From a virus: a DNA stretch of 37,847 nucleotides. Shown here one piece after another: positions 1 through 37,847 of the stretch. The translations under genes were made by a program, and so were the position numbers. Position 1 is the stretch's first letter. Each line of letters begins with the position of its first letter. A model generated the notes under the pieces. That model worked only from the letters and a program-made list of their open reading frames with translations, was not told where the DNA came from and did not search any database. The stretch is taken from IMG/VR virus record IMGVR_UViG_3300046536_000269, positions 1 through 37,847 of that record. One strand, 5' to 3'.

Positions 1-446
1 CCGGACCTCACCATTTCGTGCACGTCGTGGTTTGCGCCGGCCAGGGTTAGCGCCTGCTGCACCGTCGATACTGAGCACAGCAGGCCGTCCGCGATCTGCT
101 GCACGGACTGACCAAAGCCGTCATGTGCGCGCTGAACGAGCTCCGCGAACTGCAGCGGCTTCATCTTCTTGTGCTTGTTGCTCGTGCCGATGCGGTACAG
201 GCGCTGGAGGTCGTTGCCGCTGAACTGGCGCACAGGGATCAGCAAGCGGCCCTTGTCGTCGGGCTTGAAGTCGCCGGAAGCGATCGCGCGGCCGATCTGC
301 TTGTGCCGGCGGTGGCCATCTACGATCCACACGCCGCCCTCTTCGCGCGGGCGGACTTCCAGTTGCGGGAGCGCCAGGACGCCATTCTTCTTGATGAACT
401 CGAGCAGTTCTTCGTCATCTGTTTGAACGATTTCATGGGTCCCTTT
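1..446 (-). CDS. ParB-like (Spo0J/RepB family) DNA-binding protein, partial, no obvious start
   Basis: The frame is open from the TAG at 447-449 to the window edge and reads as a ParB-type protein. It shows a nuclease-like box ending in IVDGHRRH, then RIGTSNKHKKMKPLQFAELV and a helix-turn-helix stretch around QQIADGLLCSVSTVQQA. Such phage ParB-like proteins bind DNA and often lie near replication or terminase genes. It is the last visible gene of the minus-strand replication operon, and its C-terminus lies outside the window. No ATG, GTG or TTG exists near the 5' end of this frame. The ATG with a good ribosome binding site (434-436, AGAAAGGG upstream) is in another frame that closes at 320-322. 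The N-terminal strand usual in the family, before the DEELLEFIKKNG region, is missing. This could be a broken gene, a sequence error or a -1 shift. Confidence 0.72.
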
Positions 447-460
447 CTAGTTGTTGTTTG

Positions 461-1801
461 TCAGTTGAATCCGCCGCGACCCGATGCGGGCTTGGCTTGG
501 GCTTTGCTCTTCCTGAACCAACGGAAAAGCGGGTCTTCAAAGCGGGTCTGCGCGCCGATGTAGTTCAGACCGACGACGCCTGGCTGCCCCTGTCGCTGTT
601 TCGCGCCGATCCATTCGCAGATGCCCCTGTCCTCGGTCTCTGGGTTGAAGAGCTCATCGCGGTACAGGAAGATGATGTTGGCGGCGTCCTGCTCGATGTA
701 ACCGGACACGCCCAGGTCGGACATAATCGGGCGCTTGTCGGCGCGCTTCTCGCACTCGCGGTTCAGCTGGGCCAGCAGGATCACAACGGCGTCCAATTCC
801 TTGCCCAAGGCGATCAGGCCGCGCGTGTATTCGCCCATCGCCTCGTGCAGCTTGTCGGACTTGGCGCCCGTGATGAAGCTGAGCTGGTCGATGCAGATGA
901 TGTCGCAGCCGTGCAGGCGCTTGATCTTGCGGGCCTTCGCGCGGATTTCGGGGATGCTCAAGCCGGTTTGGTCGTCGATGAACAGATTCAGGTTGCGCGA
1001 GTTGATCGTCGCTGCGGTAATCGCTTCCCAGCGCTGGGTATCCTCGTCGCGCATCTCACCCGGCCGGCGCAGCCACTTCATATCGATCTGCGCCAGTGCC
1101 GCGATGTTCCGGTCGTTCACCTGATTAGTCGACATCTCCATCGACAGGAACAGGGCCGAGTAGTCGCGCGCAGCATTGCGGCAGATGCCTAGCCCTGCGG
1201 CGGTCTTGCCAGTACCGGGGCGCCCGGCGATCACGGTCAGCGTGCCGCGCTCCAGCCCTCCGTCGAGCATGTCGTCGATGTGCCGGTAGCCGGTCGGGAT
1301 CGGGCGAATCTTGCCTTCCATGCGGTCTTGCAGTAGCGTCAGATACTCGGTCAGCGTCGCGTCGAGCCGGCGCGGGTCGCGCGTTACCTTGCGCTGTGCG
1401 AGGTTGTCCAGCATGGCGGCGGCATCTGCGATGCATTCGGCGCTGTCCCTGCCGGATTGGGCGTCGGCAGCAAGATCGATCGACAGGGCCGACAGTGCGC
1501 GCTTAGTCGCCTTCTCGATGACGATGCCGGCGTGATAGGCAATCTTTGCGCCGCTCGGTGCTGAGGCGTGCAGTTGGCCCAAGTACGAGAATAGATCGGC
1601 GTCCAGACATTCGGCCAACGTGATCGCATCGACACGCTTGCCGGCGTTTAGCTGCTTCGTGATCTCGGCAAAAATCGTGCGATGATCGCCTCGGTAGAAG
1701 TGCGCGGCATCCAGATCGGGGATGCGGTCCATCGAGTCGTTGTCGCGCAGGATCGCGCCCAAGACAGCCTGCTCGGCCTCGATGTTGAACTGGTCGATCA
1801 T
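461..1801 (-). CDS. DnaB-like replicative DNA helicase
   Basis: This 446-aa protein is a hexameric replicative helicase that would unwind phage DNA at the fork. An N-terminal DnaB domain (about residues 1-110, starting IEAEQAVLGAIL) precedes a RecA-like ATPase core. Walker A is GRPGTGKT at 193-200, Walker B is DIICIDQ at about 300-306, and the late motif around AQLNRECEKR is present. Length fits DnaB (about 450 aa). Its ATG overlaps the stop of the upstream initiator gene as ATGA, so the two are translationally coupled. This matches the lambda O-P position, with a phage-encoded helicase in place of a helicase loader. The C-terminus (SKAQAKPASGRGG) is basic and probably disordered. Confidence 0.95.
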   Translation of the reverse strand: MIDQFNIEAEQAVLGAILRDNDSMDRIPDLDAAHFYRGDHRTIFAEITKQLNAGKRVDAITLAECLDADLFSYLGQLHASAPSGAKIAYHAGIVIEKATKRALSALSIDLAADAQSGRDSAECIADAAAMLDNLAQRKVTRDPRRLDATLTEYLTLLQDRMEGKIRPIPTGYRHIDDMLDGGLERGTLTVIAGRPGTGKTAAGLGICRNAARDYSALFLSMEMSTNQVNDRNIAALAQIDMKWLRRPGEMRDEDTQRWEAITAATINSRNLNLFIDDQTGLSIPEIRAKARKIKRLHGCDIICIDQLSFITGAKSDKLHEAMGEYTRGLIALGKELDAVVILLAQLNRECEKRADKRPIMSDLGVSGYIEQDAANIIFLYRDELFNPETEDRGICEWIGAKQRQGQPGVVGLNYIGAQTRFEDPLFRWFRKSKAQAKPASGRGGFN

Positions 1802-2727
1802 GCGCCCTCCGCGTGGCTACGCTGGGCCTGTTGGCCAACGGTGGTCAGGGCGTAATTGCCGTCATTGCCGAGGAACCAGAGCTTGAACCAGTTGCCCTTG
1901 ACGGACTTGTGGAACACGGTCGGCCAAGCCTTGTAGCGCTTCGAGTCTGGCGCGGTGTAGCGGTCCTTGAACTCAAGCCAATGCAGGCGCAGGAAGTCTT
2001 CGGGAATGCCGACCTTGGTGGCGTAGGCAAAGACGGCATGGCCTTCAGGGATTGCCTTGGCGCCGGCTTTGCGGCAGTCGTCCAGGTAGCTTCGCAGGGA
2101 GATTGCCCCCTTCGCCTTCTGCTCGCCGGGTTCGCCCCCCTTGGGGGGTATGGGGGGAGCTTTTGAAGTTAAAGAAGATGTAGATGTAGCGCCGTCACCC
2201 TGCCGATCACCAACCGGACGGGTTGGTGATCCGATTGGTGGTTGTTGTGGTGCGCCAGTCGGTGCGCCCAAAACATCCGACGTGGTGGCGGGTTTATCTT
2301 GGTCGCCCGTGCGGCGCTTCGGCTGGGGCTGCTCCGCACCAAAACGCGTGCCCGCACCGCGTCGCTGGCGCAGCCATTCATCGCGCACAAACCTGCTGCA
2401 GTACCAAGTGGGGCCGGAATAGGATTCAACCAAAACAACCGGCTCGCCCTTCTTGCCAGCATGCGTCGGAGTGTGGATGTAAGGCGCGACATCCTTGTCT
2501 GCGCCCTTAAGAACGTCCTTCGTAGCCAATTCCTTGGCCAGCTTGATGGGGATGCCAGCCGCGCGCGCAAGCTCAGCCAGGGGCCAGCGGCAAACACCGT
2601 ACTCGTCGGAGTCATGCAACAGGCAAAGCACATCTACCCATGCTCCGCGTGCAGCCTCGGAGCAGCGGCGCAGCTTGGAATTGTTCTTCCAGTCGGCCGG
2701 GTAGAACTGAAACGAAGGCCGTTTCAT
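1798..2727 (-). CDS. Phage replication initiator-like protein (O-like position)
   Basis: This 309-aa protein has an N-terminal domain opening with RPSFQFYPADWKNNSKLRR, typical of the DUF1376-like/YdaU-type N-termini of phage replication proteins. A long Pro/Gly/Ser/Thr-rich linker follows (about residues 130-205), then a C-terminal helical domain with LRLHWLEFKDRYT and AWPTVFHKSVKGNWFKLW. It lies directly before the DnaB-like gene, as initiators do. I chose the ATG at 2725-2727 because it overlaps the preceding stop as ATGA; a TTG at 2754 would add nine residues. Origin binding is inferred from position and N-terminal family resemblance. Lambda O origins lie inside the gene, and the low-complexity linker region would be the place to look for iterons, although I did not identify any. 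Confidence 0.75.
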   Translation of the reverse strand: MKRPSFQFYPADWKNNSKLRRCSEAARGAWVDVLCLLHDSDEYGVCRWPLAELARAAGIPIKLAKELATKDVLKGADKDVAPYIHTPTHAGKKGEPVVLVESYSGPTWYCSRFVRDEWLRQRRGAGTRFGAEQPQPKRRTGDQDKPATTSDVLGAPTGAPQQPPIGSPTRPVGDRQGDGATSTSSLTSKAPPIPPKGGEPGEQKAKGAISLRSYLDDCRKAGAKAIPEGHAVFAYATKVGIPEDFLRLHWLEFKDRYTAPDSKRYKAWPTVFHKSVKGNWFKLWFLGNDGNYALTTVGQQAQRSHAEGA

Positions 2728-2972
2728 GGGCGCCCAGCCACATTCAGATCGCAAGCGATCATGTCGGCCTCACGGACCAGAGCAGCGCGACGCTCAACAA
2801 CCTGGACTTCCCTCAGTCGTGCGCACGCGCTCAGCCGCGCGCACTCGTCCTGAGCGCCCTTCTCCGTGCTTGCACTGCCGGCGACCGTAAGGACGTGCGG
2901 CACACCAGGCGTCGGGTAGGCGATGACGTAATCGCCGCCAGCGCGCGGGGCGATGACTTGATAGTTCAGCAT
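2724..2972 (-). CDS. Small conserved-looking phage protein, unknown function
   Basis: The 82-aa product starts MLNYQVIAPRAGGDYVIAYP and has a helical second half rich in Arg, Ala and Glu. The start at 2972 follows AAGGG by about ten bases and overlaps the end of the upstream small gene. Its stop overlaps the initiator ATG (ATGA). The N-terminal half looks like a beta strand pair and the C-terminal half like a long helix. I recognise no family. Coding is supported by the tight chain of start/stop overlaps with genes on either side. Confidence 0.6.
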   Translation of the reverse strand: MLNYQVIAPRAGGDYVIAYPTPGVPHVLTVAGSASTEKGAQDECARLSACARLREVQVVERRAALVREADMIACDLNVAGRP

Positions 2973-3100
2973 TCGGCGCAACCCTTGACCCAGCTCGCCA
3001 CGCCATCCTGACGCGCCGCAACATCAAACGCGCGAACCGGCGCAGAATCAACGCTGAGGGAGTGCATGCCCGTTTCTCGGAGCAGCGAAAAAAAGATCAT
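2966..3100 (-). CDS. Very small protein (44 aa), unknown function
   Basis: This short frame reads MIFFSLLRETGMHSLSV and ends WVKGCAEC. It has a strong GGAGG six bases before its ATG. Its start overlaps the stop of the RMF-like gene (ATGA) and its stop overlaps the next start (ATGCTGA), so it fills the operon exactly. The C-terminal Cys pair (CxxC) is notable, but no family is recognised. An internal ATG twelve codons in is an alternative start. Confidence 0.5.
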   Translation of the reverse strand: MIFFSLLRETGMHSLSVDSAPVRAFDVAARQDGVASWVKGCAEC

Positions 3101-3285
3101 GCGGCCTCCAACTGACGGGCCTGCTCGCACCGCACGCGCTGTTGATGCCAGCCGTACTGCCAGTGTTTGCGCTCTTGCGAGTCCTCGGGCAGACCGTGCG
3201 CATTGACGCCGAGCCCTTCGTCGTAGCCTTGCGCGCCCCGGTCTTGGTAGACCTCGGGCGTAGCGATTCGAATGGAGTGATCCAT
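3097..3285 (-). CDS. RMF/CrpP-like small protein
   Basis: The 62-aa protein has the pattern of ribosome modulation factor and the related phage CrpP-like proteins: RGAQGYDEGLGVNA, a Pro/Asp stretch, then KHWQYGWHQQRV, matching the G-x-x-A/E-x-x-x-G and W-x-x-GW signatures of RMF. RMF binds and dimerises 70S ribosomes in slow-growing cells; whether this one binds ribosomes is inference. The ATG at 3283-3285 has AGGA nine bases upstream; a TTG at 3306 would add seven residues. It is the first gene after the terminator that follows the Cro-like gene and overlaps the next gene by four bases. Confidence 0.6.
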   Translation of the reverse strand: MDHSIRIATPEVYQDRGAQGYDEGLGVNAHGLPEDSQERKHWQYGWHQQRVRCEQARQLEAA

Positions 3286-3318
3286 AGCAAAATATCCTGT
3301 GTGCAACTATTCGGGCGA

Positions 3319-3344
3319 CAAAAAAGCCGCAGGGTTACTGCGAC
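3319..3344 (-). terminator. tR1-like intrinsic terminator overlapping the end of the Cro-like gene
   Basis: On the minus strand, GTCGCAG-TAACC-CTGCGGC (3344-3326) forms a seven-pair stem with one T-G wobble and is followed at once by six T residues. The TAA stop of the Cro-like gene (3335-3337) lies in its loop. It separates the Cro-like gene from the replication genes, the place where lambda has tR1. Confidence 0.75.
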
Positions 3345-3604
3345 TGCGATTCCAGCGGCTGATCTGCTGCTTTCTTGCGGCGCTTCGGTGTGAGCTCCGG
3401 CCAGAGCTGTTCCCATTGATCCGGGAAAAGCTCCTGGCGCGTGACTAAGCCGCCTGTAAGCCGCTCGATTTCAGCGCCATGCAAGCGCGGGATCGGCTTC
3501 TTACCCTTGGCCCACTGCGTCACGCTCGGAGGCTTGATACCGAGACCTTTGGCCAGCGCAGTAGCGCGGCCTCGCCCTTGAGATAGGTAGTCAGATAGGT
3601 TCAT
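3335..3604 (-). CDS. Cro/YdaS-like helix-turn-helix repressor
   Basis: This 89-aa protein (MNLSDYLSQGRGRATALAK) has a helix-turn-helix at about residues 13-32 (TALAKGLGIKPPSVTQWAKG), followed by the KPIPRLHGAEIERLTGG segment typical of YdaS/Cro-like phage regulators. It is divergent from the CI-like gene and is the first gene of the early minus-strand operon, the Cro position. It would bind the ATTAGCC operators described here and favour lytic growth. Its ATG lies only seven bases after the -10 box TAATAT, with no Shine-Dalgarno sequence, so the message appears leaderless. Confidence 0.85.
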   Translation of the reverse strand: MNLSDYLSQGRGRATALAKGLGIKPPSVTQWAKGKKPIPRLHGAEIERLTGGLVTRQELFPDQWEQLWPELTPKRRKKAADQPLESQSQ

Positions 3605-3610
3605 ACGCTC

Positions 3611-3639
3611 ATATTATCCCAAGGCTAATACGAACGCAA
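3611..3639 (-). promoter_or_regulatory. Early promoter for Cro and the replication operon (PR-like)
   Basis: Reading the minus strand, -35 TTGCGT (3639-3634) and -10 TAATAT (3616-3611) are separated by exactly 17 bases, a strong sigma-70 layout. The spacer and -10 contain a 17-bp operator. The same arrangement recurs at 5471-5499. Transcription would start at about 3604-3605, at the Cro-like ATG. Confidence 0.82.
3613..3629. promoter_or_regulatory. Repressor operator A (within the PR-like promoter)
   Basis: On the minus strand this 17-bp site is ATTAGCCTTGGGATAAT: half-site ATTAGCC, three bases, then GGATAAT, an imperfect dyad of ATTAGCC-N3-GGCTAAT. It covers the promoter spacer and -10 box, so a bound repressor would block RNA polymerase. 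The identical 17-mer lies at 5481-5497. Confidence 0.75.
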
Positions 3640-3646
3640 GCAGAGA

Positions 3647-3663
3647 ATTAGCCCGTGGCGAAT
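3647..3663. promoter_or_regulatory. Repressor operator B
   Basis: ATTAGCCCGTGGCGAAT is the same dyad (half-sites ATTAGCC and GGCGAAT) and lies inside a larger near-palindrome that starts GAATT and ends AATTC (3645-3665 or so). Its centre is 34 bp from that of operator A, upstream of the PR-like -35 box. Confidence 0.72.
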
Positions 3664-3669
3664 TCAGTA

Positions 3670-3686
3670 ATTAGCCCGTGTGGCGT
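3670..3686. promoter_or_regulatory. Repressor operator C (weaker half-site)
   Basis: ATTAGCCCGTG is an intact left half-site. The right half (GGCGTCTAAT) matches only with two extra bases. It lies just upstream of the CI-like start, 23 bp from operator B, where a site controlling the repressor's own promoter would be expected. Confidence 0.55.
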
Positions 3687-3687
3687 C

Positions 3688-3693
3688 TAATAC
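3688..3693 (+). promoter_or_regulatory. Possible -10 box of the CI-like gene (PRM-like)
   Basis: TAATAC ends five bases before the CI-like ATG (3698). The -35 region is weak: TTCAGT at 3663-3668 gives a 19-base spacer. A weak promoter needing activation and giving a leaderless message would resemble lambda PRM, but the call is tentative. Confidence 0.35.
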
Positions 3694-3697
3694 AACA

Positions 3698-4120
3698 ATG
3701 CGAAAAATTGAAGATGTGCGCCGCGACAACTTAGCGCGCCTACGAGAGGAGCTGGGGTCTGTGAATGCCCTGGTGGAGCGGACTGGGAAGGCTCAGAGCC
3801 AGATCAGTCAGTGGCTGAACGCGTCCGCAAAGTCCGGAAGCGGTAAGCCGCGCAATATCAGCAGCGACTCATGCCGGGAGATCGAGCGGGCCTGCGACAA
3901 GCCCGATGGCTGGATGGATGTCGAGCACACCGGGGTGGCCGCAGCAGAGACAACCGAGGTAGTTGCTCTACGAAGGATGCTGGCCGAAGCGTCAGCCGAG
4001 ATCCGCCTTCTTTCGGTTTATAGGCTTGCGAACGACGCGCAACGGGAAGTGATAGACGGTGCCGTGCGCATTGTTATCGATCAACTGAGCGTTGTCGACA
4101 TTCTGAGCGGCCGACGGTGA
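3698..4120 (+). CDS. CI-like prophage repressor, short form without peptidase domain
   Basis: The 140-aa protein starts MRKIEDVRRDNLARLREELG and carries a helix-turn-helix at about residues 19-45 (NALVERTGKAQSQISQWLNA), followed by the conserved SSDSCREIERACDKPDGWMD segment of phage CI/Cro-like proteins. The C-terminal half (from about residue 80) is helical and probably dimerises the protein. There is no LexA-type Ser/Lys autoprotease domain, so induction cannot be by ordinary self-cleavage. I prefer the ATG at 3698 to the GTG at 3680. No ribosome binding site precedes it, fitting a leaderless message. It is divergent from the Cro-like gene across three operators. Its 3' end overlaps an antisense gene. 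Confidence 0.8.
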   Translation: MRKIEDVRRDNLARLREELGSVNALVERTGKAQSQISQWLNASAKSGSGKPRNISSDSCREIERACDKPDGWMDVEHTGVAAAETTEVVALRRMLAEASAEIRLLSVYRLANDAQREVIDGAVRIVIDQLSVVDILSGRR

Positions 4121-4231
4121 CGCTTCATTTGGAAAGCTGCGCAGTAGCTGCCGCGCCATCCCAACGAGATAATCTCGTCCGGTGTCATTCATCATCGCAA
4201 ACATAGTGGCAATTTCTGGCAAGCGATCCAT
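3992..4231 (-). CDS. Small protein convergent with and overlapping the repressor gene
   Basis: This 79-aa frame reads MDRLPEIATMFAMMNDTGRD, a helical start like other small phage proteins of the immunity region, and ends basic (RKPINRKK). GAGG lies six bases before its ATG. It overlaps the last 129 bases of the CI-like gene on the other strand, so both strands would be coding there. The first 35 residues look protein-like; the second half may be constrained mainly by the repressor frame. Function unknown; its message would be antisense to the repressor message. Confidence 0.5.
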   Translation of the reverse strand: MDRLPEIATMFAMMNDTGRDYLVGMARQLLRSFPNEASPSAAQNVDNAQLIDNNAHGTVYHFPLRVVRKPINRKKADLG

Positions 4232-4568
4232 AGGCGCCTCAATCGGTGTTCATTGATTACACATGCGGGAGAGGCTTAGTCGGGCATGTAAGAATATTCC
4301 TACAGCAGTCAGATTCTACCTATCGATTCTGCTGTAAATCTATCTGAATGTAACGTGCCTCGTCTTTGACCCGCTATCTGTTACATGAAAATACTGTACA
4401 CCCATACAGTTGTTAACGCTAGCAATCCTTGTTATGCATTGTGATTTTGAAATTACTATAAGCCGATCAATGTATTCGTACCACATAAGATGATCGTTTT
4501 GAGAATGTGGCAACTAACAGTGTTGTTTTTTGTGGCTTCGAGGTTGAAGCCGGGGCGGCTTTGCTTGG
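4232..4568. other. AT-rich non-coding region with inverted repeats
   Basis: No convincing gene lies in these 337 bases, which are clearly AT-richer than the flanks. Visible structures are TACAGCAG (4301-4308) paired with CTGCTGTA (4329-4336), the dyad ACTGTA-CACCCA-TACAGT (4393-4410), and the near-palindrome GTAAGAATATTCCTAC around 4288-4303. A hairpin GGCTTC-GAGGTT-GAAGCC lies just before the Arc-like gene. The region should hold promoters for the minus-strand small gene and the plus-strand Arc-like gene, but no consensus box is clear enough to call. Confidence 0.55.
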
Positions 4569-4574
4569 ATGTTG

Positions 4575-4817
4575 ATGCGCAACAATCCGCGCATGGAAAA
4601 GAAGCCTAAAACGAAATACCCGGCGACTACTGTTCGGCTTCCCGCTCCGCTGCACGACGAAGTGAAGCAAGCGGCTGAGCGGGCGGTTCACTCGATGAAC
4701 GACGAAATCATTCTGCGGTTACGAATGCAGCCGATCGAGGCCCGGCTGGGCGAGTTGGAGCAGCAAAGCGCAGAGATGAAACGCATGCTGCAGGTGCTGA
4801 TAGATAGACAGAGCTGA
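4575..4817 (+). CDS. Arc-like ribbon-helix-helix DNA-binding protein
   Basis: This product of about 80 aa has an Arc/MetJ-type fold: a basic lead (MEKKPKTKYP), a beta strand ATTVRLPAPLHDEV, then helices with KQAAERAVHSMNDEIILRLR, matching the phage Arc signature of a strand followed by N-S/D-E-I. A C-terminal heptad-rich helix (LGELEQQSAEMKRMLQVLID) probably oligomerises it. ATG codons at 4569, 4575 and 4593 are all possible; GGA six bases before 4575 favours that one. Arc proteins repress the ant promoter in P22. No antirepressor is visible here, so the target is unknown, perhaps the inverted repeats just upstream. Confidence 0.78.
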   Translation: MRNNPRMEKKPKTKYPATTVRLPAPLHDEVKQAAERAVHSMNDEIILRLRMQPIEARLGELEQQSAEMKRMLQVLIDRQS

Positions 4818-4858
4818 TGGCGCAACGGCACGCCAGGATGCCGAAGGTGAGGTCGGAA

Positions 4859-5290
4859 ATGAAAGCTACGATTGCGGTGATGGCCTTGATGGCTGGTATT
4901 GCTGGATGCGCCCCCATGATGGGGAGTGCAGGCGTCAACTGGGCAGCGATGGACCCGGGCAGGGCCCCCGACTACGAGACTGCTAAAGCTCGGGCGAGGG
5001 ATGCGATCCTTGGAACTCTGAAAGACCCTGATTCTGCACAGTTCCGCAACTCGACCCCGCTTTTCAAAACGCTCTACAACTTCGGCATGGCATCCATTGG
5101 TAACAGTGAGCCACTTTGGGCGATGTGCATTGAGGTGAACGCGAAAAACTCTTATGGGGGGTATGCTGGCTATCAGAGCTGGCTCGTTAAGTTCCGCAAT
5201 GGCCAGCCCGTTCATGGCGAACTTGGAGTGATGCACGCTGAATATGATTGTCAGACCGGGCCAGCGCAAGCCAGCCGCAGAGCCGGGTAG
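4859..5290 (+). CDS. Predicted outer-membrane or periplasmic lipoprotein of the immunity region
   Basis: The 143-aa protein starts MKATIAVMALMAGIAGCAPM, a short signal peptide with lipobox IAGC, so Cys17 would be lipidated. The mature part contains DAILGTLKDPDSAQFRN and a C-terminal portion, WAMCIEVNAKNSYGGYAGYQ, resembling small lipoproteins common in proteobacterial genomes and prophages. A ribosome binding site (AGGTCGGA) supports the start at 4859. It lies between the Arc-like gene and a strong terminator, so it may be expressed in the lysogen. Lipoproteins in this position can block superinfection; that role is inference only. Confidence 0.75.
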   Translation: MKATIAVMALMAGIAGCAPMMGSAGVNWAAMDPGRAPDYETAKARARDAILGTLKDPDSAQFRNSTPLFKTLYNFGMASIGNSEPLWAMCIEVNAKNSYGGYAGYQSWLVKFRNGQPVHGELGVMHAEYDCQTGPAQASRRAG

Positions 5291-5361
5291 TCTTTTGCTG
5301 CCCGGCAACACTTGACCTGGCGCGGCGCCCTAAGCCATCCCGACGCCCGCCCCACCCCACC

Positions 5362-5385
5362 AGCCCGCCATGTGCGGGCTTTTTT
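5362..5385 (+). terminator. Intrinsic terminator after the lipoprotein gene
   Basis: AGCCCGC-CATGT-GCGGGCT forms a perfect seven-base-pair stem followed by a T run (5380-5385). It ends the Arc-like/lipoprotein transcript and separates it from the early promoter at 5471. Confidence 0.85.
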
Positions 5386-5446
5386 ACGCCCTGTTGTCTG
5401 TATGTCTCGCTTACTCAAGCGCGCCCGTAAAAATTTCGCAAATAAT

Positions 5447-5463
5447 ATTAGCCCTAGGCGCAA
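5447..5463. promoter_or_regulatory. Repressor operator D (upstream of the PL-like promoter)
   Basis: ATTAGCCCTAGGCGCAA has the intact ATTAGCC half-site, three bases and a partly conserved GGC half. Its centre lies exactly 34 bp upstream of that of operator E, the same spacing as operators B and A at the other promoter. Confidence 0.6.
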
Positions 5464-5470
5464 ATAACGC

Positions 5471-5499
5471 TTGCATGGCCATTAGCCTTGGGATAATAT
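5471..5499 (+). promoter_or_regulatory. Early promoter of the plus-strand operon (PL-like)
   Basis: TTGCAT (5471-5476), a 17-base spacer and TAATAT (5494-5499) form a strong sigma-70 promoter. The block is nearly identical to the Cro promoter: the shared part runs ATTAGCCTTGGGATAATAT. Transcription would start near 5506 and read into the early operon that ends with the excisionase-like gene. Confidence 0.85.
5481..5497. promoter_or_regulatory. Repressor operator E (within the PL-like promoter)
   Basis: ATTAGCCTTGGGATAAT is identical over 17 bp to operator A and sits in the same place, covering spacer and -10. One regulator would therefore control both early promoters. Confidence 0.75.
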
Positions 5500-5548
5500 A
5501 ACTCCATTGAAGCCGAGCTCAGCCGAGCCGACGAACTGGAGAGACAGC

Positions 5549-5785
5549 ATGGCACTCATCAACGGTAACAACGCAAGCGGCAAGCTGTTCGATGTGGTGG
5601 ATGAGGACGGTGATGTTCTCGGATCGTTCGATCACATCAGCGATGCCACTGAGTGCGGCCGCGCCGCTCCGTGGCACGCCGGCAACGTCAATATTCGCCG
5701 TGATCTGTCGATCGCCAATCGCATCAGCAAGGCCGCCCAAGAACACCAGCGCCGCGTCCGCCTGGAAATGGAATACGCCGCCTAA
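5549..5785 (+). CDS. First gene of the plus-strand early operon, unknown function
   Basis: The 78-aa protein reads MALINGNNASGKLFDVVDED and later HISDATECGRAAPWHAGNVN, with a basic helical C-terminus. GGAGAGACAGC before the ATG sets the start at 5549, about 43 bases after the predicted transcription start; the in-frame TTG at 5507 is too close to it. It occupies the position of an early regulator such as lambda N, but it is not an Arg-rich N-like peptide, so no role is assigned. Confidence 0.7.
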   Translation: MALINGNNASGKLFDVVDEDGDVLGSFDHISDATECGRAAPWHAGNVNIRRDLSIANRISKAAQEHQRRVRLEMEYAA

Positions 5786-5846
5786 CAACCCGCGCCCGCT
5801 ACGGCGGGTCAGTGAGCCCAACAGGGCCACCCACCCGGAGCCCGCG

Positions 5847-6002
5847 ATGACCCATACCACGAAGCCCAGCCCCGCGAAGGTCCGCAACTGGATGCATCAG
5901 CGCCAGGTAGAGAGAACGCCGCCGCCATCGCCGGAGCAAGTGAAGCGCGAATTGGGATGGGGACTGATCGAGGCAGAGCGCGCGGCTAAGCAGTTGGGAT
6001 AA
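5847..6002 (+). CDS. Small helical phage protein, unknown function
   Basis: The 51-aa protein has the recognisable pattern RQVERTPPPSPEQVKRELGW followed by LIEAERAAK, which I associate with small early proteins of proteobacterial phages. GGAG lies about nine bases before the ATG. Polar, helical and without membrane segments. Function unknown. Confidence 0.65.
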   Translation: MTHTTKPSPAKVRNWMHQRQVERTPPPSPEQVKRELGWGLIEAERAAKQLG

Positions 6003-6036
6003 CACATAGAGCCCAGCAGGGCAGATGGAGAGCACG

Positions 6037-6372
6037 ATGTCGAATACCGCCAGCAGCAACGCGAAGCACACCTCTACGCCGTACGCGGTCAAGAAGGGCC
6101 TGCACGGCAATCCTGATGGCGTGACGATCTGGCAGGCCAAGCAGCCGGGCGTGGACGGCGTCAAGGGCATTGCCAAGATGAGTCTGGTGCACGATCAGGA
6201 TGAGGTCGAAGCGACAGCCGCCTTCATCGTCCGCGCCTGCAATGCGCATGAGCAGCTGGTCGAAGCCGCTGTCGAAATGATCCGCACCGGCCTGTTCCAG
6301 TGGGATCACCCGCAGAAGATCGCGGCCGACAAGGCCCTGCGCAACGCCGTGGCGCTCGCCATCAAGGCCTGA
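6037..6372 (+). CDS. Hypothetical early phage protein
   Basis: This 111-aa protein contains TPYAVKKGLHGNPDGVTIWQ, an acidic middle, and EATAAFIVRACNAHEQLVEA, a helix motif common in small phage proteins of unknown function. The start at 6037 has GGAGAGCACG in front; the ATG at 6025 lies inside that site. It ends two bases before the next ATG, in the early operon. Confidence 0.75.
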   Translation: MSNTASSNAKHTSTPYAVKKGLHGNPDGVTIWQAKQPGVDGVKGIAKMSLVHDQDEVEATAAFIVRACNAHEQLVEAAVEMIRTGLFQWDHPQKIAADKALRNAVALAIKA

Positions 6373-6374
6373 CC

Positions 6375-6488
6375 ATGCCCCGCACCCACAAGCGCTACAC
6401 CGGCCGCGACTTCGCCGTCGACGCCACGCTTCTGTTCGCCGGGCTCGGTGTCGCCTACCTGCTGCTGTCCGCCATCGGGAGCATCTGA
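6375..6488 (+). CDS. Very small single-span membrane protein
   Basis: The 37-aa product has a basic N-terminus (MPRTHKRYTGRDF) and one hydrophobic segment, LLFAGLGVAYLLLSAIGSI, at residues 19-37. It fits between neighbours two bases apart on either side. Early phage micro-membrane proteins can act on host membrane targets or exclude other phages; nothing here shows which. Confidence 0.6.
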   Translation: MPRTHKRYTGRDFAVDATLLFAGLGVAYLLLSAIGSI

Positions 6489-6490
6489 CC

Positions 6491-6706
6491 ATGTACAGCG
6501 CTATCGAACCCGGCGACGAAGTGTTCTGCCCCTGCTGCAAGAAGTTCGCCACCGCGGTCGTCATCGATGTCGGCTACGGCGTCACCGAGGCGTGGGGCGT
6601 CGTCAGCGATCACGTTGACCTGCGGACTGTGTGCAACCGCTGCGAGGCGGAAGAGATCGTCAGGCCGGAGGATGTTGAGACGGATGACGAAGTCGAGATC
6701 GAATAA
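6491..6706 (+). CDS. Small zinc-ribbon protein
   Basis: The 71-aa protein has CPCC at residues 13-16 and CNRC near residue 48, two pairs that can bind one zinc ion, with an acidic tail (VETDDEVEIE). It ends 15 bases before the ATPase gene. No catalytic motif is visible, and a role as a DNA- or protein-binding adaptor is only a guess. Confidence 0.7.
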   Translation: MYSAIEPGDEVFCPCCKKFATAVVIDVGYGVTEAWGVVSDHVDLRTVCNRCEAEEIVRPEDVETDDEVEIE

Positions 6707-6721
6707 CCACAACTGGAGAAC

Positions 6722-7927
6722 ATGATGATCGTTTTCACCAATGACGGCGAGATTGATCCTCGCTCGATCTCTACCTTCGGCGTCAGCGTCAAGGAAGGCA
6801 GCAACCCGATCGGCTTCTTCGGGACCGGCCTGAAATACGCGATTGCCGTCCTGCTGCGCACCGGCCACCAGATCACGATCCTCTCGGGCGTCAATGTGAT
6901 CTCGTTTGGGATGCAGTCCGAGGCTGTACGCGGACAGGAATTCTCGTTCATCACGATGGCGATCAACGACGGTGCCCCCGCCCCCATCGGCTTCACGACG
7001 GAGCTCGGTAAGACCTGGGAAGTGTGGATGGCCTACCGCGAGATCGCTTGCAACTGCAAGGATGAACATGGCGGCGGGTCTTTCGAGGACTACGCACCCA
7101 ATCCGGCAGCCGGGAAAACTCAGATCATCGTCAACGGCGAGCAGTTCGAAAGCGCATTCGCGAATCGCCACCAGTACATCCTCGAGGACGAGCCTTGGCT
7201 GCGCGCCGACAACACGATGGAAGTGCGCAACTACCCGGGCTCGCACTTCTTCTATCGCGGCGTCCGCGTCATGCCGTTCAGGATGAAGAGCCTGTTCACC
7301 TACAACACCAGTCAGGCGCTCGACCTGACCGAGGATCGCACCGTCAAGAACGCATGGGAGCCGCCGCACCGCATCGCGCGCGCCGTGCTGGTCTCAACGG
7401 ACAAGGCATTCATCCGCGCCGTGGTGAGCGCCAAGGATGACACGCTGGAGGGCAATCTCGACTTCCACGGTTGGAGTATTACGCCGTCCGAAGAATTCCT
7501 GGCTGTCGTCGGCGATCTGGCTTGCGACAAGCTCACCAACATCAACCCGACCGCGATGAAGGTATGGGAAGAAGCCACGCACAAGACTGTCGAGCCGCGC
7601 GAGATCGCAATGACGAAGGTTCAGGCGATCAGCATGGAACGGGCGCTCGATTTCTGCGACAGGATCGGCTTCCAGATTCGCGATGCCTACCCGATCAAGA
7701 TTTGCGAGAGCCTGGGCAGCGGCACGCTCGGCCTCGCGCACAACGAAACCATCTACGTCGCCGAACGCGTCTTTCAGATGGGTGGAACCAAGCAGCTCGC
7801 GGCTACGCTGATCGAAGAGTACCTGCACCTGCGCCACGGCTGGGCGGACCTGACGCGCGAACTGCAAAGCTTCCTGTTCGAGAAGCTGGTCAGCGTCGGC
7901 GAAGAGCTCGTCGGCGAACCGCTGTAA
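6722..7927 (+). CDS. GHKL (MORC/Hsp90-like) ATPase-fold protein
   Basis: The 401-aa protein opens with NDGEID (7-12), FGVSVKEG (19-26) and IGFFGTGLKYA (30-40). These correspond to the DxGxG and GxxGxG nucleotide-lid motifs of GHKL ATPases, closest in pattern to MORC and Hsp90. The Glu/Asn helix (N-box) that normally precedes the first of these by about 30 residues is missing, since the protein begins right there. The C-terminal part contains TLIEEYLHLRHG (about 362-373), a Glu/His cluster like a metal site, then LTRELQSFLFEKL. GGAG lies just upstream (6715-6718). Function is unknown. Early phage ATPases of this kind could act on DNA or as chaperones; this is not shown. Confidence 0.72.
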   Translation: MMIVFTNDGEIDPRSISTFGVSVKEGSNPIGFFGTGLKYAIAVLLRTGHQITILSGVNVISFGMQSEAVRGQEFSFITMAINDGAPAPIGFTTELGKTWEVWMAYREIACNCKDEHGGGSFEDYAPNPAAGKTQIIVNGEQFESAFANRHQYILEDEPWLRADNTMEVRNYPGSHFFYRGVRVMPFRMKSLFTYNTSQALDLTEDRTVKNAWEPPHRIARAVLVSTDKAFIRAVVSAKDDTLEGNLDFHGWSITPSEEFLAVVGDLACDKLTNINPTAMKVWEEATHKTVEPREIAMTKVQAISMERALDFCDRIGFQIRDAYPIKICESLGSGTLGLAHNETIYVAERVFQMGGTKQLAATLIEEYLHLRHGWADLTRELQSFLFEKLVSVGEELVGEPL

Positions 7928-7980
7928 CACCACGCCAACAACAACCGCCGGTGCGCCGGCCAGAACGAAGGAGCGAGGGG

Positions 7981-8247
7981 ATGGGAGAAGTCGCAGAAAT
8001 GATGTTGGACGGGACGCTGTGCGAAGGCTGCGGCGTCTTCCTGAACGACGAGCCGACCGGCTATCCGTGCCGTTGCAGCGGCTGCGCAGCTGAGGCTAAG
8101 ACCGAGCGCGCGGCGCAGAACATCACCGCCAACCAGAAGATACACGCCGAGCAGAAGAAGATCCCCTGCATGGTCTGCGGCCGCAAGGTGAAGACCATCG
8201 GTATGTCGAACCACATTAAGGACGCGCATCCGGCAGGCGCCAAATGA
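7981..8247 (+). CDS. Double zinc-finger phage protein
   Basis: The 88-aa protein contains CEGCGVFL, CRCSGC, and then CMVCGRKVKTIGMSNHIKDAH, a C2H2-like finger with C-x2-C and H-x4-H spacing. The first pairs form a second metal site. GGAGCGAGGGG precedes the ATG. Proteins of this layout are frequent in early regions of Burkholderiales and Pseudomonas phages, with unknown function; nucleic-acid binding is plausible. Confidence 0.75.
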   Translation: MGEVAEMMLDGTLCEGCGVFLNDEPTGYPCRCSGCAAEAKTERAAQNITANQKIHAEQKKIPCMVCGRKVKTIGMSNHIKDAHPAGAK

Positions 8248-8417
8248 CCACCACCCACACCACCCGCCGTCAGTCGCAGCCCGCAGTCGAGCACGACCTG
8301 ATCGGCTGGCTGCTGACGTACCGGATCGCGGACACGGACGCGCGGCCTTGGATTGGCTTCGTCGGCGCCGGGATCGCTGGCCTCGTGTTTGCAGTCATCA
8401 AGGGAGTCTGGTTATGA
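8244..8417 (+). CDS. Small membrane protein (57 aa)
   Basis: Starts at an ATG overlapping the previous stop (ATGA). A polar Thr/His/Arg-rich N-terminus and a stretch LIGWLLTYRIADTD are followed by one membrane segment, WIGFVGAGIAGLVFAVI, near the C-terminus. Function unknown. Coding is supported by overlaps with both neighbours. Confidence 0.55.
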   Translation: MTTTHTTRRQSQPAVEHDLIGWLLTYRIADTDARPWIGFVGAGIAGLVFAVIKGVWL

Positions 8418-8521
8418 CCAACGAACACGAAATCTTCGCCGCCAAGGTCAAGCTGGCCGGCGTCGTGATCCTGCTGATCACTCTGGCGGTCCTGCGAGGC
8501 TGCGCTGGGGTGGCGTCGTGA
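8414..8521 (+). CDS. Very small membrane protein (35 aa)
   Basis: Reads MTNEHEIFAAKVKLAGVVIL and continues hydrophobic to LRGCAGVAS, one membrane span. Its ATG overlaps the preceding stop (ATGA) and its stop overlaps the GTG of the next gene. The LRGC sequence is not a standard lipobox. Function unknown. Confidence 0.5.
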   Translation: MTNEHEIFAAKVKLAGVVILLITLAVLRGCAGVAS

Positions 8522-8625
8522 TCCACTTCTTCCGCCAACAGTACCGCTACGGCTGCAGCGTCGGCTTTGGTCGGCGCGACGCGATCAAGCGTGCAATGCG
8601 CATCTACTTAAAGGGCTTTCCATGA
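8518..8625 (+). CDS. Very small basic protein (35 aa)
   Basis: GTG start overlapping the preceding TGA. The sequence IHFFRQQYRYGCSVGFGRRD then AIKRAMRIYL is basic and aromatic, with the pattern of short phage proteins that begin M/V-I-x-F-F-R-x-x. It ends four bases into the next gene (ATGA). Function unknown. Confidence 0.5.
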   Translation: MIHFFRQQYRYGCSVGFGRRDAIKRAMRIYLKGFP

Positions 8626-8780
8626 AACGCAAATACCGCGAGGCGATGCGGGCAGCGAATCGCCGGCAGGTCGAGCCCGAAGACGATGACGAGGATGCGA
8701 TTGAGGCGCGCGATTGGCATGACGAATGGGTAGCCAAGCAGCAGAACGAATCGAACAACAATCAACGGAGCCAAGAATGA
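8622..8780 (+). CDS. Small charged protein (52 aa)
   Basis: A basic N-terminus (MKRKYREAMRAANRRQ) is followed by an acidic segment (EPEDDDEDAIEARDWHDEW). It overlaps the neighbours at both ends by ATGA, including the RecT start. Highly polar and helical. Function unknown; a role with the recombinase is suggested only by coupling. Confidence 0.5.
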   Translation: MKRKYREAMRAANRRQVEPEDDDEDAIEARDWHDEWVAKQQNESNNNQRSQE

Positions 8781-9571
8781 ACGAACTTACCACCCAGGGC
8801 GAAGTGACTTTTTCCCTCTCGCCGCGCAACCTGGCCGAAGCCATGGAATTCGCGAAGATCATCGCATCATCGGACATGGTCCCGAAGGATTACGTCGGCA
8901 AGCCAGGGAACGTCCTGGTTGCAGTTCAAACTGGCGCCGAACTCGGCTTGAAGCCGATGCAATCGCTGCAGGGTATCTCAATCATCAACGGTCGTCCCGG
9001 CGTATGGGGCGATGCGATGCGGGCGCTCGTGATTAGTCATCCCGAATTCGAGGATCTGCACGAGGACAAGCAAGACACTCAATGCACCGTCACCCTGAAA
9101 CGACGCGGTCACTCGGCGGTGGTCACCACCTTCACGATGGATGACGCAAAGAAAGCCGGTTTGGCCGGCAAGCAAGGGCCGTGGCAGACCGCGCCGAAGC
9201 GAATGCTGCAGATGCGCGCCTTCGCCTTCGCCGCTCGCGATCTGTTCGCAGATGCACTCAAGGGCATCAAGTCGATCGAGGAGTTGCGCGACTACCCCGG
9301 CGGCGAGCGCATCGAGCACGACATCACGCCAGCACCGGCTGCCGCCGCAGCACAGGTCCGAGCCGAGCTGCCCGCGTGCACGCCGGAGAAGTTCGCCGAG
9401 AACGAAGTCGCATGGCGCGGACTGGTCGAGTCGGGTAAGAAAACGCCGGCAGCGCTTATTGCGATGCTGAGCACGCGCGCAGTTCTCACTGATGCGCAGA
9501 AAAACATCATCAATGGCTGGGGCGTGCAGGAATTGGCCGTCGAAGCGCAAACGACTGGAGACGAACAATGA
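8777..9571 (+). CDS. recT: RecT-family single-strand annealing recombinase
   Basis: The 264-aa protein matches phage RecT-like annealing proteins: DMVPKDYVGKPGNVLVAVQ, GAELGLKPMQSLQGISIING, and RPGVWGDAMRALV in the first 100 residues, and the PKRMLQMRAFAFAARDLF motif around 150. The C-terminus is a variable helical domain. RecT coats single-stranded DNA and anneals complementary strands during phage recombination and replication. The ATG overlaps the previous stop; a TTG at 8726 would extend into the upstream gene. It is directly followed (ATGA) by the partner exonuclease. Confidence 0.85.
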   Translation: MNELTTQGEVTFSLSPRNLAEAMEFAKIIASSDMVPKDYVGKPGNVLVAVQTGAELGLKPMQSLQGISIINGRPGVWGDAMRALVISHPEFEDLHEDKQDTQCTVTLKRRGHSAVVTTFTMDDAKKAGLAGKQGPWQTAPKRMLQMRAFAFAARDLFADALKGIKSIEELRDYPGGERIEHDITPAPAAAAAQVRAELPACTPEKFAENEVAWRGLVESGKKTPAALIAMLSTRAVLTDAQKNIINGWGVQELAVEAQTTGDEQ

Positions 9572-11325
9572 TCACGCATGACCTCATCCAGGGTAGCCCA
9601 GAATGGCTGGCTTACCGCGCAAACCACTTCAACGCCAGCGATGCGCCGGCCATGATGGGCGTTTCGACCTACAAAACGCGCAGCCAACTGCTGCAGGAGT
9701 GCTCCACCGGCATCTGCAAGGAAGTCGACGCGGCCACGCAGGCGCGTTTCGATGACGGGCACCGCTACGAAGCTTTGTGCCGTCCGCTGGCCGAGCGGAT
9801 CATCGGCGAAGACCTGTATCCAGTCGTCGGTTCCGAGGGCAAGTACTCGGCCAGCTTCGACGGCCTGACGATGGGGGAAGATGTCGCCTTCGAACACAAG
9901 ACGCTCAATGATGATCTGCGCGCCGTGATGACGCCCGATTGCACTGGCGCCGATCTTTCGATGCAATATCAGGTCCAGATGGAGCAGCAATGCATGGTAT
10001 CTGGCGCCGAGCGCGTGCTCTTCGTGGCGTCGAAGTGGGAGGGGGAAACGCTCATCGAGGAGCGGCATTGCTGGTACACGCCGAACCTTGAATTACGCGC
10101 GCAAATCGTCGCCGGATGGGCGCAGTTTGAGCAGGATGTCTGCAGCTACCAGCACGTCGAAGTCCTGCCGGCTGCCGTCGCCACTGTGGCGCAAGACCTC
10201 CCCGCCCTGTCGATCCGCGTCGATGGCCAGCTCACCCTGAACCACAACCTGGTGCTGTTCGGCGAGAGGCTGCAGTCCTTCATCGCTGACATCGATACAA
10301 ACCCGAGCGACGATCAAGCCTTCGCCGATGCTGAGCAGGCCATCAAGGTGATGGAGCGCGCCGAGAACGCGCTGGGCGCCGCCGAAGCATCGGCACTCGG
10401 CCAGATCTCGACCGTCGATGAGATGGTGCGCACGGTCGCAAGCTACAAGGAACTGGCCCGCAAGACCCGCCTGATGCTGGAAAAGGTCGTTAAGGCGCGC
10501 AAGGAGACGATCCGTGTCGAAATCCACCAGGCCGTCAAGGACAAGGCTGCAGCGCACATCGCTGACCTGAACAAGCGCCTCGGCAAGCCGTACATGCCGA
10601 CCATCGTCGCCGACTTCGCGGGCGCCATGAAGGGCAAGAAGACCGTCGCCAGCCTGCGCGATGCGGTCGATACCGAGCTGGCGCGCTTCAAGATCGAGGC
10701 GAACGCCGTGGCGGATCGCATCCAGATCAATCTGACCACGCTGCGCGATTTAGCCGGCAACCATGCCTTCCTGTTCGCCGACACCGCGTCGATCGTTCTC
10801 AAGGCTGCCGATGACTTGACCGCGCTGGTCAAGCTGCGCATCGCCGAGCACGAACAGGCTGAGGCAGCAAAGGCCGAGAAGATGCGCGCGCAGATCGCCG
10901 AGGAAGAGCGCGTCAAGGCTGAGCAGGCAGTTGCGGATGCTGAGAATGCGCGCCTGGCTGCTGAGACGAAGCGTCAACTGGATGAGCAGGTCGCCAGTAT
11001 GGCCGCAGCGAGAGAGGCTGCGGTAAGCGATGCTGAGCCAGCGCCGCAGCCTCTCGCTGAGAGCATACCGACCACGCCAGCCCAAGTGACGCAGATCGAT
11101 GTTGCTCGGTCGGCGCCTCCGTCCACCGCACCGACCCTGCGCCTCGGTCAGATTTCCGAGCGCCTGGGCTTCGATCTGCGCGCCGATTTCCTTACGCGCC
11201 TCGGCTTCGCGCCCGCCGCAACGGACAAAGCAGCGAAGCTGTATCACGAGCAGGACTTCCCTGCGATCTGCGCGGCGCTGATCCGGCATGTTACCGCAGT
11301 GGTTCAGGCGAAGGATGCAGCATGA
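9568..11325 (+). CDS. YqaJ/lambda-exonuclease-type nuclease with long coiled-coil C-terminus
   Basis: This 585-aa protein has an N-terminal nuclease (about residues 1-210): QGSPEWLAYRANHFNASDAP, Glu68 in GHRYEAL, Asp98 in SFDG and the E-x-K pair Glu109/Lys111 (AFEHKT), the PD-(D/E)xK site of lambda exonuclease. It resects double-stranded ends to give RecT single strands. The usual family length is about 200-350 aa. The extra region has a helical domain (about 230-415), an Ala/Glu/Lys coiled coil (about 420-490), a Pro-rich linker and a small C-terminal domain (about 525-580). The long extension may load RecT or bind DNA; this is inference. Confidence 0.85.
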   Translation: MITHDLIQGSPEWLAYRANHFNASDAPAMMGVSTYKTRSQLLQECSTGICKEVDAATQARFDDGHRYEALCRPLAERIIGEDLYPVVGSEGKYSASFDGLTMGEDVAFEHKTLNDDLRAVMTPDCTGADLSMQYQVQMEQQCMVSGAERVLFVASKWEGETLIEERHCWYTPNLELRAQIVAGWAQFEQDVCSYQHVEVLPAAVATVAQDLPALSIRVDGQLTLNHNLVLFGERLQSFIADIDTNPSDDQAFADAEQAIKVMERAENALGAAEASALGQISTVDEMVRTVASYKELARKTRLMLEKVVKARKETIRVEIHQAVKDKAAAHIADLNKRLGKPYMPTIVADFAGAMKGKKTVASLRDAVDTELARFKIEANAVADRIQINLTTLRDLAGNHAFLFADTASIVLKAADDLTALVKLRIAEHEQAEAAKAEKMRAQIAEEERVKAEQAVADAENARLAAETKRQLDEQVASMAAAREAAVSDAEPAPQPLAESIPTTPAQVTQIDVARSAPPSTAPTLRLGQISERLGFDLRADFLTRLGFAPAATDKAAKLYHEQDFPAICAALIRHVTAVVQAKDAA

Positions 11326-11666
11326 CGCCAGATGCAGAAATCAACATCTTCCGCGCGCTGGACTTCATTCGCGATAACGCCCTGGACTACGCCAAGGCCA
11401 AGTCGGAGCGGATCTACCTCGAGGAGTTCCGTAAATCGAAGAAGGCCCTGCTGATGCGCGATGCCGAAATCGCCGGCCACAAGTCTTCAGCAGCACAGGA
11501 GCGGGAAGCCTACGCCGACGCCGAATACCTGGTCGTGCTGGACGGGCTGAAGGCCGCAGTAGAGCAGGAAGAAAAGCTGCGCTGGCTGATCGTCGCCGCG
11601 CAGGCCCGCATCGAAGTCTGGCGCACGCTCGAAAGCTCCAGGCGCATCGAAGCGAAGATCCTATAA
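11322..11666 (+). CDS. Helical protein of the recombination cluster
   Basis: The 114-aa, mostly alpha-helical protein contains RDNALDYAKAKSERIYLEEF and RKSKKALLMRDAE, a pattern I associate with small proteins encoded next to phage recombination genes. It overlaps the exonuclease stop by four bases. No catalytic residues are evident. It may be an accessory factor of the RecT/exonuclease pair; function is not established. Confidence 0.75.
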   Translation: MTPDAEINIFRALDFIRDNALDYAKAKSERIYLEEFRKSKKALLMRDAEIAGHKSSAAQEREAYADAEYLVVLDGLKAAVEQEEKLRWLIVAAQARIEVWRTLESSRRIEAKIL

Positions 11667-11688
11667 CGAGAACACAGAAAGAGACACC

Positions 11689-13137
11689 ATGACCAAGAAT
11701 GAAGCACTCCAAGAGGTACAAGACCTGAGCACGGGCATCACGCACGACGCCGCACAGTTGCTGAAACTCGTCGGCACCGGCTCCGTGCAACTGCCGATTG
11801 CGGGCACGGACGCATATGTGGTGATCGGCACGCTGGCGGGGATTGCAGCGACGGCGGGCGAGCCGTTCGGGGATGTCGCCCCCATCCCGCAACTCACCGC
11901 GCCAGCGCCGACCGACGAACTGCGCACGATGCTGGAACAAGCACGGCAGTACATCGAGGCCGCAAGCATGACTCATGGCTACGGCTTCGCGCGTCCGGCG
12001 AATCCACATGACTTCCATCCGGACCACGAATCGTGCAGCGCCGAGGAAATCGCAGCGCACAAGGCAGCATGCGAAGCTTATGACAAGGGCGAATATACCC
12101 TCGAGCGCGGTTCTGAATGGGTCGGCGCGATGCATATTCTGCGCGCGCCGTGGGGTATCGGCTCCTATAACGAGCGCGACCCCGCTGCCGAGCCTATCCT
12201 AGCTGCGATCAATGCTGCACTTTCTGCACCAGCACCGCAACAGAGCGAGGGACTAAGCGACGAGCGTGTTGCCACCGCCGATGAAGCGACGGAATGGGCG
12301 CAAATCTTCTACCGGAACGCCGACACCTTCACGTTCCGTGACCTAGGCATCGCTCAAGCCGCATGGGCCGAAGCAACGCGCCGCGCTACTCAGGCTGCGA
12401 TAGTCCCGACCGACGATCTGAAGCAACTGCGTAATCGCGTATCCGAGCTGGAAGCTGCGCGTATTGCCTATGCGAGCGAGTTCCCGCTTTCCGCCGACGG
12501 TGAGCCTGATGTTGGCAACATCCATGCAAATATCCGTGCGCTGAAAGTGGCGTTTGAAGCTGAGGCAAGGCTCGGCGAGCAGTACAAGGGTATCGCATGG
12601 GATGCCTCCAAAGCTGCGATAGCAGCACCAGTGCAAGCCGAGCAAGGCAAGTTCGCGGAGCGCCTGTACGGTCCGACGCCAAGCATTGATGAGCGCCGCG
12701 ATGCGCTGTACACGATGGCTCTGATCTTCGCTGCTGCTGAAACCGATTCGGCGCGCGATGCGACCTTCGAGGACATGTATCGAGAGTTTCTGGCCGTGCC
12801 ACGCATGTCGATCTTTGATTGCCTCACTCGACATACGGGCCTGGAAGTTGCATCGAACTACACATTCGAGACTGAGGAATTTTTCGAAGTGGAAGCGGTT
12901 GAGCGCGTGCTTGCCGAAATGGCTGCCGCCCCATCCCTGCACCTGAGCGAGCAAGATGTGCGCGACCAGGCGCTGACGGATGCTGCCAAGGCATGCGAAG
13001 ACGAGCGGGTTGAGGATACCGGAACCGATGGAGACACGGCCTATAACAACGCGGTCACGCACTGCGCCGCCGCAATCCGCGCCCTGAAGTCCCCGAGCAC
13101 CAGCCAAGCCAGCGATCAGAAAGGCGGTGCAGCATGA
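11689..13137 (+). CDS. Modular early protein 1 (Ala/Pro-linked domains)
   Basis: The 482-aa protein consists of short domains joined by Ala/Pro-rich linkers (PQLTAPAPTDE, AALSAPAPQQSE, AAPVQAEQ). One module (about residues 75-180) contains QARQYIEAASMTHGYGFARP and DFHPDHESCSAEEIAAHKA. A second (about 245-310) is a coiled helix, and the last (about 430-470) has CEDERVEDTGTD and CAAAIRALK, a small helical unit common in phage proteins. No enzyme motif is visible. A GAGA-rich site precedes the ATG. It is the first of four such proteins in this operon. Confidence 0.65.
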   Translation: MTKNEALQEVQDLSTGITHDAAQLLKLVGTGSVQLPIAGTDAYVVIGTLAGIAATAGEPFGDVAPIPQLTAPAPTDELRTMLEQARQYIEAASMTHGYGFARPANPHDFHPDHESCSAEEIAAHKAACEAYDKGEYTLERGSEWVGAMHILRAPWGIGSYNERDPAAEPILAAINAALSAPAPQQSEGLSDERVATADEATEWAQIFYRNADTFTFRDLGIAQAAWAEATRRATQAAIVPTDDLKQLRNRVSELEAARIAYASEFPLSADGEPDVGNIHANIRALKVAFEAEARLGEQYKGIAWDASKAAIAAPVQAEQGKFAERLYGPTPSIDERRDALYTMALIFAAAETDSARDATFEDMYREFLAVPRMSIFDCLTRHTGLEVASNYTFETEEFFEVEAVERVLAEMAAAPSLHLSEQDVRDQALTDAAKACEDERVEDTGTDGDTAYNNAVTHCAAAIRALKSPSTSQASDQKGGAA

Positions 13138-13493
13138 AGATCGAAGCCACGACCCCAAACATGCTCACCATCACCGGAGCGTCGAATCTCGACCCGATCC
13201 GCGTCATCACTGAGAACTACCAACCGGGCCAAGGCCGGATCATCATCCAGTGCTGGGATCGCGCGTGGGCGGCGGCATGGATGGGGATGAGCGGGCGCAC
13301 CACCGAGCAGTTTTTCATCGAGTGCGATTGGGATTACCTGTTCTCCAACCTGACCAACGGACTGCACGGACTGCGCCAAGACGCCAAGAAGCGCGAGAGG
13401 GAGTACGTGCGCCGCATCATCGAGGCAGTGCAAGCCGCGTTCCGGGCGCGGGCCAGCAAGGGCGATCAGGCCGCTACTGATGGGAGCGAGTGA
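13134..13493 (+). CDS. Hypothetical phage protein with Trp-rich core
   Basis: This 119-aa protein has a beta-rich N-terminus (NMLTITGASNLDPIRVI), then IIIQCWDRAWAAAWMGMSGR and FFIECDWDYLFSNLTNGLHG, ending in a charged helix. The same pattern is familiar from uncharacterised early proteins in proteobacterial phages. It is coupled by overlaps on both sides. Function unknown. Confidence 0.75.
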   Translation: MKIEATTPNMLTITGASNLDPIRVITENYQPGQGRIIIQCWDRAWAAAWMGMSGRTTEQFFIECDWDYLFSNLTNGLHGLRQDAKKREREYVRRIIEAVQAAFRARASKGDQAATDGSE

Positions 13494-13696
13494 TGCCTAA
13501 ATTCAAACTTAGCTCGCATGTGACTGTGAGTGCATATACCGAAGTCGAGGCGGACACGCTGGAAGAAGCGATCAAGATTTCCGAGCGGCGCGATGTCGTG
13601 CTGGGCGGACCCGGCAGCGGCGCATATCCCGATGAATCTTGGATCATCGACGACGCCGATGGAGCCCCAACCGATATTCATCATGATAAGGACTAG
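13493..13696 (+). CDS. Small phage protein with VEADTLEEAI motif
   Basis: The 67-aa protein begins MPKFKLSSHVTVSAYTEVEA and continues DTLEEAIKISERRD, a short beta-alpha-beta unit seen in many phage hypothetical proteins. The C-terminus is acidic. The ATG at 13493 overlaps the preceding TGA. No function can be assigned. Confidence 0.65.
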   Translation: MPKFKLSSHVTVSAYTEVEADTLEEAIKISERRDVVLGGPGSGAYPDESWIIDDADGAPTDIHHDKD

Positions 13697-13700
13697 CCCC

Positions 13701-15563
13701 ATGACCACCACCACTACCGGCGCGGCCGGAACCGAAGCAGGGATTGACCTGGGCAAGCTGATGTCAAAAGCTGAAATCGACGAAATCGTGTACGCATGCC
13801 GTCAAGCAGGCAAGGACACCACGTACGACATCGTGAACGCCGCTCTAGCACGCCGCGCCCCTGCGCCTGCCGATGAGCGTGCGCTGTTCGAGGCTACGGT
13901 GGATCAACGACATCCACGTGACCGGAATATGCCTGATGGCTCTTACAATAGTCCTTACCTTCATATTGCATGGGAAGTCTGGCAATTGGCCCGTGCCGCC
14001 CATCAGGCCGCGCCAGCACAGCCGTTGGGGGTGAAAATTGCTGCTACCAACGAGGCTGCACAGCCCTGCGGCGGACGCGAATACTGTGGCAGGATGCCGT
14101 TCTGCGGCTGCGGTGACGAGCCTCTTTTCCCCGAGCGTGATACGTCGAAGCCAGCGGAACAGCAGGGCATTTTCCGCAAGTTCGATGTGCGCCGCGTCGA
14201 TGGCAGCGATAAGTCGGGCGGTAAACATTATGGTTGCCGCTATTACGTGCTCGACCTGACACATGACCAGCACGCGCCCGCCGCGATGCGCGCCTATGCC
14301 GCTGCCTGCCGAGCAACACACCCGCAGCTTGCTGCCGACATCGAAGCAGAGTTCGGGGCCGCGCCAGCACAGCCCCGGACACCAGTGAGCAGTAGCGGCG
14401 GTGCGAGTGGCGAGTGGTTTACGATAAGCATGAGCCGCCCACTCACCTTCACATTAGGCTACACCCATACCGTGACCCCAGTGCAAGCGAGCGTAGACCA
14501 AGCCGCGCCAGCACAACAACGCGATACCCATGGCCCGTTGCTCGTAGCCCGCATCAAGCGTTACAAGGAAGCGTTCTGCTGCTCGCTGCTTGAGGCGAAA
14601 AACGCGTGCGAGTTCTACCGCGATCTGAATTCCGAGCGCAACGAATTCGTTTCTCCTGAATCCGCGCCAGCACATCCATCAGCCGCGCCGATCTATCAAG
14701 CGCGTGCGGAGAATTCCTGGACATGGGCAGATGTTGACCGCGAAGTGTATGAACTCATGGGTCCGAAGTTACGCCGAATTGTCTACGCCGCGCCGACCAG
14801 TGACCAGCAGGCCGGTGCAGTGGCGGTACAAGTCGGATACATGCGCCTTCTGGATAGTGGCACGAAGATGGGTATCGGCTTCGACAAGCTGGAAGAACCC
14901 TTGATCGAAGGGTGGCGACAAGTACCTGTGTTCGCCTACCTCGCCGCTCCTGCTGCCATCGAGCAGGCCGGTGCGCCCATCGATGAGCAGGAAGGCGTGG
15001 CGGGCCTACGCCCGTATGAATTCTCGGTCTGCGGGAAGTCGCTGCGCTGGTACTTGAAGCGCGATGTTGATGCACTGTTTGTCGAGCAGGCCGGTGCGCA
15101 GCCGGTGGACCCAATTTATCAGGTTAAGCGTACAAAGCACGGCGGTGGCTGGATCGACACTTACAAATCCAGCTATGACAGCACAGCCGATTGGAACCGC
15201 CGCATCGTCTACCTCGCCGCTCCTACGCCTGCTACCAATCAGACCGAGGAAGCGCCATCAGTAAAGCAGGAAAAGCTGCGCGCGCTGGCCGATCGCATCG
15301 ACCACGAGAAGTCGTGGAAGCTCCCATTCATGGATCACCACAAGCTGACCGCCGACCAGAAGGACCGCCTTGATTGCGGCATCATGTTGCGCCGCTACGC
15401 CGACCTGCTCGCGCCTGGCCGTTGGCTCGTCCTGCCGCCGACGGGCAATGTTCAGTTCAGCGCAAGCACGCTCGAAAAGGTCGCGGAAATGGCGAAGCGC
15501 GCTCAGGACCGGCGGGCCGCTACTCCTGTCACCGACCAGCCCAAACAGGGAGATCAGCAATGA
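13701..15563 (+). CDS. Modular early protein 2 (mosaic of small domains)
   Basis: The 620-aa protein is a string of domains: a zinc-like patch CGGREYCGRMPFCGCG (about 116-131); a KFDVRRVDGSDKSGGKHYGC unit (about 158-217); a unit like the ribosomal L7/L12 C-terminal domain (RIKRYKEAFCCSLLEAKNAC, about 280-305); three DUF551-like repeats that each end in (V/F)Y(L)AAP (about 330-367, 371-418, 468-508); and a helical end domain (KLRALADRIDHEKSW). Ala/Pro linkers separate them and repeat at DNA level. I start at ATG 13701, five bases after the previous stop, because the upstream part of the frame only shadows that gene. Function unknown; possibly an adaptor. Confidence 0.68.
   Translation: MTTTTTGAAGTEAGIDLGKLMSKAEIDEIVYACRQAGKDTTYDIVNAALARRAPAPADERALFEATVDQRHPRDRNMPDGSYNSPYLHIAWEVWQLARAAHQAAPAQPLGVKIAATNEAAQPCGGREYCGRMPFCGCGDEPLFPERDTSKPAEQQGIFRKFDVRRVDGSDKSGGKHYGCRYYVLDLTHDQHAPAAMRAYAAACRATHPQLAADIEAEFGAAPAQPRTPVSSSGGASGEWFTISMSRPLTFTLGYTHTVTPVQASVDQAAPAQQRDTHGPLLVARIKRYKEAFCCSLLEAKNACEFYRDLNSERNEFVSPESAPAHPSAAPIYQARAENSWTWADVDREVYELMGPKLRRIVYAAPTSDQQAGAVAVQVGYMRLLDSGTKMGIGFDKLEEPLIEGWRQVPVFAYLAAPAAIEQAGAPIDEQEGVAGLRPYEFSVCGKSLRWYLKRDVDALFVEQAGAQPVDPIYQVKRTKHGGGWIDTYKSSYDSTADWNRRIVYLAAPTPATNQTEEAPSVKQEKLRALADRIDHEKSWKLPFMDHHKLTADQKDRLDCGIMLRRYADLLAPGRWLVLPPTGNVQFSASTLEKVAEMAKRAQDRRAATPVTDQPKQGDQQ
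14007..14674 (+). repeat. In-frame linker repeats within modular protein 2
   Basis: GCCGCGCCAGCACA, coding A-A-P-A-Q, occurs at 14007-14020, 14358-14371 and 14502-14515, and minus its first base at 14662-14674. The first two copies extend to an 18-bp match. All spacings are multiples of three. They mark borders between unrelated protein modules. Confidence 0.7.
14961..15099 (+). repeat. Second linker repeat family in modular protein 2
   Basis: GAGCAGGCCGGTGCGC, coding E-Q-A-G-A, occurs at 14961-14976 and 15084-15099, 123 bases (41 codons) apart. A close relative, CAGCAGGCCGGTGCAG, lies near 14805-14820. Each lies just after or before a domain. Confidence 0.6.
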
Positions 15564-16018
15564 GTCCGGTAGATCAAACTATCCTGCATGATCCGGACAA
15601 CGGTCAGTATGGCGACTGCATGCGCGCGTGCATCGCTTCGCTGCTTGAAGTGCCAATTGACCAAGTGCCGCACTTCTTCGAGGGCGGATGCGAATCGGCT
15701 GTGTTCGACCAGCGCGTGGCCGACTACCTGGGCCGTCACGGCTTGATCGAACTGTCGATGCCCGCCGAGGTAGCCAGGCGCACCCATTACACGCGCGAAT
15801 GCTACCACCTCATGTACGGCTACAGCGCGCGAGGCACATTCCACGCCGTGGTCGCACTGAATGGCATGGTCGTACATGACCCGCATCCGTCAAAGGTAGG
15901 GATTATCGACGACGAGCGCGTGCAGTTTGCCTTCCTCGTGCGTACTGGGCCGGCGGCGAACGACAACAATACGGCCACCCCATCGTCTGCCAACCAAGGA
16001 GAGAACAATCGTGGCTGA
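15560..16018 (+). CDS. Papain-like/C39-like fold protein with Cys-His pair
   Basis: The 152-aa protein contains NGQYGDCMRACIASLLEVP (Cys20 as candidate nucleophile) and, later, HAVVALNGMVVHDPHPS, where the first His would pair with Cys20 and the Asp in HDPHP could complete a triad. This layout matches papain-like/C39-type peptidase folds often encoded in phage early operons. Substrate unknown: host protein cleavage, deamidation or peptide trimming are all possible. The C-terminus is low complexity (ANDNNTATPSSANQ). The ATG overlaps the preceding stop. Confidence 0.72.
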   Translation: MSPVDQTILHDPDNGQYGDCMRACIASLLEVPIDQVPHFFEGGCESAVFDQRVADYLGRHGLIELSMPAEVARRTHYTRECYHLMYGYSARGTFHAVVALNGMVVHDPHPSKVGIIDDERVQFAFLVRTGPAANDNNTATPSSANQGENNRG

Positions 16019-16244
16019 TACCCTGACCGACGCCGAACTGCCGGGCTACTGCGAACTGCATTGCCGCACAGACTGCGCGCTTTTCCACAGCAGCCACCTG
16101 AACCGTATCTTGGAACTCGCGGGCCACCCCGAGGGCTACGCCAAGATCGTACCGGAAGGCTTTCACACGGTGCGCGCGCACTCGATGGACCCAATCGTCA
16201 AGCTGGCGCGCGAGCGTATGCTCAACCCGGGAGATGCGAAGTGA
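16011..16244 (+). CDS. Small phage protein with Cys/His cluster
   Basis: GTG start with AAGGAG about ten bases upstream. The 77-aa product has YCELHCRTDCALFHSSHLNR, a Cys/His group that may bind metal, then a helical end (DPIVKLARERML). It overlaps both neighbours. Function unknown. Confidence 0.6.
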   Translation: MADTLTDAELPGYCELHCRTDCALFHSSHLNRILELAGHPEGYAKIVPEGFHTVRAHSMDPIVKLARERMLNPGDAK

Positions 16245-16720
16245 GCGCCATCTTCAGCCCATGTGGCCAGTACCGGTACATGCTTTCGCGGCCGGGAGAT
16301 TTGAGTTCGACGCGCGGCCCAGCGCTCTTCATCATGCTGAACCCGAGTACAGCTGATGCCGAACTGGACGATCCGACGGTTCGCCGCTGCCGCGGCTTCG
16401 CGCAGGCATGGGGCTGTAACGGAATACAGGTGCTCAACCTGTACGCGTTGCGCTCTACGGACCCGACTGCGCTTTGGGAGCACGATGACCCTGTGGGGCC
16501 AGAAAACGACGCGTGGCTGTCGCGTCTTGCGCTCGCGGCCGACGAGGTTGTCTGCGCCTGGGGCGTCAACGCACAGCCGTCGCGCGTGCGCGAAGTGGCA
16601 GCGATGCTGGCGGAGCACGGCGTGCAACTGAAGTGCCTCGGCACCACGAAGAACGGAGCGCCGCGTCATCCGCTTTACGTGCGCGGCGACCAGCCACTTA
16701 TCAATTGGAGCGGGCAATGA
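16241..16720 (+). CDS. DUF1643 family protein
   Basis: The 159-aa protein matches the DUF1643 pattern: FSPCGQYRYML, the hallmark FIMLNPSTADAELDDPT and RRCRGFAQAWG, then NLYALRSTDP and a C-terminal CLGTTKNGAPRHPLY. The family is found in bacteria and phages, and its biochemical role is not established. GTG start overlapping the preceding TGA, with GGGAG upstream. Length is as expected for the family. Confidence 0.88.
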   Translation: MSAIFSPCGQYRYMLSRPGDLSSTRGPALFIMLNPSTADAELDDPTVRRCRGFAQAWGCNGIQVLNLYALRSTDPTALWEHDDPVGPENDAWLSRLALAADEVVCAWGVNAQPSRVREVAAMLAEHGVQLKCLGTTKNGAPRHPLYVRGDQPLINWSGQ

Positions 16721-17877
16721 CTGAACTGACCAACGAGCGCGAATGGGTCCAGCGGACCTGGATGGAGTGCAATCAAGACCTGTTTGCGTACACGAAAGCC
16801 GTGCTCGCCCGCCGCGCTACTCCATCCTCCGATTGCGCCCTGCCGCCGCTGCCGGAGCCGGCCATTGCCAAAGGAAAGGGATTCGATGATGTTTGGGCTG
16901 AGCACGACTACTTCACCGCCGAGCAGGTCGAGCAGATCAGGCGCGAGGCCGTGGAAGCTGATCGCCGGGCGCGCGGTCACGCGGCGCTTCAAGCGCTTGC
17001 CGACCAGGCGCAGGAACTGGATATGGGTTATGGACCGCCAGCCAGCGCGGCGCAGGACGATGATGATGTGGAGCGCCGACTACGAGCGCAGACAGTTGCG
17101 CCATTCGGGCCTGAAGGCTTCGCGCTTCTGGTCGACGCGGCGCAATATATCGCCGGCCTGCGCGCGCAGCTTGAAGCCACGACTACCAACCTGCAAACCG
17201 CAGTGCAAGCGGCATGGACGGCAAATGCTGCGTTGTCGAAGGCTAAGACTCAGCTCGCGCGCCAGAGCCAGGAACCGCAAGGGCAAGCAGAGCCGGTGCA
17301 CTTCTACAGGCAGAAGGGCACTTCGGTGTGGATCGAATGCGTGACCGACCCGCGTAAGACCTTTGAAAACAGTCCGGCAAAGTCGTGCTGGGAGTATCGA
17401 ACTCTCTATGCCGCTCCCGCACATCCAGTAGCGCAGCCCGCCCCGACCCAGCCAACGCAGCAACAGGCGAACGTATTGCCGCCCGTCGCGGCACCCGTAG
17501 GCCAACAAGATGCCATCATATCGACTCTGCCTATTGAGAAGATCGTGCAACTCATGGATGAAAACACCGACCGCGACTTCGGACTTCTGTGCGAGCCATT
17601 TGCCCGCGCAGTCGAAGTAGAGACGATCCGCCGGTCCCGCGCGCAGGGCGGGCATGGTGAGCAATGCACTTGCCCAAGTGGCGATGGATCGCTTCGCTGG
17701 CCTTGCCCTGCGCATCCGCCTGTAGCCGGGGCGCAGCCAGTAGCGGTAGAGCAAACACCGATCGATGAAATCGACTGCATCGAGCCAATCCTCGACGGCG
17801 TTTGCGTACGGTGCGGCATGGGGCCTTGCCATCAACAGGGCACCGCCACTAGTGGCGCAGATGGAGAGCAGCAGTGA
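16717..17877 (+). CDS. Modular early protein 3
   Basis: The 386-aa protein has a helical N-terminal part with TAEQVEQIRREAVEADRRA, a coiled-coil section (about residues 140-190), a DUF551-like unit (HFYRQKGTSVWIECV to YRTLYAAP, about 190-233), a Pro/Gln linker and a Cys-rich end (CTCPSGDGSLRWPCPAH, CVRCGMGPC). It shares the linker style and the DUF551-like unit with modular protein 2. Function unknown. Confidence 0.65.
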   Translation: MTELTNEREWVQRTWMECNQDLFAYTKAVLARRATPSSDCALPPLPEPAIAKGKGFDDVWAEHDYFTAEQVEQIRREAVEADRRARGHAALQALADQAQELDMGYGPPASAAQDDDDVERRLRAQTVAPFGPEGFALLVDAAQYIAGLRAQLEATTTNLQTAVQAAWTANAALSKAKTQLARQSQEPQGQAEPVHFYRQKGTSVWIECVTDPRKTFENSPAKSCWEYRTLYAAPAHPVAQPAPTQPTQQQANVLPPVAAPVGQQDAIISTLPIEKIVQLMDENTDRDFGLLCEPFARAVEVETIRRSRAQGGHGEQCTCPSGDGSLRWPCPAHPPVAGAQPVAVEQTPIDEIDCIEPILDGVCVRCGMGPCHQQGTATSGADGEQQ

Positions 17878-18218
17878 GCCACCAAGACTACATCGCCGGA
17901 TGCGATGAGGGCCAGTTGAAGCGCCTCGTCGAGTTGGCCAACGAACGCCTGAAGGCGATTCAGCAAACGGGCTGGGTCAAACTATGGTGCGTCAGCGTCG
18001 GCTTTGGCAACGTGGGCTGGTTCCGCCACGAGGACTTCGCGGGAGCAGTGGCGTGCGCAAAGGCCGCGCTCGCAAGGCATGAGCACGAGCCCCGCGATCT
18101 TGATTTGGAAATCTGCCTGAATCGCTACAGGCCCGATGAAGTTGCCGAACTGCTGGCTTATGCCCAGGCAGCTCACCCCGCACAAGGAGAGAAGAATGCC
18201 TCTGTTCATGTGCCGTGA
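17874..18218 (+). CDS. Hypothetical phage protein
   Basis: GTG start overlapping the preceding TGA. The 114-aa protein contains LKRLVELANERLKAIQQTGW, VKLWCVSVGFGNVGWF, and a helical AVACAKAALARHEHE section. This combination of an alpha-beta unit and helix repeats is typical of unknown early phage proteins. Its last residues overlap the next gene. Confidence 0.65.
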   Translation: MSHQDYIAGCDEGQLKRLVELANERLKAIQQTGWVKLWCVSVGFGNVGWFRHEDFAGAVACAKAALARHEHEPRDLDLEICLNRYRPDEVAELLAYAQAAHPAQGEKNASVHVP

Positions 18219-18459
18219 GTGCGGCTGCGTCGAAAACACCGCCTGCTGCAATTACTGGTCGCGCACCAGCTTGGAGAGTAAGCCGGGCCTGTGCTCGGAG
18301 TGCGACCCCGATATCAAGCAGTGGCACGGGAAATTCGAAAAGCGCCCCGCGTCAGGCATGCTGATCGACCAAGACGGTCATCTGTGGCGCACTGACGAAG
18401 GCCTGCCCAAGCACTACAAAATACTCGGCGGCGTACAAGGAGAGACGAATGAGCAATGA
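18196..18459 (+). CDS. Zinc-ribbon phage protein
   Basis: The 87-aa protein starts MPLFMCRECGCVENTACCNYW and later has CSECDPDIKQWHGKFEKR. The four-Cys pattern (CxxC...CxxC) predicts a zinc ribbon. AAGGAGAGAAG precedes the ATG. The C-terminal DQDGHLWRTDEGL looks like a small beta hairpin. A recurrent early-phage family with unknown function. Confidence 0.75.
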   Translation: MPLFMCRECGCVENTACCNYWSRTSLESKPGLCSECDPDIKQWHGKFEKRPASGMLIDQDGHLWRTDEGLPKHYKILGGVQGETNEQ

Positions 18460-19159
18460 ATTGAAGACGCTTCGCGCCGAAGCGCAAGCATTCTGCGCGG
18501 CGAATCTGCGCGAGTGCTGCATCGAGTTGACCGAGTGGCGCACCAAGGGCACGCTGCGCGACGGGAAAGTTCGTGAGCTCGGCGCATTGTGCGATAAGTA
18601 CGTGGGCGAGCATGACGGCCTGAAAAACGCCGAGGCCATGATCGACTTTCAAGCATGCCAAGCTATCGCCACGCCCGCCGAGCAGCCCGCAAAGGTAGCG
18701 ATGACTGTGGATACCGATGAGTTCTCTAGTCTTGTCGGCGATTTGCTGCAAGCATTCACGCAGACGAATCATGGGGAGGATGAGTCGGTCTATGTTTTGG
18801 CGAGACGTGCGCTTATCGCCCACATCGACGCTTGGGCTGCTCGCAGCATTGGGGCAGCTTTGGATGCTCCTCTGTATTCCACGCGGAAGGACGCTGCCCG
18901 ATATCGATTTCTGCGTGATGGCACGTGGAACAACTTAACGCATCCGCAAATCAAAGAACACCTGATTACGCACGTGAACAGGGCGGCACTTGATGCGGCG
19001 CTTGATGCTGCTATAGCCGCTGCTCCAGCGCCTGACAAGGGGTGTACTCATCCATTCCGTACAGGTAAGGCGCATGAGGTTGCGCGCGGCGAAGGAACTT
19101 GCGCGACTTGTGGGCATGTATTCCCGGCTGCTCCAGCGCAAGACAAGGACCGCACATGA
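18449..19159 (+). CDS. Modular early protein 4
   Basis: The 236-aa protein starts with a helical domain (RAEAQAFCAANLRECCIEL), has a unit KDAARYRFLRDGTWNN near residue 150 (a module widespread in phage proteins), and ends with a small Cys/His unit (GCTHPFRTGKAHEVARGEG, CATCGHVF). That last unit is flanked by 22-bp direct repeats coding for an A-A-P-A-x-D-K linker. AAGGAGAGACGA lies before the ATG. Function unknown. Confidence 0.65.
   Translation: MSNELKTLRAEAQAFCAANLRECCIELTEWRTKGTLRDGKVRELGALCDKYVGEHDGLKNAEAMIDFQACQAIATPAEQPAKVAMTVDTDEFSSLVGDLLQAFTQTNHGEDESVYVLARRALIAHIDAWAARSIGAALDAPLYSTRKDAARYRFLRDGTWNNLTHPQIKEHLITHVNRAALDAALDAAIAAAPAPDKGCTHPFRTGKAHEVARGEGTCATCGHVFPAAPAQDKDRT
19019..19148 (+). 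repeat. Direct repeats flanking a 36-codon module
   Basis: GCTGCTCCAGCGC-NN-GACAAGG occurs at 19019-19040 and 19127-19148, identical except for two adjacent bases, 108 bases (36 codons) apart. They bracket the Cys/His module at the end of modular protein 4, so recombination between them would remove it in frame. Confidence 0.75.
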
Positions 19160-19365
19160 CCACCAACACCGACGCCTTCCGCCAGCTAATGGAGGAAGTG
19201 AAATCCGGCGCGACGAGCACCGAAGAAGCCGCCGCACGCATCGATGCCCACTGCGCAATCATGCTGGAGCGGGCGCTGAAGGAACGCGGCATTGAGCCGG
19301 TGCCGAATGCTGAGCAGCGGCTGTTTAGGGATATGCATAATTTGAGTCGACAGGAGAAAGCATGA
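19156..19365 (+). CDS. Small helical phage protein (69 aa)
   Basis: Reads MTTNTDAFRQLMEEVKSGAT then STEEAAARIDAHCAIMLERA. Entirely helical and charged, overlapping the previous stop and the next start. The STEEAAARI pattern recurs in small phage proteins. Function unknown. Confidence 0.6.
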   Translation: MTTNTDAFRQLMEEVKSGATSTEEAAARIDAHCAIMLERALKERGIEPVPNAEQRLFRDMHNLSRQEKA

Positions 19366-19706
19366 GCTTCGGCCTTAACGATGTGAAGGTTGGCGACAAG
19401 ATCGTTTGCACCGCAAGCTGTGGACGCGGGCATTCGATCCATACCGTTGTGCGCCTCACAAAAACACGCGCGGTGTGCCATAACGGCAAGGCATTCCTGC
19501 TTAATGATGGAAAGATGGTTGGCACGACTGGATATTCTACGCGGTTCGGGCGAATCCCGGATGCGGATGATCTGGCAAATATCGCACTTACCATCAGGGT
19601 CAGGAATGCCACCCTCGCACTCGGTCGCATCAAGCTGTCCGCCGCAACCGTCGACGCGGCAGAAGCCCTTATCAAGGCGTGCGAGCAAGAAAGGATGAAA
19701 GCATGA
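19362..19706 (+). CDS. Hypothetical phage protein with SH3-like N-terminus
   Basis: The 114-aa protein begins MSFGLNDVKVGDKIVCTASC and continues with strands such as VVRLTKTRAVCHNG, looking like a small beta barrel (about residues 1-65), then a helical tail with DAAEALIKACEQER. Overlaps on both sides. Function unknown. Confidence 0.65.
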   Translation: MSFGLNDVKVGDKIVCTASCGRGHSIHTVVRLTKTRAVCHNGKAFLLNDGKMVGTTGYSTRFGRIPDADDLANIALTIRVRNATLALGRIKLSAATVDAAEALIKACEQERMKA

Positions 19707-19906
19707 CTGAGCACACTGAACGCAAGAGCGACCGCCGCAAGGGCCAAGCCCAGTTCTATAACGCGATAGCAGACCGACGCCGGCCAAGCTACGAGCGCAG
19801 GGTTGGCGCAACAGTTGCTGCCCAGCCGGGAGAGATCAGGCCGGGACCGGGAGAGCGGCTCCACTTCGGGGAGCGGCGCAGGTATTTGGATGGCGGGATG
19901 GAGTAG
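19703..19906 (+). CDS. Small Arg-rich protein (67 aa)
   Basis: A basic, polar protein with RKSDRRKGQAQFYNAIADRR and ERLHFGERRR. It starts at an ATG overlapping the previous stop and ends five bases before the excisionase-like gene. Nucleic-acid binding is possible from the charge; no family recognised. Confidence 0.5.
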   Translation: MTEHTERKSDRRKGQAQFYNAIADRRRPSYERRVGATVAAQPGEIRPGPGERLHFGERRRYLDGGME

Positions 19907-19911
19907 AAAGG

Positions 19912-20142
19912 ATGATGATGACTAGCAACGACAAAGACTCAAGTGCGCAAGACACCGAGCAAGCGCTGGACCGGGTTATCTGGCGCCGCGAACTCCAGGC
20001 AGCCGCAGAAGTCTCAAGCGAGACAATCCGCCGCTGGATGAGGGATGCGAAGCTGCCGGCTCCTGACGTCGACCTATCCCACCGCACGAAGGGTTGGCGC
20101 GTGTCTACCCTGCGCGCGGCTGGAATCAACCTTTTCACATGA
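19912..20142 (+). CDS. Excisionase-like winged-helix/AlpA-type protein
   Basis: The 76-aa protein has a MerR/AlpA-like helix-turn-helix, ELQAAAEVSSETIRRWMRDA (about residues 27-46), then KGWRVSTLRAAG, typical of small recombination directionality factors that bend att DNA and turn integrase toward excision. It is the last gene of the plus-strand early operon, convergent with integrase, and overlaps it by 69 bases. AGAAAGG precedes three consecutive ATG codons; any may be used. The xis role is inferred from fold and position. Confidence 0.65.
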   Translation: MMMTSNDKDSSAQDTEQALDRVIWRRELQAAAEVSSETIRRWMRDAKLPAPDVDLSHRTKGWRVSTLRAAGINLFT

Positions 20143-21306
20143 GTCTAGCCAGTCCGCCCACGCTTGAAGCATGGCGGATCGCTCAGGCAAGTACTCCGCG
20201 CGGTTGTAAGCTGCGCGGATTTTGTCGTCTGGCGCGTGCGCAAGTTGCCGTTCGATGGCGTCACGGTTGTATCCGTTTTCGTTCGCCCAGGTGCTAGCGA
20301 TCGTGCGCCAGCCATGTCCGGTCATCTGCCCGCGGTAGCCGATACGCCCGAGCAGCGCCAGAATAGCGTTCTCGGACATCGGGCGGTCGTCGCGGTGCTC
20401 GGCTGGGAATACGAACTCCCCTCCCCTCGACCGCGCCTTCAACTCCTTCAACAAGTCAACAGCCTGGCGCGACAGCGGCACCAGATGGTCGCGATTTTTC
20501 TTCATCCGCTCTTTGGGAATGCGCCAAAGCGAGCCGTCGACCTCGCTGAAACGCATCCCCCTGAGTTCGCCAGTTCGAACCCACGTGAGCGCGAGCAATC
20601 GGAAGGCTAGCGCGCTTTGAATCTGGCCCTCAAGCGCCACCCGCTGCATCAGCTCCGGGACTTCGCGCAGGTCGACCGAAGCAAAATGCTCTACGGGGGC
20701 ATGGGCAAACGCTTTGCGCGGATTGATCAGGGCCGCAGGGTTGATCGTTGCGTGACCGTTCTCAACAGCCCAGTCGAATACCTGCCCGATCCACATGCGA
20801 ACCTTGCGCACATATACAGCAAGGCCAGCTGCGTTCATGACCTGTAGCGCCTCCATCAGGTCTTGCCGCTCAATACTGCCGATGTTGCGCTTGCCTAGCA
20901 TTGGCGCAAGGTGCATTTCGATTGCCCGCTTGGCGTTCGTGCGGTAGCTATCCGACAGGTCGCCCCGGCCGTTCCAGTATTCCGTCGACGCCTCTTCGAG
21001 CGTCATCCCGGCACGCTGGACGCGCCGCGGCGCCATCGGATCGCCGCCCTCGGCCAGAATCGCCTTGACCTCGTCGCGCTTTGCTCTCGCTGCCGCGAGC
21101 GAGATGGTCGGGTAGGCGCCAAAGCTCATCGTCTGTGGCCGCCCATCGATCCGGTACGCGAGCCGCCATGTCTTCGATCCTGCAGTCGAGATGAACAGGT
21201 GCAGCCCGCCGCCGTCGAACAGCTTCTTGGGTTTATCGCCCGGGGTCTCCGCCTTGCACTGGCGGTCTGTGAGAGTATTTGTAGGCATCGCCCGTTCCAA
21301 GTCCAT
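20074..21306 (-). CDS. int: Tyrosine integrase, P4 type
   Basis: The 410-aa integrase has an N-terminal arm-binding DUF4102-like domain (about residues 5-95, with GGGLHLFISTAGSKTWRLAY and GAYPTISLAAAR), a core-binding domain (100-200) and the catalytic domain. Visible catalytic residues are Arg249 (TGELRG), His331 and Arg334 (HGWR), His357 (LAHAPDD) and Tyr367 (RAAYNRAEY). It would recombine attP with a tRNA 3' end. Its start lies about 160 bases from the tRNA-like core. Both ATG (1304-relative end of the frame at 21306) and the internal ATG six codons in are possible. Its 3' end overlaps the convergent excisionase-like gene. Confidence 0.95.
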   Translation of the reverse strand: MDLERAMPTNTLTDRQCKAETPGDKPKKLFDGGGLHLFISTAGSKTWRLAYRIDGRPQTMSFGAYPTISLAAARAKRDEVKAILAEGGDPMAPRRVQRAGMTLEEASTEYWNGRGDLSDSYRTNAKRAIEMHLAPMLGKRNIGSIERQDLMEALQVMNAAGLAVYVRKVRMWIGQVFDWAVENGHATINPAALINPRKAFAHAPVEHFASVDLREVPELMQRVALEGQIQSALAFRLLALTWVRTGELRGMRFSEVDGSLWRIPKERMKKNRDHLVPLSRQAVDLLKELKARSRGGEFVFPAEHRDDRPMSENAILALLGRIGYRGQMTGHGWRTIASTWANENGYNRDAIERQLAHAPDDKIRAAYNRAEYLPERSAMLQAWADWLDSCEKVDSSRAQGRHAPTLRAVG

Positions 21307-21329
21307 TTTTTACTACACAAGTGCCTACA
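21280..21329. repeat. Candidate integrase arm-type sites, int side of attP
   Basis: TGTAGGCAT (21280-21288, the inverse of ATGCCTACA, inside the int 5' end) and GTGCCTACA (21321-21329) form an inverted pair around the int start. Together with the tandem copies at 21526-21546 they look like integrase arm sites; binding near the int promoter could also autoregulate int. Confidence 0.55.
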
Positions 21330-21384
21330 CAATGCATGTGCGACTCAGTGTAATACCGTTGGGAATTGAGGGCTTTGATAAAGA

Positions 21385-21420
21385 AAAACCCTCGTAGAAC
21401 GTTGATTCTACAAGGGTTTT
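21385..21420 (-). terminator. Intrinsic terminator between att core and int
   Basis: AAAACCCTCGTAGAA and TTCTACAAGGGTTTT form a 15-bp stem with one mismatch and a six-base loop. On the minus strand it runs into TTTTTCTTT. It would stop transcription coming from the tRNA side before int; it may be the host tRNA's own terminator carried in attP. Confidence 0.75.
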
Positions 21421-21462
21421 GAGGGGATATGTTCGATGCTATGCGAACATGTTTGATATTCT

Positions 21463-21486
21463 TGGCGGAGGCGGTGGGATTCGAAC
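21463..21486 (-). other. attP: attP core: 3' end of a tRNA gene (probably tRNA-Ser)
   Basis: The minus strand reads GTTCGAATCCCACC followed by GCCTCCGCCA: T-loop, 3' half of the T stem, acceptor strand, discriminator G and encoded CCA. The bases before it (AAGGCA) do not pair with the T stem, so the tRNA 5' part is absent. This is the sequence a phage carries to restore the tRNA after integration. G73 and the acceptor suit tRNA-Ser, but identity is not certain. A perfect seven-base inverted repeat, ATGTTCG/CGAACAT, lies just int-ward (21429-21450). Confidence 0.8.
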
Positions 21487-21525
21487 TGCCTTGATTTAAG
21501 GGCGCTATGCGATGGATTTTTCTCA

Positions 21526-21546
21526 GTGCCTACAGAAATGCCTACA
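21526..21546 (+). repeat. Tandem arm-type repeats, distal side of attP
   Basis: GTGCCTACA (21526-21534) and ATGCCTACA (21538-21546) are direct repeats spaced 12 bp apart. They match the copies near the int start on the other side of the core, the usual geometry of integrase arm sites. Confidence 0.6.
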
Positions 21547-21685
21547 GCGTCGCGCCGCTAAGGATGGGCGCCATTCACCCATCCTAGCAAGACGTTTGCG
21601 CCCGCTCCTCGCCCGCCTTGACCGCCGATAACTTGCCGTAAACCCAACTCTGCCACCATGCCTTATCAATAACGATGAGGCCACA
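21547..21685. other. Non-coding leader before the PAAR cassette
   Basis: Contains an inverted repeat AGGATGGG/CCCATCCT (21561-21585) without a T run, then GC-rich sequence to the PAAR gene. GATGAGGCCACA precedes the ATG. No clear -35/-10 pair is visible. Confidence 0.4.
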
Positions 21686-22222
21686 ATGATCTACAAACGC
21701 TACCACATCAGACTCGGAGCTAAGACCACCGCAGGCGGGGCAGTCAAGACTGCCAGTTCATTATGCAGCCTGGATGGAGTCGGGTTTGCTCTTGAGGGCG
21801 ACAAGGTAGACTGCTCAGCTTGCGGCACGGAAGGCTTCATCCAGTGCATCCAGCCGCGACTACCCGACCGCTTTAATGGCGTAGAGTATGCGCTGAGCGG
21901 CGACCTCTGCATCTGCAACTGCCGGCCAGCACCCAAGTTGATCGCGGATCAAAGTGCGAAGTCCCAAACGTTTCTTTTCGCCGATGAGGATCTGACGCGC
22001 GGTGAGGATTTGGCGACCGGCCCAGCGTATGACGAGCAGCCGCGACTGGTAGCGCCGCCGATTGAGGGACTGCCCTATTGCGTCGAGACTGCGGACGGTC
22101 GCATCTTCTCTGGCCGCACCGGGCGCGACGGACTATTGCCGCGCGTGGCTACCGAGGGCGAAGGCGAATATCACGTCTATTGGGGCGATGAGGCGCTGCA
22201 TCGGCAAGGGGCGACAGCATGA
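21686..22222 (+). CDS. PAAR-repeat protein with C-terminal extension
   Basis: The 178-aa protein has an N-terminal PAAR domain (about residues 5-88): HIRLGAKTTAGGAVKTASS, GDKVDCSACGTEGFIQCIQP and ALSGDLCICNCRPAPKLIAD, with Cys residues placed to bind the tip metal. PAAR proteins cap the VgrG spike of type VI secretion systems and some phage spikes, and carry toxins. The C-terminal part (about 125-175: PYCVETADGRIFSGRTGRDG, then EYHVYWGDEAL) resembles the small transthyretin-like domain common after PAAR. It is the first gene of a plus-strand cassette beside attP and overlaps the Tae4-like gene (ATGA). With no VgrG here, it would need a host spike or the phage tail tip. Confidence 0.82.
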   Translation: MIYKRYHIRLGAKTTAGGAVKTASSLCSLDGVGFALEGDKVDCSACGTEGFIQCIQPRLPDRFNGVEYALSGDLCICNCRPAPKLIADQSAKSQTFLFADEDLTRGEDLATGPAYDEQPRLVAPPIEGLPYCVETADGRIFSGRTGRDGLLPRVATEGEGEYHVYWGDEALHRQGATA

Positions 22223-22836
22223 CGCGGGCGCTTACGCAGCAGGCCCGGGTGCGGACCAATACGACGCGGGATTCGGTGTGCTCGATCAGCGTGCCAGCCG
22301 TGACATTCGCCCAGTTGTGGGCCGCTTACCCGGGCGGGCATCCGTACGTCGATGCTAATGGTAAGACGCCAGCGGGCTACGAGAACCAATGCGCGATCAA
22401 CCTAAGTGCTGCGATTCATGGTGCCGGTATTGAAATGAAGAGTTTCCGGGGTGCGACCGTCACGCTGCTAAATGGGCGCAGGGCTGCGACATCTGCCAGC
22501 CAGCTCGCCAATTGGCTGAAGCAGCAGCCATTTTGCGGCCTACCGATGGCACCGGAAAACGTGGCTGGCGATGGCTGGCAGGATAAGATCAAGGGCCGTA
22601 CAGGTATCGTGTACTTCGAGGACTACTGGGCGCGCAACGAGCAGGAGAAAGCGGCGAATAGGCCGACAGGCGATCATATCGACCTGTGGAATGGGGCGCG
22701 GCTAACCGCGGTTGGGTGGGAGTTCTTCTCGGCGTGGGGCCGGCGCATCGGCGTTAATTCGTTCATGCCCGGCACTGACCGGGGCTATTCCGACGTGCGG
22801 AAGGCCACGGCGATACTGTTTTGGGAGGTCAAGTGA
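22219..22836 (+). CDS. Tae4-family peptidoglycan amidase (type VI effector-like)
   Basis: The 205-aa protein matches Tae4: LWAAYPGG near the N-terminus, YENQCAINLSAAIHGAG with catalytic Cys58, KGRTGIVYFEDYW (about 125-137) and GDHIDLWNGARLT with His153 and Asp155. Tae4 enzymes cut the D-Glu-mDAP bond of peptidoglycan stems and are injected by type VI systems into rival cells. There is no signal peptide. It is translationally coupled to the PAAR gene, as effectors often are. It could instead act as a phage lysin, but a separate glucosaminidase lysin exists at 26765-27223. Confidence 0.85.
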   Translation: MTRALTQQARVRTNTTRDSVCSISVPAVTFAQLWAAYPGGHPYVDANGKTPAGYENQCAINLSAAIHGAGIEMKSFRGATVTLLNGRRAATSASQLANWLKQQPFCGLPMAPENVAGDGWQDKIKGRTGIVYFEDYWARNEQEKAANRPTGDHIDLWNGARLTAVGWEFFSAWGRRIGVNSFMPGTDRGYSDVRKATAILFWEVK

Positions 22837-23135
22837 AGCGCATCGTAGTTGGTATGGCGGGGTTAGTCTATGGGCTGCTGCTGATGTGGCTCTGCCTTCG
22901 CCTCACGAGCTACATCGAATCAATCACGCCACGCGCAGCCAGTCATGGCTGCATCGACTCTGAGGACTGCACGACGCTAGATGGCATTGCGATGAGCCTG
23001 ATCGCGTTCGGGCCGGCGGTCCTTTTTGCCATCCTGAATGCAGTTGCGTGGAAGCGCTGGCCGGTTCGCACTTGGGCCGCACGGTCAGGCATCGCCACCT
23101 TGCTTATCGTCGCCCTCTATGGCGCGCTGGCATGA
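22833..23135 (+). CDS. Three-span membrane protein of the PAAR-Tae4 cassette
   Basis: GTG start overlapping the preceding TGA, with GGGAGG upstream. The 100-aa protein has membrane segments at about residues 4-26, 53-71 and 83-99, and a loop with two Cys (SHGCIDSEDC) between the first two. It is not similar to the known Tae4 immunity protein Tai4, which is a helical periplasmic protein. It may be a membrane immunity protein, a holin for the amidase, or unrelated. Confidence 0.65.
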   Translation: MKRIVVGMAGLVYGLLLMWLCLRLTSYIESITPRAASHGCIDSEDCTTLDGIAMSLIAFGPAVLFAILNAVAWKRWPVRTWAARSGIATLLIVALYGALA

Positions 23136-23326
23136 CGCCGCGCACCGACCACATCACCGCCATGCGCGTTGACCTGACACTGATGCTGCTGCCGGCGATT
23201 AGCTGGTGGGAGGCTGCGTGGGCGCTTGCTGCAAATGGTGTGCCGCTTGAGGTAGCGGCGCGGGTGTTGGCTTTGCCGCTGGAGCGGCGGGCGCAGCAAT
23301 CCCCCGTACTCAGGAAGCAGCCTTGA
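23132..23326 (+). CDS. Small helical protein ending the PAAR-Tae4 cassette
   Basis: The 64-aa product (MTPRTDHITAMRVDLTLMLL then WWEAAWALAANGVPLEVAAR) looks like one helical domain with an amphipathic, partly hydrophobic middle. Its ATG overlaps the previous stop. The last 17 bases overlap the end of the convergent metallophosphoesterase gene. Function unknown; too short for most immunity proteins but not excluded. Confidence 0.55.
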   Translation: MTPRTDHITAMRVDLTLMLLPAISWWEAAWALAANGVPLEVAARVLALPLERRAQQSPVLRKQP

Positions 23327-24503
23327 TCTGCCCTTTGATCATATCGAAGCTGATAGTGATACGCCCGACCTCGCCGTAGTCCCGATGGTACGTGATTACC
23401 TTGGCGTCTCGGCCAGTAATCCAGCCGCCGCGAGCTGCATAGGCATCGGGCGCCGCTAAGGTACGGTGCTGCTCGACGATCATCAGGTTGTTTTCTTTGA
23501 CATCAACATGATGCAAGTGGCCGGTGTGCGCGTATGCGTACTTGGTGCGGCCAAACATCTCGCGGAACTGGGCGGCGAACACCTCCGAGACGTTGGCGAT
23601 TTTCCGCTTGTGGCCGTGGTGGGTGAAGATCGCCACCTTGCCGAACTCGTAGGCATTGTACGGCGACGGACTGGTATCAACGGTGACGCGCGGATTGTTT
23701 TCGTACAGCACGGCGATCCACTCGCGGAGCCAGACTTGGCTCACTGGGTCATGATTCGCGTCGGCCATGATGATGTGCAGGTACTCATGCTTGGCGAGCA
23801 GCATATCGATCACGCGCCGCAGGACGCGGATGGCGATCCGGACGAGCTTCGGGAAGCGGGTGTCGGCATCAAGCAAGTGCTTGGATGCCGGGGTGACGGC
23901 ATCGAAGCCATCCCAGTGGAGCAGATCAGAAATTTGTGCCAGGATCGCGGTCTTTGCGTTCGGCGACTGAGCGATCGCGCGCTCGAACCACGCCACAAGG
24001 GTTTGCTCGGCAATATCGATGTCCCAACTGGCTCCGGTCTCAGGCGCCCAACTGAGCGCGCCCATGTGGAAATCTGTGATAACGAAGCAGTTGAGCAGAT
24101 CGTCGTTGCCGACAGGGCCGGTGTACTTCTGGCGCGGCAGTCGCGGCAGTTCCTCCGCCATCGCAGCGAACGCTTCGCGCATGATCTCTGCTTGCCGCTC
24201 CTTGTCCGGGTTGGCGATTACCCACTGTTGGCCGACCGAGCCATCCTCCTTGTAATTCGTGCTGATGTGCCCAACGATGAAGCCATCGGGCACCGTCCGC
24301 GTCATGCTGTGGGCTGGCGAATACCCCCTGAGCGCTGCCGCCCTCTTCAGGCTCGCCATCGAGTCGCCGACAGCGTTCTTCGTCACACCCAGCGCCTTAG
24401 CCGCCGCGCGCATGCTGCCGTGTTCCTCGATGGCCTTGACGTACTCGATCTGGCGCACGGTGGCGAACTCGATCAGCTTCGGGTCAATGATGTTCTGGGT
24501 CAT
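23310..24503 (-). CDS. Winged-helix plus metallophosphoesterase fusion
   Basis: The 397-aa protein has an N-terminal helix-turn-helix (about 14-55, with YVKAIEEHGSMRAAAKALGV) and a calcineurin-like phosphoesterase domain (about 130-390). Metal ligands are visible: TDFHMG (Asp144, His146), ISDLLH (Asp193), ADANHD (Asn250, His251), THHGHKR and TGHLHH (His329, His331). Such enzymes hydrolyse phosphodiesters or phosphomonoesters; the substrate is unknown. It is the last gene of the late block, read from AAGGAACGC-ATG, and the HTH suggests action at DNA. It may be a nuclease or DNA-end phosphatase, by inference. Confidence 0.78.
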   Translation of the reverse strand: MTQNIIDPKLIEFATVRQIEYVKAIEEHGSMRAAAKALGVTKNAVGDSMASLKRAAALRGYSPAHSMTRTVPDGFIVGHISTNYKEDGSVGQQWVIANPDKERQAEIMREAFAAMAEELPRLPRQKYTGPVGNDDLLNCFVITDFHMGALSWAPETGASWDIDIAEQTLVAWFERAIAQSPNAKTAILAQISDLLHWDGFDAVTPASKHLLDADTRFPKLVRIAIRVLRRVIDMLLAKHEYLHIIMADANHDPVSQVWLREWIAVLYENNPRVTVDTSPSPYNAYEFGKVAIFTHHGHKRKIANVSEVFAAQFREMFGRTKYAYAHTGHLHHVDVKENNLMIVEQHRTLAAPDAYAARGGWITGRDAKVITYHRDYGEVGRITISFDMIKGQIKAAS

Positions 24504-24555
24504 GCGTTCCTTGTGCTCGCTGTGCGTTATAATCTCAATAATCCAAGAGGGCGCG
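24504..24555. promoter_or_regulatory. Short divergent intergenic region
   Basis: Fifty-two bases between the metallophosphoesterase gene and a lone plus-strand gene. TATAAT at 24528-24533 is a perfect -10 box for the plus-strand gene, but no good -35 sits 17 bases upstream, so the promoter call is weak. Confidence 0.35.
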
Positions 24556-24810
24556 ATGCGAAAAATTGATCACTTCAAGGCAAAGGGCGGGCAACTGGTT
24601 TCGATCAGGGACTCGCTGACTTGCGCCGGATCGAAGGCAACTTGGTCTGGCGCGACGAAGCGGTTTTGGGTGAAGGCTCAATACATTGAGGCGCTCGGCG
24701 ACGTCGCGCCCTCATGCGGTGATCCGCTGGAGGTCTACCTTCTCGAAGATGCCGAGCCGGATCCAGCTCCTGCTGCTGGATGGTGCTATGCGCGAGGCTT
24801 CTTCGGCTGA
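24556..24810 (+). CDS. Lone plus-strand gene within the late region, unknown function
   Basis: The 84-aa protein starts MRKIDHFKAKGGQLVSIRDS and continues CAGSKATWSGATKRFWVKAQ; the C-terminus is acidic and then ends in GWCYARGFFG. AAGAGGGCG lies before the ATG. It is the only plus-strand gene between about 23.3 and 37.8 kb, the position of a moron acquired separately and expressed on its own. No family recognised. Confidence 0.6.
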   Translation: MRKIDHFKAKGGQLVSIRDSLTCAGSKATWSGATKRFWVKAQYIEALGDVAPSCGDPLEVYLLEDAEPDPAPAAGWCYARGFFG

Positions 24811-24834
24811 CGCCCGGCGATCGAACCTACTCAA

Positions 24835-25299
24835 TTACGCTGCTTGCGGTGCCGGTGTTGCGGTATCCGGCTCCCAGTGCGAACCGCCACCGATACGCAC
24901 GCCGGCATAGATCGCCATCGCCCGGAGGCGTGGAACGCCATTGAGAATGCACGCTTCGTAGAGCATCCGGTCGGCCACATCACGCGGAATGCTGTGCGTG
25001 CTGTAGGCTAGGTCGTGCGGTAGCGACTCTTCCTGCTCGTTGTCGCCCATGAAGGCCAAGGCGATCTGCGGCTTCGAACACAGGTCGGTCACGAAGCCGG
25101 CCGGCGTATCCATCAGGCCGGGCATGGCCGGATCGGGCTCCGCGATGCCTGCGCCCTTGCGGTAGACCGCGACGACATCGGACAGGTAGCGGAAGCGCGT
25201 GAGGACGCGCCACAGTTGCCGACCATCGCGGGTAAGCATCGGGCGGCCCTGCGGATCGCGCATCAGCTCAAGGTCGAGCGGGTCGAGGAAGGCGCTCAT
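24835..25299 (-). CDS. DUF1353 family protein
   Basis: The 154-aa protein shows DUF1353 hallmarks: TPAGFVTDLCSKPQ, LPHDLAYSTH (the PHD-x-x-Y motif) and a C-terminal ADRMLYEACILNGVPRLRAM. The family is widespread in phages near lysis or tail genes and has been compared with small metallopeptidase-like folds; its activity is not established. The start at 25297-25299 overlaps the upstream stop by four bases. Confidence 0.85.
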   Translation of the reverse strand: MSAFLDPLDLELMRDPQGRPMLTRDGRQLWRVLTRFRYLSDVVAVYRKGAGIAEPDPAMPGLMDTPAGFVTDLCSKPQIALAFMGDNEQEESLPHDLAYSTHSIPRDVADRMLYEACILNGVPRLRAMAIYAGVRIGGGSHWEPDTATPAPQAA

Positions 25300-25610
25300 G
25301 CCGTCACGATCTCGCCGTCGGTGATGAAGCCGTGCCAGCACCGTGCCGGATATTCGCGCTGGATCGAAGGCGTCAGCGTCAGCGTCTCGAACGTGTCGCC
25401 CGTGCGCTGCCATCCGCGCCCCGGGTATATCGGGCCGAGCCCGTCAACTGGGTTAGCGAACGGCACGAACAAATCGTGTTCGCACCCGCACGGGCAATTC
25501 AGACTTACGCCGACAGCCTCGCGGCGCGGTATCGGGAGGCCAGTAGCCGTATCGGTGACGCCTTCGCCGCCGGAACCGACCCATTCAGGACTCAGATCGA
25601 TGAGCCTCAT
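25296..25610 (-). CDS. DUF6527-like protein
   Basis: The 104-aa protein contains LNCPCGCEHDLFVPF, WQRTGDTFETLTLTPSI and CWHGFITDGEI. This CPCG ... LTPSI ... C-H-x-F-I-x-G pattern is that of small DUF6527-type zinc-binding proteins, often found beside DUF1353-like genes in phages. The start at 25608-25610 overlaps the upstream gene by four bases. Function unknown. Confidence 0.8.
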   Translation of the reverse strand: MRLIDLSPEWVGSGGEGVTDTATGLPIPRREAVGVSLNCPCGCEHDLFVPFANPVDGLGPIYPGRGWQRTGDTFETLTLTPSIQREYPARCWHGFITDGEIVTA

Positions 25611-25879
25611 TGCGCACCCGCTTTCGCCGCGTCCGCTGCATTCATGGCAGCCCACGCGTTGTGCGTCGACTGAACGCCGCTGCCGATGCTGGCGAACAGG
25701 TTTGCCAGTTGCTCGGTCGGCAGCAGACCAGCTTCGTTTGCCTGCATCGCCTTTTGCATCAGTTCGATACCGAGGGCGACAGCGGCCACACGCGGATCAG
25801 CGGCGGCGAGCGTCGGCGCGAGTGCGACAGCGGTTTGCAGCGCGGCGCCTGCGATGTTTTCGGCTTCGGTCGTCATCAT
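25607..25879 (-). CDS. Small Ala-rich helical protein of the lysis region
   Basis: The 90-aa protein begins MMTTEAENIAGAALQTAVAL and has VAAVALGIELMQKAMQANEA; mostly Ala/Leu helices without a clear membrane span. AAGGAGCA directly precedes the ATG, and the start overlaps the stop of the fusion gene upstream. Small proteins of this type are common near phage lysis genes; function unknown. Confidence 0.65.
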   Translation of the reverse strand: MMTTEAENIAGAALQTAVALAPTLAAADPRVAAVALGIELMQKAMQANEAGLLPTEQLANLFASIGSGVQSTHNAWAAMNAADAAKAGAQ

Positions 25880-26397
25880 TGCTCCTTGTGGATAGCTTCG
25901 AGGATCAGCATCGAGGTCACGGCGGCAGTCACTTTCTGCGTTGCTGCGGTCGCATCGGTCGGCAGCGGTCCCGTGCAGACCGGCGTAATCTGGCTGTCGA
26001 TGAGCGTCACCTGGTCGATTTGGGCTTTGTTCAGCTTGCCCGCCTGGCGCAGTTCGAGCGCCGTTGCGAAGGCTGCCCCGTAGGTTGCACAGGCTTGCGT
26101 ATAGGTCGCCTGCGTGCTCTGCGGCTGCCCGGTAGCGCATCCCGCCAGCGCCAGTGCCGAGCCCAGCGCCAGCACGCCCAGCATCGCCGGGAGCGCGTTT
26201 CCCGCTTTCTTGTCGGTCGGCGCGGCAGGCGAGCTTGTGCCCATATCGCGCAGCACAAGGCCAATCGTACCGACAGCCATGCCGATGTTGAAGCGCAGGA
26301 AGTCAGGGCGCAGCGTCGGGTCGAGGAATGCCATGATGGCCCACGCGATGTATCCGGTAGCGCCGATCGTGATCTGGACTGCGGTTTTCAGTTGCAT
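25876..26397 (-). CDS. Membrane protein fused to a lipoprotein-like domain
   Basis: The 173-aa protein has two membrane segments at its N-terminus (about residues 6-27 and 37-52, IGATGYIAWAIMAFLD and GMAVGTIGLVL), a short linker, then MLGVLALGSALALAGCATGQ (from residue 72), which looks like a complete lipoprotein signal with lipobox LAGC. The rest is helical with DQVTLIDSQITPVC. AAGGAGAACC sets the start at 26397. It reads as a holin-like protein fused to a lipoprotein; alternatively the ATG at residue 72 (26182-26184) could start a separate lipoprotein, though no clear ribosome binding site precedes it. Confidence 0.65.
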   Translation of the reverse strand: MQLKTAVQITIGATGYIAWAIMAFLDPTLRPDFLRFNIGMAVGTIGLVLRDMGTSSPAAPTDKKAGNALPAMLGVLALGSALALAGCATGQPQSTQATYTQACATYGAAFATALELRQAGKLNKAQIDQVTLIDSQITPVCTGPLPTDATAATQKVTAAVTSMLILEAIHKEQ

Positions 26398-26768
26398 GCT
26401 GGTTCTCCTTCGGTAGTAAGTGCGAGCGGGCGAGCCTTGACCTTTGCGCGCCAAATGGCGGCGTCGGCTTCGACGGTCGGGTTGAATGCCTTGAACGAGC
26501 CCAAGTGGCCCCATGCGAGATGGCAGTTAATGCCGCCCTTGCCTGCCTCGCAAAGCGTGATCAGGTTCGATGGGTCTAATTCCAGCGACGGGTCGAGATG
26601 GAACGGATTTTTGTGATGCACCTGGAGCTTCTCGGTGCCGCCACACACGACGCAGCACGGATTGGCTTTCAGGTGCTCGGCGCGCACGCGGGGCCAGCTA
26701 CCGGAGCGCTTGGCGGTCAGTGGATGCTTGCCCTTCGCGGCGTCGATCAGGTGTCGGACGATGCTCAT
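26388..26768 (-). CDS. HNH endonuclease-like protein
   Basis: The 126-aa protein has the HNH core CCVVCGGTEKLQVHHKNPFH followed by LELDPSNLITLC and INCHLAWGHLG, with paired Cys for zinc. Phage HNH proteins often cut DNA at packaging; this one lies between the lysin and holin/lipoprotein genes, overlapping both, rather than next to terminase. It may be a packaging nuclease or an invading selfish element now coupled to its neighbours. Confidence 0.82.
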   Translation of the reverse strand: MSIVRHLIDAAKGKHPLTAKRSGSWPRVRAEHLKANPCCVVCGGTEKLQVHHKNPFHLDPSLELDPSNLITLCEAGKGGINCHLAWGHLGSFKAFNPTVEADAAIWRAKVKARPLALTTEGEPACN

Positions 26769-27223
26769 TTGCCCTCCGCTGTGTCGAAGCGCGCGAGGTC
26801 GTGGCCGCGAATGATCGAAATCAGCTTGTCGGCGTAGCCGGGGTCCGTCGCATACCCTGCCTTCGCGGCGGTGCGCGCCCAGCCCTCGCCGGTCGTCTGC
26901 CCGAAGCACGCGGCGTAGCGCGGATTGCGGACGAAGAACTGCGCATGATCGAGCAGGCAGTCGGACCAGTTGGGGTAAGCACGGAACTTGGCGATGATGG
27001 GGGCCGGCTTGCCGTTCACGAACTCGTGCGTCGAAATGTCGACGGTCGGCCCCTTCCAACTCGGATCGGCCTTGATGCCGAAAAGGTTGTTGCCGGGGGC
27101 TCGTGCGCCCCAGCTTGATTCAAGTGCGGACTGTGCGAGCGTGAAGCTGGCCGGGATACCGCTGATCTTCTGGCAGGCTTGCGCGCCGGATGCCAGTTTG
27201 GCGAGGAAATCGGTAGGTGTCAT
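26765..27223 (-). CDS. Endolysin: FlgJ/GH73-type glucosaminidase
   Basis: The 152-aa enzyme begins MTPTDFLAKLASGAQACQKI, then GIPASFTLAQSALESSWGAR with probable catalytic Glu35, GNNLFGIKADPSWKG and ending ATDPGYADKLISIIRGHDLA. These are the motifs of peptidoglycan glucosaminidases of the flagellar FlgJ/GH73 group. It has no signal peptide, so release would need the holin encoded just upstream. GAAGGCGTGAGC precedes the ATG at 27221-27223. Confidence 0.88.
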   Translation of the reverse strand: MTPTDFLAKLASGAQACQKISGIPASFTLAQSALESSWGARAPGNNLFGIKADPSWKGPTVDISTHEFVNGKPAPIIAKFRAYPNWSDCLLDHAQFFVRNPRYAACFGQTTGEGWARTAAKAGYATDPGYADKLISIIRGHDLARFDTAEGK

Positions 27224-27225
27224 GC

Positions 27226-27486
27226 TCACGCCTTCGGCAAGTGCTGAAGCAGCCAAGCCAGCGCCGCGCCCAGCGACGACGCCGCGCCGCCAACGACCAT
27301 CAGCGTTTTCCAGCCCCCGCGCGCCTCCGAAAGAGTAAGCAGCACCTGATCAAGTTTGATGGTCAGTTGTTGATTGCTCTCTTGGAGGTCGGCCATGCCT
27401 TGAGTGAGGTTCCCGACTTGCACTTCGAGCCGGGCGATGTTGATGCGCGCTGTCGCCAACGCTTCTGCTTGGGAGTGTTCGTTCAC
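27226..27486 (-). CDS. XhlA-like holin or holin accessory protein
   Basis: The 86-aa protein has an N-terminal coiled coil (NIARLEVQVGNLTQGMADLQ, then LTIKLDQVLLTLS) and one C-terminal membrane span (TLMVVGGAASSLGAALAWLL), the layout of XhlA/hemolysin-type phage holins. GTG start. It ends two bases before the endolysin start, so the two form a lysis pair. It lies just after a terminator. Confidence 0.72.
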   Translation of the reverse strand: MNEHSQAEALATARINIARLEVQVGNLTQGMADLQESNQQLTIKLDQVLLTLSEARGGWKTLMVVGGAASSLGAALAWLLQHLPKA

Positions 27487-27509
27487 GGACGGTCCATATG
27501 GTGAGCAGC

Positions 27510-27537
27510 AAAAGAAAAAGCCGCTCGAAGGCGGCTT
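27510..27537 (-). terminator. Terminator between tail fibre block and lysis cassette
   Basis: On the minus strand AAGCCGC-CTTCGA-GCGGCTT is followed by TTTCTTTT. The stem pairs perfectly over seven bases. It would separate tail transcription from the lysis genes. Confidence 0.8.
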
Positions 27538-27558
27538 GGGTGGTGGATTAGGTTGGGG

Positions 27559-28029
27559 TCAGCTTGGCCATGCCATCGTCGGCAGCATCGCCAGCAACTC
27601 GGCAATCGTCGGCTGCGGAATCGTGCCCGCCGTTACCTGATCCAGCGTGGCATAGGCTTTGTCCCACACCGCGTCACGCCATGCCATGCAGGCATCGGCT
27701 TCTGCCTTGAACGTGGTATTGGTCGATGCTGCGTATGAGCAGGCAGACAGGATGCCGAAGTAGCGGCGCTCCTGTACTTTCGTATCGAGCATCGAAAGAA
27801 TCGCAGCCACGTATTCCGATTCGGTCGGGAGCGCGGGTGGTGCGGGCGGGGTCAACTCCAGCCCATCGCGCGCGGCGTTGGCGCGATAAGTGACCCATGC
27901 GGCGGCCTGCGCCTCATCGATCACGATCATGCGCGCGGCGTGGTCCTCGGGCGGAACCTGCAGGTAGCAGCCATCGAGGGTGCCGTTGGGCTGGTAGGTG
28001 ACGTAGCGTTGATGAGCGTTGCTGGTCAT
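27559..28029 (-). CDS. Tail fibre assembly-like protein
   Basis: The 156-aa protein begins TSNAHQRYVTYQPNGTLDGC and has a C-terminal helical half with RRYFGILSACSYAASTNTTF and AACMAWRD-type sequence (DACMAWRDAVWDKAYATLDQ), found in small proteins that follow phage tail fibre genes and act as chaperones or caps. It is the last gene of the tail block. The role is inferred from position and similarity. Confidence 0.68.
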   Translation of the reverse strand: MTSNAHQRYVTYQPNGTLDGCYLQVPPEDHAARMIVIDEAQAAAWVTYRANAARDGLELTPPAPPALPTESEYVAAILSMLDTKVQERRYFGILSACSYAASTNTTFKAEADACMAWRDAVWDKAYATLDQVTAGTIPQPTIAELLAMLPTMAWPS

Positions 28030-28034
28030 TTTGA

Positions 28035-29060
28035 TTATCCGATCTTTTCGAGGATGAGTTCCGTGAAGACTTCAGGCGTAATCGAGCCGACTGCCTGCCC
28101 ATATCCCGCTATCGAATCGCTATGGATACTGCGCACTTCAAATACTTTGCTGGTAGAAATAGTTACGACTCCCTCCCCAAGAGATGCAATGCCCCAGGCG
28201 TAGAGTCCACCACTTATCGATGCCATGTTCCTGGACTGGCCCATCACTGCGTAGGTGCCGTCGGTGACGTTATAGACTGCTACCTTGTGGTGGCCGATGA
28301 AGTTCGTAGAGCCCTGCAAATCAAGGATCGCGTAGACACGCATGCGGTACTTCCCTGGGGGCACAGTTACCTGGTTGGAGGCCAGCGATGCGCCGCTGAT
28401 GTCGTTGTTCTTCACAGTGTTGAGAACTCGGCGCTCAATACCAGTAGCGATATTAGTGGCGGCAGCAGGGCCTCCCTCCTCTCGCACATGAAAGATCGGC
28501 AAGCTGATCGAGCCCGTATCGCCTTTGTCTCCCTTGTCGCCCGTTCGCTGGAAGAACAGCAGCACCCCATCCCCTGCTACGAACGGATTTGCCGAGCTCG
28601 AAGCCACCGGAGCCACGCTAATATCGCGGTAGCCTGTCAGTGCCGTGCGCGCTGATACGCTGAACAGCAGGAATTTCGAGGCATCGCCCAGCTTGACGAT
28701 GCGGATATGGCCCTTGACCGTGCTCGTGGACGAGTCGAAGGTATCGATCATCGCCGTGTAATCGACGGCAGGCGTACCGGCGCCGAGCAGGTCGAGCCGC
28801 AGCGTCGTCGCCAGATTCTGCGTCGCGTTGTCGAAGCGCAGCTTGCCGTTGCCGGGGTCGATGTCCGAGGTACCCGACAGGTCGATCGTGTACGGGATCG
28901 CGTAGGCGTTGCCGGAGAAGGCGGCGTTGAAGTTCGCGATGGCCGTATTGATCTGCGGGACCATCGCTTTCTGTGCCAGCACCAGCGCTGCCGCCTTTTT
29001 GCTGAAATCGGCCGGCAGGTCATTCGCCGGATCGGGTGCGGCTGGCAATTCATCGATCAT
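28035..29060 (-). CDS. Tail fibre protein with short collagen-like segment
   Basis: The 341-aa protein has a helical N-terminus, a middle beta-rich part (DLSGTSDIDPGNGKLRFDNA), a short Gly-x-Asp segment GDKGDKGDTG near residue 173, and a C-terminal beta-rich receptor-binding part (GKYRMRVYAILDLQGSTNFI). Collagen-like repeats are frequent in phage fibres. AAAGGACTCGT sets the start; ATGA overlap with the upstream gene. It probably contacts the host surface. Confidence 0.75.
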   Translation of the reverse strand: MIDELPAAPDPANDLPADFSKKAAALVLAQKAMVPQINTAIANFNAAFSGNAYAIPYTIDLSGTSDIDPGNGKLRFDNATQNLATTLRLDLLGAGTPAVDYTAMIDTFDSSTSTVKGHIRIVKLGDASKFLLFSVSARTALTGYRDISVAPVASSSANPFVAGDGVLLFFQRTGDKGDKGDTGSISLPIFHVREEGGPAAATNIATGIERRVLNTVKNNDISGASLASNQVTVPPGKYRMRVYAILDLQGSTNFIGHHKVAVYNVTDGTYAVMGQSRNMASISGGLYAWGIASLGEGVVTISTSKVFEVRSIHSDSIAGYGQAVGSITPEVFTELILEKIG

Positions 29061-29962
29061 ACGAGTCCTTTAAATTCAATATGCGCGGTCTTGGCGCTGT
29101 TGGTAACAGGTACGGTCCATTGCCCGAGGAAGCCGTAGGCGTAGGTCATTGAGTAGTCATCGGCGCCGATCACCATCATCTCGACATCGGTATAAAGCCG
29201 TAGCAAACGGTATGCTTCGGACTCAAAGCCGGCAGGGATATAGACTTCAAAGTTCAGGGTCTTGGCGTTGTCGCGCCTGACCAGCGTGACATTTCCGAAG
29301 GTATCGGTGTTGCTAGTTGAGTAGCTGAGCACTCCGCCGGTAAGATCCCATGCGGTTTGACCGATAGTCCTGGACTTGCCGAGGATGCAGAGTCCGATCC
29401 CGGCGGTGCTGCCAGGGCTCTGCACCGTGATCGTTATGTTGGAATTGATGTAAGGCGGGATGCCATCAAAGATCACATCCCCCTCGCGAATTGGCTCCTC
29501 GTAATACCAGTCGTACCAATTCAGAACGTCATGGCGCGCAAGGCTCTTGGTTTGCGAATATCCGCTGTCGGCCTGCGACAATGTGACGCTGCCGCCACTG
29601 ACGTTCAATAGGCCAACGGTGTTGACCAGATCGCTTGGCTTGATAACGACAGTGATCGAATCCGGCGCGCTGGTCTGACTGTTCACCACCTTATCGAACA
29701 TCAGCCATCGGTTGACCGAGGTATTTGTCGGCACCCATGCGGTCTTGTCTATCAGCGCCTTGCCGATGTTGTTGGCGATGAGCGACTGATACATGAGGTA
29801 CGTCGCCGGGTCGTAGACCATAGCATTCAGCGCATACGTCACGGAGCCGCTATAGGCCGTCTCCGTGATCGGCACGCTGGACGAAACGAGCCCCGTTCCC
29901 GAAGCCCCGGCATCGCCGGTAACAGGAACAGGGCGGATCAGCCGAAAATCTGCCGATCCCAT
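29057..29962 (-). CDS. Tail tip or baseplate-associated protein
   Basis: The 301-aa, beta-rich protein has FRLIRPVPVTGDAGASGTGL at the start, TYLMYQSLIANNIGKALIDK and WYDWYYEEPIREGDVIFDG in the middle. The YQS-x-N-x-G-x-x-L and EGD motifs resemble phage distal tail proteins that bind saccharide or fibre. It lies between tape measure and fibre, where tip proteins are encoded. No exact family is claimed. Confidence 0.65.
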   Translation of the reverse strand: MGSADFRLIRPVPVTGDAGASGTGLVSSSVPITETAYSGSVTYALNAMVYDPATYLMYQSLIANNIGKALIDKTAWVPTNTSVNRWLMFDKVVNSQTSAPDSITVVIKPSDLVNTVGLLNVSGGSVTLSQADSGYSQTKSLARHDVLNWYDWYYEEPIREGDVIFDGIPPYINSNITITVQSPGSTAGIGLCILGKSRTIGQTAWDLTGGVLSYSTSNTDTFGNVTLVRRDNAKTLNFEVYIPAGFESEAYRLLRLYTDVEMMVIGADDYSMTYAYGFLGQWTVPVTNSAKTAHIEFKGLV

Positions 29963-32900
29963 TTAAGCCACCGCCTTCGTGGGCATGTACTGGCCTCCAT
30001 TGGTTAGGCGCTCGATGAAGTCAGCCTGTCGCTTCGACTCTCTCCGTACGAGCTCAATCGTTTTGCCCTGCTTATCGATGATGTCGTTCTGACGCTCGAC
30101 CGTCTTATTGAGGCGATCAACGGCATTGGTCAGCGCATCGTTGTTGCTCGATGGGCTGGCCAGCCGAGCCATCAGCGCGCGGTTGTCTGCTGCCGGAATG
30201 ATCCGCTCGCCCTTGTGAATCAGCGCAGCCATCGTGTCGGGCACTTCGTTCGTGCCGACCGCGAAGGGGTGCAGCGACTTGTATTCCGAACCGCCCATGA
30301 AGCCAGCACGGATCGAGTCCATCGAAGCCCCGCCCGCAGCAACCTGCTGCCAGTAGGCCAAGCCAGCCGCATCCGGCGCGCGCCCGAGCAGCGACTGATA
30401 CAGACCGCTGATGCCACTGTTCGCTGCGACGACCGGGTTAGCCTGCGCGCTGCCGACAGCGCCTTGGAAGCCTGCCTGCGCCTGCGAGACGGTCAGCGAC
30501 GTTGCGATGCCCTTGAGCAGGTCGATCTGCTGCTGATCGGCGGCGAGCATGGCGTTCAGCGAGTCGAGCTGCTTCTGGTCGACCGACAACGAACTATCCG
30601 CAAGGTCCCCGAGCTGCGACAGGTCGTTCTTGGTCGAGTACAGGTCCTTGAGGTAATCGGCCTGCGTGGCGAACTTGGACGAGGCATCCTGCGATACGAC
30701 CGACAGCGCGTCCTTCAGCGAGTCAGCGGTCGGCAGCGGCCCGCCTGCTTTGGCGATTGCCAGTGCAGCCTTGATCTGCGCCTGCGCTGCCATGCGCTCA
30801 GTCAGGTCCGTGCTCGCTGCCTTCATGCCGGACAGCGTGGACTTGATCGCATCGGACAGGGACTTTTCTGCCGCGATGCGCGTATTCAGGGCGTCGGTCG
30901 TCGGCTTCATCGCGTTTTGCAAGACGGTGAAGGCGTTGTCTACGTCGCCCAAGACCGACTGCGCCGCATCCTTTTCCGCTTGGAGCGCCGACACCCGGTC
31001 GTACAGCGCCAGGTTGCTCGCGTCGATGGTTGCGCGCTCCTTGTCATGCAACTGGATCGAGGACATCGTCAGGGCGTCGAGCTTGTCTTGCAGGGCCTGA
31101 TGCTCGCTCAGCACCTGATCGGCAGTCTTCCCACTCGCGTAGACCTGAACGAATGCGCCATTCAAGGCCATCAGGGAGGCAAACTCGTTTGCGCCAGCTT
31201 GCGTCGTCAAATCGAGCGAACTGACGACCGCCTTGAACTGCGCCTCAGTTTTCACACAGGACAGGCCCAAACTCGCCATCGCCGCATCGAGCGCCTTCTG
31301 TACCGGAACCAGCTTTTCAGCATTGGTCAGGTAGTTCGTTGCGTAACTCTGCGTCAGGCTCGTCATGTTTGACGTGCCACCAAAGGCGTTCACCAGTTGC
31401 TCGCGCACCTTGGCCGAGTCCATGCCAGACGAACCGAATGCATCCGCCGCCGTCTTGCCGATCAACTGCATGGCCTGATCGGTTGCTTGGAAATCGCCAG
31501 CGAGGCGCTGAAGAGTCGCGGAAGCCGTCTCCCCGGTCTTCGAGAACTCCGCCAGGTTCGGAACAAGCTTGTTGGCTAGTTCATCGCCTACTCCGGCGAA
31601 AAAGTCCGCAACAGCTTGCTGGTCCTTGGTGGCATCGCCCGTCAGCGTGATATTGAAGTCCTTCGAGTACGTCTTGATCCAGTCCGCAGAGACGCCGAGC
31701 GACGAAGCAAAGCCCGTCGCCGACGCCTCCAGCATCTGCATGCCTTGCGTGAACTGAGCAATAGTCTGCGCGCTGAATGCTGTTGTGTCGGTGCCGTGCT
31801 TATCGCTGCGGAACCAGCCGCCCTTCTCTTTCCAATCGGAGTAATTGGAGCCAGTAAGGCTATCAGCCGAAATCGTGCCGCTCATGCCTTGGCTCGTGGT
31901 TTGCTTTGGCCCCATGCCGAAGGCAAGCTTGCCGATGGAGACGGCAGCCACAGCACCGGCTACCCACGGCAAGGCCGTTGCAATCGCCCCTATCCCGCTC
32001 GCAATAGCACTCGATACGCCAGGACCAACCACGCTTGCGATGCTGCTGCCGATATTCAGGCCAAGCTCAGATGTCAGGCCAGAACCGATGCCCGCACCAT
32101 TCAAGCCGCCCGCAATGCTGCCCATGAAGCCAGTACCAAGGCCGCCGGATAGCGATAGGCCGCCAGTAATAGCACCATACAGGCCAGAAGCGGTGTTTGC
32201 GAGTCCGGCAAGGCCCGTCACGCCACCTGATAGACCTGCTACGCTGCCGATGCCGCTGCTGCTCATGAAAGGCGCAGCCATACTCGCAAGACCGCCAGAG
32301 ATAGGCTCAAGGATCGGCTGGAGGACCATCTTCGCAAACGCCATCTCCATGTCGCGGATCAGCTTCTTCCAGCCCTTGCCGCCGCCGTCCAGAATGGCGT
32401 TGGTCAGGTCGTTTTCGATCGTGTTGGCGGCATGCTTCCATGCTTGAGCGGCGTCTGCCGCGGCTTTTGCGTCGGCGTCGAGTATCGCGTTGCTGGCGCT
32501 GATCTGAGATAGGGTATTGATCTCCTCGATCTTCGTTTTCGTCGTCGCTAGCCAAGCTGCATATATTGCGCGAGCATCATCCAGTGCGTGATTATTTGCA
32601 TCGAGCCCGGCCAACATCGCCTCGGTCGCTTCTACTTGCCCTTGTAGTTCGCCTGCGAACTGCTGCTGCTGGGCCGCGCGCAATGCGTCAACTTGCTCCT
32701 TGGTCTTGCCGATCTCAAGCCCGCGCTCTCGCTCCTTGACGATCTGCTGGTTAAGCGAGTCGATAGCGGATTGGCCAGCCTTGCCGAGCGCGGCCATGTA
32801 GTCGTCCATGATCTTCTTATCATCGATGTCGATCTGCGCGGCGCCGTTCGCCTCGATTTGATCGTGCTCGATTTTCAGCAGGTTGAGCTTATCCGCATGC

Positions 32901-34639
32901 GCTTGGCGCTCCACTTGTGTCAGGCCTGCGACGTGCGCCATCCTGAGTTCGTAGCTCTGCTTTTCCTCGTTCACCTCAAGAGCATTGCGCGACATCTCAA
33001 TGTCGAACTGCTCTTTCGAGAAGATGCCGAGTTTTAGCTGATTGTTGATGTCGTCAGCCGCACCCTTCAGCTTAGCCAAGGCAAGCTGATCCTGTGCGGT
33101 GATTTGCTGTTGCGTAAGCTGGCGAGCTTCTGCGCCAATCGCGCGGTTTGCAGCGTCAATCTCATCCTGAGTCTTTCTGATTGCATCGCGCCTCGCAGTC
33201 TCCTGAGCCGCGAAGTCAGGGCCAGCCTCTGGCTTATATGCTTCAATCAGCTTTTTTCGATCCTGGAGCTCCTGAATATGGTAGGCCGTGGAGCTGGCTT
33301 TTACAGCATCCCAAGATTGAGCCTGGAGTTGGTTGGCGGCGGCAGCATCCTTCTCTGCCTGAGTGAGTTCCTTCTGTCGTTTTATCGCCGGCTCCATCTT
33401 GTCCAGGATATCGTCCCAGTACTTCACCTCCGGGCTCTGGCGTGAGTAGCCTTTGGTGATGAGTTCCGATATTTCATCGCGGACCTTTTGGGCCTCGAAT
33501 ATAGGGTTGCCGTCATCCTTGCCATGGTCCTTCATGGCCTGCCACAACTTGGACCATGCGTCGCGTTCCTCCACAAGAATCTGCACAAGGGTGCCGCGCT
33601 TCTTTACCTGGTCGGGGATGTGGCCGGCTGCCGCCTGTGCAAGCTCGTCCTGCGCTCGCTGCACTTCTCCGGTTCGCTGCAGGGCCGCGATGTGCTCTAT
33701 CTGCGTCACGGTAAGGAAATGCATCGAGCTGTTTAAGGTTTCCGCACCTTTCGCCGGATCCTCGAACAGTGCAATAAGCTTTGGTGCGATCTGGTCGATA
33801 TCTTGCCCGGTGGCCGAGGCATAATTCGCGGTCATTTTTGCGATGCGATCAATGGCATCACCACTAATTTTGCCGGAGCTAACCAGGGCCATCACGATCT
33901 CATTCGCTGTGCCGACGGTCACTTGGCGAGTGTTGGTCATTGATACGGCAAGGCGATCCATGTCCGCGCGCGTCATCCCAGCAAATCCGCTGGTCATGGC
34001 CAAGGCATTGTCCATAGCCACCATCTCATCATGCCCCTGCTTCATTGCGACCGCCATGCCGACAACGGCGGCCCCAAGCGCAACAAATCCAATAGTCGCG
34101 GGGTTGAGCAGCGCGGTTGTCGCCCCAGTGGCATTACCAAGAACGAAAAGGGAACTCCCCATGCGGTTGTACGAGCCAATCATCGCATCGTGGATAACGC
34201 GAAATGCCTCCATTTTTGCCATGGATGAGCCCATGCCAACCGTATGTCCAGCCTGGGCCTTGGTGGCGTTCTCAATTTGCGCTATTAGTTCTTTCGTTTG
34301 TTCAGTCAGGCCAAGCTCGGCGGCTCGATATTCAAGCAATTGAGTGCGGCTCATACCGACCGTAGCCGCCTGATCGCGCAGGGCATCCATAAAACGCTGC
34401 TGGCCAATCGTGAGCCTGTCCGTCGAGCTCCCCAATACCGCATTCGCCTGCGCTGCCGCTTTGGCCTGCTCAGCCTGCGCCTGCATGATCTTGGCCGTAT
34501 CCGACATTCCAGCATTTGAGGCGCGCACCTTCTGGTCGACGCGTGCGGCGGATTCGCCCAGCGCATCGAGCGCCTTGGTGCCCTCGACAACGGGGCGGCT
34601 GTCAACTGCGATGCCAAGAGTTGCGATGTCTGCGCTCAT
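29963..34639 (-). CDS. Tail tape measure protein with DUF4214-like domain
   Basis: The 1558-aa protein sets tail length and is ejected with the DNA. It starts MSADIATLGIAVDSRPVVEG (upstream residues of the open frame overlap the chaperone gene), has a lambda-H-like region with hydrophobic stretches (NPATIGFVALGAAVVGMAVA; the Gly/Ser-rich GLASMAAPFMSSSGIGSV), long coiled coils, and ends with AALIHKGERIIPAADNRALM, typical of tape measures. Near residue 1411 it carries LYQSLLGRAPDAAGLAYWQQ and IRAGFMGGSEYK, a DUF4214-type unit. GGGCGG precedes the ATG. The preceding G and GT chaperones bind it. Confidence 0.92.
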   Translation of the reverse strand: MSADIATLGIAVDSRPVVEGTKALDALGESAARVDQKVRASNAGMSDTAKIMQAQAEQAKAAAQANAVLGSSTDRLTIGQQRFMDALRDQAATVGMSRTQLLEYRAAELGLTEQTKELIAQIENATKAQAGHTVGMGSSMAKMEAFRVIHDAMIGSYNRMGSSLFVLGNATGATTALLNPATIGFVALGAAVVGMAVAMKQGHDEMVAMDNALAMTSGFAGMTRADMDRLAVSMTNTRQVTVGTANEIVMALVSSGKISGDAIDRIAKMTANYASATGQDIDQIAPKLIALFEDPAKGAETLNSSMHFLTVTQIEHIAALQRTGEVQRAQDELAQAAAGHIPDQVKKRGTLVQILVEERDAWSKLWQAMKDHGKDDGNPIFEAQKVRDEISELITKGYSRQSPEVKYWDDILDKMEPAIKRQKELTQAEKDAAAANQLQAQSWDAVKASSTAYHIQELQDRKKLIEAYKPEAGPDFAAQETARRDAIRKTQDEIDAANRAIGAEARQLTQQQITAQDQLALAKLKGAADDINNQLKLGIFSKEQFDIEMSRNALEVNEEKQSYELRMAHVAGLTQVERQAHADKLNLLKIEHDQIEANGAAQIDIDDKKIMDDYMAALGKAGQSAIDSLNQQIVKERERGLEIGKTKEQVDALRAAQQQQFAGELQGQVEATEAMLAGLDANNHALDDARAIYAAWLATTKTKIEEINTLSQISASNAILDADAKAAADAAQAWKHAANTIENDLTNAILDGGGKGWKKLIRDMEMAFAKMVLQPILEPISGGLASMAAPFMSSSGIGSVAGLSGGVTGLAGLANTASGLYGAITGGLSLSGGLGTGFMGSIAGGLNGAGIGSGLTSELGLNIGSSIASVVGPGVSSAIASGIGAIATALPWVAGAVAAVSIGKLAFGMGPKQTTSQGMSGTISADSLTGSNYSDWKEKGGWFRSDKHGTDTTAFSAQTIAQFTQGMQMLEASATGFASSLGVSADWIKTYSKDFNITLTGDATKDQQAVADFFAGVGDELANKLVPNLAEFSKTGETASATLQRLAGDFQATDQAMQLIGKTAADAFGSSGMDSAKVREQLVNAFGGTSNMTSLTQSYATNYLTNAEKLVPVQKALDAAMASLGLSCVKTEAQFKAVVSSLDLTTQAGANEFASLMALNGAFVQVYASGKTADQVLSEHQALQDKLDALTMSSIQLHDKERATIDASNLALYDRVSALQAEKDAAQSVLGDVDNAFTVLQNAMKPTTDALNTRIAAEKSLSDAIKSTLSGMKAASTDLTERMAAQAQIKAALAIAKAGGPLPTADSLKDALSVVSQDASSKFATQADYLKDLYSTKNDLSQLGDLADSSLSVDQKQLDSLNAMLAADQQQIDLLKGIATSLTVSQAQAGFQGAVGSAQANPVVAANSGISGLYQSLLGRAPDAAGLAYWQQVAAGGASMDSIRAGFMGGSEYKSLHPFAVGTNEVPDTMAALIHKGERIIPAADNRALMARLASPSSNNDALTNAVDRLNKTVERQNDIIDKQGKTIELVRRESKRQADFIERLTNGGQYMPTKAVA

Positions 34640-34713
34640 ATGCCGCCCAAAGAAAATGCCGCCGCAGCGAGCCGTATGAAGAAAAGGAAGACCGCGCCCG
34701 AGACATATCAAGC

Positions 34714-35070
34714 CTAGGATCGCGGTTTGTTCTGTTTGCTGAGATAAAGTGCATCGAGCCGGTCGATAATCGATTCCTCGAATGGCTCGAATTGAAGGCG
34801 ATGACGCCTCTGCCATGCCAGAATTTCGGCGCTGGTGAGCGGGTTGACGCCCATGCCGCTCTCGCGCTTCCAACTCAGGCGCTGGAACCACTTCCAGATG
34901 TAGGCTAGTTCATAGGGCAACCTGGCCGCAGGCTCTTCCTCTATCGCCCTGTAGAGTGGGTGACGCTTTGCCGCGTCAAGGTGGTCACCCTTGGTATTGC
35001 CGTCCGCTGCGACAGATGCGCGCTCAAACTGGAGCGCGGCATACGCGAGCAGCGAAGCGGTCAGACCTTC
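34714..35070 (-). CDS. Tail assembly chaperone T part, reached by -1 frameshift
   Basis: In the -1 frame from the slippery site the sequence continues EGLTASLLAYAALQFERASV ... HLDAAKRHPLYRAI ... PYELAYIWKWFQRLSWKRES, ending at 34714. This is clear coding sequence that has no good start of its own close to the G stop. The fused GT product would be 264 aa (146 from G, 118 from T). In lambda, GT recruits the tape measure and major tail protein. The last 54 residues fit small phage tail chaperone T parts. Confidence 0.85.
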   Translation of the reverse strand, partial: EGLTASLLAYAALQFERASVAADGNTKGDHLDAAKRHPLYRAIEEEPAARLPYELAYIWKWFQRLSWKRESGMGVNPLTSAEILAWQRRHRLQFEPFEESIIDRLDALYLSKQNKPRS

Positions 35071-35507
35071 AAAAAATCAGCATCCTTGTCGAGCTGAGCG
35101 GTGACGCGCTCGACCCATGTCGGATACTTGTCGAAGGCGGTCGCCTTCTGCTCTTTCGACAGCTGAACTTCCACTCCGCCGCTGGTGAACCCGTAGGTTT
35201 CGACGGCGACAGCGCACGCGATACGTGCCTGGTTGTCGTCCACCAGCTCGACCAGGCGTTGCGCGCCTTCGTCGGTCGAGGTATCGATAGCCGTGCTGTT
35301 CTTGGCGCCGCGCTTGGTACCCTCGACGCGGATTGCCGCCTGCTCGTTGCGGTACTCAGCGCTGTTCTTGCCGACGATGCGGAAACCAGCCGTTCCGTTG
35401 CCGTCCTTGTCGAACAGGACCGGCACATCGACGGTGATGCGCTTCTCGGCGTTTGCCATCAGGAAGTCGAAATCGATGCCGGCTTGAATTTGCTGTGCTG
35501 CGTTCAT
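35061..35507 (-). CDS. Tail assembly chaperone G
   Basis: The 148-aa protein begins MNAAQQIQAGIDFDFLMANA, has KRITVDVPVLFDKDGNGTAG and ends LDKDADFLKV. It lies between tail tube and tape measure, the position of lambda G. A -1 slippery heptamer overlaps its last codons, giving the longer GT form. Low-level frameshifting yields an excess of G over GT. Confidence 0.85.
   Translation of the reverse strand: MNAAQQIQAGIDFDFLMANAEKRITVDVPVLFDKDGNGTAGFRIVGKNSAEYRNEQAAIRVEGTKRGAKNSTAIDTSTDEGAQRLVELVDDNQARIACAVAVETYGFTSGGVEVQLSKEQKATAFDKYPTWVERVTAQLDKDADFLKV
35070..35076 (-). promoter_or_regulatory. -1 frameshift slippery site T-TTT-TTG
   Basis: The G frame reads GAT TTT TTG AAG GTC TGA; T-TTT-TTG is a canonical -1 heptamer located three codons before the stop. 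Slipping moves ribosomes into the T frame, which is open for 118 codons. Confidence 0.85.
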
Positions 35508-35545
35508 GGTTTGGTGCCTTTCTTCGCGGGTTATGAGTGCCCGTG

Positions 35546-35586
35546 CCGACCGCTGCTCCCGCGAAGGAGAGACAGCAGCCGGTCGG
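35546..35586. other. Strong hairpin between tail tube and chaperone genes
   Basis: CCGACCGCTGCT (35546-35557) pairs with AGCAGCCGGTCGG (35574-35586), 12 bp with one bulge, in the gap between the tail tube gene stop and the G start. There is no T run, so it may stabilise or process mRNA, lowering downstream chaperone levels, rather than terminate. Confidence 0.55.
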
Positions 35587-35614
35587 TGCTCGTTGTCGGC
35601 TTGCGCCGGGTTGG

Positions 35615-36817
35615 TTACAGGGTGGTGTCCTGCACGGACAGCGTCGTGTTCTCGAACTGCGCATCCGTGCCTTTGTAGCGCAGCAGGTCGAACTGACAGG
35701 TGACGATCTTGTTCTTCTCGCCATCGTCCACCTTAGCGGAGGTGATCTTGATCCGGCCGGCAGAAAACGCCAGCACATCGGCGGTGGGCGAGGCGCTAGA
35801 TGCCATTGCATAGGCCAGCGGAAGTTCTGCCTCGGCCTTGAAGTAGTCGAGGAACGTCGAGTCCTGCAGCAAGACGGTGAATTGGCCGGAGCCCATCACC
35901 TTCCCACGCGAGGCCGCAGTTGCGTACTTGGAGGCGAGTACGCTGTCGATCTTGACTTGACCATCGACGGATAGTGACATTCCGGTGCAGATTTGCGACG
36001 GGATGCCATTCACAGACAAGAGGGCCGTAGCGCCGGAGAACTTGCCAGTGGCCGGCGTAGCGGCCGGGCTGGTGAAGTAAGCGGTAGCCGAGTTCGGCAG
36101 TTCCTGCTTACCCATGAATGAGAAATTCATGGTGGTCATGCCGTTGGGCTGGACGGAAATATCCATCTTGCTCGGCTGCTGATCGACGAACACGCGGTTG
36201 ACGCCGATCTTCGTTTCCTGGATCTCGGCCGTGAACCAGTCGTTGGTATGGCCGGTCAGCGGCGTGAAGGTACGCTTGCCAGTGGCGGTTACCGCCACCG
36301 TATCGCCGGCAGCCTTCGCCACCATCGCCGTGCCGTCCATGAACTGGCCGTTCAGGTTGGTTGCGGTTACGGAGGATACGAAGAAATTGCGTCCGTTATT
36401 CGCGGTGGCGGGTGCAGTAAAGCCGGAAATGCGCACCACGTTACCGGCATCGAAGCCATCCGTCAGCCAGGAGCCGGCCGAGCGGGTCAGGCCGCCGGTA
36501 GTCGAGGTGATGGTGATTTGAGCGGTAGTCACGGCAGCAGTCGTGAAGTCGCGGCGCAGGATTGCTGCCATCAGTGGCGCGTAGGTGCCGCACGACGCCT
36601 CGCCATTCAGCGCGCCCGAAGTACGGAAGTTGCCGAGACGGGTGTCGCCCTGTTGTTGGCTGGGGTCGATCTCGTTCGAGCTGTACTTGTCTGCATCGGT
36701 ATCGAACGTCGCGGTGATGCGCGGGTACAGTTGCCCGGTGCCTGCCGCAGCTTTGGTTCCTTCTGCGGTCTGTTTGCTCAGGACGAGCAGGGTATCAATG
36801 CCGTTAGCAGTTGCCAT
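35615..36817 (-). CDS. Major tail tube protein
   Basis: The 400-aa protein begins MATANGIDTLLVLSKQTAEG with KAAAGTGQLYPRITATFDTD, typical of siphovirus tail tube proteins, and has a beta-rich body with repeated strands (TAQITITSTTGGLTRSAGSW) and FTVLLQDSTFLDYFKAEAEL. It would polymerise into the tail tube around the tape measure. It is set off by a terminator upstream and a hairpin downstream, suggesting its own expression level. Larger than lambda gpV (246 aa), with probable extra surface domain (about residues 95-190). Confidence 0.85.
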   Translation of the reverse strand: MATANGIDTLLVLSKQTAEGTKAAAGTGQLYPRITATFDTDADKYSSNEIDPSQQQGDTRLGNFRTSGALNGEASCGTYAPLMAAILRRDFTTAAVTTAQITITSTTGGLTRSAGSWLTDGFDAGNVVRISGFTAPATANNGRNFFVSSVTATNLNGQFMDGTAMVAKAAGDTVAVTATGKRTFTPLTGHTNDWFTAEIQETKIGVNRVFVDQQPSKMDISVQPNGMTTMNFSFMGKQELPNSATAYFTSPAATPATGKFSGATALLSVNGIPSQICTGMSLSVDGQVKIDSVLASKYATAASRGKVMGSGQFTVLLQDSTFLDYFKAEAELPLAYAMASSASPTADVLAFSAGRIKITSAKVDDGEKNKIVTCQFDLLRYKGTDAQFENTTLSVQDTTL

Positions 36818-36837
36818 GTGTTTGCCTTTCGCTGGTC

Positions 36838-36861
36838 AAAAAAAAGACCGCCGAGGCGATC
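36838..36861 (-). terminator. Terminator upstream of the tail tube gene
   Basis: On the minus strand GATCGC-CTCG-GCGGTC (one T-G wobble) is followed by eight T residues (36845-36838). It lies between the tail completion gene and the tail tube gene in the same transcription unit. Confidence 0.75.
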
Positions 36862-36888
36862 TGTGGTGAATTTGGGGTGTGGGTTGTA

Positions 36889-37296
36889 TCAGGTAAAGAC
36901 ATCAGCACGGAACCGCGCTTTAATAACGACTTTCCATCGGTCGCCATCAACCACGCCGCCGGATACCTCGGGCGTCTTTTCGATCTGTACCGTGACGCCA
37001 TCGGCAGTGAATGTCGAGCCGCGCTTGAACGCCTGCCGGATCAGTTTGGCGCGGTCAGTCGCGTCTGCTGAGCCATTGCCGGTCGGATACTGCAGATTGA
37101 TCTGCAGGACGCCGAGCTCCTGGTAAAAGCCGTCACCCATCGTCGGGTTGCCCGGGGTGGCGAACAGGATGTAGCATTCCTGGTACGGCTGGCCGGCGAT
37201 CGGGCTATACGACTCGTTGCCGTGCGCGGTGTCGATTGGCGGCTGAATCGCATCGAGCGCGTTCTCAAGCGCCGTTCTGATCGATGATTGGCTCAT
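36889..37296 (-). CDS. Tail completion/terminator-like protein
   Basis: The 135-aa protein starts MSQSSIRTALENALDAIQPP and has CYILFATPGNPTMGDGFYQE and VLQINLQYPTGNG, then KLIRQAFKRGSTFTADG. This is the pattern of DUF4128/gpU-like minor tail proteins that cap the tail tube. The start at 37294-37296 overlaps the previous stop by four bases. Located directly before the tail tube gene, as expected. Confidence 0.78.
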   Translation of the reverse strand: MSQSSIRTALENALDAIQPPIDTAHGNESYSPIAGQPYQECYILFATPGNPTMGDGFYQELGVLQINLQYPTGNGSADATDRAKLIRQAFKRGSTFTADGVTVQIEKTPEVSGGVVDGDRWKVVIKARFRADVFT

Positions 37297-37778
37297 AGTG
37301 GGTATGCCTCGAAGCCTGCCTTCATGTCGCCGCCGCCTGCTTTCACGCCGTTGACAGCGTTCTCGACGATGTTGTTCCACTCGACTACGGTAAGGGCGAC
37401 GAGGCCGATAGGTGCTTGGCGGGACCAGCCCTCTTCGATACGCTTGGCGTACGGAAGGTTATTTACGATGTAATAAACAGCTCCAGCTTTAGCCGCACTG
37501 ACGATGTTTGCATGCGAGGCCAGAGTTGCAGAGCCATCCTTGTCGATTGCATCAAGATTGCCTGTGGCTGGTGACCCTATGGACATCTGAAAGTTTGCCT
37601 TGAATCTCCCGCCAACATAATTTGGTGGTGGCGGGTGTTTCCAGTAACTAGCATCACCAACAGGCGCTCGCTGAACCAGTCTCGCATCGATAGTCCCCAG
37701 CGCATATCGCACAATTTTGTCAGCATCGTCTTTTGTTTTATCGATCCATGCCTGAATCTGAGCTGAGAATGTTGGCAC
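37293..37778 (-). CDS. HK97 gp10-like neck/tail joining protein
   Basis: The 161-aa protein has DKIVRYALGTIDARLVQRAP, then VGDASYWKHPPPPNYVGGRF and YYIVNNLPYAKRIEEGWSRQ with APIGLVALTVVEW. The RAPVD/GG-R-x-x ... NNLPYA-x-x-x-E-x-G-(W/Y)S pattern is that of HK97 gp10-like head-tail joining proteins. It is the first tail gene visible in the window and follows a terminator. Confidence 0.85.
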   Translation of the reverse strand: MPTFSAQIQAWIDKTKDDADKIVRYALGTIDARLVQRAPVGDASYWKHPPPPNYVGGRFKANFQMSIGSPATGNLDAIDKDGSATLASHANIVSAAKAGAVYYIVNNLPYAKRIEEGWSRQAPIGLVALTVVEWNNIVENAVNGVKAGGGDMKAGFEAYPL

Positions 37779-37796
37779 TGGTATCCGCCTTGCGAA

Positions 37797-37822
37797 TTAA
37801 AAAAGCCAGCTTTCGCTGGCCT
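37797..37822 (-). terminator. Terminator upstream of the neck/tail genes
   Basis: On the minus strand GCCAGC-GAAA-GCTGGC, a perfect six-base stem with a stable GAAA tetraloop, is followed by TTTTTT. It ends the transcript coming from outside the window, probably from the head genes. Confidence 0.85.
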
Positions 37823-37847
37823 TGGTCATATGGTCGGCACACCTGCG

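Follow-up and report, generated by a model that had tools for sequence, protein, structure and literature searches.

In the Rac prophage of Escherichia coli K-12, the repressor RacR is encoded divergently from a YdaS-type Cro and binds the Rac intergenic region (PMC5700373), in which we read three dyads of the form TTAGGC-N3-GCCTAA, 26 and 25 bp apart. A second described system, PaaR2/YdaS of CP-933P in E. coli O157:H7, has YdaS as its Cro equivalent and a repressor that lacks a peptidase domain and whose gene, paaR2, is leaderless by experiment; it contains OR and OL sites as well as a PRM that is raised by low repressor, again by experiment, and has been reported not to react to mitomycin C (PMC8630535). 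Gifsy repressors are not cleaved and are undone by small LexA-controlled antirepressors (PMC3121763). The structure of Rep, the repressor of Salmonella phage SPC32H, has been solved in complex with the antirepressor Ant. Phage lambda has three OR sites, of which OR2 lies just upstream of the -35 element of PRM, a leaderless cI and, downstream of cI, a second operator; its O1-O2 spacing is 23-24 bp.

The DNA analyzed in this study (hereafter the window) is an IMG/VR virus record (IMGVR_UViG_3300046536_000269) of 37,847 bp, which is the window's own length, and genome-wide searches refer to these 37.8 kb. Its probable immunity region shows the RacR/PaaR2-YdaS layout, with a YdaS-type Cro gene transcribed away from that of a short repressor and three dyads, the third of which is degenerate in the clade to which the window belongs. 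It also shows the lambda-type architecture, in which cI and cro diverge and share operators over PR and PRM, and in which matching operators recur at another early promoter, located downstream of cI. The Cro family and the arrangement of the intergenic region place the predicted switch with RacR/YdaS and PaaR2/YdaS, and the N-domain of its CI, which is homologous to that of SPC32H Rep, places it with the latter repressor.

There are also differences from each of these systems. The operator bases are not those of Rac, the O1-O2 distance is about 2.5 helical turns in Rac and 3.2 in the window, and likeness between RacR and the window repressor (P0001) is not evident by eye. CP-933P has four equally spaced palindromes (consensus GTTTAGTAA) and toxin-antitoxin genes in the operon. 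The C-terminal domain of the window CI and the small protein encoded next to it are unrelated by sequence to those of SPC32H and Gifsy. Lambda differs in its operator sequence, in its Cro family and in the cleavable C-terminal domain of its repressor, which the window CI lacks. A DNA-level search of the phage collection using this region and a search of Rfam returned no match.

Regulators and Neighboring Genes

The Cro-like regulator P0002 (89 aa; 3335-3604, minus strand) falls into the YdaS/P22-Cro family, with matches to the Pfam families PF15943 (E = 4e-14, 52.5 bits, cut-off 30) and P22_Cro PF14549 (E = 2e-9, 37.7 bits, cut-off 30.2), and the left operon on its side leads to a DnaB-like helicase. 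The CI-like repressor P0001 (140 aa; 3698-4120, plus strand) consists of an N-terminal helix-turn-helix and a short helical C-terminal domain. No profile match to an S24 peptidase domain was obtained in the 140-aa CI, by which a self-cleaving repressor of the S24/LexA type was ruled out. The closest solved structure to its N-domain is SPC32H Rep (5d50), with a profile E value of 8e-6 and rank 1 in Foldseek.

The first gene after PL (78 aa; 5549-5785, plus strand) is without a family match, and RecT-like and RecE-like recombination genes are located further downstream in the same direction. Just before PL, a 157-aa protein (4817-5290) matches phrog_2320, a family of unknown function. In a 677-aa ORF at 13530-15563, residues 201-273 match a sulfatase-modifying-factor-like domain in PHROG, and the ORF is without a Pfam match. 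A tail-tube protein gene at 35615-36817 indicates that the right side of the window is phage, and the idea that it represents host DNA was set aside for this reason.

Operators and Promoters

The 17-mer ATTAGCCTTGGGATAAT is present in two exact copies, OR1 at 3613-3629 (read on the minus strand) inside PR, a place that it keeps in relatives, and OL1 at 5481-5497 (plus strand) inside PL. The sequence-only reading had described these identical copies in both early promoters, and with up to three mismatches the same two sites are the only ones in 37,847 bp (0.02 expected from shuffles), so the 17-mer is not scattered at random. Its report of a second operator-like dyad 34 bp away on both sides is borne out as well, the centre-to-centre distance from the second to the first dyad being exactly 34 bp at OR and at OL. 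OR2 (3647-3663), with the sequence ATTAGCCCGTGGCGAAT, matches ATTAGCC-N3-GGCTAAT at 13 of 14 positions, and OL2 (5447-5463, plus strand), which lies upstream of OL1 and reads ATTAGCCCTAGGCGCAA, does so at 11 of 14. As in lambda, OR2 abuts the -35 element of PRM, and its centre precedes the CI start codon by 43 bp. The third half-site noted earlier before the CI-like gene is the good left half (ATTAGCC, 3670-3676) of a degenerate OR3 (3670-3686) inside the PRM spacer, the right half of which is poor; most relatives outside the window clade have complete dyads at this place. All five occurrences of ATTAGCC in the 37,847-bp record are inside these operator sites, and a dyad search of the record found clusters at OR and OL only.

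The three putative promoters have 17-bp spacers. PR (3611-3639, minus strand) is composed of TTGCGT (3634-3639) and TAATAT (3611-3616), PL (5471-5499, plus strand) of TTGCAT (5471-5476) and TAATAT (5494-5499), and PRM (3663-3691, plus strand) of TTCAGT (3663-3668) and TCTAAT (3686-3691). These elements are poor relative to the E. coli consensus, with PR and PL below the threshold of a generic sigma-70 scan, and they are kept in seven relatives (eight clade members with the window). Transcription from PRM is predicted to start at the CI ATG, and the start codon of the Cro-like gene coincides with the predicted PR transcription start, a position relative to O1 that is kept in most relatives. Judged from this promoter-start spacing, both the cI and cro mRNAs appear to be leaderless.

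The interpretation of these sites as an OR/OL-like system is strongly supported by relatives with the same dyads at the same places. In calling the system complete, the sequence-only reading passed over the degenerate state of O3, and it had missed a LexA-type SOS box and a small gene located just downstream of CI.

Operator Spacing Across Relatives

Loci with CI relatives were collected from an IMG/VR scan (65 loci) and from bacterial genomes (seven loci), and spacing statistics were calculated over 27 clusters cut at 80% N-domain identity. In relatives, Cro-like and CI-like genes flank OR, and a second operator pair is found 0.5-6 kb downstream. The window clade comprises the window and seven contigs (L022-L028) with 62-69% identical CI, all seven of which have the same dyads with 34 bp at OR and 34 bp at OL. 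Across the wider family, the position relative to the CI start is nearly constant for O2 (about -43) and for O3 (about -19) and variable for O1. Grouped into spacing windows that were named post hoc, once the data had been seen, the O1-O2 distance at OR is 23-25 bp in 18 of the 27 clusters, 34-35 bp in eight and 44 bp in one, and the distance within the OL pair is 23-26 bp in 11, 33-35 bp in 15 and 45 bp in one. The phase concentration at 10.5 bp is high at both places (R = 0.94 for OR and 0.86 for OL).

The spacing of the predicted operators is thus quantised by helical turns (~10.5 bp) across the sampled relatives, at about two, three or four turns and not between, which strengthens the case for cooperativity and points to repressor dimers that may touch on one face of the DNA. 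The equal 34-bp spacing from which cooperativity had originally been suggested is a different matter. Cooperativity is backed indirectly by the family-wide quantisation, but OR and OL spacing change independently and most relatives are unequal (23/35, 24/26, 34/45 and 44/34), so equality is a trait of the clade and not a rule. Four distant bacterial relatives (L119, L120, L123, and L124) have another repeat, TTTACC...GATAAA, upstream of CI at places like O1 and O3.

Repressor Specificity

Residue 45 of CI, just past the recognition helix, separates C from G operators at base 7 of the half-site, and the separation is complete (z = 12 against shuffles). In cluster representatives, Lys or His occurs with C in 39 of 40 half-sites and Asp with G in 66 of 72, while Asn is relaxed. 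Four further bacterial loci, read by eye, fit both the spacing classes and this code, with Asn and C in L108 and with Asp and G in L110, L112, and L114. Within this sample, the seventh base of the operator can be predicted from CI residue 45. Independent support for the code is limited, with about four changes on the best tree, only one of them on a well supported (starred) branch. Such a pairing makes chemical sense, with cytosine as the partner of Asp and the complementary guanine as that of Lys or His. The sequence specificity, previously described as new, is new relative to lambda; a large family has it in common, however, and the Rac prophage contains similar repeats, TTAGGC/GCCTAA (PMC5700373).

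SOS Box and Candidate Antirepressor

A conserved gene encoding the 79-aa protein P0003 (3992-4231, minus strand) is arranged tail-to-tail with CI and overlaps its 3' end. All eight clade members carry it, and outside the CI overlap its differences are rich in third codon positions (239/181/498). A promoter-like sequence, TTAACA-17-TATTTT (4388-4416, minus strand), contains in its spacer a LexA-type SOS box, CTGT-N8-ACAG (4394-4409). In seven of the eight clade members, such a box is found no more than about 350 bp from the end of CI, and a recognizable one is absent from L026. Because CI is without an S24 peptidase domain, induction probably proceeds via LexA, and we infer that P0003 is an SOS-induced antirepressor. 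Across clusters, the association of the SOS box with non-peptidase CI is only a trend (Fisher p = 0.07); in this comparison, the S24 motif used had wrongly scored L031 and L032 as being without the domain. The likeness of P0003 to the C-terminal domain of CI is weak, with 2-3% of profile shuffles reaching its score and hhalign not significant, and the proposal that P0003 is a proven copy of this domain was accordingly rejected as unproven.

Several further observations concern this neighborhood and its counterparts. An Arc-like ribbon-helix-helix gene (4569-4817; PF03869 above the cut-off) is situated between the SOS-box region and PL, and similar ORFs were found in L004 and L006. Since the Arc-like and 79-aa genes have a common intergenic region, the Arc-like protein could, speculatively, regulate the 79-aa gene; in P22, Arc regulates ant. 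A second CTGT-N8-ACAG at 16414-16429 is at about chance level (mean of 0.42 in shuffles). Two tandem SOS-type boxes are located downstream of an S24-length CI in L054 and L055, and L035 encodes a second CI-like helix-turn-helix gene after the first CI in the same direction.

Model of the Switch

We consider it likely that this region is a temperate-phage immunity region with a lambda-type bistable switch, LexA-linked induction included. The short CI would bind the ATTAGCC-N3-GGCTAAT dyads at OR and OL, and CI dimers on O1 and O2, which face the same side of the helix at a distance of 34 bp (about 3.2 turns), would probably touch. Touching dimers would silence PR, with the Cro-like and replication genes read leftward, and PL, with the recombination genes read rightward. 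By occupying OR2, the centre of which precedes the predicted PRM start by 43 bp, CI probably also activates its own leaderless transcript, and through the degenerate OR3 inside PRM, expression of CI may be turned off by the Cro-like protein or by an excess of CI. Upon DNA damage, the SOS-box promoter would be freed from LexA and give rise to the 79-aa protein, which would inactivate CI. The order in which the operators are used is likewise one that we infer within this model.

Alternative Explanations

Phased spacing could be a matter of promoter geometry, with RNA polymerase or DNA bending fixing the PR-PRM distance in whole turns. O1 does keep a fixed place with respect to PR, as does O2 with respect to PRM, which makes the OR spacing equal to the promoter separation; at OL, however, where O2 is without an apparent second promoter, the pair is still quantised (23-26, 33-35, and 45 bp), and we regard this explanation as unlikely. 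About as unlikely is the possibility that the pattern reflects common descent with few changes and that its fit to helical turns is partly luck. All members of the window clade share 34/34, relatedness is common among the clusters, and the resolution of the deep branches is poor. Nevertheless, the CI N-domain tree, which is built on few columns from related family members and has many open forks, requires at least six changes of spacing class for OR and at least four for OL, every spacing being in phase. Comparable windows cover ~39% of the integer distances from 20 to 50, ten chance hits would have a post hoc probability of about 1 in 10,000, and the new bacterial loci also fit.

It is very unlikely that the Cro-like protein is the main one to bind these sites, with the short CI acting elsewhere or as a modulator. 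This possibility draws on the strong YdaS/P22-Cro match of the Cro-like protein and on CP-933P, in which YdaS covers the same region as PaaR2 (PMC8630535), but base 7 is tracked much better by CI residue 45 than by any Cro column (best z = 6.8, position 7). It is possible, albeit doubtful, that the 79-aa protein is an unrelated SOS-induced protein (for example, one of replication or cell division) merely encoded beside CI. Searches of PDB, Pfam, PHROG and folds gave no homology of P0003 to a known antirepressor, and its AlphaFold confidence is low (mean pLDDT of 62.8), both of which would suit such a protein. On the other hand, every P0003 relative found in IMG/VR is on a contig with the operators of the window clade, a CI without a peptidase domain is expected to have another induction route, and an SOS box with a small convergent ORF behind it is likewise seen in two further phages with a short CI (L029 and L033).

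Implications for the Repressor Family

With CI as the probable operator-binding repressor and P0003 as its candidate antirepressor, we tentatively propose, at somewhat less than even confidence, a widespread phage repressor family with one operator grammar and a specificity residue at position 45, in which the induction domain has been swapped between S24 self-cleavage in some members and, in the window clade, a small LexA-controlled antirepressor encoded tail-to-tail with CI. The grammar is part of the same joint and equally tentative proposal: O2 and O3 would be fixed, and O1 and the OL pair would move only by whole turns. What stands out most in this well-conserved operator system is that its spacing is quantised by helical turns across relatives. 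From engineered operators, repressor cooperativity is known to depend on helical phase, reportedly through the work of Hochschild and Ptashne, and a natural family that steps its OR and OL spacing by about one turn would show selection keeping the phase.

If the proposal is true, the natural set represents a ready-made experiment on repressor cooperativity versus spacing, with matched natural pairs of 23, 34, and 44 bp on offer for direct tests. The code linking residue 45 to base 7 would provide a simple, testable predictor of which phages of the family have common immunity, and, should the 79-aa protein act as an antirepressor, one and the same module for DNA binding would be coupled to two different SOS sensors.
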